Both the position numbers and the translations under genes were made by a program. Shown here piece after piece: positions 1 to 60,310 of a stretch of DNA of 60,310 bases (its first letter is position 1; each line of letters begins with the position of its first letter). This stretch comes from Nitrospirota bacterium (lineage in GTDB: Bacteria > Nitrospirota > Thermodesulfovibrionia > Thermodesulfovibrionales > SM23-35). Below the pieces are notes generated by a model. That model saw only the letters and a program-made list of their open reading frames with translations, did no database searches and had not been told where the DNA came from. The stretch covers positions 1 to 60,310 of the forward strand of contig JACAFE010000060.1 in assembly GCA_013388435.1 (NCBI GenBank), written 5' to 3'.

Positions 1-66
1 CCCGCTTTGCGTGTCTGGAATTGAGTGCCGAAAAACGGCACTGGAAGTTAGTCGCTCTGGCGACTG
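1..66. repeat. Tandem REP-like hairpin units
   Basis: Two perfect hairpins follow one another: AGTGCCG/CGGCACT at 24-30 and 36-42, and AGTCGC/GCGACT at 50-55 and 60-65. Each is followed on the plus strand by GGAA, so on the minus strand each unit reads TTCC then a palindrome. The stems differ while pairing is kept. A third unit seems to be cut by the window edge (GTGTCTGGAA at 11-20). This resembles a REP array; no transposase is visible. Confidence 0.6.
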
Positions 67-80
67 GAATTTATCAAACT

Positions 81-128
81 GTTTATTGCGTTTATAGCGT
101 TTATAGCGTTTATTGCGTTATTGCGTTT
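81..128. repeat. 9-bp tandem repeat (GCGTTTATA/GCGTTTATT)
   Basis: About five copies of a nonamer lie head to tail, with a one-unit shortening near 116. The same nonamer recurs at about 53588-53622 inside another repeat copy, so it travels with the dispersed repeat family. Confidence 0.75.
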
Positions 129-435
129 AATTAAAACTGCACGGCACAACAAGAAAGAGCAAAGAGCAAAAAAAGGCTGAAGGCTGAAGGCGTTAGGCTG
201 AAGCATAAAAAACAACAAAGGAATATACAAACCCCTTAACAAAGGAGGAACTTAGTTAAGAGAAAAGAGCAAAGAGCTTATAGTAAACAACTAATAACAT
301 AATAAAAGGCAATAGCTCAATTTATGAAACAAAATAACGGGTCTTTTTTAAATATGAGCGGAGCTCATATTCAGCCTTCAGCCTTTTTAGTTTTTGCAAC
401 ATCTGTATTATTTAAATTGCATTTTTTGGGTTAAA
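129..435. repeat. Dispersed repeat copy (family A)
   Basis: This holds the modules seen near 50.0-50.4, 53.4-53.9 and 56.8-57.0 kb: iterated AAGGCTGAAGGC, the segment beginning ACAACAAAGGAATATACAA, the motif ATTTATGAAACAAAAT, and a right end whose reverse complement begins TTAACCCAAAAAATGC and continues to AATAATACAGATGTT. No credible gene is present in 1-491. Confidence 0.65.
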
Positions 436-491
436 TGATAAAGAAAATCTGAAAAGTTGAATTGCTTTTGGATTATAGGCAATAATATCTT

Positions 492-3400
492 ATGAAATTA
501 TTGAGATATTTCATACTTTGTTTTGTTTTTTCTATTATATTCGTCCCTGATTTATCCAGTTCTGAGGAAAATATTCCTTTTAACAGGGTAGTAATTCATA
601 ATCTCAAGATAACTTTTTATCCTGATGAGAGGACTTTTTCTGCAGAAGATACAATTACTGTCCCCGAACATCTTCTGCCAGAATTTCAGTTCTTTCTTCA
701 TAAAGGGCTTAACCCTTACTCGCCATCATCGGATGTTATGATTTCAATTAATCAATCAAGTCAGGATATTCCTCATGAATCATATTCTGTTAAACTTCCA
801 ACAGGAGTAAACACATTTGTATTAAAATATGGAGGCAGCGTCCATAATCCTTCTCTGTCAGGCAAAAAAAAGCTATTTAATCCGATTCAAGCCCAGGGCA
901 TAATTTCTGAGGCAGGAATATATCTTGCCGGTAGTTCTTTCTGGTATCCGGTTTTCAATGGAGAATTTGTCAAATTCAACCTTCTTATTGAGTTGCCTTC
1001 TGAATGGGATGCAATAAGTCAGGGTGAAAGAACATTGCACAAGAAGGATAACAATTCTACTTATGTGCGCTGGGAATCTAATGAACCTCAGGAGGAAATT
1101 TTTCTCATAGGCGCGCGTTTTATTGAATATTCTCAATCAATTGGCAAGATTATGGCCATGATTTTCTTGAGAACACCTGATAAAGGATTGGCAGACAAAT
1201 ATCTTGATGCAATTGTACGTTATATCAATATGTATGAATCACTTATTGGTGAATATCCCTATAAAAAAGTTGCTGTTGTTGAAAATATCTGGGAATCTGG
1301 CATAGGTATGCCATCTTTTACGGTTATCGGACCAAAATTCATCAGGTCGCATTTTGCTGTTAACAATTTTTTCCCTCACGAAGTGCTTCACACATGGTGG
1401 GGTAATAGTGTATTCCCTCATTATGAAAAAGGCAACTGGTCAGAGGGGTTGACCGGTTACCTATCAGATCACCTTATGAAAGAACAGCAGGATGAAGGTT
1501 CTTCTTTCAGACTAAGAATACTCCAAAAATATGCGGAATATTTGCTAAAAAACCAGGATTCCCCTGTAACAGCGTTTAAGTTGAGAACAGGTTCATCTTC
1601 TGAAGTTATTGGATATGGAAAATCTCTTATGTTTTTTCATATGCTGCGTCTGCAGTTAGGAGACAGAATTTTTACAGAGGCTATCCGGGATTTCTACCAG
1701 AAAAATAAGTTTAAACGCGCCACATTTGCTGACATAATGAAAAGTTTTGAAACCGTATCAAAAAAGAATATGAAAAGAGAATTTGAGCAATGGATAATAA
1801 GACCGGGTGCGCCGCTCTTGAAATTAGGTGAAGTAAAAATTGACAGGGAAAAGGAAGGATATGTATTATCCGCTGTCATCGAACAGAAACAACACGGGAA
1901 ATTCAATCTTAATGTGCCTGTAGCGGTTACCATGAAAGACAAAGAGAAAGCATATCAGACAACTGTCAGGGTTGACAAAAAAAAGGTGGAATTTAAAATT
2001 TTTCTTCCTTCCCGTCCTGTACGTTTGGATATTGATCCCGAATTTGATATTTTCAGAAGGCTTGAAAGGGATGAAATACCGCCGGTTATTTCACAGGTTA
2101 TAGGAGCGGAGAAAATAGTTGCTATACTTCCCTCTTCATCAGATAAAAATTTATTAAAAGCATACCGTAGCTTCGCATCAGCTTTAGCGATATCTGGCTC
2201 AAATGAAATAGATATAAAACTTGATACAGAAATAGATTCCTTGCCACAGGATTGTTCTATTGTCGTATTAGGACTTGAAAATAAATTTGTATCAAAGGTA
2301 TTTAGTATGTTGTCGAAATATAAAGTTGTTTTAAACCATAAATTGGTCAAGATAGGAAGAACTGAAATCATGCTCGAAAATAAATCAATTGTTCTTACGG
2401 CAAGAAATCCGGACAATGAGTCCCTTAATATTCTGTTTGTATTTTCGAATGTGCCGGAAGGGCTTCAGGAGCTTGGTAGAAATTTGTCTCGTTTTTCAGG
2501 TTTCAGTTACGCGGGTTTTGAAGGCAGGAGTTCAATTAATATTATTAAAGGAAGATGGAATAATATTAGTTCACCGTTGACTGTATTTATTCCAGATGAA
2601 AAAGGAGAGATTATAAGCGCAGAGCTTGGAGAACTCATGCCAAGAAAGCCGCTTATAACACCACAGAATATCTTTTCAGAAGAAGCAATGATGCAGTCAA
2701 TACGCTATTTGTCTTCGGAAGAACTTAAAGGACGCGGGCTGGGAACAGAGGGACTTGATAAAGCTGCTGAATATATTGCATTAAAATTTCAGGAGGCTGG
2801 ACTTAAACCCGGTGGGGATAAAGGTAAAAGTTATTTCCAGACATTTGAAGACTGGTTCCGCGGGGAAAAAACATCCGAACTTATTCTGAAGAATGTAGTA
2901 GGAATTATCCCGGGTAAAAACCCCGAGTGGTCAGAGCAAAGTATTATAATTGGTGCTCATTATGACCATCTGGGTACCGAATGTGTTGAATATTATGATG
3001 ATGAAGTTGATGCTTATTGCCCGGGTGCAAATGACAATGCAAGCGGAGTGGCTGTTTTGATAGAACTTGCAAGGGTGCTGAACAAAAGCCTTAATCCAGA
3101 GCGTACAATAATTTTTGTTGGTTTCACAAATGAAGAGAAAGGCAAAAGCGGTTCCCGTTATTTTGTAAATAATATGAAAGAATATCCAGCGGATAAATGC
3201 ATAGGAATGATAAACATTGACACTGTTGGCCAGATTAAAAAGAAAAAAATATTTATTTTGAATTCAGTTTCAGCAAAAGAATGGCAGTATATATTCAGAA
3301 ATTCGGTTTCTAATACAGGGCTCGATATAGATTTTGTAACAGAAGAATTAGATGTGAGCGATCAGATCGCCTTTCATAATGCAGGAATTCCTGCTGTTCA

Positions 3401-3554
3401 ACTTTTTTCAGGACCGCACCCTGACTATCATCGAACTACTGATACTGCAGACAAAATAAATTCATCCGGACTCGTTAAAACCGCTCTTTTACTAAAACTG
3501 GTTATCGAGAAACTATCAAATCAGGAAGAACCTTTAACACGTATAAGTAATTAA
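492..3554 (+). CDS. Bifunctional M1-like / M28-like exported metallopeptidase
   Basis: A 1020-residue protein with an N-terminal signal segment (about residues 1-24). The N-terminal half is an M1 aminopeptidase-type gluzincin: the zinc motif HEVLH is followed 18 residues later by the third ligand Glu in NWSEGL. The usual GAMEN exopeptidase motif is replaced by ESGIGMPSF. The C-terminal quarter is an M28 (Zn aminopeptidase/PA-linked) domain, with ligands visible in GAHYDHLG, PGANDNASG, TNEEKGKSG, INIDTVG and PHPDYHRTTDTADK. Both catalytic sets look intact, so a periplasmic or surface peptidase acting on peptides is likely. No strong Shine-Dalgarno is visible; the start was chosen because the signal peptide follows directly. 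It stands alone between a repeat region and a convergent gene. Confidence 0.85.
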   Translation: MKLLRYFILCFVFSIIFVPDLSSSEENIPFNRVVIHNLKITFYPDERTFSAEDTITVPEHLLPEFQFFLHKGLNPYSPSSDVMISINQSSQDIPHESYSVKLPTGVNTFVLKYGGSVHNPSLSGKKKLFNPIQAQGIISEAGIYLAGSSFWYPVFNGEFVKFNLLIELPSEWDAISQGERTLHKKDNNSTYVRWESNEPQEEIFLIGARFIEYSQSIGKIMAMIFLRTPDKGLADKYLDAIVRYINMYESLIGEYPYKKVAVVENIWESGIGMPSFTVIGPKFIRSHFAVNNFFPHEVLHTWWGNSVFPHYEKGNWSEGLTGYLSDHLMKEQQDEGSSFRLRILQKYAEYLLKNQDSPVTAFKLRTGSSSEVIGYGKSLMFFHMLRLQLGDRIFTEAIRDFYQKNKFKRATFADIMKSFETVSKKNMKREFEQWIIRPGAPLLKLGEVKIDREKEGYVLSAVIEQKQHGKFNLNVPVAVTMKDKEKAYQTTVRVDKKKVEFKIFLPSRPVRLDIDPEFDIFRRLERDEIPPVISQVIGAEKIVAILPSSSDKNLLKAYRSFASALAISGSNEIDIKLDTEIDSLPQDCSIVVLGLENKFVSKVFSMLSKYKVVLNHKLVKIGRTEIMLENKSIVLTARNPDNESLNILFVFSNVPEGLQELGRNLSRFSGFSYAGFEGRSSINIIKGRWNNISSPLTVFIPDEKGEIISAELGELMPRKPLITPQNIFSEEAMMQSIRYLSSEELKGRGLGTEGLDKAAEYIALKFQEAGLKPGGDKGKSYFQTFEDWFRGEKTSELILKNVVGIIPGKNPEWSEQSIIIGAHYDHLGTECVEYYDDEVDAYCPGANDNASGVAVLIELARVLNKSLNPERTIIFVGFTNEEKGKSGSRYFVNNMKEYPADKCIGMINIDTVGQIKKKKIFILNSVSAKEWQYIFRNSVSNTGLDIDFVTEELDVSDQIAFHNAGIPAVQLFSGPHPDYHRTTDTADKINSSGLVKTALLLKLVIEKLSNQEEPLTRISN

Positions 3555-3710
3555 TTCACAAGTATGTTTTGAAATTTTATATAAAAGTGTTAAGCAAAAA
3601 AGTAAAATTGAAATATTCCTGATTTTGCAAAAAATATTTTTCAATACCTTAAGTATATTTAAAGAAACATTGCGATTTCAGGTATTTTACGACTTATGTC
3701 AAGGCGTGGC

Positions 3711-4652
3711 TCATTGACTTCCTGCATAGCAATATATACAACGATGCTTACACGTGTTATATTGTCCTATATCTTTGCTCGGAATGCATCCACAATACTT
3801 TCTTTGACCTTTGTCTTTAAAGGCTTTCTTTTTGTTATTTTTTGTCTCTGATAAATAACCTTGATTAAGAAACTCCATCAATTCTTTATCTTGATTAAAC
3901 TCTCGTATCATAAGAGTATCATCAATACATTTATTATGATTTATACCATATTCTGATAAATCCACCTTTTCAGCGCATGTTGCGATTTCAATATTCCACT
4001 CGTTTTTCATTTCTTTTAAACCTTTGGCTATTCTAATCATATGCTCGTCTGTAAATTCTTTGCAATCAATAAAACCTGCTTTCAACAAATTATTCCTGAC
4101 TTTTCTGTAAAGATTAATATCTATAAAACTTATTACAAGTTTTTCTGTATATTTATGTATTAATTTCCCGATGTTATATATTTTATTAAGTAAAATATCT
4201 ACGGATATCTTATCTGTTAAAATCAAAGGGTCAAACCTCCAAATTGTTCTTGCCTTTCCAATATAATCTGATAATTTTTTGAATGTTTCTATTCTGCCTT
4301 CTAACGGAGGTACTTCAGGCTCTAATTTTTCTTTTTCATAATCATTAAGAGTAAAAGTAAAATAATAATTTATTACTTTTCTATCTAATTCTGGCAGAAA
4401 TTTTAAAATAGGTTCCGCATTCTTAGTCCAGAATATTATTGCTCTTGTTTTTTCAAACGAGACATGTTGTGATTTTCCATTAAAACGATTAACCCATTCT
4501 ACATAACCTTTCCTGAGCCTGTGCATAAACCACTCGGAATAAAATGCAGGGATGTCAGTGACCCTGCTTGCTGAAATAATAACAGGAGCAATACCATTAA
4601 TTGGACCTTTATCTGTTTTGATTATAACTTTTCGCCAGCCTTTAAAAGACAT
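3711..4652 (-). CDS. DUF1848 family protein, C-terminal CX3CX2C cluster
   Basis: A 313-residue soluble protein matching DUF1848 by its N-terminal ISASRVTDIPAFYSEWF segment and by FWTKNAEPIL. The last residues contain Cys301, Cys305 and Cys308 (TCKHRCIYCYA), the spacing of a radical SAM [4Fe-4S] triad but at the C-terminus rather than the N-terminus. Two more cysteines (YCGC) lie about 20 residues upstream. An iron-sulfur protein is likely and the substrate is unknown. The gene is monocistronic, convergent with the peptidase gene, and 320 bases from the divergent slp gene. Confidence 0.8.
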   Translation of the reverse strand: MSFKGWRKVIIKTDKGPINGIAPVIISASRVTDIPAFYSEWFMHRLRKGYVEWVNRFNGKSQHVSFEKTRAIIFWTKNAEPILKFLPELDRKVINYYFTFTLNDYEKEKLEPEVPPLEGRIETFKKLSDYIGKARTIWRFDPLILTDKISVDILLNKIYNIGKLIHKYTEKLVISFIDINLYRKVRNNLLKAGFIDCKEFTDEHMIRIAKGLKEMKNEWNIEIATCAEKVDLSEYGINHNKCIDDTLMIREFNQDKELMEFLNQGYLSETKNNKKKAFKDKGQRKYCGCIPSKDIGQYNTCKHRCIYCYAGSQ

Positions 4653-4936
4653 TACCTTCTCATTTTAGCTTATTGAAATAATAATGCTATTTATTTATAA
4701 TTCTATAAAAAATAATTAGCTTTGTCTTCATAATATGGCTAAGCAAAAGTATAAATGACGGAAATAAATATTATTTTTGCCATTTACAGTTTTGGAGTGA
4801 GTTGTTTAAAAACTATTTGTATCCACAACCTTCCCCTCTGTTATATTCAGATAAATATCCTGAATGGTAAAGAAGAAGATGAAGTTTCACTGCACCCTTC
4901 GTTATTACCCAGATCGGAGTTTTTCTAAAAGTTATT
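4653..4936. other. Non-coding AT-rich intergenic region
   Basis: Divergent intergenic region between the DUF1848 gene and slp. It has many stops in all frames and no tRNA-like or strong hairpin structure. Beyond the promoter-like elements next to slp, nothing can be supported. Confidence 0.5.
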
Positions 4937-4968
4937 TTGGACAAGTTTGAATCGTTATGTTATAAAAT
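4937..4968 (+). promoter_or_regulatory. Putative promoter of slp, start codon very close
   Basis: A -35-like TTGGAC (4937-4942) is followed by TATAAA/TAAAAT (4961-4968). The ATG at 4975 lies only 6 bases after TAAAAT, and there is no Shine-Dalgarno, so transcription probably begins at or next to the start codon. Confidence 0.45.
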
Positions 4969-4974
4969 ATTTAT

Positions 4975-5514
4975 ATGAAATCGCTGAGTAAGCTATATAT
5001 TCTGATTTTACTTTTATTGGTTTCATGTACACCTGTTTTAAGGCAGGAGCTAATAGATTCTGCCTTAAAAAATATATCCCCAGCTGAAATTAAACAGCAA
5101 CCTGAATTATATGTTGGAAAATATTTCCTTTTGGGTGGAATAATTGCTGAAACCAAAATGACTTCCGAAGGCTCTTTAATAGAAGCCATGTATCAGCCTG
5201 TTGATTCACGTGGTTATTTAAAAGGAATAAATACTTCACATATGCGATACCTTGCACTTTTTCCAAAAGAAAATGGAATACTTGACCCTTTAATCTTCAA
5301 ACGCGGAAGGGAAATAACATTTGTGGGTGAGTTTGTGGAATTAAAAGAAGGAAAGATTGAAGATTTAGAATATACTTATACTTATTTTAAGATTATTGAG
5401 CTTTATCTGTGGCCAGAATATAAAGACTATTTTATTTATTATGAGCCTTATCCATATTGGTGGGACTACCCGCACTGGTGGTATAGACCTTATTATTTCC
5501 CCCGCAGGCATTAA
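4975..5514 (+). CDS. slp: Slp family outer-membrane lipoprotein
   Basis: A 179-residue lipoprotein. The signal peptide ends in a lipobox with Cys18 (LLVSC), so the mature protein is lipid-anchored. The mature part resembles the Slp/YeaY family: SPAEIKQQPELYVGKYFLLGG, then a Y-Q-P-V-D segment and a beta-rich core. The C-terminus is unusually aromatic (many Tyr/Trp/Pro, ending WWYRPYYFPRRH). Family members are starvation- or stress-induced outer-membrane lipoproteins of unclear biochemical role. The gene stands alone. Confidence 0.8.
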   Translation: MKSLSKLYILILLLLVSCTPVLRQELIDSALKNISPAEIKQQPELYVGKYFLLGGIIAETKMTSEGSLIEAMYQPVDSRGYLKGINTSHMRYLALFPKENGILDPLIFKRGREITFVGEFVELKEGKIEDLEYTYTYFKIIELYLWPEYKDYFIYYEPYPYWWDYPHWWYRPYYFPRRH

Positions 5515-5533
5515 TTCTAAAATATTATTTAGC

Positions 5534-5749
5534 TTAACCCGTTTTTCTCAGGAATCTATTTAACTCTTTTTTGAACTCTTCTAACTTATCAAGATAACAG
5601 GCATGACCTGTATCTTTGATAATATATATTTCTGATTGTTTAACCTTCTCTGAAATTATCTTTGCATTATCTGAATATGAAATATTATCTCTATTACTCC
5701 ATATAGCTAAAAAAGGAACATTTATCTTTCCCAATAATGGAATCTAATT
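5534..5749 (-). pseudogene. Truncated alpha/beta hydrolase, C-terminal remnant
   Basis: About 70 codons encode the end of an alpha/beta hydrolase: VPFLAIWSNRDN (the usual segment before the acid residue) and DTGHACYLD (the catalytic His region), ending FLRKTG. The frame stays open upstream to a stop near 5745 with no credible start. The nucleophile half is missing, and the remnant abuts the left edge of the defence island. It is most likely a gene cut by insertion or deletion. Confidence 0.7.
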
Positions 5750-6066
5750 TTAAGTCCTTTATTTCAGCCCGGTCTTCCATCATTTATTGAAATTTTAATA
5801 TAAATATTAAACGAGCTAAATAAGATCTTAACCAAATCCTGTAATTTGCAAAAAGCAGAATTAATATTCCCGGTTCTTTTTCTGTTAATAATTCCTGATT
5901 AGGCGATGCAGATGATTATCCGGCTCAGAGCCGCTTCCCACCCCAACGCTCGGGCGTGGCGGGAAGGAAAGGGGGCAAGGGGGGAAAGGAATTCCCGCCC
6001 TGCCCTCGCTTTTTCGCCGCCGAATTTTTCCTATTTCGTAAAGCGAAATTCGCCACTGTTTTCAAA
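5750..6066. other. GC-shifted island boundary with two hairpins
   Basis: No gene is visible. CGGCTC/GAGCCG pairs at 5921-5926 and 5928-5933 with a one-base loop. A longer stem-loop follows: CTTCCC at 5934-5939 with GGGAAG at 5961-5966, and an inner ACGC/GCGT stem. After it come purine-rich and CCGCCC-rich stretches. The composition is clearly richer in GC than the flanks, consistent with an imported end. No integrase or obvious att repeat is seen. Confidence 0.5.
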
Positions 6067-6072
6067 TTAACT

Positions 6073-6090
6073 GATTTTGCTTGCAAAATC
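6073..6090. repeat. Perfect palindrome at res 3' end
   Basis: GATTTTGC and GCAAAATC are separated by TT, within the last codons of res. With the T-rich flank it may act as a terminator on the minus strand. Only the palindrome is certain. Confidence 0.4.
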
Positions 6091-8460
6091 AACGAAATTG
6101 TCGAACCAATATTTTCTGTAATTTTCCAAAACCTCTGCTATTCCTCGTCTTGGTTTGAGCAATAGTTTTGTGTTTATGACAAATCCGTTGTACGAAAAAT
6201 CTCTGCTTTCTTTTTGCTCGCCAATTTCAAATATCCTTGAATAGCCATCAATTTTTCTGTATCCGTCCGCCTGTTCAAATAAAGTCATTTGTCTTTCAAA
6301 TTCTTTTCTGGGAATTTTTCCGTACTGATTGTCTAACTCTTTTTGTCTTTCAGGATAATGCCGAACTTCCTCAATTTTTCTTTTAATTTCTTTGTATTTC
6401 TCGCCATCGCTAAACCTGACCTTTTTGAAATGCACGATTTCATTTTCCAATTCCTTAAACTTCTCAAACTCCTTGCTTTTAACTCCAAGGTAATCAAAAA
6501 TCCGATCAAGAATTAACTCCGGCTCAAAGAGTGAATTCCTTTCGCCCAAATCATAGTATCGCTCTTTTTCCGCAAAACTTTCTTTTGCTTTATTCAAAAC
6601 TTTCACATCGCAATCATATTTGGCCAAAGCGATTTTATCGCCTAAAAATCCGTAAAATTTCGACGTTATATCAAGATCTTCTCGGCTGACAGGATATTTT
6701 TGCGGGTCTTTTTCTTCAGCAAAAATTCTCTCGGAATCACGGTAAACAGGTATTAAGAGAAGTTTCCCTTCTCTTTTAGGATTGACAATAAATGCCTCGC
6801 CTAAATTTTTATCCTGTTTTTCTGCCTTTAGAGTAGCGATTATCTCTCGTAGGTTTTCGGCGTTCGTCCCAAAAACAAACAAACTCTCTATCGGCAAAAT
6901 CAGATTTTTAATTTTTTCAAATAACTGCTCTTTTACTTCATTTGCATTGAAAAAATTTTGAAGACGCTTTCTTTTGTTTTTCTGCGGCTCTATTCGGACA
7001 CCTCTGCCAACCGACTGTAGAACGAATTTTTTGGCGTCGCTTCCTACTCCGATATTTACAAACAAAAGAAGATTTGGTCTGTTAGAATCCCAACCCTCAT
7101 AAAAAGAACGCGAACCCATTAAAACATTTATGTCAGAATCATCGCGATTTATCCGCCTGAAATAACTTTCGTTTTCAAAACTTTCGTTTATTTCGTATCC
7201 CTCAAGTTTGTCTTTTAGCCAGCCGGAAATGTCGCCGATTTTGATTAACGCAAACGGCTTTTCAGCCGTCATCAACCTAAAAATCAGTTCGTTTCTATTG
7301 CCGGGAATTTTTAATACCTCAATCTTGCCCGGAGTTTTAGCATTCAAAACATATTTTAAAACATCTTTGTAATCTAATTTTGAAATTAAATCGGCGTTTA
7401 CTACGCAGTCCAACTCCTCAAACTCAAATGTTGGATGGTTGCTAAACTCTTGAACAATTTCCTCTTTTGCTTTATTGAGCAAATCTGCCCTAATTTCGTT
7501 CTTCGCTACTTTTTCTAACTCTCTAAAAAATAACTCCAAATCAGATTCTTCTACATCTACGGAATTAACCAATGTCAAAAGAAGCGGGCGGTGGTATAAG
7601 GCATTATCAACTTTCCTGATTTTTTCAAAATACTTGTTGATGCAAGTCAGAAGTAAAAGCGTCTTCAAAACAATTTTCTGTTTTTCAATCGGCGAAAAAT
7701 CACCCCGACCGCGAAATGCACTAATCTCGGCAGATGACACATAAATATGCTTGCCGTAACCTTCTTCAACAAACTTTGAAAGATTGAAATTAAAAACACA
7801 TGTTGCAAAGTCTCTTGGGTCTGTAAAGGTGGCAGAAAAATTAAACAGAAATCCGTTTCTTGAAAGTATGGAGTATAAAATCTGTCGCTTGCTGTCTTCC
7901 TTGTCGCCCTTATGGGCTTCGTCCAAAAGAATGTACCATTTGCCGCTGTTGTCATAATTTCTGAAATTCACGATTTTTTCTTTCTGTTCATCAGAAATTA
8001 AATCGGAACGATAACAAAAAACAGTAATCTCGTTTTTAGCAAACGGCAGGGCGTTTTCGCGCTTCACACTATCGTAATCTCTCAAATTTTTAAGATTTAT
8101 CTTTGTGCCAAAATTAAAACTATTAAATTCCTCAACATGATTTTTAAACTGGTCCAAAAGGTCATCACGGTGCGCCAAAAAAAGAATGTCACGCGCCGGC
8201 AATTCTTTTTCAGCAACGAGTTTACCCAAAAGTTCAATCAGTTTAACAATAATCAGCGTCTTGTCCGAGCCGGTCGCCATCCAAAAACTCATCCGATTGA
8301 TAAAGTGAGTAAAGGATATTTTATTATCAACTATTTGATAATCTTCAGGATATTCCAAAAGATATTTTGCCGCTTTCCTTTCACGATTTAGGTTATAGTC
8401 AAAATTTTCTGTAAAATCGTTTGCTTGGTAGTGATTAAACAAACTTTGCTTTAATTTATT

Positions 8461-8502
8461 CCCCTTTTGTAGAGGGGTGTCTGCGACAGCAGACGGGGTG
8501 TT
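8461..8502. repeat. Palindromic element inserted in frame in res
   Basis: Two adjacent hairpins: CCCCTTTT/AGAGGGG (imperfect, 8461-8477) and GTCTGC/GCAGAC (8479-8484 and 8489-8494), followed by GGGGTGT. Read in the res frame it encodes a Pro/Thr-rich insert (NTPSAVADTPLQKGN). The same architecture occurs, in the opposite orientation relative to the gene, at 13764-13800. Confidence 0.7.
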
Positions 8503-8666
8503 TCCTTTGAAATAAAGCCATAAGCCGCGCAAAGCATTTTTAAGCGCATCCTTTTGAAAATCAAATAGTGTTTTGTCGGAAGAAAATCTGCCAAAATCAA
8601 ATCCCTGCCACTTTACTGGCAAGTTTTCCAGAGCAATATTTTTTACAATATCTTATAAATATAATT

Positions 8667-9680
8667 TCATATCACCAACAAATTAGTAATGATTTTAATC
8701 AATTTATCTTTTTCCTTCGGGTTGCTGACTGCAATTAAAAGAGCCAGAGCAGTTAAAGCATTGTCATTAATTTTTTTCTCCCCGGTTTTTCGGTAAAGGA
8801 AATCATTTTTATCAAGGAAATAAATAAACAAAAACGAAGCAATTCTCTTATTGCCATCTACGAAAGGATGGTCTTTGATGATAAAATATAAAAGATGAGC
8901 GGCTTTTTCTTCTAATGATAGATATAATTCATTTTTCCCAAAAGTTTGGTAAATGTTGCCCAAAATGCCTTGAAATTTTTCACCATTCTCTTGTCCAAAC
9001 AAATCGCTCGCTTCCCTTTTGGCAATCAACTCTTTCTTTATTTCTTGAATAACTTTAATAGAGTTTTCGTATTTCAAAACAAACTTGCCTTTCGTTTTTT
9101 TAACCAGCGATAACTTTTCTTTATCATATTGTTCAAGAAGAGTGAGCGTTTTTGAGTAGTTTGCAAGTAAATTCAAAATTTCTTGCTCTTGCCCGACTAA
9201 AAGTTTGTGTTTAGATTTTTCTTGTAAAAAAGAAATAGCGCCTTGCAATTCTTGCAATTGATTGCGCGCCTGCAAAAGCCGCTCTTCGTTGATGGTATAA
9301 CCTTTAACCAGATGATCTTTTAGCGTTTTAGTCGCCCAAATGCGGAATTGTGTCGCTCGTTTTGAATTGACTCTGTAACCAACAGAGATAATAGCGTCTA
9401 AATTATAAAATTTAACTTTCTTTGTTTGAGTTTTGCCTTTAATAGCGCCGTGTGAAGTGGTTTGTTCCAAAATGGAACTAACCACTTTTTCATTTAATTC
9501 GCCGGTAGTAAAAATGTTTTTTAAGTGCTTGGTAATAGCTGGCCTTTGAGTGCCAAAAAGCAAAGCTATTTGCGCTTGCGTAAGCCAAATAGTCTCTTCT
9601 TCCAAACGCACATCTAACTTGGGTCCTTCTTTGGACTTATAAATAACTATTTCACCTTTTTGGAATTCAGCTTGTTTCAT
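8667..9680 (-). CDS. RhuM-Fic/Doc fusion protein
   Basis: A 337-residue protein. Residues 1-150 match the RhuM/virulence-associated family (LTQAQIALLFGTQRPAITKH, FYNLDAIISVGYRVNS, RATQFRIWATKTL), a likely DNA-binding module. A coiled linker leads to a Fic domain with the complete catalytic motif HPFVDGNKR at about 271-279, so AMPylation or a related transfer is expected. Such fusions are common next to restriction-modification genes. The ATG overlaps the stop of an upstream 3' gene remnant (9677-9680) and its stop overlaps the natural res start, so it was the middle gene of a tightly coupled operon. Whether it is a toxin, regulator or defence effector cannot be decided. Confidence 0.85.
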   Translation of the reverse strand: MKQAEFQKGEIVIYKSKEGPKLDVRLEEETIWLTQAQIALLFGTQRPAITKHLKNIFTTGELNEKVVSSILEQTTSHGAIKGKTQTKKVKFYNLDAIISVGYRVNSKRATQFRIWATKTLKDHLVKGYTINEERLLQARNQLQELQGAISFLQEKSKHKLLVGQEQEILNLLANYSKTLTLLEQYDKEKLSLVKKTKGKFVLKYENSIKVIQEIKKELIAKREASDLFGQENGEKFQGILGNIYQTFGKNELYLSLEEKAAHLLYFIIKDHPFVDGNKRIASFLFIYFLDKNDFLYRKTGEKKINDNALTALALLIAVSNPKEKDKLIKIITNLLVI

Positions 9681-9766
9681 AAATAACTAAATTCAAATAC
9701 TTGCCACTTGGTTAGCAAATTTTCAAAGGGAATATCGTCTATGATGTCTTGGAAGATACATCCGCA
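9677..9766 (-). pseudogene. 3' remnant of a gene upstream of rhuM/fic (mod or res-like)
   Basis: Immediately after the AlbA_2 gene stop, a frame without a start encodes FQDIIDDIPFENLLTKWQ, then VFEFSYL and a stop overlapping the next ATG as ATGA. The segment resembles the start of res (IALENLPVKWQGFDF). The stop-start coupling suggests it is the surviving 3' end of the gene that once preceded rhuM/fic, most simply the methylase (mod) whose 5' end survives at 13628-14188. A partial duplication of the res 5' end is the alternative. Confidence 0.5.
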
Positions 9767-9768
9767 TA

Positions 9769-10926
9769 TTATTTTTTCTTTCTTGGGATTTTTACAACAA
9801 ACTCATTATCATTAGCTATTAACTCAACATCAAGCCCAATATAATCTTTTACAAGTTTTATCATTCTTCTCACACCACTACCCAAATCTGTTACCATCTG
9901 AAATTTTGTAAGCATGTTATAAATGTGAGGGTTTCTCAATACATGAGAGCCTCCAGCCTTCATGCTTTCAATAGTTACTGTATTTGGTAATCTCCCAGGA
10001 CTGTGAATTTCTATTTTATCAGTAAAAATTAAAATTCTTATAGGCGCACTTATAGTGTAATCACGGTGTGCCAGAGCATTGACCACAGCTTCTCGTAACG
10101 CTGGTATAGGTATTTCAAACTTAGTTTCTGGTTCGAAATCTTTTATGACATGTTCTTCTCTAAGATAAATTTTAAAGAATCGTTCTGTATCTCCTATTAT
10201 TTGGGAAATAACGCCATTAACATCCTTCTTATCCAAAGGAGCTGTGGCAATATCATCTCCTTCTATATAAGCACAGACAATTCGTGCTTCTTTTAAGAAA
10301 TATTGTGGGTTTTTACCGAAAAACAAAAGACCTGTTATAGTAGGCACTAAATCTTTATCTACTAAATGTAAATTCTTAAGGTATGATAATACTTCCTGTT
10401 CATTAATCTCCGTAATACTCTGAGATAGGTAATCTTTTAGAAACGATTTAAACAATTCCAAATCAATATTTTCTAAATTAGCGTTTGTTATTGATAACTC
10501 ATCATAATAAATACTTTCGGAACTTTGAAATAATCTAAGAATCTCCTCCCTCGTAGCTTCTCTACACCGGTTAGATGAACGAATGTAAAATTTTCCTTTA
10601 CACTGATAAGGTCTCTGAATTCCTTTCGGGATATTGATAATTACTATATTTTTATCATTAATGGCAGCAGTTTCCTGTAAAATAGTAACTGGTGGTTTGC
10701 ATAAATTTAGTGCTAAATCGTCTATTCTAAGCATAAATTTATCAACATCATTAATTCCGATTATTGTTCCATCATCAGCGACCCCTGCAAGTATTTTTCC
10801 TCCATCTGTATTTGCAAATGAAACTATTGTCTTGGCAAAATCATCATTGTTTTCATCTTCTCTTTTAAATTCAAGGTGATAACCCTCTCCTTTAGCAATA
10901 ATCTGTCTAATTTCTAATTCAGTCAT
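9769..10926 (-). CDS. AlbA_2 (Schlafen-like) ATP-binding protein
   Basis: A 385-residue protein. The N-terminus is an AlbA_2 domain (YHLEFKREDENNDDFAKTIV and SFANTDGGKILAGVADDG), and the central to C-terminal part carries the conserved REAVVNALAHRDY and HSPGRLPNTVT segments of the family's HATPase-like module, then a short winged-helix-like tail ending KIPRKKK. AlbA_2 proteins are predicted nucleic-acid-binding or Schlafen-type factors, frequent in defence islands. Its ATG overlaps the TrlF stop by 4 bases (ATGA), so the two are translationally coupled and probably act together. Confidence 0.8.
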   Translation of the reverse strand: MTELEIRQIIAKGEGYHLEFKREDENNDDFAKTIVSFANTDGGKILAGVADDGTIIGINDVDKFMLRIDDLALNLCKPPVTILQETAAINDKNIVIINIPKGIQRPYQCKGKFYIRSSNRCREATREEILRLFQSSESIYYDELSITNANLENIDLELFKSFLKDYLSQSITEINEQEVLSYLKNLHLVDKDLVPTITGLLFFGKNPQYFLKEARIVCAYIEGDDIATAPLDKKDVNGVISQIIGDTERFFKIYLREEHVIKDFEPETKFEIPIPALREAVVNALAHRDYTISAPIRILIFTDKIEIHSPGRLPNTVTIESMKAGGSHVLRNPHIYNMLTKFQMVTDLGSGVRRMIKLVKDYIGLDVELIANDNEFVVKIPRKKK

Positions 10927-13622
10927 AATTTTACTCCATATTTTTGAATTCTCTTTTTAAATGCTTCTTCCCCTCCTTCCATAATTTTCTTTATGTCTTC
11001 AGTAATGGACATTTTATCAATGGAGCCTGAATTTCTAATTTTACACTGGTCTGCTTCTACATCCAAAACAAATATCTGCTCTGAATCGCCAAGTACTGGA
11101 ATATTAGCATTATGGGTGGCAAAAATTAATTGCCTTTTATCTTTCATCTCTCTTAATATTACAACTATATCATCATAAATAAATCTATTATCTAAATCTT
11201 CTTCCGGCTGGTCTATGATTAGAATTCTTTTTTCCTGTGAGAAAAGCAAAATAAGCAATGCGGTTGCTTTTTGGCCATCAGAAAGCTTTTCAAATGGCTT
11301 ATATTCATCTCCCACTTTCAATTTGATTGTAATTAAATCTTCTGGAAATAAAATTTCTAATTGATACAATTTGCTTCTGTCTTTAAACCAATCTGTAATT
11401 CTCTTAGTCATTGCATCTGTAAGTTGAAAATATTTTTGAAGTTGTTCAGCACCTGCTTCTATAATTTTTGAAAGTTCAACACCATCTATTGTTATATTTT
11501 TATTATCTATAATTTTTGAAATAGCATCTTCACTGACTTTAGAACCATATAGCAAAGAACCTAATTTGTCCTTGAATTCTTTTTTATCCGACTGATAACT
11601 AATTTCAAGCTTTACTCTGCCTGAGAGTTGCTCATTTATCTTTTCTATTCGCTCTTTTCTAAAGTCAAAAAGATTATGTCTTTCTTTCTGGATATCTTTC
11701 TTTAGAGATTTCCTTTCCATTTCCAATTGCTGTTTTTGCTTTTCTATTTTTTCATATTCTTTTATCAGGGGCTCTAATCGGGATTTTTCCTGAATGAGTG
11801 CTTCGTATTTATCTGGAGATAACCCTTTTGCCGACAATTCTTTTTTTATCTCCTCGGAATTTTTTCTATTTTTTTCGAAACGGTTATTCCATTCAGTAAG
11901 AACATTATCTAATTTCTTTTCTATTTCGGCTGACCTGTTAGAAAAATCTTTAAATTGACCTTCTAAATATTCTTTGTATTCTCTTATAATGTTCCCCGCA
12001 TCTAATAATAATTGTTTTTCCGGGCTTTCACCTTTAAGAAGACTATCCTGTGCATTATTTATTTCCTGAATAAATTCTTGATATTGGGTTATTAAGTCAT
12101 CTTTGCCTGATTTAAATTTTGATATAGCTGTTTTTAAAATATTGCTATCTTTTGTTAACAGGGCGAGCTCCTTCATTTTTCGAGCTACACCTAATTCTTC
12201 AAATGTTTTTATATGCTCATTGATAGTTTTAAGCCTTTGCTCATAATCCTCTTTTTGAAGTAGTTTGTTCTGCAGATTTAGAAGTTTTTCTCCATTTTCT
12301 TTTAGTAAATTTAATTTTTTATTGAATTCTATTTTCTTCTTTTTTATTTCATCACCTATGAGTTGGTCAACTAATTTTCGTTGGAAGTCCTGATTATTGG
12401 ATAATACATAAAGTTCCTTCTGCCCTAAAAGAATAGGAGAGTTTTCCTCAAACAATTCATCCGGTGGAATATTTTTCTCCTCTACAATTGGTTGTTGTCC
12501 GATAACTCTACTAACAGTATACGGAATTTTTTTATCACCATATCTTTTTAGCAATCTTACGGTAATTTTCCCGCCACTTCCCACTACATTCTGAACAAAT
12601 TCTTCTCTAAAGGATTCTTCCGCATAAGATGGTAAATCAAGACAATAACGAATTGATTCAATAATGGCGGATTTTCCTACACCCCTTCCACCAATCAGAC
12701 AGTTCAGGTTGCTATTGAAATTTATTTTCACATCCTTTAAAAATTTCGCACCTGAAATTTCAATAGATTCAATCTTATCTCCTATTTCTTCCTGTTTTTC
12801 ATACAACCTTACGCGTAAAGAAGGGTCCTGAAAGGCTATGCGGATAGCATTTATAGAAACACTGCTTAATTTAATATAAGTGCATCTTGTTTTATCACCT
12901 CTTTGCTTACAACCAATTTCATCTATTGATTTTGGGTCTGTGTTTTCTAAAACAGCAATTTTATTTTTAAAAAAATCTTTATTTATTTCTCCTGTTGAAA
13001 CTAATTTGTTTATACCTTTGTCTGATATGAATTCAATTGCATCAGCAAGTTTTAATAAATTGGCTGCCTCTTTAGCCTGATTTGCATCAAGCAATCCGTT
13101 TTTATCTTCAGGATGTGGAAAAATAACAAGGCAAGAAAATTTATCGTGCAATTCATTAAGAACATCGCTTAAATTATTCTTAAGAGAAATATCTCTGTGG
13201 CTCCTGTCGCTGTTAATCAACGGCTTTTCAGGCGCTTGATCTAATGATTTAATATAATCATTTATACCGTCTATGTCGGACTCATAATCAAAAATTATCA
13301 AAATATGCAGTCCTTTGCCAAGTGTTACAGAAAGTTCTATGCCCGGAAAAACAAAAATATTTTCTTTTACTGCCTTTTCCTGAAACTTTTTAAACCATTC
13401 AGTTCTTATCTGTTGATAATCAGTTATAGCACATATCTTAATTTCCTTTTGTTTAAGTTTTGATATGTATTGGTCCATTATATTTTCAAGAACAGAATCA
13501 GAATTGAGATTGACCCCAGAAGGCAACTTAAAACTATCAACTAAAGGCGAATGAAGATGCAAATCGCATCTTATCCAATCAGCACCATAGTCAAATAAAT
13601 CTACTTCTGAAAAATTTTCCAT
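10923..13622 (-). CDS. TrlF-type PHP / SMC-like ABC ATPase
   Basis: An 899-residue protein. It starts with a PHP phosphoesterase domain (DLHLHSP at about residues 20-26, later FPGIELS and FPHPEDKNG), then an SMC/RecN-like ATPase: Walker A GGRGVGKS at about 309-316, a long coiled coil at roughly 430-700, signature LSDGQKATA, Walker B RILIIDQPEED and a final ATHNANIP. The PHP part may hydrolyse nucleotides or nucleic acid under control of the ATPase. The ATG at 13622 is preferred over an upstream GTG-like start at 13640 because GGGAG precedes it and the upstream reading frame ends at 13628. It is coupled to the AlbA_2 gene. Both look intact, unlike their neighbours. Confidence 0.8.
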   Translation of the reverse strand: MENFSEVDLFDYGADWIRCDLHLHSPLVDSFKLPSGVNLNSDSVLENIMDQYISKLKQKEIKICAITDYQQIRTEWFKKFQEKAVKENIFVFPGIELSVTLGKGLHILIIFDYESDIDGINDYIKSLDQAPEKPLINSDRSHRDISLKNNLSDVLNELHDKFSCLVIFPHPEDKNGLLDANQAKEAANLLKLADAIEFISDKGINKLVSTGEINKDFFKNKIAVLENTDPKSIDEIGCKQRGDKTRCTYIKLSSVSINAIRIAFQDPSLRVRLYEKQEEIGDKIESIEISGAKFLKDVKINFNSNLNCLIGGRGVGKSAIIESIRYCLDLPSYAEESFREEFVQNVVGSGGKITVRLLKRYGDKKIPYTVSRVIGQQPIVEEKNIPPDELFEENSPILLGQKELYVLSNNQDFQRKLVDQLIGDEIKKKKIEFNKKLNLLKENGEKLLNLQNKLLQKEDYEQRLKTINEHIKTFEELGVARKMKELALLTKDSNILKTAISKFKSGKDDLITQYQEFIQEINNAQDSLLKGESPEKQLLLDAGNIIREYKEYLEGQFKDFSNRSAEIEKKLDNVLTEWNNRFEKNRKNSEEIKKELSAKGLSPDKYEALIQEKSRLEPLIKEYEKIEKQKQQLEMERKSLKKDIQKERHNLFDFRKERIEKINEQLSGRVKLEISYQSDKKEFKDKLGSLLYGSKVSEDAISKIIDNKNITIDGVELSKIIEAGAEQLQKYFQLTDAMTKRITDWFKDRSKLYQLEILFPEDLITIKLKVGDEYKPFEKLSDGQKATALLILLFSQEKRILIIDQPEEDLDNRFIYDDIVVILREMKDKRQLIFATHNANIPVLGDSEQIFVLDVEADQCKIRNSGSIDKMSITEDIKKIMEGGEEAFKKRIQKYGVKL

Positions 13623-13627
13623 CGTTT

Positions 13628-14188
13628 TTACTCCCACCAAATTAATGGCTTAATTAATTTATAATCCAAATCTTCACGGACTTTATCTAACTCAAAAATA
13701 AGCGAGCGTTTTTCGTTGGCTTTTTTAGATTCAATTTTTGAAGCGTCGAAGTAAAACTTTAAACACCCCGTCCCTTTGGGACACCCCTCTATAAGAGGGG
13801 AATTTTCAAACTCAACCGGCAAACTTCTGAAAATCCGGTCAGTTTTAACATAATAAAGCATCTGTGTTTTCCAAAAGAGAATAACATCTTTTTCGTCGGT
13901 ATAAACCTTTTCGTAGATATTGTTGTGAAATGGCGTTGAATTGAAATAGATTGAGCCGCTTTCGGTAAAGTAGCGGCTGAAAAAGGAATAGAGCTTATCA
14001 AAAAGCTCGTCCCGAAAGGCAGGATATTTTCCCAAGGCAGTTTCAATATCTTTTTTAAGAATATCCTCAATCTTGCGGTAGTAATTTGATTTTATCCTCA
14101 TCAAATTAACAAAACCGCCAGTGCCTTCAATCTTGGCGCCGATAAATACATCTTGCAGGGCTTTGTAAAATTTTTGTTCTTTGGTCAT
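13628..14188 (-). pseudogene. mod: N-terminal remnant of type III-like DNA methylase (Mod)
   Basis: 186 codons match, from memory of the family, the N-terminal region of large methylases paired with Res (MTKEQKFYKALQDVFIGAKI, KLYSFFSRYFTESGSIYF, KDVILFWKTQMLYYVKTDR, SKKANEKRSLIFE). No SAM-binding or DPPY motif is reached: the frame stops after LIKPLIWWE, exactly where the TrlF gene begins. The usual protein is several times longer, so this is a 5' fragment and not a functional methylase. An in-frame palindromic repeat interrupts it at 13764-13800. It lies 5 bases after the xre gene. Confidence 0.65.
13764..13800. repeat. Palindromic element inserted in frame in mod fragment
   Basis: GTCCC/GGGAC (13770-13774 and 13778-13782) is followed by CCCCTCT/AGAGGGG (13784-13790 and 13794-13800), preceded by CACCCC. 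This is the same two-hairpin layout as at 8461-8502 but with a different first stem, so pairing is conserved rather than sequence. In the gene frame it encodes NSPLIEGCPKGTGCL. Confidence 0.75.
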
Positions 14189-14193
14189 AGTGT

Positions 14194-14403
14194 TTATTTC
14201 ATTAAATCATCAAGCGAAACGCCAAGGGCTTTGGCGATTTTTTGTGCGGTGTCTATTGTGGGGCTTTGAATTGCCCCCGACTCAATTTTGATAATCGTAT
14301 TATGGGAAATATCAGCCAATTTGGACAATTTGTCTTGCGACAACCCCCTTTGCTTTCGCAACTTTTTTATATTCTTCGCTATTGTTGTTTTTTCGTTTGA
14401 CAT
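14194..14403 (-). CDS. XRE-family HTH regulator
   Basis: A 69-residue Cro/CI-type helix-turn-helix protein (IKKLRKQRGLSQDKLSKLAD, ISHNTIIKIESGAIQSPTID). It is the first gene of the island operon and probably controls it. A -10-like TATCAT (minus strand, 14410-14415) lies 6 bases before the ATG, suggesting a leaderless transcript. Confidence 0.85.
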   Translation of the reverse strand: MSNEKTTIAKNIKKLRKQRGLSQDKLSKLADISHNTIIKIESGAIQSPTIDTAQKIAKALGVSLDDLMK

Positions 14404-14445
14404 TATTGTATGATAGTATTAGTATTAAAATACAATGACTATCCT
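14401..14445 (-). promoter_or_regulatory. Putative promoter/operator of xre operon
   Basis: GATAGT (14412-14417) and ACTATC (14438-14443) form an inverted pair with a 20-base spacer containing a smaller GTATT/AATAC pair. It overlaps the predicted -10 region, as expected for autorepression by the XRE protein. Weak evidence. Confidence 0.3.
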
Positions 14446-14552
14446 AATATCCGATGACTAACACTAACGTTATAATACACAATTTAATTTGTTTGGTCAA
14501 TAAAAACGAAGAGAGTTCTTTATTGTTGCCCGCAAGATTTGCAATGTTTAGA

Positions 14553-14630
<78 letters not shown>

Positions 14631-14651
14631 AAAAAAATAAATTTTAACATA

Positions 14652-15491
14652 TCAATAAATCAAAATGTAATCAGCGTCCCCGGATTTAATTGTATTCGGG
14701 TCAATATATTTTTCTATATAAGGTAAAATTACCCTGTGATTTATTTTATCGGAAAAATGTTTTAGTTGCGCTGGTATTCCCCTTTTCCATGCGTGTCCGT
14801 TACCGGCAAGAACAACCATTTTTTTATCATTATGTTTTTTAAAATACCCTGCGATATTATATGCCATGGACTGATCCCATAAAAGCTGGGCTTCACAAAA
14901 AAATTGAAAATTGTTCCCTCCGTGTCCGTGCATTGCATATGCTCTTCTGATGAATTTCATATATTCCTCATTTACAATACATGCAATTTCAGGAGGAAGT
15001 CTTTTTAATTCTTCTTTTGTGAGTGAAGCAAAGCCCGATGTTGCAACTTTTCTGGTTATCTCAGGAGGCACGTTCAGACCAATAGCAGGCAATTTATTAT
15101 CTTTTATAAAAATAAATATATCATCATAGATGTTCCATGGGAAATTCCAGTTTTTATAATATACGCGGATAAAATCTTCCGTGTTTATATTACCCGAACT
15201 CCACAAATCGAGCTCTTTCTGGCTTTCGTAATTAAACATCTCCAGACCAATAACAATAGGTAATTTTTCAGCAACGAGGGCTTTAATGATATTAAGCTGC
15301 ATTTCATGGTGAAATTCTCTATCGTGTACTTCACCAACAAAAATAACGTCAACTTTTTTTAAATCCTCGAGCATTTCAGAAAAAGTAATAAATTTACTAT
15401 CTGCCGTGCGGAAGACCTGACCATGTTCTGCATAAGCAAATAAACAAAAATTTATTAGAAATAATATTGTGAAAAAGAATATTTTTTTCAT
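14652..15491 (-). CDS. ChaN-like haem-binding family protein
   Basis: A 279-residue protein of the ChaN/Cofac_haem_bdg family: VDVIFVGEVHDREFHHEMQL near the N-terminus, LEMFNYESQ, then AMHGHGGNNFQFFCEAQLLW and VVLAGNGHAWKRGIP. The His-rich motifs fit a metal- or haem-binding site. A signal peptide (residues 1-21, cleavage after FAYA) sends it out of the cytoplasm; no lipobox Cys is seen. It overlaps the upstream cyclophilin gene by 4 bases (ATGA), so the two are coupled. Confidence 0.8.
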   Translation of the reverse strand: MKKIFFFTILFLINFCLFAYAEHGQVFRTADSKFITFSEMLEDLKKVDVIFVGEVHDREFHHEMQLNIIKALVAEKLPIVIGLEMFNYESQKELDLWSSGNINTEDFIRVYYKNWNFPWNIYDDIFIFIKDNKLPAIGLNVPPEITRKVATSGFASLTKEELKRLPPEIACIVNEEYMKFIRRAYAMHGHGGNNFQFFCEAQLLWDQSMAYNIAGYFKKHNDKKMVVLAGNGHAWKRGIPAQLKHFSDKINHRVILPYIEKYIDPNTIKSGDADYILIY

Positions 15492-16084
15492 GGTTTTTCT
15501 ATAATCCTTATTTTCATCTCTATTCTTTCATTTGGATTGTCTCTTGAGTCTCTTGGTTGATTTACTATTTTTTCAGCCACTTCCATGCCAGATACTACTT
15601 CTCCAAATACAGTATATTTTCTGTCAAGAAAAGGCGCGTCCGCGACACATATAAAAAATTGAGAACCTGCAGAATCAGGATGCTGTGCCCGTGCCATCGA
15701 AAGTGTTCCTTTCTTATGAGGTCTATCGTTGAATTCAGCTTTTATACTATAACCCGGACCACCCATTCCATGTGTTGATTTATCGAGATTTCTCGAGTTT
15801 GGATCGCCTCCCTGTATCATAAATCCAGGGATTACTCTATGAAAAGTTGTGCCATCGTAAAATCCTTTTTTTGCGAGTTCGATAAAATTGTTGACATGGT
15901 TTGGAGCTGCTTCAGGAAAGAATTTAAGTTCGATATTTCCAAACTTTGTTTCAATTACAGCAGTTGTTTGAGCCATTTTTTTAATCTCCTCTTCTGTGAA
16001 TTTCTTTGATTTTACTTCTGAGAAAACGGTTGAACTAATCAAAATTAAGATAAATGCTAATATCAATACGACTTTTAATTTCAT
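15488..16084 (-). CDS. Exported cyclophilin-type peptidyl-prolyl isomerase
   Basis: A 198-residue cyclophilin with a signal peptide (KLKVVLILAFILILISS). Catalytic segments are FHRVIPGFMIQGGDPN, GTLSMARAQHPDSAGSQFFI and LDRKYTVFGEV, covering the Arg, Gln and Phe of the active site. The start is set at 16084 because AGGAGG lies 4-10 bases upstream and the signal peptide begins there; an ATG at 16129 would add 15 residues across the ribosome-binding site. It probably helps fold exported proteins and is co-transcribed with the ChaN-like gene. Confidence 0.9.
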   Translation of the reverse strand: MKLKVVLILAFILILISSTVFSEVKSKKFTEEEIKKMAQTTAVIETKFGNIELKFFPEAAPNHVNNFIELAKKGFYDGTTFHRVIPGFMIQGGDPNSRNLDKSTHGMGGPGYSIKAEFNDRPHKKGTLSMARAQHPDSAGSQFFICVADAPFLDRKYTVFGEVVSGMEVAEKIVNQPRDSRDNPNERIEMKIRIIEKP

Positions 16085-16277
16085 GGTGCCTCCTTTTAAT
16101 ATATTTAGTATTATCTCTTCTTTTTTCATGAATCTTTTGACATTACTCTATATTTTATTATTTTAAAGCAAATCATGTTTGATTTGCAGAATTTTTGTTT
16201 AATCTTAATTTATATAAAAAGCAAATGAAATTATAATAATAAAAATATGTTATATTAAACATTAAAAGGATATATGA

Positions 16278-16985
16278 ATGGGAATTGATTTCAATGTTGC
16301 CATAATAGAACTCGGGAAACTTCTTCTCGCTGCTATACTTGGAGGAGCTATTGGTTTTGAGAGGGAGTCTCACGGTCAGGCTGCAGGAATACGCACGAAT
16401 ATCCTTGTTGCCTTAGGCGCATGTTTGATGATGTTGCTTTCACTTAATATGGAAACATTATTCAAATATTTGAATACAGATTCAGTTGTGCGTCTTGACC
16501 CCGGCAGAATTGCATCCTATGCTATAGCGAGTATGGGTTTTCTCGGCGCAGGAGCTATAATCAAAGGGAGAGGAACTGTAAGAGGACTAACAACTGCTGC
16601 AGGTCTTTGGCTCGTGACAGGTATCGGTCTTGCAATTGGTGCTGGTTATATTTTCCCTGCTATTGCAGGAACCATATTAAGTTTGATAATTCTATATAAC
16701 ATCAGGCATTTAAAACCTTTTATTGCAAGGGACACATATACAATTTTAATTTTACGTTTTGAGGGAAGCAACTGTCTTATAGATAGAATTAAAGATATAC
16801 TTGCTGAATTTTCAGATGTTTCTATAATGAACATAAGCCTTAGACAATCTTTCTCTCCTGCAATGATAAGTTATCACATAAGGCTTGTGGGAAAAGAGAT
16901 TAACTATTGCAATAAAATGATTGACAGACTATCAGAAATCCCGGGTCTTATAGAATTAAGCTGGGAAGAAGGGAATGTCCCATGA
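16278..16985 (+). CDS. MgtC/SapB family membrane protein
   Basis: A 235-residue protein with four to five membrane segments and the MgtC signature: LLLAAILGGAIGFERESHG, AGIRTNILVALGACLMM, SMGFLGAGAIIKGRGTVRGL and TTAAGLWLVTGIGLAIG. A cytoplasmic C-terminal domain of about 80 residues resembles the ACT-like part of MgtC relatives. Family members affect magnesium homeostasis or F-ATPase activity; the role here is not shown. AAAGG lies 8 bases before the ATG. It converges on the aminotransferase gene with a 3-base gap. Confidence 0.85.
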   Translation: MGIDFNVAIIELGKLLLAAILGGAIGFERESHGQAAGIRTNILVALGACLMMLLSLNMETLFKYLNTDSVVRLDPGRIASYAIASMGFLGAGAIIKGRGTVRGLTTAAGLWLVTGIGLAIGAGYIFPAIAGTILSLIILYNIRHLKPFIARDTYTILILRFEGSNCLIDRIKDILAEFSDVSIMNISLRQSFSPAMISYHIRLVGKEINYCNKMIDRLSEIPGLIELSWEEGNVP

Positions 16986-16988
16986 TGT

Positions 16989-17852
16989 TCAGTTTCTATA
17001 GTTTCTAATATATGTTTTTACTTTTTGCCTATAAAGTTTACGCAAATTCTTTGATATTTCTCCCACAGGATATTTATTTTCATCAAGTTCAGAAACGGGC
17101 ATGACTTCCATCGTGGTATTTGTTATGAAAATCTCTTGAGATGTATAGATATCACTTTTTGTGAATTTACCTTCTTTTACTTCAATGCCCTGTTTTTTTG
17201 CAATCCCGATAACAATACCCCTTGTAATGCCGTCGAGTATCCCGCAATCAATGGATGGAGTAAAAAGCATATTGTTTTTATAGAAAAAGACATTGCTTAT
17301 TGTTCCCTCTGTTAGTTTTCCATAAACATTCAGCATAATGGCTTCATTAGCATTTTTTTCTTTGGCTTCTAATTTTGCAAGAATATTGTTAAGAAAATTA
17401 AGAGATTTTATTCTGGGGTTTATTGCTTCTTTAAGGTTTCTGCGGGTCTGTGCAATTATGACCTTTAATCCTTTTTTATAAAGTGCTTTTGGATAATCTT
17501 TTTGTTCTTTGACAATTATAACAATCGAAGGTTTCTGACAAAATTCAGGGTCAAGTCCCAGCGAACCACAACCCCTTGAAATTGTAAGACGTATGTAAGC
17601 ATTTTCAAGCCCATTCGCCTGAATAGTTTCATATATTGCTGACTTTAGTTTCTGTGAATCATAAGGTATCTTTAACCCGATCAGAGATGCCGAACGGAAA
17701 AGTCTTTCAATGTGTTCATCAATCATAAATACAATTCCATTATAAGCCCTCATTGTCTCATAAATGCCATCACCATAGAGAAACCCATGATCAAAAACAG
17801 AGACAACAGCATCTTCTGCTGGAACTATTCTGTCATTTAGATAAACGTACAT
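16989..17852 (-). CDS. Class IV PLP aminotransferase (IlvE/Dat/PabC type)
   Basis: A 287-residue fold-type IV PLP enzyme. Visible segments are VFDHGFLYGDGIYETMRAYN, the catalytic Lys region INPRIKSLNFLNNILAK, ANEAIMLN, LTEGTISNVFF and LDGITRGIV. It could be a branched-chain aminotransferase, D-amino-acid aminotransferase or aminodeoxychorismate lyase; the sequence alone does not decide. TATAAT (minus strand, 17858-17863) is only 5 bases before the ATG, a leaderless arrangement. Confidence 0.85.
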   Translation of the reverse strand: MYVYLNDRIVPAEDAVVSVFDHGFLYGDGIYETMRAYNGIVFMIDEHIERLFRSASLIGLKIPYDSQKLKSAIYETIQANGLENAYIRLTISRGCGSLGLDPEFCQKPSIVIIVKEQKDYPKALYKKGLKVIIAQTRRNLKEAINPRIKSLNFLNNILAKLEAKEKNANEAIMLNVYGKLTEGTISNVFFYKNNMLFTPSIDCGILDGITRGIVIGIAKKQGIEVKEGKFTKSDIYTSQEIFITNTTMEVMPVSELDENKYPVGEISKNLRKLYRQKVKTYIRNYRN

Positions 17853-17919
17853 AAGATATTATAAAATATTTTCAGCAGAAGTTTTTGGTATTAAATTTAT
17901 GGCAATCAAACATATTTCA

Positions 17920-18726
17920 TCAGCGTCTGAATGTCCAGTCATTAGAAAGATATTTACTCTTTTCAATATTAGAGACAAGCAATAGTTCTTCTTGAGTTGG
18001 GATTGAATCAATGAATTTTATATTGAATGTTTGTTCAAACGATGACCTGATTATTTCTTTGAAATTTTCAATTTCAATATCAGGCAATAAATATTTCAAA
18101 GCAGTAAATTCTTTAATGTTTTCCTGAATTTCATTTAGCTTAAAGATTTTTTGCAATAGTTTATTATTGATTGATATTGGAATTGAACCCTGCTGTAACA
18201 TACAATTTCTCCATCTTTTTTGAGCAGAGCCAATAATTTTTTTATTATTCACTGAAAGCTCAGCAAATGATATTGAGTCAAAACATAATGGACTTCCTTT
18301 TTCTTTTTGATTAAATAAATGTTTTTTATCTTGTAAAAATTTGATTTCAGTCATAATTCCTGCTCTTTTAAAAGCATGTTGAAAAGCCTGACTAATCTTT
18401 TTATAACTTTCCATTAACCCCCCTGAGAAAATTCCATCGGATGTTTGTGAAGAAAAGCTGTAGGTTATTTCTTCATCATGCAGCAATGCTCGTCCTCCTG
18501 TATGTCTTCTAACCACAGGAATTCCTTTTCCGGCGCAATATTCAAAGTCAATATCTTTTATTTTTTGAAAATAGCCAATACTCACAGATGGATTTACCCA
18601 GCCATAAATTCTTAATGCAGGGACTGATTTCCCTTCTCTTACAGAAATAGCGAGAACTTCATCCAGAGCCATATTATAAGATGCACTGCATAACCCAGAA
18701 TCTATAAACCGCCATGTGGTCATCAT
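17920..18726 (-). CDS. Lipoate/octanoyl transferase, LipM-like
   Basis: A 268-residue BPL/LplA/LipB superfamily protein with PVVRRHTGGRALLHDEEITY and the family Lys in NNKKIIGSAQKR. Cys148 in the segment SPLCFDSISFAEL sits where LipM-type octanoyltransferases have their catalytic Cys, which favours octanoyl-ACP:protein transfer over ATP-dependent lipoate ligation. It would supply lipoyl groups for 2-oxoacid dehydrogenases or glycine cleavage. TAAAAT (minus strand, 18732-18737) is 5 bases before the ATG. Confidence 0.75.
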   Translation of the reverse strand: MMTTWRFIDSGLCSASYNMALDEVLAISVREGKSVPALRIYGWVNPSVSIGYFQKIKDIDFEYCAGKGIPVVRRHTGGRALLHDEEITYSFSSQTSDGIFSGGLMESYKKISQAFQHAFKRAGIMTEIKFLQDKKHLFNQKEKGSPLCFDSISFAELSVNNKKIIGSAQKRWRNCMLQQGSIPISINNKLLQKIFKLNEIQENIKEFTALKYLLPDIEIENFKEIIRSSFEQTFNIKFIDSIPTQEELLLVSNIEKSKYLSNDWTFRR

Positions 18727-18757
18727 AAGATATTTTATACATTACAAATAAATAGTA

Positions 18758-18870
18758 TTAACCCAAACAATATAAACATTGTTTAAAAATAGATTCATTT
18801 TGGTGTCCGTTGTCCGTGGCCATAAAAAGATATTTTTATACGGATAACTGATAACTATCAACATATAAAG
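18758..18870. repeat. Partial family A repeat end plus short direct repeats
   Basis: TTAACCCAAACAATATAAAC followed by ATTGTTT matches the terminal segment of the dispersed family seen at 53.9 and 56.8 kb. Next to it are TGTCCGT repeats and GATAACTGATAACTATC. No gene is visible. Confidence 0.4.
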
Positions 18871-18908
18871 AATATAAAGATACACTAATGTATCGAAAAA
18901 TAAATTTT

Positions 18909-20192
18909 TTATTCAGCTTTTTTTAAACTTAGATTGCTTATAAAATTAATTCCAAATAATGCAAAAATACTTATATAAGGTATAACTGGAACTCTAAATC
19001 TTGCGTATGCCATAACACCTGGTAGAAATGAATAATAAAATATTAATAATATAAGTAATACTACTATTTTATAGTATTTAAAATCTCTTAATTTAATTAT
19101 AAAATTCAAGAAACCCAGAACAGCAAGAGCCATAATTATACAATCTATTGCTCTGCAAATAATTTTTATGAAACTAATATCTTTTCCTATTAATCTTCCG
19201 ATGTCTGGATAGAATGGAAATAATGTCCTTACAACACCTATTAAATGTACTAACAAAACATGGGGAAGGTTTTCTTTTATAACTATTTTGCCTTCTTCAT
19301 TTAAAATTCTAAGTTTATGAATATCATGATTAACTTCCTCATGATTTCCTGCACAATTATATTTCATTTTAGTTTTTTCGAACAAATATTGTTGCATTTC
19401 ATTTAAATCATTATTGATATTGTGTTTGGTAAAAATCAAAGGATTTGTTCGCATCATTAAGGCAGCAGGAGCTTCATAATAAAAAATCGTAATATCTTTT
19501 ATTGTTGATAAAGTCCAGTATTGATATTGATAGAGGTTTCTTAAATACCATGGCATGAGAATAAAATAGAATATACTCAACAAAATAATTATATTAACAA
19601 GTATTTTTCTGAGTGGAATATCTAATAAAAAAAAGAAAATAGTCAGTATTATTGGCAAATATTGTGCTGCGGGTCTTATTAAGACAGACATGCCAAGTAA
19701 AAATGAAGATAAGATAAGCATTTTAAAATTATTTGATTGTATAAACAATATAAGATAGTAAATTGCAACAACAAAAACAAATGTAAACAAGGTTTCGGTA
19801 AGAATCATGTAAGAGTAATAAATGGAAAATAGATTTATTAAATATAAGAAGCCTGCTATAAGTGAATAAGCTCTATTATTAGTTATCCTTAGGCAGATTA
19901 AAACAACAAATATAGAAGTAATACTATCAAGTATGCATTGCATTAATACTATTGCTTGTAACGATTTACCTGCTAAAGAAAAAATAAGAGCAATGAAAAC
20001 AGGATATCCTGGCGTTCTAAAAATACTATGGAACTCGAAAGAAGTAATTAAAGATTCCGCTAATTTTATATAACCAAAAGAATCTGGCTCTAAAAGTTTT
20101 TGTGGATTGTTGTATATTAATGGGAAAAACAGCATTCGCACGATTAATGAAAATACAAAAATAAGCAGAATACTTCTTTTTCCCGTCTGCAT
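18909..20192 (-). CDS. Multi-spanning glycosyltransferase (GT39/PMT-like)
   Basis: A 427-residue integral membrane protein with about ten hydrophobic segments. The first periplasmic loop contains EPDSFGYIKLAESL and FRTPGYPVFIALIF, the acidic and Pro-rich signature of polyprenyl-phosphate-sugar-dependent transferases of the PMT/ArnT superfamily. It probably transfers a lipid-linked sugar on the outer face of the inner membrane. It is the last gene of the minus-strand run ending the polysaccharide cluster on its left side. Confidence 0.7.
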   Translation of the reverse strand: MQTGKRSILLIFVFSLIVRMLFFPLIYNNPQKLLEPDSFGYIKLAESLITSFEFHSIFRTPGYPVFIALIFSLAGKSLQAIVLMQCILDSITSIFVVLICLRITNNRAYSLIAGFLYLINLFSIYYSYMILTETLFTFVFVVAIYYLILFIQSNNFKMLILSSFLLGMSVLIRPAAQYLPIILTIFFFLLDIPLRKILVNIIILLSIFYFILMPWYLRNLYQYQYWTLSTIKDITIFYYEAPAALMMRTNPLIFTKHNINNDLNEMQQYLFEKTKMKYNCAGNHEEVNHDIHKLRILNEEGKIVIKENLPHVLLVHLIGVVRTLFPFYPDIGRLIGKDISFIKIICRAIDCIIMALAVLGFLNFIIKLRDFKYYKIVVLLILLIFYYSFLPGVMAYARFRVPVIPYISIFALFGINFISNLSLKKAE

Positions 20193-20254
20193 TTTTTGGT
20201 TTCTTTAAATTTTCTATTTAACCCGATTATATATTTTTGAGTTTTGAAAAATTT

Positions 20255-21406
20255 TTAGAAAAGCTCAGCTAACTCTTTCTCGTAACGTATAATTATGTTT
20301 TTAGCAGAAAATTCTTCTGCACGTTTTTGTGAAAGTACTGACATTTTTAGCCTTATTTCATCATTCATAAGCAGTTCTAAAATTGAGCTTGTGAGTTTTT
20401 CTTCATCACCTGCAGGTACAAGGATGCCAAATTCTCCATTTTTTAGTATCTCCCTTGGACCTGATTTGCAATCAAAAGCAATTACGGGTAATCCACATGC
20501 CATAGCTTCAAGCAGAGACAAAGGCATTCCTTCATAACGTGAAGAAAGTACGTACAAGTCTCCTTTTGCCAAAAATTGAAATGGATTCTCTTGGAAACCT
20601 GCAAAACTGACTTTATCTGATATTCCAAGCTTTTTCGATAATATTTCGAGATTATTTCTTTCAGGTCCTTCACCAATAATTATCATTCGTGCATTAATTT
20701 TTTTGATTACTTTTTTAAAAGAATTTAATAAAATATCAAATCCTTTTGCTTTAACAAGTCTTCCTACAGATATAATAACAGGCACAGATTTTTCAAAAAA
20801 AGGGTGAGTAGCTTTTTTAATTTTCATTTGAGAAATCAATTCTAAATCAATAGGATTAGGAATGTTTTTTATTTTTTCCCATGATATGTTAAATTTTTCT
20901 ATAAGATCATCCCTAACTCCTTCTGATACAGTAATTATTTTATCAGCAAATCTATAAAATGTTTTTACTAAGAAAGAGACAGGCAAACCAAGTATTTTTG
21001 CTCCATCAGGTGTTTTAATTATTGCACTAAGAGTGCTATGCTCTGTAATAATAATTTTCGTTCTAAATAAAAGTTTTCCAAATAGCGCTAAAATATTGCA
21101 ATGCGTCAACATGCTGAAAATTATATCAGGCTTTATTTTTCCAACTGTTAAAAGAAAAGTTATAGCCTGTTTAATTTTTGATGTAAAACTTTCGCTTTTT
21201 CTTTGCAGGACTAATATCTTCAAGTCCTCGGGAAGATATTTTGAATATGGCAATTCATTGTATTGATATAATAATAGCAAAATTGGAAAAAACCGATTTC
21301 TGTCTAAATGCCTTAAAATATGAAGCATAACTCTCTCTGCTCCCCCAATATCAAGAGAAGTTATAAAAAAAAGTACTTTTATCTTCGCAGTAAAATTCTT
21401 TCCCAT
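20255..21406 (-). CDS. GT4 family glycosyltransferase
   Basis: A 383-residue GT-B enzyme: N-terminal LDIGGAERVMLHILRHLD, C-terminal PVIISVGRLVKAKGFDILLN and the EX7E-type nucleotide-sugar site in SSRYEGMPLSLLEAMACGLP. A cytoplasmic retaining transferase building a surface glycan; donor and acceptor are unknown. It overlaps the upstream GT4 gene by 28 bases and is a close paralogue of it (both end in AGDEEKLTSSIL/AENSDALASEI-type segments). Confidence 0.9.
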   Translation of the reverse strand: MGKNFTAKIKVLFFITSLDIGGAERVMLHILRHLDRNRFFPILLLLYQYNELPYSKYLPEDLKILVLQRKSESFTSKIKQAITFLLTVGKIKPDIIFSMLTHCNILALFGKLLFRTKIIITEHSTLSAIIKTPDGAKILGLPVSFLVKTFYRFADKIITVSEGVRDDLIEKFNISWEKIKNIPNPIDLELISQMKIKKATHPFFEKSVPVIISVGRLVKAKGFDILLNSFKKVIKKINARMIIIGEGPERNNLEILSKKLGISDKVSFAGFQENPFQFLAKGDLYVLSSRYEGMPLSLLEAMACGLPVIAFDCKSGPREILKNGEFGILVPAGDEEKLTSSILELLMNDEIRLKMSVLSQKRAEEFSAKNIIIRYEKELAELF

Positions 21407-22497
21407 TCAGGCAATAACTTGTCATAATTATAATATTCTGCTCTTTTTAACGAAAGCATAGATAAATTTTCTCTAAGTTTAGTATTAGTTAAAACCTTTA
21501 TTATTTCTGATGCAAGTGCATCTGAATTTTCAGCGGGAACAAGAATACCGTATTTCCCATGATCAAGAGTTTCTGAAGGACCTGATTTGCAATCAGTTGC
21601 AATCACAGGAAGTCCTAAAACCATTGCTTCTATAATAGAATTGCATAATCCTTCATATCTGGTTGCTATGCAAAATAAATCTGCATATTTCATGAATTTA
21701 AACGGGTTATGTTGAAATCCCAAAAAACATATATCTTCCTTTAATTTAAGTTGATCCCTTAATGTTTCAAGATTACCACGTTCATTCCCCTCACCAACTA
21801 TAAAAAGCTTGCAATCTATTTTTTCCCTGACTTTTTTAAAAGCATTTAGAAGAATATCATGACCTTTAGAATAGATTAGTCTTCCAACAGTTATAATAAT
21901 AGGTTTATCTTTTTTTATATCAACTTCTTCATTTGACATTTTACGTATTTTATCAATATTTATTGGATTATATATAACTTTTATAAGTCTTTCAGGAATT
22001 CCGAAGTTAGTTACAAGATCATCTTTTTCTCCATGTGAAACCACGATAATTTTTTCAGCACTTCTATAAGCCTTTTTTATGAGATAAATTTTATTTCGCT
22101 GATATTTTTCTTTCCCAAATTCAAACTTTATATATTCAGTCATATTTGTTGTATCGTGCACAATATGAGTAAATTTTTTCCTGACTAACTTACTTGATAG
22201 ATAAGATATTATCGCAGCATACCACATACAGCTCACTATTACATCGGGTTTTATCTCAGAGACGGTTTTTATAAATCTCGGTAGAATATTAAACAGATTG
22301 GTTTTATCTGTTTCTTTTATGCAATATTTTTCAATATCAGAAGGAATAATATCAAAAAATTTACCTTCATTTTTAAGTAAGAGTAATTTAGGATTAATAT
22401 TTTTTCTTTCCTTTAATAAAGGCAAAAGACTTCTTGTTAATTTTGCTTCAGTCCCGCCTAAATTCATTGTACCTATGAAAAAAAGAACATCTTTCAT
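21379..22497 (-). CDS. GT4 family glycosyltransferase
   Basis: A 372-residue GT-B enzyme with MNLGGTEAKLTRSLLPLL at the N-terminus, PIIITVGRLIYSKGHDILLN and the donor-site segment ATRYEGLCNSIIEAMVLGLP. It is paralogous to the following gene and translationally overlapped with it, so the two probably add consecutive residues. TATAAT (minus strand, 22503-22508) lies 5 bases before the ATG, so the transcript may be leaderless. It diverges from the plus-strand GT2 gene. Confidence 0.9.
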   Translation of the reverse strand: MKDVLFFIGTMNLGGTEAKLTRSLLPLLKERKNINPKLLLLKNEGKFFDIIPSDIEKYCIKETDKTNLFNILPRFIKTVSEIKPDVIVSCMWYAAIISYLSSKLVRKKFTHIVHDTTNMTEYIKFEFGKEKYQRNKIYLIKKAYRSAEKIIVVSHGEKDDLVTNFGIPERLIKVIYNPINIDKIRKMSNEEVDIKKDKPIIITVGRLIYSKGHDILLNAFKKVREKIDCKLFIVGEGNERGNLETLRDQLKLKEDICFLGFQHNPFKFMKYADLFCIATRYEGLCNSIIEAMVLGLPVIATDCKSGPSETLDHGKYGILVPAENSDALASEIIKVLTNTKLRENLSMLSLKRAEYYNYDKLLPEWERILLRR

Positions 22498-22552
22498 TAT
22501 ATATTATAATATATTAAACTATTACAGAAAATAAATTATCTATTTCTTGGAT

Positions 22553-23569
22553 ATGGTAGAAGAACCTTTAGTAAGCATTATCACCTCTGCCTATAATCGT
22601 GAAGAGTTTATAGGTGAAACTATTAAAAGTGTCCTTTCGCAGACATATAGAAATTGGGAATGGATAATAGTAGACGACGGCTCTACTGATGATACAAAAA
22701 AAATTATAATGTCTTTTAGCGAACCAAGAATTAAATATTACTGGCAGAATCACACGGGCATTGACGGTCTTTGTGATATACATAATAAAGCTTTTAAACT
22801 TTCTAAAGGTGAATATATAGCTATTTTAGATAGTGATGACCTCTGGCCAGATTATAAACTTGAACATCAGGTAAAGAGCTTAAAAAAAGACAATGTTGCA
22901 CTTAGCTATGGAGAATGCTGTCTGATTGATCCTAAAGGAAGAGTTATAGGTTATTCAAAAATACCTGAGGAAAAGGCTGTAGCTGAGAATTTTCCTATAG
23001 GATCTTCCCTTAAGGAATTTTTTCTTAAAGCAAACAGTTTTATTTTTAATCCAACAGTTCTTATAAAAAAGTCGGCTTTAAATGAAATTGGAGGCTTTAT
23101 AAAATTTGAAGGACTCTCTCATGATTTTACAACTTGGAGCACTCTTGCGATGAAATTCCGTTTTAAACCTTTATATAAATGTCTCGGCTACTGGCGAAGA
23201 CATATTAATTCAATTGTTTTTCATCACGCAAAATATAGATTTTTAAATAAACTTAAATTTATTGAAACCAAAGTAAAAGAAAGCGCAATAAATCTTCCGG
23301 GTTTTAATTTTGCTGAGGAAGAAATACTTAATGCAAACAAAAACCGATTTAATGAATATATGCGTAACTTTTCTTATGACCGCTCAATGCTTCTTTTAAG
23401 TTTACATATGTTTAAAGAGGCTGAGAACGAGTTTAGCAACTATCTTGAAAATAATAAAAATTTAAAAAATTATTTTATTCAAAAGCTATTTCATGCTTCA
23501 GTAAAATTAAATTATGATTTAGTAAATCCTTTGAGAAGATTCAAAGAAAAATTGATAAAATTTAAATAA
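22553..23569 (+). CDS. GT2 family glycosyltransferase
   Basis: A 338-residue GT-A enzyme: PLVSIITSAYNREEFIGETI, IIVDDGSTDDT and YIAILDSDDLWPDYKL (DXD-type metal site). The ATG at 22553 is preferred to an upstream TTG at 22547. The C-terminal 120 residues are alpha-helical and shared with the paralogue at 24838-25875 (both end in a DLVNPL/DFVSPI plus KEKLIKF/KENLSKLIKF motif). It is first in a plus-strand trio with a radical SAM gene. Confidence 0.9.
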   Translation: MVEEPLVSIITSAYNREEFIGETIKSVLSQTYRNWEWIIVDDGSTDDTKKIIMSFSEPRIKYYWQNHTGIDGLCDIHNKAFKLSKGEYIAILDSDDLWPDYKLEHQVKSLKKDNVALSYGECCLIDPKGRVIGYSKIPEEKAVAENFPIGSSLKEFFLKANSFIFNPTVLIKKSALNEIGGFIKFEGLSHDFTTWSTLAMKFRFKPLYKCLGYWRRHINSIVFHHAKYRFLNKLKFIETKVKESAINLPGFNFAEEEILNANKNRFNEYMRNFSYDRSMLLLSLHMFKEAENEFSNYLENNKNLKNYFIQKLFHASVKLNYDLVNPLRRFKEKLIKFK

Positions 23570-23642
23570 CGGCTCAAAATAAAATATAATTTTTTGCTAA
23601 AATACAAAAGATTTTTATGTCTAAACTCATTTTTTTAAGTTA

Positions 23643-24821
23643 ATGAAATATCAAATAACGCATATTAATAATGACATCCTATACGAATGGACTGATGTGC
23701 CAGAAATAAAATATAAAAACTGGCAAAAAATGCTTAATCCTCAAGTTTCTGAGGACTTTAGTGTTGAGGGGTATCCTTTTTTTATTCAGATAGAGCCTAC
23801 TAATTTTTGCAACCTATCTTGTTCTGTATGCCCTGCAGGAGATTTTGGGTTCAAAAGAAGCAAAAGAAATATGAAGCTTGATGAATTTAAATCAATAATT
23901 GATGATATGCAAAATTATTTGCTTTTTATTACATTATGGGATTGGGGAGAACCTTTACTTAATTACGAACTGCCCGAGATGATAAGTTATGCTTCTGAGA
24001 GGGGAATAAAAACTGTTACAAGCACAAACTGCAATTGCAATAATTTTCATGACCTATATTATATGGAAAAGCTTTTGACTTCGGGACTAAATACTCTAAT
24101 TCTTGCTGTTGATTCCATGCACCAGGAAAGCTATCAAATTTATAGAAAAAAAGGTGACCTTAATAAAGTTTTAAATGGCATAAAAAATGTTGTTTCACTC
24201 AAAAAAAGAATAAAAAGCTCAACCATTCTAATGTTAAGAATGGTTGTAATGAGGCAAAATGAAAATGAAATAATTCCGATGAGAAAACTCTCAAGAGAGC
24301 TTGGAGTTGACAGATTTTCAGTTAAAACTGTAAATCCTCTTTATTCTACAGAATATTCTGATGCAGATATTATACCTAAAAACCCATGCTATAGACGTTA
24401 TGAGTATAAAAAAGGTACTTACCAGCGCATATTGATAGATTTTAAATGTAATATAATGAATAGACAATGCACTATTCACTCTAATGGTGATGTATTTCCA
24501 TGTTGCTGGTGGTATGATGATGATTATTCTGTAAGTAATTGTTTTGACGAAGGTGGATTGACAAAAGTATGGAATAGTAATTCATACAGGAATTTAAGAA
24601 AAAAAATATTTGAAAATAAAAATGCATTTCATTATTGCAGAACCTGTTCTTTAAACTACAAATTTTCACGTACAGGCTGGTTTTATCAGACCGTTGATCT
24701 TACTAAAAGCAGGTTAAATCAATGGAAATATTTGAGCAGAAGATACCTTGAGTTGAATCTTCCACCAAAAATGCTTGGGTATCTTGTCAGTTTTAAAAAT
24801 AAAATAAAAGCTGTTTTTTAA
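23643..24821 (+). CDS. Radical SAM / SPASM enzyme in glycan cluster
   Basis: A 392-residue protein. The radical SAM triad is CNLSCSVC within IEPTNFCNLSCSVCPAG. The TIM-barrel segments include FITLWDWGEPLLNYELPEM and VTSTNCNCNN. The C-terminal SPASM-like region supplies further cysteines (RQCTIHSNGDVFPCCWWYDD, then HYCRTC) for auxiliary [4Fe-4S] clusters. SPASM proteins modify peptides, or act as dehydrogenases or epimerases. Its place between two paralogous GT2 genes suggests action on a sugar or glycolipid intermediate, which is inference. Confidence 0.85.
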   Translation: MKYQITHINNDILYEWTDVPEIKYKNWQKMLNPQVSEDFSVEGYPFFIQIEPTNFCNLSCSVCPAGDFGFKRSKRNMKLDEFKSIIDDMQNYLLFITLWDWGEPLLNYELPEMISYASERGIKTVTSTNCNCNNFHDLYYMEKLLTSGLNTLILAVDSMHQESYQIYRKKGDLNKVLNGIKNVVSLKKRIKSSTILMLRMVVMRQNENEIIPMRKLSRELGVDRFSVKTVNPLYSTEYSDADIIPKNPCYRRYEYKKGTYQRILIDFKCNIMNRQCTIHSNGDVFPCCWWYDDDYSVSNCFDEGGLTKVWNSNSYRNLRKKIFENKNAFHYCRTCSLNYKFSRTGWFYQTVDLTKSRLNQWKYLSRRYLELNLPPKMLGYLVSFKNKIKAVF

Positions 24822-24837
24822 AATATTTGTAAATGCC

Positions 24838-25875
24838 ATGAAAGAATATCCTTTAATTAGCGTAATTACTCCATCTTATAATTGCTGTAAATTTATTTCG
24901 CAGGCAATTAACAGCGTTTTAAGGCAAACTTATAGTAATTGGGAAATGATTATTCTTGATGATGGTTCAACTGATAACACTTCAGATATTGTAAGTAATT
25001 TTAAAGACAGCAGAATAAAATACTTTTATCAGGAGAATCAGGGTATTACAAATATTTCAAAAACATATAATAGTGCTCTTAAAAAATGCATTGGAGAATA
25101 TATTGCTGTTTTAGACTGTGATGATTACTGGCCTGAATATAAGTTAACCAAGCAAATTGAAGCTTTTAGAAATCCTGAAGTCGTACTTAGTTATGGAATT
25201 TCCTGCATGGTGAATCAAATTGGCAAAAAAATAAGTTTCAGCAAAATTCCTGATGATTATAGCATTGCAAATAATGATCCTATCGGCTCATCTCTCAAAG
25301 GACTTTTTTATCACAGATGGTCATTTATCCCAAACCTTACTGTTATGATGCGGAGAGATGTTATTAATAGAATTGGGGGTTTTTTATCTGTAGAAAATCT
25401 TTATCAGGATTATCCGACATGGGTAAGAATGTCTTTAGAGGGGAAGTTTTGTGCAATTCCAATGTGTCTTGGTTATTACAGGAAACATCCTTCAGCTTTA
25501 ACCTTTAAAACCAAATTAAATATGAAAAATAAAACATTTTACAAATATTCTTTCATTATTGATTTCATAGAAAAACATAAAGATAAACTTAATGAACTTG
25601 GTTTATTTTTTGATATAGAGGAAATAAAATTACGCTGGCAAAGATTCAAAAAAGAATTTGATTCATTTATTTACTATGATAATGCTTTTCTTTTTATAAA
25701 ACTTGGGTTATTTAGAGAAGCGTATGAATCTTTTAAAACATTTTCAACCAGCGCCCCGAGTTTAAAACATAAAGCAATAAAAACACTTTTTTTATTGTCG
25801 AATATTTTTCAATATGATTTTGTAAGCCCGATAGCATTAACAAAAGAAAATCTTTCAAAGCTAATAAAATTTTAG
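24838..25875 (+). CDS. GT2 family glycosyltransferase
   Basis: A 345-residue GT-A enzyme: PLISVITPSYNCCKFISQAI, IILDDGSTDNTSDIV and YIAVLDCDDYWPEYKL. It is a full-length paralogue of the gene at 22553, including the helical C-terminal part, so the pair probably arose by duplication and now brackets the radical SAM gene. It follows that gene by 16 bases. Its 3' end converges on the ABC transporter gene. Confidence 0.9.
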   Translation: MKEYPLISVITPSYNCCKFISQAINSVLRQTYSNWEMIILDDGSTDNTSDIVSNFKDSRIKYFYQENQGITNISKTYNSALKKCIGEYIAVLDCDDYWPEYKLTKQIEAFRNPEVVLSYGISCMVNQIGKKISFSKIPDDYSIANNDPIGSSLKGLFYHRWSFIPNLTVMMRRDVINRIGGFLSVENLYQDYPTWVRMSLEGKFCAIPMCLGYYRKHPSALTFKTKLNMKNKTFYKYSFIIDFIEKHKDKLNELGLFFDIEEIKLRWQRFKKEFDSFIYYDNAFLFIKLGLFREAYESFKTFSTSAPSLKHKAIKTLFLLSNIFQYDFVSPIALTKENLSKLIKF

Positions 25876-25913
25876 TTGTAAAATAAAATCCTGGGTTAAA
25901 TGAATTATTCTTT

Positions 25914-26660
25914 TTATTGGCATTTTCCGTGTTTAAGATATTCGCCAACTACAATCTTAGGCGTATCATGAATATAAATTCTTCCTTGTTCTAACCATAA
26001 AACATTATCACATATTTCAATTATTTCATCCATGTCATGTGATACAAACAATATGGTTGCTCCTTTATTTTTGAAATTTAGTATACGTTCCTTACACTTT
26101 CTTTTGAAATGTTCATCTCCTACAGCAAGAGCTTCATCAATTATTAAAATATCTGGATTTAATTCTGTTGCAATGGAGAACCCAAGCCTCGATATCATAC
26201 CTGATGAATAGCTTCTAAGTGGGCTGTATATAAATTCTTCAAGTTCTGAAAACTCTATAATTTTATCTATGCATCTCTTAATTTCTTTTCTTGTATATCC
26301 AAGCAATGAAGCATTTAAAAATATGTTTTCAATTCCCGTCAGTTCCCTGTCAAACCCTGCATTTAATTCTATTAATGGGGCGATCTTACCGTTAATTGAT
26401 ATCTTCCCAGAAACTGGTTTCAGAACACCGGCGATTACTTTTAATAAAGTGCTTTTACCAGCGCCATTTTTCCCAATTATTCCCGTTGCTTTACCTTTAG
26501 TAAATTCTAAGCTGATTCCTTTTAATGCCCAAAAATCATTATATTCAATTTTTTTGAATTTTATCCTTCTTATTATATATTCTTGTAATGTTTTGGGCTT
26601 GTCTTTCGCAAGACGATATTTTACTGAAATATTTTTTAAATCAATAACAGGCATGCCCAT
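25914..26660 (-). CDS. Polysaccharide ABC exporter, ATPase subunit (Wzt/KpsT type)
   Basis: A 248-residue ABC ATPase: Walker A GIIGKNGAGKSTLLKVIAGV, signature YSSGMISRLGFSIAT and Walker B PDILIIDEALAVGDEHFKRK, followed by LFVSHDMDEI. The DEALAVGD form is typical of O-antigen and capsule exporters. It lacks the extra C-terminal carbohydrate-binding domain of long Wzt proteins, so substrate recognition by chain-end modification is not expected here. It pairs with the permease gene 14 bases upstream in the operon. Confidence 0.9.
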   Translation of the reverse strand: MGMPVIDLKNISVKYRLAKDKPKTLQEYIIRRIKFKKIEYNDFWALKGISLEFTKGKATGIIGKNGAGKSTLLKVIAGVLKPVSGKISINGKIAPLIELNAGFDRELTGIENIFLNASLLGYTRKEIKRCIDKIIEFSELEEFIYSPLRSYSSGMISRLGFSIATELNPDILIIDEALAVGDEHFKRKCKERILNFKNKGATILFVSHDMDEIIEICDNVLWLEQGRIYIHDTPKIVVGEYLKHGKCQ

Positions 26661-26674
26661 TTATTATTAATCCT

Positions 26675-27460
26675 CTAAAGATAATAAACAATTTTGTCCT
26701 TATTTTTTGCATAAATTAATAATCCAAAAATAAACGCAAAAACAGCAAATAAAAAACCAAATATTAAATGAGTGATAAATAGAGGGTTATCAAGATATAA
26801 GGCAGTTCTGAAAGAATCAAGAAAATAATAAAAAGGATTAAGTCTAATAATAATCTCAAGTTTTCCAGAAACAATTGATGCTGGATAAAAAATCGGTGTG
26901 GCATACATCCATGCCATTATTAAAACTTCGTATATATATCTTGTATCGTGAAAATAAACATTTAATACTGAAATTATTAAAGATATGCCTAATGCAAACA
27001 ATAACACCGGAACTATTGTAATTGGAAGAATTATAATCTTTGAACTTATTGGTGTATTAGTGAGAACTATTATAATAAAAAGTGGTACAAGAGAAAATAC
27101 AAAATGTATTAAGGATGATGTAATAACTGAAATCGGAAGAACAGCCCTTGGGAAATAGACTTTTCTTATAAGTTCATTATTTGTTCTAAAACTATCCATA
27201 GCATTAGTTGTGCCCTGGGAGAAAAAGTTCCATATGATTATTCCTGATAGAATATAAACTGAATAACTCCCTTTTCCAATATTAAAGACTTTGGAAAACA
27301 TAACATTTAAGATAAGCATTATTAAAAGAGGATGTAGCATAACCCAAAAAAAACCCAGCATTGACCTTTTATATCTGACCTTTATGTCTCTAATTATAAG
27401 ATTATGTAATAGCCCATTATATCTTACAATTTCTTTAATTTCGTTTTTAAAACCATTCAT
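26675..27460 (-). CDS. Polysaccharide ABC exporter, permease (Wzm type)
   Basis: A 261-residue ABC-2 permease with six membrane segments. RDIKVRYKRSMLGFFWVMLH is the characteristic amphipathic N-terminal motif, followed later by YIYEVLIMAWMYATPIFYP and RLNPFYYFLDSFRTALY. With the adjacent ATPase it moves an undecaprenyl-linked polysaccharide across the inner membrane. It belongs to the minus-strand unit with the GT4 gene at 27563-28666. Confidence 0.9.
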   Translation of the reverse strand: MNGFKNEIKEIVRYNGLLHNLIIRDIKVRYKRSMLGFFWVMLHPLLIMLILNVMFSKVFNIGKGSYSVYILSGIIIWNFFSQGTTNAMDSFRTNNELIRKVYFPRAVLPISVITSSLIHFVFSLVPLFIIIVLTNTPISSKIIILPITIVPVLLFALGISLIISVLNVYFHDTRYIYEVLIMAWMYATPIFYPASIVSGKLEIIIRLNPFYYFLDSFRTALYLDNPLFITHLIFGFLFAVFAFIFGLLIYAKNKDKIVYYL

Positions 27461-27562
27461 TTTGATATTTTTGCTTTTGATAATTATTCATTGGGTTTTA
27501 ATAATTATCTGACGTTGTATTAAAGATTTGATCCTCCTGCATTGTAATTCTCGCATTTAAAT

Positions 27563-28666
27563 TTAATAGCAGACCTTTTTTAAATAATTCTCATATTGTA
27601 TGGCAATTTTATCCCATGTATATTGACTCACCCATTTCTGTCCTTTTTTCCCCATATCAAAACGTTTGATACTTTCTGCCATCTGTTTCATAGAATTGAA
27701 AAGAGATTTATAATCGCCTGTTTTGAATTGAATGCCTGCTCCAGATTCTTTTATAAAATAAAATTCTTGAATATCACTTGTAATAACTGGTTTTCCGTAT
27801 GCCATTGCTTCAAGGACAGAAATAGACTGAACCTCATATCTTGAAGGTGCTATAACAAAAAGAGCTTTTTTAAATATTTCATGTTTTACTTCCCCTGTAA
27901 CCCATCCGGGTAATTCAATTTTGTTTCTTACCTTTGAAGGCAAATTCATAAGTAGCTTTTTAAAATCTGAAAAATCCCTTCCATTACCTGCTATGATTAG
28001 TTTTATGTCCGGAAAAACACTGTTAAATTTTTCAAATGCTTTTAAAAGTAAATCAAGTCCTTTGCCATATATATCTATTCTGCCAATAAAAAGGATATAT
28101 TCTCCATCTTCAATGGGAATGCTAAGGATATTTTTTGAAATGCCGTTAGGTATAATTTCAATATATTTTTTTCTTAAAAAACGAAATTTATTAATGATAG
28201 TTTTATTGATAGAAATATAATAATTATAAGAAGAAGGTATAATCTGTTCAAATGAAACCAGTGATATTGCATACAGAGGATTATATTTTCTAAAGTATTT
28301 TCTTCCAGTGTATCCCTGTATCTGTAATACGATAGGTGTTTTTGTAACAAGTTTTGGCAAAGAAGGAACAGCAGGAGAAAATTCTTTAATTATTATATCA
28401 AAATCTTTACCGTTTTCTCTGACAAAAGAAGTTGAACAATATGCATAAGAAAGTAAAGACTTAAGAAAACTTTTACTTTTATTTCCTACAAAAAAATGTC
28501 TTAGCCCATTTTTAAAGCTATCTAAAGCACCTGGATATTTTCGACAAAGCAATGTGATGTCATGGTTATTTTTAAGATAATTATAAATTTCATACGCCCT
28601 TGTACAAACACCGCCTGTGCCAAAATAATCTCCGTCACTTTCATAAAGAAGATGTAAAATTTTCAT
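27563..28666 (-). CDS. GT4 family glycosyltransferase
   Basis: A 367-residue GT-B enzyme: N-terminal YESDGDYFGTGGVCTRAYEI, C-terminal ILFIGRIDIYGKGLDLLLKA and the donor site APSRYEVQSISVLEAMAYGK. It is more distant from the two GT4 genes at 20255-22497 than they are from each other. It starts the minus-strand operon that continues into the exporter, so it probably acts early on the exported glycan. Confidence 0.88.
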   Translation of the reverse strand: MKILHLLYESDGDYFGTGGVCTRAYEIYNYLKNNHDITLLCRKYPGALDSFKNGLRHFFVGNKSKSFLKSLLSYAYCSTSFVRENGKDFDIIIKEFSPAVPSLPKLVTKTPIVLQIQGYTGRKYFRKYNPLYAISLVSFEQIIPSSYNYYISINKTIINKFRFLRKKYIEIIPNGISKNILSIPIEDGEYILFIGRIDIYGKGLDLLLKAFEKFNSVFPDIKLIIAGNGRDFSDFKKLLMNLPSKVRNKIELPGWVTGEVKHEIFKKALFVIAPSRYEVQSISVLEAMAYGKPVITSDIQEFYFIKESGAGIQFKTGDYKSLFNSMKQMAESIKRFDMGKKGQKWVSQYTWDKIAIQYENYLKKVCY

Positions 28667-28885
28667 AATCTACTTTTTAAAGATTTTAAATATAAAATTT
28701 TTTCTTTAATATATTCTATCACGCCTAAACTTACTTATTATATATCAAAGAAGTTTAGTATGTTATAATTATTTATATATTTCGCGTATTATTATAACTC
28801 TAAACCTTAAAAGTGCCTTTTTAATAATGTCCCGTTGGATAATGGGATTGAAAACAATTTTATTTTGCAGTTTGAGGAGGAGATA

Positions 28886-30079
28886 TTGGCTATCTTTTCA
28901 TATAGAGCGACTACAATAGAAGGTAGTATCATTGAAGGAGTTATTGAGGCTACAGATGAAAAAAGTGCGATAGATAGGCTTAAAAACTCCGGGTATATTC
29001 CTTTAAATGTTTCAGCACCTCGCGAAGATATTAAAAAAAGGTTCGCTTTTCGTTCATCAAAAGGTCATATTCTTACTTTTACAACTGAGCTTTCAGCTCT
29101 TCTTGGAGCAGGTCTTCCACTTGATAGAAGTCTTAATATTCTTGCAGAAATATCAGAGAGCAGCGAAATGAAGGGAGTAATACAATCTGTGCTCAGGTCT
29201 ATCAGAGAAGGAAGTTCTTTTTCTGATGCTCTTGCAAAACATCCAAAAATATTCCCGAAATTATATATTAATATGATACGGGCAGGTGAAACCGGTGGAG
29301 TCCTTGATGTTGTTCTTGAAAAATTAAATGAATTTCTCGAATCTTCAAGAGCACTTAAAGAACATGTGGTTTCTGTAATGCTTTATCCTGCTATTCTTAT
29401 AATCACCGGCGGAGCATCTATTATTGTGCTTCTTACCTTTGTCCTCCCGAAATTCTCACTTATATTCGCAGAACTTGGTGGATCGTTACCTTTGCCAACA
29501 AAAATATTGCTTTCTTTCAGCAATTCACTGCGCGCCTATTGGTGGATTTTCCTTTCAGTGTTGATAGCTGCATGGATTATTTTCAGAAATTATATAAAAT
29601 CACCTGCCGGCAGGTATCAATGGGACTCGTTCAAGTTAAAACTTTTAGGTGATATTATTAAAAAACTCGAGACCGCGAGGTTCTGTAGAACTCTCGGTAC
29701 TCTCCTGAAAAGCGGGGTGCCAGTGCTACAGGCTCTCAACAATGCAAAGGATGTAATCAGCAATCAGGTTATTGCTTCCGCGATAGATAAGGTTTCTGCC
29801 GGAGCAAAAGAAGGGAAAGGAATTGCAGCGCCTTTGGCAGCTACAAATGTATTCCCTCAGCTTGCTCTTTCCATGATAAAAGTCGGCGAAGAAACAGGAC
29901 AACTCGATGCAATGCTGATAAGGGTTGCAACAACTTATGAAAAAAGTCTGAATGTAGCAATCAAAAGATTTGTTTCTCTTCTTGAGCCTGTTATGATACT
30001 TGCGATGGGATTAATAATTGGATTTATTGTTATATCAATGTTAATCTCGATCTTCAGTATTGTGGAACTTCCTTTTTAG
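28886..30079 (+). CDS. gspF: Type II secretion inner-membrane platform protein GspF
   Basis: A 397-residue protein. The TTG at 28886 is chosen because GGAGGAG lies directly upstream and the product then begins MAIFSYRATTIEG, the standard family start; an ATG at 28835 would add 17 unrelated residues. Two homologous cytoplasmic T2SSF domains (LTFTTELSALLGAGLPLDRS and FCRTLGTLLKSGVPVLQALN) and three membrane segments are visible, each domain ending in the GEETG/GETGG motif. It sits in the inner membrane and engages the GspE ATPase. It is the first gene of the secretion cluster. Confidence 0.92.
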   Translation: MAIFSYRATTIEGSIIEGVIEATDEKSAIDRLKNSGYIPLNVSAPREDIKKRFAFRSSKGHILTFTTELSALLGAGLPLDRSLNILAEISESSEMKGVIQSVLRSIREGSSFSDALAKHPKIFPKLYINMIRAGETGGVLDVVLEKLNEFLESSRALKEHVVSVMLYPAILIITGGASIIVLLTFVLPKFSLIFAELGGSLPLPTKILLSFSNSLRAYWWIFLSVLIAAWIIFRNYIKSPAGRYQWDSFKLKLLGDIIKKLETARFCRTLGTLLKSGVPVLQALNNAKDVISNQVIASAIDKVSAGAKEGKGIAAPLAATNVFPQLALSMIKVGEETGQLDAMLIRVATTYEKSLNVAIKRFVSLLEPVMILAMGLIIGFIVISMLISIFSIVELPF

Positions 30080-30126
30080 GCGGTTAACTAAAAAATAAAT
30101 CGTTTGCTCTAAGATTACTTTACATT

Positions 30127-30582
30127 ATGCAAGACAGGAAAAAAAGAGGATTTATCCTTATTGAACTGATCGTTGTATTATTGCTTATAACCATAATTAT
30201 GGGAATTGTAACTGTATTTTTTGCAAATTTTCTTCCTTCGAGCAAATTTGATGCAACTGTCAGAACAATTGCTTCAACAATTAAACATGCCCGTGCTCTT
30301 TCAAAGATAAATAATGAAACAAAAATTATCACTATTGATATTGATTCGAGGAGATTTGGGATTGAAGGAATTGGTAGCAAAGATATTCCTCAAGGTATTG
30401 GAATCAAGATTATTGATCCGTATTACGGGGAAATCGTTCATGGCAAGTACCGTTTTATTGTATATAATACAGGCAATATTGATGCAGGGGACATAATCCT
30501 ATGGAATTCTTCAAAAAGCAGTACTATCCGTATAGACCCTATAATCGGAGCAGTGGTTATAAAGCAAAATGAAAAAAGCTGA
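30127..30582 (+). CDS. gspH: Minor pseudopilin GspH
   Basis: A 151-residue prepilin. The cleavage site is Gly8/Phe9, with Glu at +5 (FILIE), then a hydrophobic helix. The downstream domain (TIASTIKHARALSKINNETK) matches the GspH/FimT group. It is cleaved by the prepilin peptidase and placed at the tip of the pseudopilus. It overlaps gspI by 14 bases. Confidence 0.85.
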   Translation: MQDRKKRGFILIELIVVLLLITIIMGIVTVFFANFLPSSKFDATVRTIASTIKHARALSKINNETKIITIDIDSRRFGIEGIGSKDIPQGIGIKIIDPYYGEIVHGKYRFIVYNTGNIDAGDIILWNSSKSSTIRIDPIIGAVVIKQNEKS

Positions 30583-30958
30583 CAATAATAAAGGATTTAC
30601 TTTACTCGAGATTCTTGTGGCAACCGCACTGCTCGGGATTGCGATAACAGTGGTGCTGCAGCTTTTTTCTGCTAATATTAGAGCAATAGGTGATGCGAGT
30701 GACTATGTAAAAGCAGTGACATGGACTGAAATAAAAATGCGAGAATTGCTCGATTCAGCCAGCATGGAAGAGAAATCATACAGGGAAACAGCAAACAATG
30801 GTTATACAATGGATGTTTCAATTACTGAAATCCTGAAGGAAAGGACAGAAAATCTTAATGTCAGGCTTTTTGAGATAGTCCTTACAACACACTGGCTGAA
30901 AGGCATAAAGGAGAAATCTTTTACTTTAAGAACTTTAAAAACAGTGCGGAAAGAATGA
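30569..30958 (+). CDS. gspI: Minor pseudopilin GspI
   Basis: A 129-residue prepilin: GFTLLEILVATALLGIAITV with cleavage after Gly9 and Glu at +5, followed by the short globular domain typical of GspI (VTWTEIKMRELLD). In the T2SS tip complex it nucleates GspJ and GspK. It overlaps both neighbours by a few bases. Confidence 0.88.
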   Translation: MKKADNNKGFTLLEILVATALLGIAITVVLQLFSANIRAIGDASDYVKAVTWTEIKMRELLDSASMEEKSYRETANNGYTMDVSITEILKERTENLNVRLFEIVLTTHWLKGIKEKSFTLRTLKTVRKE

Positions 30959-31641
30959 TCTGCTTCTCAAAAATATTCAGGATTAATCACAACAGATTTG
31001 AAAATATTTTTATCAATTCTCGAAATGGTTTCACTTTGCTTGAATTGACAATATCTATAACCATGCTTGCATTAATAGTTCTTGTTATCGCGGGAGCACT
31101 GAGACTTGGATACAGATCAATTGAATCAGGGGACAAGAAGATTGAATCTGCCGAAAGAATGAGAATATCTTTTCATATAATTGATTCCCAGATACAGTCA
31201 TATATCCCTTTAACCTATATTGATAATGGAGAAAGAAAATATTATTTCAAAGGGAACAAAAATTCTATGCAGTTTTCAACAAATTATTCTGTCTGGGGCG
31301 GTGAAAGAGGATATGTTGTAACTACTTATGACATTGTTGCATCTGAAAATAATAAATATGCGCTTTTAGTCACTGAAAATACTGTTGGCATGGGATTGGC
31401 AAGACAAACCAGACTTCTGGAAAATTATAATGCGATTTCATTTAAATATTATTATAAAGACCCCACAGAAGAACATGGAAAGTGGATTGAAGAATGGAGC
31501 GATGATACAACTGTGCCCCGGAAAATAAAAATATATTTTTCTTCTGATACAGGAGATACTGAAATGATAGTTCCCTTGAGAATCAGGACATCTCTCGATG
31601 AAGAAGACGACATAGATTTAAATATTGCTGATAATGAATGA
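30955..31641 (+). CDS. gspJ: Minor pseudopilin GspJ
   Basis: A 228-residue prepilin with an unusually long leader: cleavage after Gly25 (NGFTLLELTISITMLALI), Glu at +5. The C-terminal beta domain (YYKDPTEEHGKWIEEW, PLRIRTSL) fits GspJ. ATGA overlap with gspI and gspK indicates translational coupling in a tip-complex operon. Confidence 0.85.
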   Translation: MICFSKIFRINHNRFENIFINSRNGFTLLELTISITMLALIVLVIAGALRLGYRSIESGDKKIESAERMRISFHIIDSQIQSYIPLTYIDNGERKYYFKGNKNSMQFSTNYSVWGGERGYVVTTYDIVASENNKYALLVTENTVGMGLARQTRLLENYNAISFKYYYKDPTEEHGKWIEEWSDDTTVPRKIKIYFSSDTGDTEMIVPLRIRTSLDEEDDIDLNIADNE

Positions 31642-32612
31642 GAAATAAAATTAAAGAATATTATTCAGAGATTCCTGTTCGGGAAAACGGTATAGCTTTA
31701 ATTATAGTATTATGGATACTTACTATACTCATGGTTCTTGCTCTATCTTTTTCTTACGCTGCAAGAACCGAGATATATTCTACAATAGCCTTCAGGGAAA
31801 GCATAGAAGAAAAATTTCTTGCTGAGGCTGGAATTCAGCGTGCTATTACAGAATTGTTTTATCATCAGATGTATAAGGATCAAACTATTGAACTTGAAGG
31901 CCTTGATGTATGGAAAACGGATAATACTCTTTATGATATTCAGACAGGCGGAGGAGCTTGTACTATCAGAATTATGGATGAAATGGGGAAAGTGGACATA
32001 AACGCAGGTTCTGAAGTAGTATTAAAAAACCTTTTTGTAAATTCTGGAGTGCAGCCTGAACAGGCTGATATTATTGTTGATTCTATGATGGACTGGAAAG
32101 ATCCAGATGATTTGCACAGACTTAATGGTGCTGAAAGCGATTATTACATGTCTCTACCTGTACCTTATAAGGCAAAAGACGCTAATTTCGATACACTGGA
32201 GGAACTTCTTCTTGTCAAAGGTATGTCTCCTGAAATATTATATGGTAATAACGAAAAAGCAGGGGTTATAGATTTTTTGACCGTGAATTCAAGACAGAGA
32301 AGAATAAATATAAATGCAGCACCCAGGGAAGTGCTGATGGCAGTGCCAGGAATTACTCCCGAACTTGCTGATACTATAATTAATTTGAGGCAAAATAGTA
32401 TAATTGATTCTCCTCAAATGATTGCGCTTCCACCTGAATCTCTGAATTATATAATTACAGGGGAACCAACATCAGCAACATTTACAGTAACATCAACAGG
32501 AAGAAGCAAAAATAAGAAGGGAGGCTATACAGTACGGGCTGTTATAAATATAACTGGACAGGATAATTACAGAATTTTGAGCTATAAAAGCCCTGCTACA
32601 ACAAACAAATGA
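31638..32612 (+). CDS. gspK: Minor pseudopilin GspK
   Basis: A 324-residue protein. Its pilin-like helix is GIALIIVLWILTILMVLALS, with no Glu at +5, which is normal for GspK. A large alpha-helical insert follows, with helix-hairpin-helix-like repeats (INAAPREVLMAVPGITPELA). GspK caps the pseudopilus. It overlaps gspJ and gspL by 4 bases each. Confidence 0.88.
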   Translation: MRNKIKEYYSEIPVRENGIALIIVLWILTILMVLALSFSYAARTEIYSTIAFRESIEEKFLAEAGIQRAITELFYHQMYKDQTIELEGLDVWKTDNTLYDIQTGGGACTIRIMDEMGKVDINAGSEVVLKNLFVNSGVQPEQADIIVDSMMDWKDPDDLHRLNGAESDYYMSLPVPYKAKDANFDTLEELLLVKGMSPEILYGNNEKAGVIDFLTVNSRQRRININAAPREVLMAVPGITPELADTIINLRQNSIIDSPQMIALPPESLNYIITGEPTSATFTVTSTGRSKNKKGGYTVRAVINITGQDNYRILSYKSPATTNK

Positions 32613-34156
32613 ACGGTACAATTGTTCTAAACAAAATTTCATCTTTTGCATCTTCTTCTACATCAACTATTATTAATGCAATAAATCCTTTGTGGCGTTT
32701 GCTTACGTTCAGCCTGGCTGATGATAGAATTTATCCAGGGAAAGCATTATGTGTTACTATCGAAAAAGGCCTTATTTCAGCAGCGTTTGGTTCAAGATGG
32801 TTCTCTGTTATTAAAATAAAACAGGTTAAAGAATATCCTGTTGAAGAAGGAAAAATTCCGCAGCCGGATATATTTGCTTCGTCGCTTTCTTTTGCGATCA
32901 ATGAGTTTGGAGCAGATGGCAAGAACATCATTTTAAACATTCCCAAATCCTGGGTTATAGTAAAGACTGTTGAATTTCCTTCAGCCGCCCTCGAAAATCT
33001 ATCCAATGTTGTTTCTTATGAACTTGATCGCATAACCCCTTTTAATTCTGAAGACGCATATTATGATTATAAAATCATTGGTGAAAAAGAAGGTAAGATT
33101 AGCCTGTTGTTAGCTGCTTCAAGAGCAGATTTAATAAATCCATATCTTGAAGCAGCTAATGAAAAAGGTATTCCTGTTTCGAAAATAACGTTTAATTTAT
33201 CAGTGATGGAAACCCTGTTACGCTACAACAATAAAAGAACTGAAGAAGCATTCCTTGAAATTAACAAGAATGGTTATGAAGGAGCACTTTTTATGAACGG
33301 AACCATTCTAAATACATTCTCTGGAAACTTTAATACAGAAGATCATCAGGAAAAAATAAGAATATTAAAAGAACAGATAGAACCCCTCATGCAAATTTTG
33401 AAAATAAAAGAAAAACCCGAGAAACTAACCATATTTTTGAAGGAAAAGGATCATTCAATTAAAGAAATTATTAAGACTGTTCTGCCATATTCAATAAAGT
33501 TTATTGATGAAACTCAATTTAAAGTCAAAATACATAATGCTAAATCTTATTCTTCAGCTGCCGGAGTTATTGAATACTTATGGCCAAAATCTGAAGGACT
33601 GAATCTTCTCAGCAAGGGAAATCACCAGAAAACTAAACCCCCGTTCATACTTAGTTTTATATTAATCTTTGCGATAATTATTATGTGGGTTTTATATATA
33701 ATTGCTCCTCTTAGAGTCGAAAAACAGAGGTTAAATGAAATCAACAAGCAGATTGAAATGCGCAAAGAAGAAGTGAAGAAAATTGAATCTTTAAAAAAAG
33801 ATATTTCAGCAGTCATTGATGAAATAAATCTGATAAATAATTTCAAATATTCAAAACACATGGATATAGATTTGCTCAAAAATCTAACGTCTATTTTGCC
33901 AAAAAGCGCATGGCTTTCAAGGGTCAGGATAACCGAGACCAATGTTGAACTTGAAGGATATACAACTGAATCTGCAACAGCAATTCTTTCCAGACTCGAG
34001 GCATCTCCATATTTCAAAAAGGTAGAATTTTCTTCCCCGACATTCAGAGATACAAGGCTAAAATCAGAACGCTTTAATATAAAAATGGAAATCGAAGGAT
34101 TGAAAAACCAACCATCCTTTGTGCCAAAAGGGAGTTCCGAAGATGAAGAAGTATAA
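32609..34156 (+). CDS. gspL: Type II secretion assembly protein GspL (PilM/PilN-like)
   Basis: A 515-residue protein. Residues about 40-330 form the actin-like cytoplasmic domain (VILNIPKSWVIVKTVEFP-type segment and YELDRITPFNSEDAYYDY). One membrane helix follows at about 347-367 (FILSFILIFAIIIMWVLYII), then a coiled coil and a PilN-like periplasmic domain (LPKSAWLSRVRITETNVELE). It links GspE to the inner-membrane platform. The fusion of PilM-like and PilN-like parts is standard for GspL. Confidence 0.85.
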   Translation: MNGTIVLNKISSFASSSTSTIINAINPLWRLLTFSLADDRIYPGKALCVTIEKGLISAAFGSRWFSVIKIKQVKEYPVEEGKIPQPDIFASSLSFAINEFGADGKNIILNIPKSWVIVKTVEFPSAALENLSNVVSYELDRITPFNSEDAYYDYKIIGEKEGKISLLLAASRADLINPYLEAANEKGIPVSKITFNLSVMETLLRYNNKRTEEAFLEINKNGYEGALFMNGTILNTFSGNFNTEDHQEKIRILKEQIEPLMQILKIKEKPEKLTIFLKEKDHSIKEIIKTVLPYSIKFIDETQFKVKIHNAKSYSSAAGVIEYLWPKSEGLNLLSKGNHQKTKPPFILSFILIFAIIIMWVLYIIAPLRVEKQRLNEINKQIEMRKEEVKKIESLKKDISAVIDEINLINNFKYSKHMDIDLLKNLTSILPKSAWLSRVRITETNVELEGYTTESATAILSRLEASPYFKKVEFSSPTFRDTRLKSERFNIKMEIEGLKNQPSFVPKGSSEDEEV

Positions 34157-34694
34157 AACCCTGATTTTCACTATACCAGCTATGGTAATTATTGGAATCA
34201 TTCTGCTTTATCAATACGTATATATTGGAATACAGGAAGAGCTATCATCAATTAAGGAAATTCAGGAAATGAAAACAAAAACCCTGCAAAAATATATGAA
34301 CCTTATAGCCCAAAAACCCGAACTTGAAAAACAACTTGCTTCTCTTAAGGAGGCAAGAAAAGGAGAAGATTCAAAGCTGATTGAAGGGCAGACAATATCT
34401 CTTGCAGCCGCTTCTCTGCAGGATATAGTTAAAGATACAGTTACAAGAAGCGGTGCAACGATAACAAGCGAACGTGTTGGAAAAACAGAAGACCTTGGAA
34501 AATTCAAAGTAGTAAGTGTTAGTGTTGACGCAAATGTGCCTGACACAAGAGTTCTTAGGGATATATTGTATTCTCTCGAAACACGTACACCTTATTTAAT
34601 TATAAAGGATCTTGATATAAGAGTAAGAAATTTCAGGGTTCCGAGAGATCAGATGGTTAAGTTCGATGTTGCAGCCCTTACAGCAAGCAAATAA
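34143..34694 (+). CDS. gspM: Type II secretion protein GspM (PilO-like)
   Basis: 183 residues: one N-terminal membrane helix (TLIFTIPAMVIIGIILLYQY), a coiled coil (residues about 30-75) and a small ferredoxin-like periplasmic domain. The ATG at 34143 is preferred to 34119 because GGGAG lies upstream and the product begins with Lys-rich residues before the helix. It overlaps gspL by 14 bases and closes the cluster. Genes C, D, E and G are not in the window. Confidence 0.8.
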   Translation: MKKYKTLIFTIPAMVIIGIILLYQYVYIGIQEELSSIKEIQEMKTKTLQKYMNLIAQKPELEKQLASLKEARKGEDSKLIEGQTISLAAASLQDIVKDTVTRSGATITSERVGKTEDLGKFKVVSVSVDANVPDTRVLRDILYSLETRTPYLIIKDLDIRVRNFRVPRDQMVKFDVAALTASK

Positions 34695-34743
34695 AATAAC
34701 ACAGAGCAAGATTAATAATTACCAAGTTAGGAGGAGAAATAAT

Positions 34744-35958
34744 ATGCAATCTATTAAAAGAATTGGAGTTATAACAAGCGGCGGCGATTGCGGTGGACTT
34801 AATGCTGTTATTAAAGGTGTGGCAAGAGAAGCATATTATCTCGGTATTGAGTCTGTTGTTGTCCCTCATGGTTATGCCGGACTTTATAATCTTTTAAATA
34901 TGGATGAAGTGGTGCGTCTTAATGCTGAAAGAGTAAGCAAAATTGAAGCATCACTTGCAGGTTCTGAAGCAGGACATTCGCGTGTCAAAATAAGCAAAAT
35001 CTCTGACCCCGAAAAATATGAAAAGATTAAAAAAGGGTTAAGTAAATTTGGTATAGACGCGCTTGTTATAAGTGGTGGAGACGATACCGGTAGTGTTGTT
35101 GTTGACCTTTCTTCACAGGGAATACCATGTGTTCATGTTCCGAAAACAATGGATCTCGATCTCCAGTCATATAGTGTTGGAGGAGATTCGGCAATAAACA
35201 GAATAGCTGTTTTTGCAAGAGAACTCAAAACAACAGGAATGAGCCATAACCGTATTCTTGTAATTGAGGTATTTGGAAGATATGTGGGACATACAGCCCT
35301 TCGTGGCGGGGTAGGTGCAGAAGCTGACGCTATACTTATACCCGAAATCCCTGTTGATTTTGATGTGCTTTATGAACATATGAAAACAACATTTTTTGCA
35401 AGAATAGAAAGAAGCGATGTAAAGGCAGGCACATACATAATAGTTGTTGCCGAAGGCATAAAAAATGCAAACGGCGAGATGCTCTATGATGAATCAATAC
35501 CACCTGATGCATTCGGACATAAAAAACTCGCAGGTGCAGGGAAATATGTAAGGCAGCAGCTTGAAAAAAGGCTTAAAGCTGACCCTGCTGTAAGAGAATT
35601 TATGCAAAGAACAGGAATGTTTGCTCCAGGAGTATATGAAACCCCTGAAGTCAGAGAAGTGACCCCGGGACATCTTGTTAGGGCAGGCCATTCATCAGCT
35701 CGTGATGTCAATTTTGGATACAAAGCAGGTGCTGCAGCAGTTTATCTTTTGATTGAAGGTAAAACCGGAAATACGGTAGTTAATGTTGAGGGTAATAAAA
35801 TCTATTATCAACCAACGTCTGAAGTAATAAAACGTAGAGAAGTAAATTTAAGTGAAATTGCTATATTTGAGAGTCTCGGCACCTGTTTTGGAAGAAAGCC
35901 CGAGAAATTTATTTATGAGATAGTCGAACAAAAAGGACATATCGAAAGACATCTGTAA
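34744..35958 (+). CDS. pfkA: 6-phosphofructokinase, predicted PPi-dependent
   Basis: A 404-residue PFK family enzyme. The ATG at 34744 has GGAGG upstream and begins MQSIKRIGVITSGGDCGGLN. ISGGDDTGS (Asp114 where ATP enzymes have Gly) and PKTMDLDL (Lys134 where ATP enzymes have Gly) are the known signature of pyrophosphate-dependent PFKs, so the step fructose-6-P to fructose-1,6-bisP would be reversible. Substrate segments include MSHNRILVIEVFGRYVGHTA. It is convergent with an aldolase-type gene, sharing a terminator. Confidence 0.88.
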   Translation: MQSIKRIGVITSGGDCGGLNAVIKGVAREAYYLGIESVVVPHGYAGLYNLLNMDEVVRLNAERVSKIEASLAGSEAGHSRVKISKISDPEKYEKIKKGLSKFGIDALVISGGDDTGSVVVDLSSQGIPCVHVPKTMDLDLQSYSVGGDSAINRIAVFARELKTTGMSHNRILVIEVFGRYVGHTALRGGVGAEADAILIPEIPVDFDVLYEHMKTTFFARIERSDVKAGTYIIVVAEGIKNANGEMLYDESIPPDAFGHKKLAGAGKYVRQQLEKRLKADPAVREFMQRTGMFAPGVYETPEVREVTPGHLVRAGHSSARDVNFGYKAGAAAVYLLIEGKTGNTVVNVEGNKIYYQPTSEVIKRREVNLSEIAIFESLGTCFGRKPEKFIYEIVEQKGHIERHL

Positions 35959-35983
35959 CCAGAAAATAATTTTATTGTTTTTA

Positions 35984-36010
35984 GGGCGGGAATTAACCCG
36001 CCCTTGTATT
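35984..36010. terminator. Bidirectional intrinsic terminator
   Basis: GGGCGGG (35984-35990), loop AATTAA, CCCGCCC (35997-36003), with T-rich sequence on the right and an A/T-rich flank that gives a U tract on the opposite strand. It sits exactly between two convergent genes. Confidence 0.85.
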
Positions 36011-37360
36011 TTAAAGCAAACCTGCTAATTCAGCATTAAACTCTTTCCTGACAATTGTTGGTTTTATAGTACTATTTACAAGCCCTGTTGTATTATTAAC
36101 TTTTAGTTTATTAAACAATAATTCGAATTTATCTCCAAGCTCCTTCATTATTTGTTCTTTAATATCAGCTGGAAGATCCCACCATTTCTTTTTCAACGGT
36201 CCAAACCCTTTTTTTCTTGTGCTGTAAATAAATTGCTCTTCTGTCTGCCCTTCTTTCCTTTCTTTTGCATATTCGGTTCTTATAAAATTGTAAACTTCTT
36301 CCCTGAATTTTTCTGGAAGCGCTTTGCTATCATACATAATATTCTGAAAACCGGTTGCGAGATGAACTTCTGACGTGCCTGTCTCAGGGAACATATGAAA
36401 AGCATCTTCTGGCAATGTTGATGCTCCATGCTGTACACAACCGGAGAGGCCGTATTCTCTCCTTGCAAGATCCGATAGTATCCTTAAAGTCTCAAAATCG
36501 ATTTTAACCTGTGCCAGAGAACCATCTGGCAAAACAACTCCACCATGGCTTGTGCCTGTCTGAACACTCAATTTACTGAGACCTTTCCCTGCTTTGAAAG
36601 TTTCTCTGAATCCGTCAAGATAAGCTCTAAGCTCATCAGGATTACTGTTTTTCTTGCCGATTTCTCCGATTTCACCGCCAATTGAAATCTCTATTCCAGC
36701 AGGTTGTATCCCTCTTATATACTCTGCCATTTCTGCAGTCCTCTCAAAATTTGGCCTCTGCTGTTCTTTAATGGTTGGTTTTTCAAGGTCAACTATTGTT
36801 GATGTATCAATGTCAATGTTATAAAATTCTGCTTCAATCGCTTCTTTTATAAGTCCTTTTACATATTCGATTTCAGGTTTTGGGTCAGCAAGGTAATTTT
36901 TTCTTACAAGCTGGAAATGATCTCCCTGAATAAAAACAGGACCTTTATAACCTTCTCTTACAGCTGCTGCAAGTACAACAGTGGAATATTCAAGAGGTCT
37001 TTGTTTTGTATATCCGATTTCAGAGCGAGCAATCTCAAAAATGAAAGCTCCTGCTTTCATTCCCAATGCCTTTCTGAATATTACTCTTGCTGTGTCATAA
37101 GTAAGTCCTCTAATATTAATGGCAGGAACAGTAAATCCTGGATAATTTCTACCCATTTCTTCATATAATGACTGAATAGATGCAGGGATTGCCCCGGCAG
37201 CTTTAGCGATTTCTTTGATAAGAATTAGGAGATTGTTTTTCTTTTCACCCTCAGAAAATACAGCCTCATAAATAAGAGAATCCATAATATTTTTAACAGC
37301 ATTTAAATCCTTGATTTCTATACCCTGATTGCTTATAGATATTAATTCTTTTAAATTCAT
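36011..37360 (-). CDS. Class II aldolase family protein (FBA-like)
   Basis: A 449-residue protein, about 100 residues longer than usual class II fructose-bisphosphate aldolases. Visible are VPAINIRGLTYDTARVIFRK, the metal/catalytic segment VFIQGDHFQL, the Glu/Asp-rich NIDIDTSTIVDLEKPT, IGGEIGEIGKK, TGTSHGGVVLP and GCVQHGASTLPEDAF. Zn-dependent aldol chemistry on a phosphorylated sugar is likely, and proximity to the phosphofructokinase gene suggests fructose-1,6-bisphosphate. The start at 37360 is set by GGAGG just upstream; 37408 would add 16 residues. Confidence 0.75.
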   Translation of the reverse strand: MNLKELISISNQGIEIKDLNAVKNIMDSLIYEAVFSEGEKKNNLLILIKEIAKAAGAIPASIQSLYEEMGRNYPGFTVPAINIRGLTYDTARVIFRKALGMKAGAFIFEIARSEIGYTKQRPLEYSTVVLAAAVREGYKGPVFIQGDHFQLVRKNYLADPKPEIEYVKGLIKEAIEAEFYNIDIDTSTIVDLEKPTIKEQQRPNFERTAEMAEYIRGIQPAGIEISIGGEIGEIGKKNSNPDELRAYLDGFRETFKAGKGLSKLSVQTGTSHGGVVLPDGSLAQVKIDFETLRILSDLARREYGLSGCVQHGASTLPEDAFHMFPETGTSEVHLATGFQNIMYDSKALPEKFREEVYNFIRTEYAKERKEGQTEEQFIYSTRKKGFGPLKKKWWDLPADIKEQIMKELGDKFELLFNKLKVNNTTGLVNSTIKPTIVRKEFNAELAGLL

Positions 37361-37434
37361 ACTGCCTCCTTTATAAAGGGTAATATAATTCTTTAAACAT
37401 TTTATCAATATTTATCCAAAGATTCTATTAAAAA

Positions 37435-38376
37435 TTATAGCTTTGGATTTTTTGCTCTGAGAATGGCACGCGCGGTTTCTATATCTTCACGAATCTGTTT
37501 TTCAAGAGCAGCAACATTAGGGAATGTCCGTTCATTTCTTATCCTATCTATAAAATACACCCTTAAATATTCACCGAGTAAATCTCCGGAGAAACCAAAC
37601 AAATGAACTTCATAACTAACAGCTGTTTCTTTGAATGTGGGATTTTTTCCTATATTGGCAACACCATCATAAATACTTCCTTTATATCCAACCCTTACAG
37701 CGTAAACTCCTTCTTTGGGAGCTATTTCTACAGGTGTGGTTATATTCGCAGTAGGTATATTTAGTATGCTCTTTCCCCTCCCTTTGCCTTTAATAACAGT
37801 TCCCAAAATTGAATATGCTCTTCCGAGATACACTGAGACTTCCTGCATCTGTCCTTTAAGAATAAGATTGCGGATACTGCTACTGCTTACGGTATTCCCG
37901 TGCACTAAAACATCAGGTACTGCTGTGGCATGAAATCCGTATTCTTTTCCCCGTTTCTTTAGAAGTTCTATGTTACCTTTTTTGCCTTTTCCAAAAGCAT
38001 AGTTTATTCCAACGATAATTTCTTTTACATTCAATTTATTGACAAGTATATCTTTTATAAAATCATCGGGAGGTATCTGTGCAAATTCTTTATTAAAAGT
38101 CACAAAAAGCAGAATATCTATTCCCATCTTAGCGATCAATCTTGCTTTTTCTTCAGGAGTTGTCAGGAGTTTAACATCTCTTTCAGGAGAGAGAACTTTT
38201 ACAGGATGAGGGTCAAAAGTCATAACTACAGAAGTGCCTTTTATTTCTTCAGCTTTTTTCCTGACCATTGAAAGTATTTTTTGATGTCCGAGATGCACTC
38301 CATCGTAATTGCCTATTGTAAGAACCGTGTTTGGATAAGCTCTCTCGAGCGCTTCAAGACCTTTAATTATTTCCAT
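37435..38376 (-). CDS. ribF: Bifunctional riboflavin kinase / FAD synthetase
   Basis: A 313-residue RibF. The N-terminal FAD synthetase nucleotidyltransferase has TIGNYDGVHLGHQKIL and INYAFGKGKKG. The C-terminal flavokinase has GKGRGKSILNIPTANIT and GVYAVRVGY. It makes FMN and then FAD in the cytoplasm. It overlaps the upstream coaE gene by 14 bases, so both cofactor genes form one transcript. Confidence 0.93.
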   Translation of the reverse strand: MEIIKGLEALERAYPNTVLTIGNYDGVHLGHQKILSMVRKKAEEIKGTSVVMTFDPHPVKVLSPERDVKLLTTPEEKARLIAKMGIDILLFVTFNKEFAQIPPDDFIKDILVNKLNVKEIIVGINYAFGKGKKGNIELLKKRGKEYGFHATAVPDVLVHGNTVSSSSIRNLILKGQMQEVSVYLGRAYSILGTVIKGKGRGKSILNIPTANITTPVEIAPKEGVYAVRVGYKGSIYDGVANIGKNPTFKETAVSYEVHLFGFSGDLLGEYLRVYFIDRIRNERTFPNVAALEKQIREDIETARAILRAKNPKL

Positions 38377-38968
38377 GTGTAGCCTCTTTCAAAAGATTTT
38401 CATATAATTTTTCTACAGCTTTCTTTGTTAATTCAGGTGTTTTACTATTGTCGATTGTAAAATCGGATTTTCTAATTTTCTCTTTAACCGGCAATTGAGT
38501 TTTTAATCTCATAATCGCATCGGTTTTATTTATGCCTTTTTTCTCGAGTCGTCTTATGGCTTCTTTTTTAGTGGTAAAGACAGTAATTGTTTTGTCAAAA
38601 ATATTTTCATAATTTTTTTCAAATAGCAATGGGATTTCGATAATCGCGATGCTATACTCTTTTTGTGCTTTTTTAATTTCAGCAGATATTTTTTTTAAAA
38701 CCAGAGGATGAAGTATATTTTCAAGCTCGGTTCTTAGAGAACTGTCTGAAAATATTGCAGCAGCAATTTTTTCCTTATTAATTCTATCGTTGGGGCAAAA
38801 AAAATCATTTCCAAAAATCTTTTTTATTTTTTTTTTGACATAGGGTTTTTCAAGAAGTTCTCTGACAATTTCGTCAGCACCAAGAGTATAAGCCCCGCAT
38901 TTTCTAAACATGGACAGAACAGTACTCTTGCCCATACCATAATTGCCAGTAAGTCCAATTAGCAGCAT
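38363..38968 (-). CDS. coaE: Dephospho-CoA kinase
   Basis: A 201-residue P-loop kinase: LIGLTGNYGMGKSTVLSMF, then LGADEIVRELL, LHPLVLKKI, IIEIPLLFEKNYE and RRLEKKGINKTDAIMRLKTQ, all standard for CoaE. It catalyses the last step of coenzyme A synthesis. TATAAT (minus strand, 38976-38981) lies 7 bases before the ATG without a Shine-Dalgarno, suggesting leaderless expression. Confidence 0.93.
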   Translation of the reverse strand: MLLIGLTGNYGMGKSTVLSMFRKCGAYTLGADEIVRELLEKPYVKKKIKKIFGNDFFCPNDRINKEKIAAAIFSDSSLRTELENILHPLVLKKISAEIKKAQKEYSIAIIEIPLLFEKNYENIFDKTITVFTTKKEAIRRLEKKGINKTDAIMRLKTQLPVKEKIRKSDFTIDNSKTPELTKKAVEKLYENLLKEATHGNN

Positions 38969-39001
38969 AAGGTTTATTATACAACATAAGTAAAAGTAAT
39001 C

Positions 39002-39934
39002 CTAAAAAATATCAACATCTCCCATTGTGTAAAAAAGATTTTTTTTGACAATATCAGTTTTAAGAGGGAGTTTCCAGATCATATTTGTTGTAATTATCTG
39101 GGTTTGTTCTATATTATAATTTTTTAAACTTTCTTTGAAAGGTTTTGAAACCCATATATGAATTTTTTTTTTATGAGCGAATATTTTTTCAAATGCTTTA
39201 AGGGCTTGTCTGAATAACTTAAGATCTGACATGAAATCAATTATGAATAATTCATCTTCCTGTTCTTTTGTAACAAACCAGCACTTTAAAATTCCTGAAT
39301 GAAAAGCTCCATAAAGCTGGTAATTATTAAATGGATTTAAAGCATACCGCCAATTTAAATAAGCTGTGTCTCTAATAACAGATAATCCCAAAGAATTACT
39401 AATTGAATTCCATAAATTATTTATTTCAATATCATTCCATTCTAAATTCTTTATTTTGCATTTATTAAAAAATGTATACTTAGGGGTTTTAGTATAATCT
39501 ACTGCTTTTTCAATTTCATCGTACACATCTATTCTTTTCCCAAGAATAAAAGGTCTGTGACCTGGGAACCCATAACAAAATACTTCGGTAAACGCTTTGG
39601 CAATATCTTCAAAAAGTTTCTTAATTATCATACTAAAAATGTTCTTTGTTCCAAAAAAACCACGTGCTTTTGGATGAACCATCACATCAGCTATTTGGAA
39701 AAACTGATATGGTTTCCCTTTGAACAACCCTTTTAATGGTATAGCACCAGCATGCCCAATAAGATTTCCATTAGAATCTTCTGCTATTTTTGAATATATT
39801 TTCCCATTACCGGGAATATAATATTTCCATTTCCATTGCTCTACTGTCATGTCTTTTCCGAATACTTCTTTGAAAAGCATTGTGATATATTTTTCATCGC
39901 CTGATTTATATTCTCTAATAATAAAGGAATTCAT
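39002..39934 (-). CDS. GNAT-fold acetyltransferase-like protein
   Basis: A 310-residue protein with a GNAT-like N-terminal half (IREYKSGDEKYITMLFKEVF, HAGAIPLKGLFKGKPYQFFQ, IADVMVHPKARG as the acetyl-CoA site), and a second half with RDTAYLNWRYALNPFN, a layout seen in proteins of polysaccharide loci. An N-acyltransferase on a sugar is plausible. It is divergent from the PIG-L gene with only 21 bases between start codons. Confidence 0.65.
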   Translation of the reverse strand: MNSFIIREYKSGDEKYITMLFKEVFGKDMTVEQWKWKYYIPGNGKIYSKIAEDSNGNLIGHAGAIPLKGLFKGKPYQFFQIADVMVHPKARGFFGTKNIFSMIIKKLFEDIAKAFTEVFCYGFPGHRPFILGKRIDVYDEIEKAVDYTKTPKYTFFNKCKIKNLEWNDIEINNLWNSISNSLGLSVIRDTAYLNWRYALNPFNNYQLYGAFHSGILKCWFVTKEQEDELFIIDFMSDLKLFRQALKAFEKIFAHKKKIHIWVSKPFKESLKNYNIEQTQIITTNMIWKLPLKTDIVKKNLFYTMGDVDIF

Positions 39935-39955
39935 AATATATGCTAAAATTATAAC
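39935..39955. promoter_or_regulatory. Very short divergent promoter region
   Basis: Only 21 bases separate the two start codons. On the plus strand TGCTAAAAT (extended -10, 39941-39949) ends 6 bases before the PIG-L ATG; on the minus strand TATAAT lies 13 bases before the acetyltransferase ATG. The two promoters must overlap the opposite coding regions. Confidence 0.45.
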
Positions 39956-40696
39956 ATGTCCTTAAATGAATCCGATATCTATCCATTTTCTGTAACAGAT
40001 CTATCAAGTAAAGATGCTCTTGTTATTGCACCTCATCCTGATGATGAGACTCTTGGCTGTGGTGGTTCAATAATAAAACATGTTCAGGCTGGAAGTAGAG
40101 TCAAAGTAATTTTTCTTACAAATGGTGATAAGGGTGATTTTAAAGGAAAATTCGGAAAGGATTATATAAATATCCGCAAGAAATCTGCAAGCAAAGCAAT
40201 GGAAATACTTGGAGTTAATGATTTTGAATTCTGGGAATTCGGTGACAGAGAAATAAATGCTTCTCTTGACAAGATTTCTGAAAAAATAAAAAATTCAATG
40301 GAGACATTTAATCCGTCTGTCATCTATGCAACTTCGCCACTTGAAGCTCATCCTGATCATAAATCAGCATTTAATCTTGTATGGCAGTTTAGAGAAATCT
40401 TTAAAGGCTGTTTTGCATTTTACGAGGTACTTATGGCTTTATACCCTAACATACTTGTAGATATAACAAGCCAGTTCCAAAAAAAGCAAAAAGCAATCAA
40501 ACAATATAAAACAGAAAACTATTACAATGATTATCTTGAAAAAATATCTGGATTGAATCGTTTCAGAACAGCTACACTGCCAAACAGTATCAAATATGCC
40601 GAGGCATTTTTACTGATTAATACTCCATTATCTGCAAGCTATCTTAACAGTAATTTTATTTTTAATTCGCAATTCCATTTCATCAACAATGTATAA
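39956..40696 (+). CDS. PIG-L family N-acetyl sugar deacetylase
   Basis: A 246-residue LmbE/PIG-L protein: zinc motif in IAPHPDDETLGCGGSI, TNGDKGDFKG, WEFGDREIN and the third ligand in SPLEAHPDHKSAF. It would remove an acetyl group from an N-acetylglucosamine-type substrate in the cytoplasm. With the divergent acyltransferase-like gene it may swap N-acyl groups on a glycan precursor. Confidence 0.85.
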   Translation: MSLNESDIYPFSVTDLSSKDALVIAPHPDDETLGCGGSIIKHVQAGSRVKVIFLTNGDKGDFKGKFGKDYINIRKKSASKAMEILGVNDFEFWEFGDREINASLDKISEKIKNSMETFNPSVIYATSPLEAHPDHKSAFNLVWQFREIFKGCFAFYEVLMALYPNILVDITSQFQKKQKAIKQYKTENYYNDYLEKISGLNRFRTATLPNSIKYAEAFLLINTPLSASYLNSNFIFNSQFHFINNV

Positions 40697-40736
40697 ACCA
40701 AAAGTTTCATCAATTGCTATTATTTTTACATTTAAC

Positions 40737-40850
40737 TTAACCCAGAAATGCAATTGAAATAATGCAGATGTTCCGAGAAAATTTATTTTCTATAACAACC
40801 CTTGCTCCCTTTTATAAAGGGGAATTTGTAACCCTATGCCCTCTTATTAT
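40737..40850. repeat. Family A repeat end, partial copy
   Basis: TTAACCCAGAAATGCAATTG followed by AAATAATGCAGATGTT is the same terminal motif as near 53391 and, reversed, at 396-435. It is followed by a CCCTTTTATAAAGGGG hairpin (about 40808-40823). The rest of 40697-40960 shows no gene. Confidence 0.55.
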
Positions 40851-40960
40851 GAATATCTTTTATAAAATATACGAATACTGGATTTTGCCATAGCGAATGC
40901 TTTATACTTTAACTAAATATTTAGGTGGAATTTAGCCTCTACACTATAAAAAGAGGTAAT

Positions 40961-43153
40961 ATGGGGAATAACAATAATATCGGGAAAATTAATTTAAAAA
41001 GCAGGGTCTATTACTCGCCTTTAGGTTTAGTTCTTATTATAGGTCTTTCTGTATTCCTTGCAGAAGCATTCATTATGTTTCTGCTTTCTTTAATACATCC
41101 TATTTCGATACAGACATGGGCGTTTCTTGATGCGGCTTTGCTTGTTTTAATACTTGCGCCTATATTGTATTTTTTCGGCTTCAGACCCTTAATAAGTCAT
41201 ATAAATGAGCGAAAAAAGGCTGAAGAAACAACGCAACTTGCCTATGCTGAATTAAGACAGGTTTTTCATACTGCTGCTGATGGAATAAGACTGATTGATG
41301 GAAATCATAATATATTAAGGGTTAATGAAACCTTTGCAACCATGTCAGGATTTTCTAAAGAAGAAGCAAAAGGCAAGAAATGCTACGAAGTTTTTCCAGG
41401 TCCACAATGTCATACCGAACGCTGTTCTTTGAAAAGAATAATGAATGGAGAGGAAAGAATTGAATTTGAAGCTGAGCGTATAAGTAAAGATGGCAGAGGA
41501 ATTCCATGTATCGTTACTGCAACTCCTTTTCGCAGTCCTGGTGGAGAATTTATTGGAATAGTTGAGGATTTTAAAGATATAACAATCAGGAAAAAAGCTG
41601 AAACTGCTCTTAAAAGAAGCGAAGAAAAACTAAATGCAATGCTTTCTTCAATTAATGATTACATGATAATGATTGATAAAGGTTTCAATATCATATGGGC
41701 AAATGATGTTTCAAAAGACACTTTTGGAAAAAATATAATCGGAGAAAAATGTTTTTCAGTATTTTTTGAAAGAGCAGAGTGTTGCGAAAATCAACCATGT
41801 TTTGTTGCCCAGGTATTTAGTGATAGCAAACCACATGAAAATGAAATGGAGATTACCACAAAAGAAGGAAAAACTCTTTATTTCCACTGCACAGCAAATG
41901 TGGCTTTAAAAGATAAAGAGGGCAATCCTTCAGGTGTTCTTGTTATATCAAGAGATATTACTGAAAGTAAAAGACTTGAAAGACAGCTTCTACAGGCTCA
42001 AAAAATGGAGGCAGTTGGGCAGCTTGCAGGAGGCATTGCTCATGATTTCAACAATATTTTGACCGCGATAGTGGGATACGGACATTTGCTGCAGACAGAA
42101 TTAGGAGAACATTCAAATCAAGAAATAAATGATTATGTAGATTATATCTTAAAATCAGCTAAAAGAGCTGCAAACCTGACACATGCTTTACTTGCATTTA
42201 GCAGAACACAGATTATTAATACAAAACCAGTCAATATTAATGACATAATTATTGTTCTTGAAAAATTGCTCATAAGACTCATTGGCGAAGACATAGAATT
42301 AATAACAAATTTGTATAAAGATGAATTAATTGTTATGGCAGATACCACGCAAATAGAACAAGTTCTTATGAATCTTGCTACCAATGCAAGAGACGCGATG
42401 CCAGACGGAGGTACTCTTATAATCAAAACTTCGAGTGCAAATATTGATGAAGAATTTTCAAGTACCTATGGCTTTGGCAGGACAGGCAATTATGCAGTAA
42501 TATCAGTTGAAGACACAGGCGAAGGAATGGATGAAAAAACAAAAGAAAGGATATTTGATCCTTTCTTTACCACAAAAGAAGTGGGTAAAGGAACAGGACT
42601 TGGTTTAGCTATGGTATATGGAATAGTAAAACAGCATGATGGATTTATAAATGTGTATAGTGAATTGGGCAAAGGAACAACTTTTAAAATCTATTTACCT
42701 TTAATTGAATCAAAAATACAGCAGGAACACCAAATTGAGCAATTGAAAATAAAGGGAGGAAATGAGACAATTTTTATTATTGAAGATGATTTTCATGTTA
42801 GAGACCTTACAAGAAAAATACTTGAGCGCGCTGGATACAGAGTTTTAGAAGCAGCGGACGGTCAGGAAGCGGTAAAAATATTCAATGAACAGCTAAACAA
42901 TATAGATCTTGTTATTCTTGATGTTATAATGCCAAGAAAAAATGGTAAAGAAGTATATGAGGAGCTTAAGAAATTAAAGCCTGAAATTAAGGTCTTGTTC
43001 ACAAGTGGCTATACATCAGATATTATTCATAGAAAAGGGATAATTAAAGAGAACCAGAATTTTATACTTAAACCTGTCTCGCCACAGGCACTTCTGGCAA
43101 CTGTAAGAAGCGTTTTAAATAAAGGTTTAAAAGAGTTAAAACACGGTAAGTAG
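40961..43153 (+). CDS. Hybrid sensor histidine kinase, two PAS domains
   Basis: A 730-residue protein. Two membrane helices (about residues 20-42 and 52-70) are followed by two PAS domains, each carrying an unusual Cys/His set (CYEVFPGPQCHTERCSL and CFSVFFERAECCENQPC). Then come a HisKA box GGIAHDFNNILTAIVGYG (His near 361), HATPase motifs (NLATNARDAMPDGG, DTGEGMD, GTGLGLAMVYGI) and a C-terminal receiver domain with Asp654 in VILDVIMP. A GTG at 40925 is possible, but AGAGGT before 40961 favours the later ATG. There is no adjacent response regulator gene. Confidence 0.88.
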   Translation: MGNNNNIGKINLKSRVYYSPLGLVLIIGLSVFLAEAFIMFLLSLIHPISIQTWAFLDAALLVLILAPILYFFGFRPLISHINERKKAEETTQLAYAELRQVFHTAADGIRLIDGNHNILRVNETFATMSGFSKEEAKGKKCYEVFPGPQCHTERCSLKRIMNGEERIEFEAERISKDGRGIPCIVTATPFRSPGGEFIGIVEDFKDITIRKKAETALKRSEEKLNAMLSSINDYMIMIDKGFNIIWANDVSKDTFGKNIIGEKCFSVFFERAECCENQPCFVAQVFSDSKPHENEMEITTKEGKTLYFHCTANVALKDKEGNPSGVLVISRDITESKRLERQLLQAQKMEAVGQLAGGIAHDFNNILTAIVGYGHLLQTELGEHSNQEINDYVDYILKSAKRAANLTHALLAFSRTQIINTKPVNINDIIIVLEKLLIRLIGEDIELITNLYKDELIVMADTTQIEQVLMNLATNARDAMPDGGTLIIKTSSANIDEEFSSTYGFGRTGNYAVISVEDTGEGMDEKTKERIFDPFFTTKEVGKGTGLGLAMVYGIVKQHDGFINVYSELGKGTTFKIYLPLIESKIQQEHQIEQLKIKGGNETIFIIEDDFHVRDLTRKILERAGYRVLEAADGQEAVKIFNEQLNNIDLVILDVIMPRKNGKEVYEELKKLKPEIKVLFTSGYTSDIIHRKGIIKENQNFILKPVSPQALLATVRSVLNKGLKELKHGK

Positions 43154-43163
43154 GATTATTACA

Positions 43164-43595
43164 TTAGAACTGGTGAGCCGAAAAATACTTTTCAAAGTAA
43201 TTTGAAAAATTTTCATGTAGTTCTCTAATCCATTTTATTCTGTTTAACCCATCCCGCATAAAACCCATGAAACGTTCGTCAAAATAATCTTTTTGAAAGT
43301 GAAATACGCCGTTACGATAACGTCTTAATAAATTGACATTGGGTGAATCAAGCAGTGAATCTATATTTTTATCTCTAAGTTTCAATTCCTGCCAGCCTTC
43401 GATAACTATATATAAACTTGCAAACCAATAAGACATGTAAAGATTGTATTCAATTTCAAATTCGGTGTTTGAAAGGAGTCCTTTTATATTCTTTTCAAAT
43501 AATAATTCAAAAGACGCCTTCATTCTGTCAGCCCATATGAAATACTTATAAAGATTGAATATTCTGCTATCATAAATATTCTGTTTCTCTTCCAT
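43164..43595 (-). CDS. Small HEPN-like protein
   Basis: A 143-residue all-helical protein of unknown function. RRYRNGVFHF contains an R-N-x3-H motif, the catalytic signature of HEPN nucleases and related nucleotide-binding domains. No antitoxin (MNT) gene is next to it. It may be a HEPN RNase or a non-catalytic relative; the assignment rests on one motif and helix content. It converges on the histidine kinase gene. Confidence 0.5.
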   Translation of the reverse strand: MEEKQNIYDSRIFNLYKYFIWADRMKASFELLFEKNIKGLLSNTEFEIEYNLYMSYWFASLYIVIEGWQELKLRDKNIDSLLDSPNVNLLRRYRNGVFHFQKDYFDERFMGFMRDGLNRIKWIRELHENFSNYFEKYFSAHQF

Positions 43596-43829
43596 AGAAC
43601 TGTACCTTAATTTTTTTATTGTCCGTTCAGACCAGAAAAATAAGAAGTTGCTTAAAAAACTATTCTTAAAAAATTCAGGTTGTCAAAATTAAATTTCTTT
43701 CAATATCAGCACAACTTTTTTTCTTATTTATAGCAGTAGATTAAATTTAAATTAATAAAAAATCTGGTATATTTTTAGCTTTATTTGATAGTATAAAATA
43801 AAAAGGAAAAATAAGGAAGGAGTATAAAA

Positions 43830-44195
43830 ATGCAAAGGAAAATTATAGTTATGATTGCCTTTATTATTTCAGCTTGTTTACTGGTTTCGTCATATATTGC
43901 TTTTGCAGGTTGTGGTTCTGATAGCAAGGAACTTGCAATACCCAAGAAACTACTGGGAGTTATTAAAACTGTTGATGAGAAGAATAACTCGATAAATGTA
44001 AGGAGCGATGTAAGTTATGACCCCTTTATTATCAAGATAGACGAGAAAACAATAATAAAAAAAGATAATGAAAACAAGACATTCAAGGATATCAGGGCAG
44101 GAGAAAGAGTAAGAATAAGATATATCGAAACCGAAAACGGTCTGGTTGCAAAAACTATAGTCTTAAATCCTGAAACAGAAGGAAATAAAAAATAG
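43830..44195 (+). CDS. Small exported beta-barrel protein (DUF5666-like)
   Basis: A 121-residue protein with a signal peptide (cleavage near IAFA, residues about 1-27). The mature part resembles short OB-like repeats (LLGVIKTVDEKNNSINVRSD, IKIDEKTIIKK, AGERVRIRYIETENG). A periplasmic role is likely and function is unknown. GGAAGG lies upstream of the ATG. It stands alone. Confidence 0.65.
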   Translation: MQRKIIVMIAFIISACLLVSSYIAFAGCGSDSKELAIPKKLLGVIKTVDEKNNSINVRSDVSYDPFIIKIDEKTIIKKDNENKTFKDIRAGERVRIRYIETENGLVAKTIVLNPETEGNKK

Positions 44196-44330
44196 AAAAA
44201 ATTGGCACTTAAACCTCTGCTGTTCAAAATAATTTAAATCCAAAGACCACACTCGCATAAAATAAGGATTTGAGAAGGATAAATCCACTGTTTCAAAATC
44301 AGGTTACCCCTAATCTTTTCCGCCTTTTTA

Positions 44331-44560
44331 TTATGCTGTCCAAATCTGGATCATCAGTGCCTTGGGCGAATTCACCACAAAAGTCTTGATCTTCAAATTC
44401 TGTTTGATCGTCTTGAAAAATATCTCGGTCTGCCACCTGTCTTTATAAATCGCTGCTATGGTAGTCGATCCAAAGGAAAGATGGTTCGTTAGCTTCTTTA
44501 TATTTCCCTTTAATCCGTTTTCTAATGCATAAATGGCATCCGCAATTTTTAAGCTTCAGA
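44331..44560 (-). pseudogene. IS4-type transposase, C-terminal remnant
   Basis: The minus strand encodes KKLTNHLSFGSTTIAAIYKD, then RWQTEIFFKTIKQNLKIKTF and a tail ending QIWTA plus stop. The LTN and YKDRWQxExFFKxIKQNL segments are the C-terminal catalytic (Glu) region of IS4-family DDE transposases. No start and no N-terminal DDE half are found, and a frame disruption occurs near 44500. Long dead. Confidence 0.75.
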
Positions 44561-44754
44561 TTTTGGAATTGAGGACAAATCTTTTTCGGCACGCCTGCGG
44601 ATTTCAATTTCATTATATATTATAGCCAACAGAATGAGTGCTTGAAATGATAATAGTTTTATGTTGTTAACATCATTCAGCCAAGTAATCGTTCAATTGT
44701 CTCCCATTTATTCTTGAACTCCTCATTTTCATCTCGAAACATTCTCATGTTGTT

Positions 44755-44898
44755 TTATCTATGAGCTTGCCCTTTTTTACCTGGAGTGTTTAACCATTGC
44801 TTTTTTATTGAGCACCCATGCTTTTCTGTTGCTGTTGTTTTAACCTGTACTCCTACAAGTTTTTTTGAATTTTCGTTTGAAACAAAGATATCAATTCC
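44755..44898 (-). pseudogene. PD-(D/E)XK-like fragment (IQVKT type)
   Basis: A 47-codon open stretch preceded by a stop encodes GIDIFVSNENSKKLVGVQVK, then TTATEKHG and so on. The D...QVKT spacing recalls small endonuclease-like hypothetical proteins. No start or flanking domain; a remnant only. The rest of 44196-44956 shows no gene. Confidence 0.4.
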
Positions 44899-44956
44899 TT
44901 AGAAGAGAGGCAGAGGGAGTCATAGTCCTGTACTTGCATTTTTCGTGTTAAGTTGA

Positions 44957-46180
44957 TTATTTGGTACGTTTTATAATTTTTCCACTTTTTGGAACAATGG
45001 CAATTCCTGAAGAATCAATATGGCATCTGAATCTGTCTTTTTCAGGTTCAAATCCGATTTCAGTGCCTTCTTCAATAATATTCATTTTGTCAATTATTAC
45101 TTTTCTGAGTTTGCAGCCTTTTTTAATTATTACATCGTCCATTATAAGGGAGTCTTCAATAGTTACATCATCTTCGACAATTACACCTGTTCTCAAAACC
45201 GAATTTCTTATTTTTGCTTTGCTAATATAACATCCCTCTGTAATTAAACTATTCCTAATATCTCCTCTTATTATTTTTGTTGCAGGTCCCTCATGTCCTG
45301 AAGGATGAATTGGCCATTCATTATTGTTAAGTTCAAAAAGGGGTGATTCGCCAAGCATATCGAGATGCGCGTTGAAAAAAGCTGATATATTTCCTACATC
45401 CCTCCAGTAACCTTTTTCTTCGTAAGGCATGGTTCCTGGTATTATATTTGTTGCAAAATCATATGCAAATACTTTTCCTGTATCAACAAGATCAGGGATT
45501 ACGTGTGCTCCAAAATCATGTTGTTTTTTCCGTTGTGCTTTTGCAAGAGCCTCGAGCAGGATATCTTTAGTGAATATATAATTGCCCATTGAAACATAGG
45601 CTTTATCGGGATTATCAGGCATTGGTATAGGTTTTTTGGGTTTCTCCTGAAAGCCTGTAATTCTTTTTTCATTGTCTGACATTATTACTCCAAAAGATGA
45701 TGCCTCTTCGATTGGGACAGGTCTTGCTGCAACAGTTACAAAAGCATCTTTTTCAATATGAAAATCTATCATCTGTCTAATGTCCATCCTGTATATATGG
45801 TCTGCCCCAAAAATAATTACCATTTTAGGATTATGTTGCTGGATAAGACTTACATTTTGAAAAACTGCATCCGCAGTTCCCTGAAACCATTCAGGTCCCA
45901 TGCGCATCTGCGGAGGCACAACTGTTACAAAATGATCTTTGATTACAGAAGACAGCCCCCAATGGGTTCTTACATGTTCAATAAGAGACTGCGATTTATA
46001 TTGGACAAGCAAATATATGGAATAAATGTGTGAATTTACAAGATTGCTGAGTACAAAATCAACGATTCTGTATCTGCCTCCAAAGGGCACCGAAGGTTTG
46101 GACCGGAACGCTGTTAAAGGAAACAATCTTTCCCCTTTTCCTCCTGCCAGAACAAATGCAAGTATTTTAGGATGTGCCAT
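44957..46180 (-). CDS. glgC: Glucose-1-phosphate adenylyltransferase
   Basis: A 407-residue ADP-glucose pyrophosphorylase: FVLAGGKGERLFPLTAFRSK, SVPFGGRYRIVDFVLSN, IIFGADHIYRMD, the substrate Lys segment GFQEKPKKP, and a C-terminal left-handed beta-helix with hexapeptide repeats (GVIVEDDVTIEDSLIMDDVI). It makes ADP-glucose for glycogen. GGAGG is well placed before the ATG. It lies 79 bases downstream of malQ on the same strand, so the two are probably one unit. Confidence 0.93.
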   Translation of the reverse strand: MAHPKILAFVLAGGKGERLFPLTAFRSKPSVPFGGRYRIVDFVLSNLVNSHIYSIYLLVQYKSQSLIEHVRTHWGLSSVIKDHFVTVVPPQMRMGPEWFQGTADAVFQNVSLIQQHNPKMVIIFGADHIYRMDIRQMIDFHIEKDAFVTVAARPVPIEEASSFGVIMSDNEKRITGFQEKPKKPIPMPDNPDKAYVSMGNYIFTKDILLEALAKAQRKKQHDFGAHVIPDLVDTGKVFAYDFATNIIPGTMPYEEKGYWRDVGNISAFFNAHLDMLGESPLFELNNNEWPIHPSGHEGPATKIIRGDIRNSLITEGCYISKAKIRNSVLRTGVIVEDDVTIEDSLIMDDVIIKKGCKLRKVIIDKMNIIEEGTEIGFEPEKDRFRCHIDSSGIAIVPKSGKIIKRTK

Positions 46181-46259
46181 TTTACCTCCAGAGATATATG
46201 ATTTATAATTCTACAACAGTAGATTTTCAAAGACAAGCTTTATGGTTTTTTTAAAAATA

Positions 46260-48527
46260 TCATTTAATTCTGCCTCTTTGATTTTTAAGAAAAATAGAGG
46301 ATAATTTAAAAAATCTCTGGTCTTTTCTCAATTCTTCCATGCTAATCTGATATTTTTGTTTCCAGTTAGGATGTTCGTCAATTGTTCCGGGCAGATTCTG
46401 TTGATTTAATGCGCCAATAATATCGTCAAGACTCACCATAAGTAGTTTGCACGGAGTTAATGAAAGAAATTCATAAATAGAAAGGCAAAGTTCAAAATTC
46501 ATATCTATTTTTTCAGCAGCTTCTTCAGAAAATTGAGGAGGTAAAAGTTCCTTTGATTTAAGAGCAAAGAGCATTAATTTTTTATCCCTTTCCCTTTCAT
46601 CTATATACTTTTGCATATGGGTATTGTCTTTGAACATGTTGAATTGTTTTTTCAGCTCATTATCTTTACCATACCACCATCCATAAATTGTCGGAAGGTC
46701 ATGTGTTGTGATAGAACATAATGCGAGTTCAGGGTATTTTTCAGGCTCAAGAAAAGATGGGTCAGGATATTTTCTTTCAAAATAAAATAACCTGTATGAA
46801 AGTATGCCAAATTTCTGGAGAGTTTCACGAGCATTCTCACCAATGGTACCAAGGTCTTCTCCAATAACAATTGTTTTGTTCAATACACTTTCGAGAGCGA
46901 TTATTCTTATTAAATCTTCAGCATAACATTTAACATAAGCTCCGTTTCTTGCTTCCTCGCCTTCGGGTATCCAGAAAAGTCTGAATAATCCAAGAGCATG
47001 ATCAATTCGTAATGCTCCTGCATACTTCATATTTTTACGTATTATTTGTATAAATAATTCGTATCCAGAATCTTTTAAACCATCAGGGATTAAGGGCGGA
47101 AACCCCCAGTTCTGTCCATTGATATTAAAATCATCAGGAGGAGCTCCGAGGTTAATATTCTCAGCTATTATATCAGGATAGTTCCACACATCAAATCCCC
47201 CTCTGATTGAACCTACTGCAAGGTCAAGATAGAGTCCGATCCTCATTCCTGTTTCTTTTGTTAGTTTTAAAATTTCGGAAAGTTGTCTGTCAATTTGCCA
47301 TTGCAAATATTCGTGAAAAAGGATTTCTTTCTTATGCTTTTGAGCGAAAAGTTCTAAGTCTTTATTTGAAGAATTTTTATATTTCTCAGGCCATTTGTTG
47401 AAATCGAATCTGAATTTTTCGTTCAGTGTTAGAAATAGAGCGAAATTTTCAAGTTGTTGACCTTCATTTTTAATATATTCTTTGAATTTTAGAGCATACT
47501 CGCTACATTTTAAATAGTGATTTTCATAGAAATATTCAAATATTTTTCTTAAAGCATCTTTTTTCAGTGAAACGATTTTTTCATAATCAATTAATTCTGA
47601 TTCTTTTAATTCTTTTATCTTTTTCAGATATCTTGTTGATTTTAGATATTTCTGGATCTCTTTAGATTCCTTTATTTCAGGCATGTTCCCGACAGCGATA
47701 TAAAGATAATTTCTGAATAATCTGCTGATCGGTGAATAAGGACTGATTCCATAAGGGATAGTATTCGGAATATAATGCAAAGGATTAAGTCCCACACAGT
47801 CACCTTTTAATTCAGAAATCAAAGAAGTAATCTCGGCAAGATCTCTTAAGTCACCTATCCCCCAATTTTTCTCCGAACCAAGAGCATAAAGATTAATCGA
47901 TAACCCCCATGTTTTTGTATTTTCGAGATCCTGTGGCATATAACATCTGTCTGGTGTAATTATTATCCTGGATGTTTTTGAAATTTTATTTTTATTTTCA
48001 GGAAAAATATTCTCGGGATGCTTGCATTCAACAGAAAGCAGATAATATCCAATATCTAAATTCTCATTTACGGGTAGAAGAATTTTTACAAACCTTTTTC
48101 CATCAAACCATTGTTTATCGCAATTATTTATATAACCCGGACTGGGTTCAAAAGTTTTCTTAGATTTAAATGGTTTTTTATCCGATATTGATTCACAAAT
48201 TGAATTTTGTGCGGTGTAATACCATGATATGCTCAAGCCTCTTTCCCGATCCTCATCAAGCTGGATATATAAAGGTATATTGACAGGCTGGTTGTTAACA
48301 GAAAAAATATACACCGGTTCTATAATACTATTCCATGGATATATACGAAGCCTGTTGATTTCTTTAATAATTTCTTCTTCAGATTCTATATTCAATCTCA
48401 TTGCTTTCAGAATTTTTTTCTTTGTCTCAAAAGGTGTTATATGACGTGTTCCAAAAATATCCCAGTAATCAGGAATAATTCCGCAGAGTTCCGCGAGTTC
48501 ATTTATTAATTCTTCGTATTTTTGCAT
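46260..48527 (-). CDS. malQ: 4-alpha-glucanotransferase
   Basis: A 755-residue GH77 enzyme, longer than the usual 500 because of an N-terminal beta-rich extension of about 200 residues as in E. coli MalQ. Catalytic segments: GISPYSPISRLFRNYLYI, the nucleophile Asp in RIDHALGLFRLFWIP, acid/base Glu in VIGEDLGTIG and transition-state Asp in TTHDLPTIYGWW. It disproportionates malto-oligosaccharides and works with GlgC in glycogen turnover. Confidence 0.92.
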   Translation of the reverse strand: MQKYEELINELAELCGIIPDYWDIFGTRHITPFETKKKILKAMRLNIESEEEIIKEINRLRIYPWNSIIEPVYIFSVNNQPVNIPLYIQLDEDRERGLSISWYYTAQNSICESISDKKPFKSKKTFEPSPGYINNCDKQWFDGKRFVKILLPVNENLDIGYYLLSVECKHPENIFPENKNKISKTSRIIITPDRCYMPQDLENTKTWGLSINLYALGSEKNWGIGDLRDLAEITSLISELKGDCVGLNPLHYIPNTIPYGISPYSPISRLFRNYLYIAVGNMPEIKESKEIQKYLKSTRYLKKIKELKESELIDYEKIVSLKKDALRKIFEYFYENHYLKCSEYALKFKEYIKNEGQQLENFALFLTLNEKFRFDFNKWPEKYKNSSNKDLELFAQKHKKEILFHEYLQWQIDRQLSEILKLTKETGMRIGLYLDLAVGSIRGGFDVWNYPDIIAENINLGAPPDDFNINGQNWGFPPLIPDGLKDSGYELFIQIIRKNMKYAGALRIDHALGLFRLFWIPEGEEARNGAYVKCYAEDLIRIIALESVLNKTIVIGEDLGTIGENARETLQKFGILSYRLFYFERKYPDPSFLEPEKYPELALCSITTHDLPTIYGWWYGKDNELKKQFNMFKDNTHMQKYIDERERDKKLMLFALKSKELLPPQFSEEAAEKIDMNFELCLSIYEFLSLTPCKLLMVSLDDIIGALNQQNLPGTIDEHPNWKQKYQISMEELRKDQRFFKLSSIFLKNQRGRIK

Positions 48528-48555
48528 ATAGATAACCTAAGTAAAATAATGTAAA

Positions 48556-49158
48556 TTAAAGTTTTATAAGTTTCCTTAATTCTTCGTAGGACTTTTTTTC
48601 TATTGTGTTGTGAAGATTTTTACCATAGGAGTCCATAGTAACAATTGCAGGAAAATTATCAATTTCGAGAGCCCACATAGCTTCTGCTATCCCGAATTCT
48701 TCGAGTTTCCATACGCCAACAACTCTTTTAATCCTCTCTGCAAGGTAAACAGCTGCACCTCCTATGGCATGGAAATAAACACAATGATTTACTTTTAAAG
48801 CATTTAATGTTTGTTCTCCCATCCCTCCTTTTCCCATTATACCTTTGAATCCATATCTAAAAATTACTTCAGGTTCATACATGTCAACTCTAATGCTTGT
48901 TGTTGGTCCACAAGCTATTATTTCATAATTATTGGCTTTTTTACGCACGACAGGTCCGCAATGATAAAGAACAGAACCTTGAAGATCAAAAGGAATTTCT
49001 TTTCTGGACGGTTTTTCTTTAACAAGGAATTTGTGTAACTTATCCCTTCCAGTAACAATTAATCCTGTTAATAAAACAAAATCACCTGCGTGGAGAGAAA
49101 GAACATCTTTTTCCTTTAGAGGAAGCATCAGGCGCTTTTTGATATTAAATTCTTTCAT
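48556..49158 (-). CDS. Class I fumarase (or tartrate dehydratase), beta subunit
   Basis: A 200-residue protein equal to the C-terminal domain of class I fumarases: VLLTGLIVTGRDKLHKFL, LYHCGPVV, ACGPTTSIRVDMYE and MGKGGMGEQT. It works with the alpha subunit encoded 2 bases upstream to hydrate fumarate to malate; L-tartrate dehydratase is the alternative. Two-subunit forms are typical of anaerobes and archaea. Confidence 0.88.
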   Translation of the reverse strand: MKEFNIKKRLMLPLKEKDVLSLHAGDFVLLTGLIVTGRDKLHKFLVKEKPSRKEIPFDLQGSVLYHCGPVVRKKANNYEIIACGPTTSIRVDMYEPEVIFRYGFKGIMGKGGMGEQTLNALKVNHCVYFHAIGGAAVYLAERIKRVVGVWKLEEFGIAEAMWALEIDNFPAIVTMDSYGKNLHNTIEKKSYEELRKLIKL

Positions 49159-49160
49159 GG

Positions 49161-50006
49161 CTAAATTTTAAGAATAACTTTTGATTTTCTATGTGCCCAG
49201 CAGGAGATTGAAACATCTACGAAATATGAAGCAGGATGTCTATGATTTATACCTATTTTAACTGCAAGAGCAGTTGTTTTACCCTTAAATCCCATCGGAC
49301 CTATGCCAAGCTTATTTATATCTTTGAGTATTTTTTTCTCGAGAGCATCCAGTAAGCTATTTTTATTTTTATCCTCTATTTCCCTTAAGAGTTGTTCTTT
49401 TGAGAGTCTGGTCACCTGATCCTTTGTTGCGCCTATCCCTATCCCAATAAAGTAAGGAGGACAACCTCTGCCTTGAGCTTTATAAATTGCATCAAGAACA
49501 CATTTCCGAACGCCATCAAAATCTCTTTCAGCCCCGATTTCTTGAATTGGTAATTTATAAATTTGACCTATATTTTCACTGCCCGAACCTTTCAGTATAA
49601 GCTCTATTATCAATTTGCTGTTATTTACCTCTTCAATATAAATAACAGGAAATCCTATCCCGGTATTATCACCAGAGTTTTTATCAGTGAGCACATCAAC
49701 AGCATTCGCTCTTAATGGAATATTTCTTGTTGCAATGCGTGTGGCTTTTATAATTTCGTTCTTTATATAATTATGGCTTATTCCAAATGGAGCTTTTATA
49801 AAAAAAATAGGTACCCCTGTATCCTGACATATCGGTTTTTCAAACTCTCTTGCCATTTTTATATTTTCAAGAATTACTTTAAGAGCTTCTTTTGCGTTTG
49901 AATTTTCAATTTTGAAGATTTTTTTTAGTTTAGTTTCAATTTCATAAGGCAGGGATGTTGCAGTCTCTCTATATAATTCAACAAGAATATCTCTAAGTTT
50001 CAGCAT
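49161..50006 (-). CDS. Class I fumarase (or tartrate dehydratase), alpha subunit
   Basis: A 281-residue subunit carrying the oxygen-sensitive [4Fe-4S] cluster. Probable cluster cysteines are in PICQDTGVPIFF, GRGCPPYFIGIGIG and VSISCWAHRK. FPVIYIEEVN and GPMGFKGKTTALAVKIG are further family marks. It is separated by 2 bases from the beta subunit gene. An extended -10 (TGTTATAGT, minus strand, 50012-50020) lies 5 bases before the ATG, a leaderless layout. Confidence 0.88.
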   Translation of the reverse strand: MLKLRDILVELYRETATSLPYEIETKLKKIFKIENSNAKEALKVILENIKMAREFEKPICQDTGVPIFFIKAPFGISHNYIKNEIIKATRIATRNIPLRANAVDVLTDKNSGDNTGIGFPVIYIEEVNNSKLIIELILKGSGSENIGQIYKLPIQEIGAERDFDGVRKCVLDAIYKAQGRGCPPYFIGIGIGATKDQVTRLSKEQLLREIEDKNKNSLLDALEKKILKDINKLGIGPMGFKGKTTALAVKIGINHRHPASYFVDVSISCWAHRKSKVILKI

Positions 50007-50035
50007 TAAATACTATAACATGGAAATATATTTTC

Positions 50036-50446
50036 AGTTAATTAAAATAATGCAGACATTGTTTAAAAATTTATTTTATTTCATGAAAAAGGACATTTAA
50101 CAATAACTAAATTTATGAAACAAAATAAACTACCTTTGTATAAGAGCATGCTTTAATTTATATTTTGATGTAGTTGCCTGTTTTATCTCTGAGGCTTACG
50201 CTTTGACTTCAGCCTCAGTAAAAAAGACCCATGATTTTGTTTCATAAATTGAATCATTGCCATTTGATTATTTTAATAGTTGTTTACTATAAGCTCTTCG
50301 CTATTAGCTATGTTCCCCCTTTGTTAAGGGGGATTAAGGGGGGTTGTATATTCCTTTGTTGTTTTTTATACTTCAGCCTTCAGCCTAAAGCCTTCAGCCT
50401 TTTTTTGCTCTTCGCCTTCAGCCTTTTATAAATTTCGTAATATCTG
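50036..50446. repeat. Dispersed repeat copy (family A), inverted relative to 53.4-53.9 kb
   Basis: The core is a long inverted repeat: ATTTATGAAACAAAAT (50111-50126) and ATTTTGTTTCATAAAT (50234-50249), enclosing a CTGAGGC...GCCTCAG hairpin. It is followed by CCCCCTTTGTTAAGGGGG and iterated CTTCAGCC modules. The end (AAATTTCGTAATATCTG) is the reverse complement of the start of the 53391 copy. No credible gene is present between fumA and uppP. Confidence 0.75.
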
Positions 50447-50548
50447 TGAGAAAGTTTGGACTGGAATTTACGATTTAAATTGTGGAGTTTAATATATTTT
50501 GAAATTATTTCAGGCAGGCAAATAAGAGTTCTGTTATAATTAAATTAC

Positions 50549-51316
50549 ATGTTTGAATCTATAATACTCGGTATAGTTCAGGGACTTACAGAGTTTCTGC
50601 CCGTAAGCAGCACCGCACATTTAATTCTTCTGCCCTGGATATTCAACTGGCACGGGGATGTTGATACCCTTACTTTTGATATTGCCCTGCATGGAGGAAC
50701 CTTGCTGGCTCTGCTTGTATGTTTTTATAAAGACTGGATAGATTTATTGTCGAGAAAAAGAAAGCTTCTAAGTTATATAATTATTGGTTCAATCCCTGCC
50801 GGGATAGCAGGCCTTTTACTCAATAATTTTGCGGAACAATACCTTCGCAGTCCTTTATTGATAAGTATTATGTTAATTTTAGTGGGCTTCATAATGCTTG
50901 CAGCAGAAAAAATCTGTAAATATCGCAATCAGGATAGTATTAATTTGAGAGATTCAATTTTTATAGGTATTGCACAGGCTTTTGCAATTATACCGGGTGT
51001 GTCAAGATCAGGAATAACTATATCGGCTGGATTATTTAAGGGATTGCAAAGAGATGTAGCAGCCCGATTTTCTTTTCTTCTTTCAACTCCGATTATTGCA
51101 GGCGCTTTGCTTTTGCATATAAAAAAAGCACTTACAAACTATACAGAATATGATCTGCAACTATTCTTATGGGGATTTATTGCTTCTTTTTTAACCGGGT
51201 ATATCGCTATAAAATTTCTACTTGCTTTCTTAAAAAAATATCCACTTAACATTTTCGTATATTACAGGTTTATTCTTGCTGTTGTTATAATAGCAGGTAT
51301 ATGGCTCAAATCTTAA
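50549..51316 (+). CDS. uppP: Undecaprenyl-diphosphate phosphatase
   Basis: A 255-residue BacA/UppP membrane protein with about seven helices. Both catalytic motifs are present: GIVQGLTEFLPVSSTAHLIL and the Arg segment IPGVSRSGITISAGL. It recycles the lipid carrier used for peptidoglycan and for the exported polysaccharide. An extended -10 (TGTTATAAT, 50532-50540) ends 8 bases before the ATG. It overlaps ftsK by 16 bases. Confidence 0.95.
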   Translation: MFESIILGIVQGLTEFLPVSSTAHLILLPWIFNWHGDVDTLTFDIALHGGTLLALLVCFYKDWIDLLSRKRKLLSYIIIGSIPAGIAGLLLNNFAEQYLRSPLLISIMLILVGFIMLAAEKICKYRNQDSINLRDSIFIGIAQAFAIIPGVSRSGITISAGLFKGLQRDVAARFSFLLSTPIIAGALLLHIKKALTNYTEYDLQLFLWGFIASFLTGYIAIKFLLAFLKKYPLNIFVYYRFILAVVIIAGIWLKS

Positions 51317-53373
51317 AAAGAATCAAAGAAGAAGTTATCGGTGTTATAGCGATAATGGCAAGCCTATATTTTTCCCTCATTTTTCTGACGTATTCCTTAA
51401 AGGACGATGTCCCTTTTTTCAGAATTACGAAGCCTCCTGAACCTGTTCGTAATTCCGGTGGAGTGATTGGAGCTTCTATTTCGGGCTGGCTTATTATTTT
51501 TTTAGGTGTAGCCGCATATCTTATACCTGTTTTTATCTTGGTATTTGGAATAAAGAGATTACTTGGGAAAGAAGGTCATAAAATTTATATTTTGGGGAAT
51601 ATTCTGCTTGTATTCTCTGTTTCTTTTCTTTCCTCTTTAATGGCTGATACTTTCAATATTCAATTAAATCTTTTTCCTGACGGTATTGGTGGTTTGATAG
51701 GAAAAATGCTTTCTTATACAGCAGAAATGTATTTATCATATCCAGGTGCATATATATTATCTCTTTCCCTGCTTCTTGTTTCTTTGATTCTTGTCAGTCC
51801 TTTGTCTGTTACAAACATAGCATTAATAAGGAAACCTAAAGAAAACGATTTTCAGGAAAAAGAAAATGTGCCCGAAGATGAAGAAATAATAATTAAAGAT
51901 ATTGAACCTGCTCCTGTTGTCAAAGCCAATGAACCTGAAGTAATTCAGAGCCATGATACAATAATAGAAAAGCCTGTAAAAGATGGAACTTATAAACTCC
52001 CGCCTATAGAATTGCTGAATATATCTGAATTCGTCTCCTCCAAGCCGACAAAAGAAGAAATAATGAATGACTCTTCTTTAATCGAAAAAAAGCTTTCTGA
52101 TTTTGGCGTGGAAGGAAGAGTCGCTACAGTGCATCCGGGGCCTATAGTTACCATGTATGAATTTGAACCAGCTCCAGGGGTGAAGATTACAAGAATTGTA
52201 TCCCTTTCTGATGATCTTGCTCTTGCTCTTAAAGCACAGAGTGTCAGAATCTCGCCTATTCCCGGAAGAGCGGTTATTGGAATCGAAGTCCCTAATAAAA
52301 AGAGAGAAATTGTTTGTTTAAGAGAAATAATCGCTTCTGAAAATTTCAAGAAGAGTAAATCAAGACTTACTCTCGGTCTTGGTAAAGACATATCAGGAGC
52401 ACCTGTTGTTGCAGATCTCTCAAAGATGCCTCATCTTCTCGTAGCCGGAGCCACCGGTTCAGGAAAAAGTGTCTCAATTAATTCAATGATAGTCAGTATT
52501 TTATATAAAGCAACTCCTGATGAAGTAAAAATGCTGATGGTTGACCCTAAACTTCTTGAACTTTCAGCGTATGAAGAAATTCCTCATCTTTTATCACCGG
52601 TTATTACAAATCCAAAAGAGGCAGCAGAAGGACTTAAGAAAATGGTTATAGAAATGGAACGCAGATACAGGGTAATTGCTGAAAAAGGTGTAAGAAATAT
52701 TGAAAGCTTTAATCTTCAATGTGAAGGAGAAGAAAGACTTCCTTATATTGTAATCATTATAGATGAGCTTGCTGATCTGATGTTTACGGCTCCAAATGAT
52801 GTGGAGGATTCAATAGCAAGGCTTGCTCAAATGGGAAGAGCATCCGGAATTCATCTTATACTTGCAACTCAAAGACCTTCTGTTGATGTAATCACAGGCA
52901 TAATAAAAGCAAACTTTCCCGCAAGAATTTCTTTTCAGGTCACATCAAAAGTTGACTCAAGAACCATTCTTGATTCAGGCGGTGCAGAACAATTGCTTGG
53001 CAAGGGAGATTTGTTATTAATGCTTCCCGGTACAAAAATTATAAGAGTACACGGAGCGCTTGTAACAGAAGAGGAAATCAAAGCAATAACCGAGTTCATA
53101 AAAGTTCAGGGACATCCTGATTATACCCTTTTTAACAGTATTCAGATGCCCGTAGAAAAAGAAGAAGAGTTATCATCAGAAAGAGATGAAATGTATTATA
53201 AGGCAGTTGAAATTGGTGAGGCAACAGGTGAGATTTCAATATCATCTATCCAAAGGAGACTGAAGATAGGTTATAACAGGGCGGCAAGAATAATGGAACT
53301 CCTTGAAGAAGACGGGCTTGTAGGTCCTCCAAAGGGCGCTGGTAAGCCGAGGGATTTTTTAAGAAGAAGATAA
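51301..53373 (+). CDS. ftsK: DNA translocase FtsK/SpoIIIE
   Basis: A 690-residue translocase. Four membrane helices occupy residues 1-175, followed by a short acidic linker, then the alpha/beta motor with Walker A in LLVAGATGSGKSVSINSM (about 380-390) and Walker B in YIVIIIDELADLMF, ILATQRPSVDVITG, and a C-terminal gamma winged helix (SISSIQRRLKIGYNRAARIM). It pumps chromosome ends through the division septum, guided by KOPS. The linker is short compared with E. coli FtsK. It is coupled to uppP by overlap. Confidence 0.95.
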   Translation: MAQILKRIKEEVIGVIAIMASLYFSLIFLTYSLKDDVPFFRITKPPEPVRNSGGVIGASISGWLIIFLGVAAYLIPVFILVFGIKRLLGKEGHKIYILGNILLVFSVSFLSSLMADTFNIQLNLFPDGIGGLIGKMLSYTAEMYLSYPGAYILSLSLLLVSLILVSPLSVTNIALIRKPKENDFQEKENVPEDEEIIIKDIEPAPVVKANEPEVIQSHDTIIEKPVKDGTYKLPPIELLNISEFVSSKPTKEEIMNDSSLIEKKLSDFGVEGRVATVHPGPIVTMYEFEPAPGVKITRIVSLSDDLALALKAQSVRISPIPGRAVIGIEVPNKKREIVCLREIIASENFKKSKSRLTLGLGKDISGAPVVADLSKMPHLLVAGATGSGKSVSINSMIVSILYKATPDEVKMLMVDPKLLELSAYEEIPHLLSPVITNPKEAAEGLKKMVIEMERRYRVIAEKGVRNIESFNLQCEGEERLPYIVIIIDELADLMFTAPNDVEDSIARLAQMGRASGIHLILATQRPSVDVITGIIKANFPARISFQVTSKVDSRTILDSGGAEQLLGKGDLLLMLPGTKIIRVHGALVTEEEIKAITEFIKVQGHPDYTLFNSIQMPVEKEEELSSERDEMYYKAVEIGEATGEISISSIQRRLKIGYNRAARIMELLEEDGLVGPPKGAGKPRDFLRRR

Positions 53374-53390
53374 ATAAAATTTTTAAACAC

Positions 53391-53945
53391 AAAATGCAAT
53401 TGAAATAATGCAGATATTACGAAATTTAGAAAAGGCTGAAGGCGAAGAGCAAAAAAAGGCTGAAGGCTTTAGGCTGAAGGCTGAAGTATAAAAAACAACA
53501 AAGGAATATACAACCCCCTTAATCTCCCTTAACAAAGGGGGAACTTAGCGAAGAGCGAAGAGCAAAAAAAGGCTGAAGGCGAAGAGCAAATAGCGTTTAT
53601 AGCGTTTATTGCGTTTATAGTGTTTAATATACAACCCCTTAATCCCCCTTAACAAAGGGGGAACATGGCTAATAGCGAAAAGCTTATAGTAAACAACTAT
53701 TAAAATAATCAAATGGCAATGATTCAATTTATGAAACAAAATCACAGGTCTATTTATACTGAGGATGAAGTCGAAGCGTAAGCCTCAGAAATAAAACATC
53801 AACCACATTACAATACAAATAAAGTCTTGTTCCTATGATAAGGTAGTTTATTTTGTTTCATAAATAGAATTATTGTTAAATGTCATATTTTCATTAAATA
53901 AAATAAACTATTAAGCAATGTCAGCATTATTTGGGTTAATTGCAA
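53391..53945. repeat. Dispersed repeat copy (family A), longest copy
   Basis: The left end is AAAATGCAATTGAAATAATG then CAGATATT; the right end, reverse-complemented, is TTAACCCAAATAATGCTGAC, so the ends are imperfect inverted repeats. Inside are AAGGCTGAAGGC iterations, two CCCCCTTAACAAAGGGGG hairpins, GCGTTTATA repeats, and the pair ATTTATGAAACAAAAT (53727-53742) with ATTTTGTTTCATAAAT (53850-53865). Open frames inside are repeat artefacts. Confidence 0.75.
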
Positions 53946-53964
53946 TTTTTGAGTTTATGATATT

Positions 53965-54879
53965 TTATAAGCCTGGCGTAATAATAAGGTTTTGTATAAT
54001 TCTTTCAAGTAGTCCTCTTTTAATAAGATGAAGATTCAAAACATAATCTATTTCTTCTAACCCTTTTCTAAATTGATTTTCCTGACCTGCCCAACCACTG
54101 CCTTCTGTAATCCATATAAATAACCATCCTGCATTATTTAATTCTTTTTGTCTATTGATATAAGCATCAACTATTTCTTGAGGTTTTGAACCGGTTCCGC
54201 CATAAATATTGGCTTCGATATTTAAAAATAGCCTATTTTTTATTAAAACAAAGTCAAATTTTCTTTCACTTAAATTTTCTGGATAAGGATAACCTAATTT
54301 TTCAAATATTTTAAATTTCTTCTGAGAAAATAACTCGAAATCATATTGCTGGCTTATGATTCTTAAGGGTTCTTTGAGCATCAATTCTAATGTTGAACCA
54401 CTTCGATTTTTCCTGGCATTTGTATCCATACCGGTTTCAACACCCAAGAGATAATCCCTCAGACTTTTAATTTCATTGAATAGGTCTGTTATACCCGTCT
54501 TCCTGCAAAACTCTATGATACTATCTATTTCTGAGTCTTTCAGCTTTCTTTTTTTGAAAGAGAACTCCTTTATTATGTCTAATTCCGAAATACTAATTTT
54601 CACATCCCTCACTGCTATTATAAGTGGAAAAACAGGCAATATTTCAGGATATTTTAATAGAATGTTAGATAAATCCTTTTCAATATTATTTGAACCAATG
54701 ATAGACCCTAATATACCTATTTCAATTTTATACTTTTCAACATTCCTCCTAATCTTTTCCCAATCAACAAAATAATTAAAAGTACGTTGTGGATTAGAAA
54801 TAGAATTAATAAAGACTTTAAGAATATCTTCAAATGAAGATACACCCAAAACCTCTTTATATAATATGGTATCCTTCAT
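53965..54879 (-). CDS. DpnII-family type II restriction endonuclease
   Basis: A 304-residue protein. GMDTNARKNRSGSTLELMLK followed by KFDFVLIKNRLFLNIEANIY and GGTGSKPQEIVDAY match the DpnII/MboI restriction family, with the Asp and Glu of a PD-(D/E)XK-type active site visible. It would cut unmodified DNA; the site cannot be read from sequence, though GATC is common in the family. It overlaps the methylase gene by 4 bases (ATGA), the usual coupling of modification before restriction. Confidence 0.8.
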   Translation of the reverse strand: MKDTILYKEVLGVSSFEDILKVFINSISNPQRTFNYFVDWEKIRRNVEKYKIEIGILGSIIGSNNIEKDLSNILLKYPEILPVFPLIIAVRDVKISISELDIIKEFSFKKRKLKDSEIDSIIEFCRKTGITDLFNEIKSLRDYLLGVETGMDTNARKNRSGSTLELMLKEPLRIISQQYDFELFSQKKFKIFEKLGYPYPENLSERKFDFVLIKNRLFLNIEANIYGGTGSKPQEIVDAYINRQKELNNAGWLFIWITEGSGWAGQENQFRKGLEEIDYVLNLHLIKRGLLERIIQNLIITPGL

Positions 54880-56486
54880 TTGTTGAGTTTTTTATAAACT
54901 AACAAATATTGATGGACAATTTGTAAATTTTGTGATTTTTCAGAATATTTATCTTTATGATTTTCAGTTGCAGTTACAATAATTTCTTTTAAGGAGAAGC
55001 CATGTAGTTTTATAGAATCGTATATATATTTTGCTATAGGTTCTAAATAATCGTTAATCCTCACATCTCTTGTCTGAATAACACAATATCCATTTTCTTT
55101 AATATAATGGCTTGCATTATATACAATTTCTTTTAATTTCTCTAAATATATGTTTATATATGGATGAGTTATATTTTCATTATTAAGACAGGGAGATTTA
55201 ATAAATAGTAAATTAAATTTTTTATTCAAATTTGAAAAAGTATTCTCTGTTAAATCATTTTTGCATGAAGAAAGGTTAATAATTCGATAATGATCCCTAT
55301 CTCTATACCTTTCAATTACATTTTTATTTAATAAATTTTCAAATTTGTCTTCTGGAAATATCCAGACAGTTGTTGTTTCCATTTCTTTTAAATCTTTTTT
55401 TAGATGAGGTATTGCCAATATTGGTTCTACCAATCCATATGTTGCAGTTTGTTCTTTAATCATATTAGGTTTAAATAATGGTTTTTCAAAAATTGGTAAA
55501 TATTCATGTGCTAATAGTAGAAAATTAAACTTAATACTGTTTGCATACCAAAAGCCTGTTGTCTTACAATTATGTTGTCTTTTAATAACAAGTTCTTTTA
55601 ACTTAAAACCAGCATTTAAAAACACATTTATTAAATTAAATCCCAAAGGAACTACATGCTTATGTCTTCTCATATCGCCAATAAGAATTACACATTTTCT
55701 ACCGGGTTTTAAAACTCTATAACTTTCCATAGCAACTTTTTCCATTTCCGTTAAAAAATGTTCGGTATCAAGATAAGATAGATCACCTTCTTTAAATTCT
55801 GTATAGTGAATAATATTTGCATAAGGTGGATGTGCACATATTAAATCAATTGAGTCGCTTTTTAGATAAGACAAATCTCTTGCATCCATAACAGATAAAT
55901 CTGGTTCATATATTTTTTCTGGCAAAAGTTTATTTTTTGGAACTTCAAAATCGACATTTTTTTTCGCCAGTTCAATGGCTTTTTCATTAATGTCATGAGC
56001 AATACATCTTCTACCTAATAATTTGGCTTCTACTGCAGTTGTACCAGCACCAACAAAATAATCTAAAACAATATCCCCTGGTTCTGAATATCTTAAAATT
56101 ACATTCCTTGGAATATATGGTGACCAGTTTCCTCTATATTCACCACTATGCGTAGCCCAGTTGCCACGGCTTTTGAAACTCCATACAGTTGTGGTTTCTT
56201 CTTTAAAATCATTTGGTGATAAGGATTTTATTTCTTTTTGGTTCTTTAAAATACTGATACTAAGCCCGGTTGCTCTTCTGATTATTTTTTCTAATTGATT
56301 ATAAGTAATACAATATTTTTCCCCAATCTCTATATCAGAAAGCCCTTTATTTTTATCTGCAATAATTGCTAATTCAAATTCTTTCTTATTATGACAAAAT
56401 TTCATGTGTTCATTAAGGGTACTTGTTGAAATATTACAGATAGGACATTTAATCTCATTCGTTACTTTAATACATTTTTCTACCAT
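54876..56486 (-). CDS. DNA methyltransferase with N-terminal zinc finger and HTH
   Basis: About 536 residues. The ATG at 56486 is favoured because GAAGGA lies 6-7 bases before it; 56492 adds two residues. The N-terminus has CPIC...HMKFCH (zinc-finger-like) and a helix-turn-helix (LSDIEIGEKYCITYNQLEKI). The methylase part shows GEYRGNWSPYIPRNVILRYS, SAM motif I VLDYFVGAGTTAVEAKLLGR and motif IV LICAHPPYANIIHYTEF. Order I-IV and HPPY instead of DPPY/SPPY are notable. The last 180 residues look like a second, degenerate methylase-like domain. N6-adenine versus N4-cytosine is not decidable. It protects against the adjacent nuclease. Confidence 0.8.
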   Translation of the reverse strand: MVEKCIKVTNEIKCPICNISTSTLNEHMKFCHNKKEFELAIIADKNKGLSDIEIGEKYCITYNQLEKIIRRATGLSISILKNQKEIKSLSPNDFKEETTTVWSFKSRGNWATHSGEYRGNWSPYIPRNVILRYSEPGDIVLDYFVGAGTTAVEAKLLGRRCIAHDINEKAIELAKKNVDFEVPKNKLLPEKIYEPDLSVMDARDLSYLKSDSIDLICAHPPYANIIHYTEFKEGDLSYLDTEHFLTEMEKVAMESYRVLKPGRKCVILIGDMRRHKHVVPLGFNLINVFLNAGFKLKELVIKRQHNCKTTGFWYANSIKFNFLLLAHEYLPIFEKPLFKPNMIKEQTATYGLVEPILAIPHLKKDLKEMETTTVWIFPEDKFENLLNKNVIERYRDRDHYRIINLSSCKNDLTENTFSNLNKKFNLLFIKSPCLNNENITHPYINIYLEKLKEIVYNASHYIKENGYCVIQTRDVRINDYLEPIAKYIYDSIKLHGFSLKEIIVTATENHKDKYSEKSQNLQIVHQYLLVYKKLNK

Positions 56487-56492
56487 TAGCAT

Positions 56493-56758
56493 TCCTTCTA
56501 TTAATCAAATAAATTTAGTCCTTAATATTTCCCGCGTTTCTTTAAAAATTAATATGTTACCAGAATTTACTTGATACTGAAAAATTAAGGTTACTATTTA
56601 ATTAGTCAAAGCAATTCTCAATTGTTTATCATTAGAATTATTATTAACCTTTTATATAGTTAAGAATTATTTTGTATGAAATATTACACTCTATTATAAA
56701 TCTTTGATTCCTTGCAAGCAATAAAAAAGGAAAAATTAATGTTGTTTTAAACACTACC
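56493..56758. other. AT-rich intergenic stretch upstream of the R-M operon
   Basis: No gene, tRNA or strong hairpin is seen. It presumably carries the R-M promoter on the minus strand. Several -10-like sequences occur but none stands out. Confidence 0.4.
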
Positions 56759-56964
56759 TTAAGCCAAATAATGCAGACTTTGCTCAAGAATTTATTTTGT
56801 CCGCCGGGGGCGGGTAAACCCTATAATTTTATGAAAATAAGACATCTAAGAATAACTCAATTTATGAAAAAATCACAGGTCTATTTTTAATCAGGAGCGA
56901 AGCTTATACTTCAGTTTTTTTAATTTTGTAACATCTGTATTACTTTAAATGCTTTTTGGGTTAA
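56759..56964. repeat. Dispersed repeat copy (family A), short
   Basis: It starts TTAAGCCAAATAATGCAGAC and ends ATGCTTTTTGGGTTAA, so the termini are imperfect inverted repeats (TTAA[G/C]CCAAA). The interior shares CTCAATTTATGAAA and CACAGGTCTATTT with the other copies. This is the most compact full copy and useful for defining the element. Confidence 0.7.
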
Positions 56965-57007
56965 ATTTATGAGGAATAAAAATAAGATTGTATCAAAAAA
57001 ATGAAAC

Positions 57008-57097
57008 TGGCGGAGGGGGTGAGATTCGAACTCACGGTAGAGTTACCCCTACAACGATTTTCAAGACCGTCGCCTTAAACCGCTCGGCAACCCCTCC
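57008..57097 (-). tRNA. tRNA-Ser (anticodon TGA)
   Basis: A 90-base minus-strand tRNA: acceptor GGAGGGG/CCCCTCC, D-arm with CCGAGCGGTTTAAGGCG, anticodon stem ACGGT with loop CTTGAAA (anticodon TGA), a long variable arm typical of Ser, T arm GTTCGAATC, discriminator G and encoded CCA (57008-57010). Confidence 0.95.
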
Positions 57098-57214
57098 GTT
57101 TTTTAGAATAGAATATGGCAGAAAAAAATGAACTTTAATATTATAACAAAACTTTTAAAAATATTGTTTTCCCTGAAATTGATTTATTTAATATTCCTCT
57201 AAAATATCAAATAC

Positions 57215-57229
57215 TGTTATAATTATAAT
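57215..57229 (+). promoter_or_regulatory. Putative tol operon promoter (-10 region)
   Basis: TGTTATAAT (57215-57223) is an extended -10 and a second TATAAT follows at 57224-57229. A GAGGT Shine-Dalgarno lies 7 bases before the tolQ ATG. No convincing -35 is seen. Confidence 0.45.
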
Positions 57230-57269
57230 GCAGTGTAAAATATTTTAAAATTAACATATTGAGGTAAAC

Positions 57270-57902
57270 ATGAAAAATTCCGCTATTCAGCTGATTTTAC
57301 AGGCAGGTTTGATGGTTAAAGCAGTTCTTTTGATATTGCTTGGTTTTTCTGTTGTTTCATGGGCTATTATTTTTTTTAAGCATAAATATTTTTCAAAAGC
57401 AAAAAAAGAATCAGAACAATTCATGAAAGCTTATAGAACGAGCAAAGATGCTAAAGGTGTTTTTCAAGCAACAAGAACTCTGAGCTTCAGTCCTATAGCA
57501 AATCTTTTCAGGGCTGTTTACGGAGATGCAGTACATACAAAAGAAAAAACCGAGACAAGAAGACTTCTGAGAAGATATGGTGCGCTCGAGGCTGCAAAAC
57601 TTGAAAAGTATCTCAATTTTCTTGCTACCACTGGTTCAACAACACCTTTTATCGGTTTGTTTGGAACTGTATGGGGAATAATGAATTCTTTTCATGGTAT
57701 AGGAAGTGCTGGAGCAGCATCGCTGGCTGTAGTCGCTCCCGGTATCGCTGAAGCTTTGATTGCAACAGCCGCAGGTCTTGCTGCGGCAATCCCGGCTGTT
57801 ATTGCTTACAATTACTATTTAAGCATGTCCAGAAGTATGATCATTGAAATGGAAGATTTTGCCGAAGAATTATTGGATTTTTTTACAGGTGATAGTGTAT
57901 GA
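57270..57902 (+). CDS. tolQ: TolQ/ExbB-type proton channel subunit
   Basis: A 210-residue protein with three membrane segments. TTGSTTPFIGLFGTVWGIMN and the final GIAEALIATAAGLAAAIPAV are the TolQ/ExbB core motifs. With TolR it converts proton motive force into outer-membrane constriction at division. TolQ rather than ExbB is supported by linked tolA-like and tolB genes. It overlaps tolR by 4 bases. Confidence 0.93.
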   Translation: MKNSAIQLILQAGLMVKAVLLILLGFSVVSWAIIFFKHKYFSKAKKESEQFMKAYRTSKDAKGVFQATRTLSFSPIANLFRAVYGDAVHTKEKTETRRLLRRYGALEAAKLEKYLNFLATTGSTTPFIGLFGTVWGIMNSFHGIGSAGAASLAVVAPGIAEALIATAAGLAAAIPAVIAYNYYLSMSRSMIIEMEDFAEELLDFFTGDSV

Positions 57903-58300
57903 AATTCACAAGGGAGAAAAAAGTTCTTTCAGAAATAAATGTAACTCCTTTTGTTGACGTAATGCTTGTATTACTTGTTATATTCATGGTCACAGCACCT
58001 CTATTGCAACAAGGCATAGATATTAATTTACCGAAAGCAAAAGGAAAAGAACTTCCAACCGAAGAGAGAATAACTTTAATTATTAAAAAAAGTGGCGTAA
58101 TATATATGAATGACAATCCGGTATCAATGAAGGATATGAGTAATAAACTAAGAGCAATAAGCAAATTGAATCCGAATGTATTTTTAAAGGCAGATAAAGA
58201 TGTTCCGTATGGTTTTGTAGTAGAGGTAATGGGCGAAATTAAGGAGGCAGGCATAGAAAAGCTCGGAATGATAACTGAGCCCAAGATCAGTTTAAAATGA
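57899..58300 (+). CDS. tolR: TolR/ExbD-type protein
   Basis: 133 residues with a single N-terminal membrane helix containing the proton-carrying Asp: SEINVTPFVDVMLVLLVIFM. The periplasmic part has INLPKAKGKELPTEERITL and LKADKDVPYGFVVEVMGEIK. Overlaps of 4 bases on both sides show coupling in the tol operon. Confidence 0.93.
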   Translation: MKFTREKKVLSEINVTPFVDVMLVLLVIFMVTAPLLQQGIDINLPKAKGKELPTEERITLIIKKSGVIYMNDNPVSMKDMSNKLRAISKLNPNVFLKADKDVPYGFVVEVMGEIKEAGIEKLGMITEPKISLK

Positions 58301-59004
58301 AGGTCACGGATCTTCAAAGGACTTTGATAATATCAATTGTCCTTCACATGCTTCTGTTATTTATTTCACTGCTTTTTCTAAAGCAGACAAAACCTTTTGT
58401 CATGCCATCTGCTTATACTGTTAATCTTGTTGCCATCAATGCCATACAACATAGAGAAGATATTCAGAAAGGTAAAATCTCTATGCCTGAAACTATAAAA
58501 AAGGAATCTTTAACTGAGAGCAAAAAACCGGAGAAAGATATTAAAAATGATACGGGAAAAGAAAAAGATATTGATTATATTGAAAAGAAGATATCGCTCA
58601 TGGCAGCAAAGAAAAGGGTAGAAGAAAAATTTTCAGAACGTAAAGTTATTTCATTAAAGGCAATGGAAGGAAAGAAAAATAATCCTGCTAAAAATAATAT
58701 TGCAAAAAATAATTCAAACAATACATACACATCTTCGAAAGGTCAAATTAGTTCCGATGATTATTACACAAAGATAACAGATGAAATACGTCAACAATGG
58801 GTTTATCCTGATTTGGGAAGTAAAAATATTGAGGCAATCGTGTCTGTAAAGATACTTAGAGATGGAACCGCAATTGTTCAGAAAGTTGAAAAAAGCTCGG
58901 GAAATGCTCTTTTTGATCGTTCTGCATTAAGAGCACTCGCCAGATCAAGTCCTTTACCTCCTCCCCCATATGAAATGGAGATTGGCGTTAGATTCTACCC
59001 ATGA
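58297..59004 (+). CDS. tolA: TolA-like protein with TonB C-terminal domain
   Basis: A 235-residue protein: one membrane helix (about 13-31), a charged Lys/Glu-rich linker (about 50-150), and a TonB-type C-terminal domain (IRQQWVYPDLGSKNIEAIVS, LRDGTAIVQKVEKSSGNALF, RSSPLPPPPYEM). TolA proteins span the periplasm to reach Pal/TolB. Its position between tolR and tolB supports TolA over TonB; the C-terminal domain is TonB-like, as in many non-enteric TolA proteins. Confidence 0.82.
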   Translation: MKVTDLQRTLIISIVLHMLLLFISLLFLKQTKPFVMPSAYTVNLVAINAIQHREDIQKGKISMPETIKKESLTESKKPEKDIKNDTGKEKDIDYIEKKISLMAAKKRVEEKFSERKVISLKAMEGKKNNPAKNNIAKNNSNNTYTSSKGQISSDDYYTKITDEIRQQWVYPDLGSKNIEAIVSVKILRDGTAIVQKVEKSSGNALFDRSALRALARSSPLPPPPYEMEIGVRFYP

Positions 59005-60302
59005 ATGAAAAGATGAAGAAAAATTCAAAGCTCAGAATTCAGGATTTAAAATTCTGGAAAACTGTCTTCCTGATCTTTCTTGTTTTATCTATAATTATTC
59101 TTGGTAAAACTTATGCAAAAATTTATATTGATATTTCTTCTCCCGGGCTGAGGAAATTGCCGATAGCTATACAGGAATTTTCAGGCCCGCATGGAAAAGA
59201 AATAGCTGAAATAATTAAAGATGACCTTGAGTTTACCGGTTTTTTTTCTTATATAGATAGCATTGCTTATATTGAAAATCCTGCAAAACCTTTTAATCCT
59301 GCAAACTGGAAGCCATTGGGAGTTGATGCAGTGTTAAAAGGCGCTGTGATAGAAGGTAAAGAAATTTCAGCCAGAGCTTCTCTTTATGATGTTCTTGAGG
59401 GTGAAACTGTGATGCAAAAAGGTTACACAACAAGCAGTGAATTTATAAGACTTCTTGCTCATAGCATAGCTAATGATGTGTATTATCTTTTGACAGGTGA
59501 GAAAGGTGTTTTTAAGACAAAACTTATTTTCGCTGGCGAAGATAATCACGGGAAAGGGATTTATCAGACTGATTGGGATGGAGCAAGAATGCACAGACTG
59601 ACTTCAGGTGGAAATGCTATTATGTCTCTTAGATGGTCAAGGGATGGGTCAAAAATTGTCTATTCAGCCGAAAGAAACAGGGAATGGGGAATATATTTGC
59701 TGGATTTGAAAAAAAGAATTGAGCATAGAATATTTTCTTCAAAAGGAATAAATATTGCCGGAGATTTCACACATAATGGGGAGCAAATTATTATATCTTC
59801 TTCGAAAGAAGGAAACCCTGAACTGTATAAAATAGATATAAGAGATGGTAAAATAATAAAACTTACTTCATCACATGGAATAGATGTTTCACCTTCGGTC
59901 TCTCCTGATGGTGGTCAAATTGCTTTTGTTTCAGACAGAGGCGGAACTCCACAAATATATTTAATGAAAATAGACGGTTCTGGAATAAGGAGATTAACAT
60001 TTGAAGGTTCATATAATACTTCTCCGAGCTGGTCTCCCAGAGGTGATAAAATAGCTTTTTCAGGTAGAAGTGGTTCGAATCAGATATTCTTAATAAACCC
60101 CGATGGTACAGGATTAACCCAGCTCACCTCTCACGGCAATAATGAAGAACCCTCATTTTCTCCTGATGGTAGATATATTGCTTTTACATCTGATAGGGAT
60201 GGCAAAAAGGCAGTTTATATTATGAGGGCAAATGGAGAAGCTCAAAAAAAGATTTCTCCTCCAAATATGAAAGCATATTGCCCACGATGGTCTCCGTATT
60301 AG
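59001..60302 (+). CDS. tolB: Tol-Pal system beta-propeller protein TolB
   Basis: A 433-residue periplasmic protein with a signal-anchor-like N-terminus (TVFLIFLVLSIIILGKTYAK). The N-terminal alpha/beta domain (LPIAIQEFSGPHGKEIAEII) is followed by a six-blade WD40-like propeller of PD40 repeats (SPDGGQIAFVSDRGGTPQIY, SPDGRYIAFTSDRDGKKAVY). It ends properly in RWSPY, so the gene is complete. A pal gene would be expected just beyond the window. Confidence 0.93.
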   Translation: MNEKMKKNSKLRIQDLKFWKTVFLIFLVLSIIILGKTYAKIYIDISSPGLRKLPIAIQEFSGPHGKEIAEIIKDDLEFTGFFSYIDSIAYIENPAKPFNPANWKPLGVDAVLKGAVIEGKEISARASLYDVLEGETVMQKGYTTSSEFIRLLAHSIANDVYYLLTGEKGVFKTKLIFAGEDNHGKGIYQTDWDGARMHRLTSGGNAIMSLRWSRDGSKIVYSAERNREWGIYLLDLKKRIEHRIFSSKGINIAGDFTHNGEQIIISSSKEGNPELYKIDIRDGKIIKLTSSHGIDVSPSVSPDGGQIAFVSDRGGTPQIYLMKIDGSGIRRLTFEGSYNTSPSWSPRGDKIAFSGRSGSNQIFLINPDGTGLTQLTSHGNNEEPSFSPDGRYIAFTSDRDGKKAVYIMRANGEAQKKISPPNMKAYCPRWSPY

Positions 60303-60310
60303 TTTTTAGG

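What the first reader, a model, noticed from the sequence alone, without database searches (positions are those of the whole stretch)
10923..13622. Coupled TrlF (PHP-SMC) and AlbA_2 proteins as an intact candidate defence pair
In a stretch where restriction genes are broken, these two genes are full length, keep all visible catalytic motifs and overlap by ATGA. PHP phosphoesterase plus SMC-like ATPase followed by a Schlafen-type AlbA_2 ATPase suggests a sensor-effector system acting on DNA ends or tRNA. I know both families from defence islands but not a characterised two-gene system of this exact make-up.
Basis: partly seen in the sequence, partly recalled or inferred. Interest (0 to 1): 0.62.

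Follow-up and report, generated by a model that had tools for sequence, protein, structure and literature searches.

The report
Restriction-embedded TrlF–TrlG (Schlafen) suicide module
Two overlapping genes encode a DNA-sensing ATPase and a Schlafen-type RNA-cutting protein; the same pair recurs across bacteria and archaea, often wedged inside restriction or BREX operons, and probably acts as a back-up that stops cell growth when those first-line phage defences fail.

Summary
10923-13622(-) is only the first gene, a TrlF-family PHP+SMC ATPase; its partner, SLFN_AlbA_2+GHKL, lies at 9769-10926 and overlaps it by ATGA. The pair is already known as trlF-trlG of the Photorhabdus 'temperature restriction locus' (2020), where trlG mutations or deletion of the operon relieve growth arrest at 36 C; it was not described there as phage defence. 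TrlG directly follows TrlF in 82 of 105 loci, from many phyla and archaea, and the two co-diverge (Mantel r 0.93). The pair is repeatedly embedded in methylation-based defence operons: 38 of 82 pairs lie near such genes and 23 lie between genes of one system (Type III, Type I, BREX, DUF499 systems); 20 control regions have none. The window is such a case, between the remains of Type III mod and res. Window TrlG keeps the Schlafen triad (E14/E19/D51); window PHP has lost two of eight scored ligands, so 'all catalytic motifs kept' is not exact. Best reading: a portable, PrrC-like, RM-linked abortive-infection module in which TrlF senses and restrains and TrlG arrests growth by RNA cleavage. The activity itself is untested.

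The parts
10923..13622 (-). trlF: PHP domain (about 15-275) + SMC/Rad50-like ABC ATPase with a short coiled coil (282-893); 899 aa from ATG
   Evidence: NF045780 504.5 bits, cut-off 350. AlphaFold pLDDT 90.8; SMC head match Z 19.9, PHP match to endonuclease Q 7k30 Z 17.5. Walker A G311-S318, signature S781-G783, Walker B 804-807 conserved.
9769..10926 (-). trlG: Schlafen AlbA_2 lobe (14-124) + GHKL/histidine-kinase-like ATPase (294-379); triad E14/E19/D51
   Evidence: PF04326 and PF13749. AlphaFold pLDDT 93.5; SLFN lobes Z about 10, 3lmm Z 23.8, GHKL ATPases Z about 10. Family profile hits SLFN14/12/11 structures at about 1e-10 to 1e-7.
10923..10926 (-). ATGA overlap of trlF stop and trlG start
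   Evidence: Sequence.
13628..14188 (-). mod remnant: Type III methyltransferase N-terminus (about 172 aa) joined to its last 13 codons; its end (GGTGGGAGTAA) can serve as Shine-Dalgarno for trlF
   Evidence: 84% aa identity to an intact 865-aa Mod in L222; the terminal LDYKLIKPLIWWE is shared with L222 and L223. PADLOC MTase_III 4.5e-60.
14194..14409 (-). HTH_3 (Xre-type) regulator at the head of the operon
   Evidence: PF01381 4.6e-20.
8667..9680 (-). RhuM-Fic protein, further cargo between the mod and res remains
   Evidence: PF13310 and PF02661. 81% DNA identity to the gene in the corresponding place in L224.
9670..9790 (-). fragment of the res 5' end (QDIIDDIPFENLLTKWQ) between trlG and rhuM-fic
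   Evidence: Translation compared with L222 and L224 Res N-termini.
6067..8622 (-). res (Type III restriction subunit), decayed: early stop in the native frame (MKLYL*), altered Walker A (GSDKT), shorter than intact relatives
   Evidence: PF04851 1.1e-17; comparison.

Best explanation
TrlF-TrlG is a portable two-gene abortive-infection module that lives inside methylation-based defence operons. In the window it sits between the remains of a Type III mod and res. TrlF is the sensor and gatekeeper: its Rad50/SMC-like head reads DNA state (ends, unmodified or replicating phage DNA, or loss of the partner restriction complex), and its PHP domain binds or trims nucleic acid or nucleotides. TrlG is the effector: when released, its Schlafen lobe, probably as a dimer and gated by its GHKL ATPase, cuts tRNA or other RNA and stops growth. 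It works like PrrC with its restriction enzyme: first line the restriction system, second line the RNase. Shown here: the genes, domains, predicted folds, coupling, co-divergence and operon embedding. From the literature: trlG mutations or deletion of the whole trl operon relieve growth arrest in Photorhabdus. Inferred: RNA cleavage, the trigger, and anti-phage activity.
For: TrlG directly downstream in 82/105 TrlF loci. Partners co-diverge, Mantel r 0.925, best of 500 shuffles 0.14. 38/82 pairs have Type I, Type III, BREX or DUF499-system genes within 8 kb and 23 lie between genes of one system; 0 in 20 control regions. Examples: hsdR-trlF-trlG-hsdS-AAA-hsdM on a Klebsiella plasmid with overlapping genes; PglX-trlF-trlG-PglZ in L114 and L064; Mod-trlF-trlG-Res in L079, one of the closest relatives. 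Flanking proteins match 275 PADLOC families against 18 for random-region proteins. Window TrlG keeps E14/E19/D51, aligned here with SLFN13 E205/E210/D248, whose mutation diminishes or abolishes RNase activity (PMC5862951). Photorhabdus growth-relief mutations R126Q, N335D, G354V and P318R/L fall on residues conserved in 58, 59, 59 and 55 of 59 family members (PMC7554251). PrrC precedent (PMC2610378; PMC3710099).
Against: No activity has been measured; no paper in the searched library names TrlF together with phage. In a large clade that includes Photorhabdus, Schlafen position 19 is Gln, which should cripple the SLFN mechanism, yet that TrlG still arrests growth, so RNA cleavage cannot be assumed family-wide. 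About half of the pairs have no detected restriction neighbour (many contigs are short and detection is incomplete). In Photorhabdus the observed phenotype is temperature-linked, and no trlF mutants were found.
Confidence: 0.6

Rival explanations
1. The pair works like Ppl: TrlF is itself the effector, a PHP exonuclease acting on DNA ends and held off by nucleotides, and TrlG is only a nucleic-acid-binding regulator or ATPase switch.
For: TrlF aligns with Ppl over most of its length (NF042955 218.6 bits, PADLOC Ppl 1.4e-47). Its PHP folds like endonuclease Q (Z 17.5). Ppl is reviewed as a PHP 3'-5' ssDNA exonuclease gated by NTPs and DNA 3' ends (PMC12904381). Six relatives with a fully canonical PHP site have no TrlG beside them, and in the clade whose TrlG has Gln19 the PHP H-x-H is kept.
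Against: Window PHP lacks two of the canonical ligands (Y69, K231). A whole clade of 25 TrlF has Q-x-N for H-x-H and still keeps TrlG with its Schlafen acids. Growth-relief mutations in Photorhabdus hit TrlG, not TrlF.
Confidence: 0.17
2. Thermal or life-cycle growth regulator, as proposed for Photorhabdus: the locus arrests growth on temperature up-shift and is not a defence system.
For: Mutants and deletion grow at 36 C; transcription rises on up-shift (PMC7554251).
Against: Patchy, horizontally spread distribution, plasmid carriage and repeated embedding in RM, BREX and DUF499 operons across bacteria and archaea. Temperature toxicity also fits a module freed from a restraining partner.
Confidence: 0.12
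3. Inactive relic: the pair was carried in with the Type III operon and is decaying with it.
For: Mod and Res next to it are broken; two PHP ligands are altered.
Against: Both ORFs are full length with all ATPase motifs and the Schlafen triad; the PHP changes are shared by its clade (Y69 7 of 7, K231 6 of 7), so they are not local decay.
Confidence: 0.08

Closest known systems
TRL operon trlR-trlF-trlG of Photorhabdus laumondii (PMC7554251, 2020)
   Same: Same two genes in the same order with overlap, same domain layout in TrlG (PF04326 14-128, PF13749 298-365); P. bodei copy recovered here as L131.
   Different: TrlR candidate there (P. bodei) is an HTH_73 protein; in the window the operon head is an Xre HTH and a mod remnant. 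Described as temperature restriction, not defence. Photorhabdus TrlG has Gln at Schlafen position 19, the window has Glu.
PrrC / EcoprrI, RloC and RM-linked HEPN nucleases (PMC2610378, PMC3710099)
   Same: An ABC/SMC-type ATPase plus an RNase wedged in a restriction operon; in relative L224 the mod-res gap holds an AAA_13 ATPase gene beside the same RhuM-Fic gene.
   Different: Two proteins instead of one; Schlafen instead of HEPN nuclease; PHP domain on the ATPase; host systems include Type III, BREX and DUF499 systems.
Ppl anti-phage PHP-ATPase (reviewed in PMC12904381)
   Same: PHP + SMC-like ATPase, alignable along most of TrlF.
   Different: Single-gene system; TrlF scores far below the Ppl cut-off (218.6 against 1000 bits) and has a Schlafen partner.
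Schlafen + minimal histidine kinase 'backup effectors' of BREX/BR systems (PMC12839542); bacterial Schlafens (preprint 10.1101/2025.07.24.666596, cited there, not readable here)
   Same: Same TrlG-type architecture and the same kind of neighbourhood.
   Different: The main text of PMC12839542 does not contain 'PHP' or 'TrlF'; the TrlF partner and the Type I/III embedding are shown here. The preprint may already cover part of this.
PARIS (AriA-AriB)
   Same: ABC ATPase guard plus RNase effector, often near BREX/RM.
   Different: AriB is a TOPRIM nuclease; none here; AriA scores only 40 bits against TrlF.

Membership tests
TrlF family (NF045780) | Score above curated cut-off over the full length | tested here: met
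   504.5 bits, cut-off 350, profile 2-944 of 944
trlF-trlG pair | TrlG (AlbA_2 + HATPase_c_4) immediately downstream, same strand, overlapping | tested here: met
   Overlap of 4 bases
Photorhabdus-type TRL operon | TrlR-like (HTH_73) first gene | tested here: not met
   The small ORF before trlF in P. bodei is HTH_73; the window HTH is HTH_3 and is separated by the mod remnant
Photorhabdus-type TRL operon | Causes temperature-dependent growth arrest | not testable with these tools
   Needs cells
Schlafen RNase | SLFN lobe fold | tested here: met
   Z about 10 to SLFN5/11/13/14 lobes, 104-107 residues, rmsd 2.3-2.7
Schlafen RNase | Catalytic acids equivalent to SLFN13 E205/E210/D248 | tested here: met
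   E14/E19/D51 in the window; in the family E14 59/59, position 19 Q 32, E 25, D 2, D51 47/59
Schlafen RNase | tRNA/rRNA cleavage | not testable with these tools
   Needs biochemistry
Ppl (NF042955) | Score above curated cut-off | tested here: not met
   218.6 against 1000 bits
Canonical PHP phosphoesterase | Metal ligands as in fully canonical relatives (H22 H24 H69 E96 H106 H170 D229 H231) | tested here: not met
   Y69 and K231 in the window; the other six kept
PrrC-like RM-linked RNase | Gene inside an RM operon | tested here: met
   Window between mod and res remains; 23 of 82 pairs embedded
PrrC-like RM-linked RNase | HEPN nuclease domain | tested here: not met
   Effector domain is SLFN_AlbA_2; no HEPN family in Pfam scan
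PrrC-like RM-linked RNase | Silenced by the RM enzyme, released by anti-restriction proteins | not testable with these tools
   Needs cells

The most novel reading that the evidence does not exclude
TrlF-TrlG is a general guard of DNA-methylation-based immunity that docks into any such operon (Type I, Type III, BREX, DUF499 systems) and has two alternative catalytic sites: one clade has lost the PHP H-x-H but keeps the Schlafen acids, another has lost Schlafen E19 but keeps PHP H-x-H, so either site can carry the effector output. The Photorhabdus temperature restriction would then be autoimmunity of an orphaned guard.
Probability: 0.3. Interest if true: 0.78.

Novelty: new variant of a known kind. 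Interest (0 to 1): 0.58.

Why it matters
It joins two literatures that have not met: a growth-arrest locus named for temperature, and a set of back-up RNases in restriction and BREX operons. If right, it explains a puzzling temperature phenotype as orphan immunity, gives bacterial Schlafens a defined ATPase partner, and yields a testable model in which one module guards four different methylation-based defences. The active-site pattern in the two proteins offers a direct way to ask which domain does the killing.

Tried and rejected
Single-sequence search of solved structures found no PHP hit for TrlF; profile and fold searches did. Viral contigs: of 53 relatives most are PHP-less SMC proteins without TrlG; one contig (L160) holds a pair, inside a Type I operon. 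A search for remnants of hsd genes beside the Photorhabdus pair found none, so the idea that it lost a flanking Type I operon is not supported by traces. I first read the catalytic Asp of TrlG as the one in the NTDGG motif; alignment to SLFN14 places it at D51. Active-site losses: on the TrlF tree the state of TrlG position 19 changes twice and PHP H-x-H five times, so the clean cross-table (32 of 32 and 19 of 19) rests on few events and is not independent evidence. Selection analysis (dN/dS) was not done: the nearest TrlF is only 47% identical. A preprint on bacterial Schlafens could not be read (no bioRxiv held).
Full report
What is there. On the minus strand the operon reads: HTH_3 regulator (14194-14409), Type III mod remnant (13628-14188), trlF (10923-13622), trlG (9769-10926), a fragment of the res 5' end (9670-9790), RhuM-Fic (8667-9680), res (6067-8622), next to a tRNA-Pro gene (14554-14630). 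The finding's coordinates cover only trlF. The ATGA overlap of trlF and trlG is real.

The proteins. TrlF passes the curated TrlF cut-off (504.5 against 350 bits) and is related to, but far below the cut-off of, the anti-phage protein Ppl. Its model (pLDDT 90.8) shows a PHP domain most like endonuclease Q (7k30, Z 17.5, rmsd 3.1 over 218 residues) and TM0559, and an SMC/Rad50 head (Z up to 19.9) with a short coiled coil. The ATPase motifs are conserved. Of eight PHP ligand positions scored on 117 relatives, the window has six; Y69 and K231 replace His. TrlG (pLDDT 93.5) joins a Schlafen lobe (Z about 10 to SLFN5, 11, 13, 14) to a GHKL/histidine-kinase-like ATPase (Z about 10), and resembles 3lmm as a whole (Z 23.8). 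Aligned through SLFN14, window residues E14, E19 and D51 match SLFN13 E205, E210 and D248, whose mutation diminishes or abolishes tRNA cleavage (PMC5862951).

Already known. The pair is trlF-trlG of the Photorhabdus temperature restriction locus (PMC7554251): spontaneous trlG mutations or deletion of the operon allow growth at 36 C; no trlF mutations were found; the authors saw homologues in other genera and, on plasmid pYR3, Type I methyltransferase genes between trlR and trlF. They did not propose phage defence. No paper in the searched library holds both 'TrlF' and 'phage'. Mapped onto the family alignment, the growth-relief mutations R126Q, N335D, G354V and P318R/L fall on near-invariant residues in both TrlG domains. 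The upstream regulator differs: HTH_73 in P. bodei, HTH_3 in the window.

Recurrence. Using TrlF from the window's phylum (24 of 396 genomes over the cut-off) and 80 loci of the GTDB contig collection, TrlG lies immediately downstream in 82 of 105 TrlF loci with at least 600 bases of room, in many phyla and in archaea (L094, L103). Distances of TrlF and TrlG correlate at r 0.925 over 75 pairs; the best of 500 shuffles reached 0.14. The searched relatives in the window's own genus and family lack TrlF over the threshold, and plasmids carry it widely, so it moves.

Context. Flanking proteins (139) match 275 PADLOC families, led by Type II/III methyltransferases, Type III restriction subunits and Type I specificity subunits; 139 proteins from random regions match 18, none by more than one protein. 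Pfam agrees. With query proteins for four kinds of system, 38 of 82 pairs have such a gene within 8 kb and 23 lie between two genes of the same system: Type III 10, DUF499-type 6, Type I 5, BREX 2; none in 20 control regions of 12 kb. The query proteins came mostly from such loci, and the loci are not a random sample, so these counts describe this set. Clear cases: hsdR-trlF-trlG-hsdS-AAA-hsdM, HsdS-trlF-trlG-HsdR (L100), PglX-trlF-trlG-PglZ (L114, L064), DUF1156 methyltransferase-trlF-trlG-DUF499 (L085, L138), Mod-trlF-trlG-Res (L079, one of the closest TrlF). Host system changes 15 times on the TrlF tree for 38 labelled tips, against 16-19 for the ten shuffles printed: the module hops between systems.

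The window locus is one of these. The 186-aa ORF upstream of trlF is a Type III mod with an internal deletion: its first about 172 residues and its last 13 (LDYKLIKPLIWWE) are those of intact Mods in relatives L222 and L223, and its end carries a Shine-Dalgarno-like GGTGGGAG just before trlF. In relatives the same mod-res gap is empty (L223), holds a Bro-N gene (L222), or holds an AAA_13 gene plus the same RhuM-Fic gene (L224). Res in the window has an early stop and an altered Walker A. So the window holds an intact guard whose restriction enzyme looks dead.

Active-site pattern. Across pairs three states appear: a clade of 25 TrlF with Q-x-N for PHP H-x-H, whose TrlG keep Glu or Asp at position 19 (19 of 19); a clade with H-x-H but N68, whose TrlG have Gln at 19 (the Gln set is 32 of 32 with H-x-H; the larger set has one Glu and one Lys among the N68 rows); and clades, including the window's, with H-x-H and Schlafen Glu or Asp at 19. 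Some relatives are fully canonical at both sites. These are few evolutionary events, so I offer them as a lead, not proof, that either catalytic site may suffice.

Mechanism. I judge a PrrC-like guard most likely (0.6): TrlF senses DNA or the state of the host restriction complex, TrlG cuts RNA and arrests growth. PrrC is the precedent: silenced by its linked Type I enzyme and released by a phage anti-restriction factor (PMC2610378; PMC3710099). Schlafen + histidine-kinase proteins were already noted as back-up effectors in BREX and DUF499 systems (PMC12839542). Rivals are a Ppl-like DNA exonuclease with TrlG as accessory (0.17), a thermal regulator (0.12) and a relic (0.08). RNA cleavage, the trigger and phage protection are all untested.

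Noticed in passing
window 13628-14188; L222, L224, L225: The mod 5' end plus mod 3' junction looks like a recurrent landing or expression platform: in relatives it precedes different cargo (AAA_13, Bro-N, GmrSD, Peptidase_M78, another Type III system), and L225 (G225) holds several partial copies in one contig.
   Followed up: partly
window 13762-13807 and 8457-8503: A short repeat (CCCCTC...GGGACGGGG type) is inserted in frame in the mod remnant and in res; similar copies occur in L222, L224 and L251.
   Followed up: partly
G000:C72:2271-5255 (L050): The same genome has a second, longer TrlF (1011-aa open frame, 678 bits) with a TrlG-like gene upstream instead of downstream.
   Followed up: partly
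L161-L192 and others (viral contigs): Many viral contigs encode PHP-less relatives of the TrlF ATPase (about 610-680 aa) without TrlG; their partners were not examined.
   Followed up: no
L159, L099, L122, L126, L135, L143, L150: A well supported clade of TrlF has no TrlG next to it although most members have room; whether another effector takes its place is open.
   Followed up: no
window 3711-4652: DUF1848 protein beside the island.
   Followed up: no
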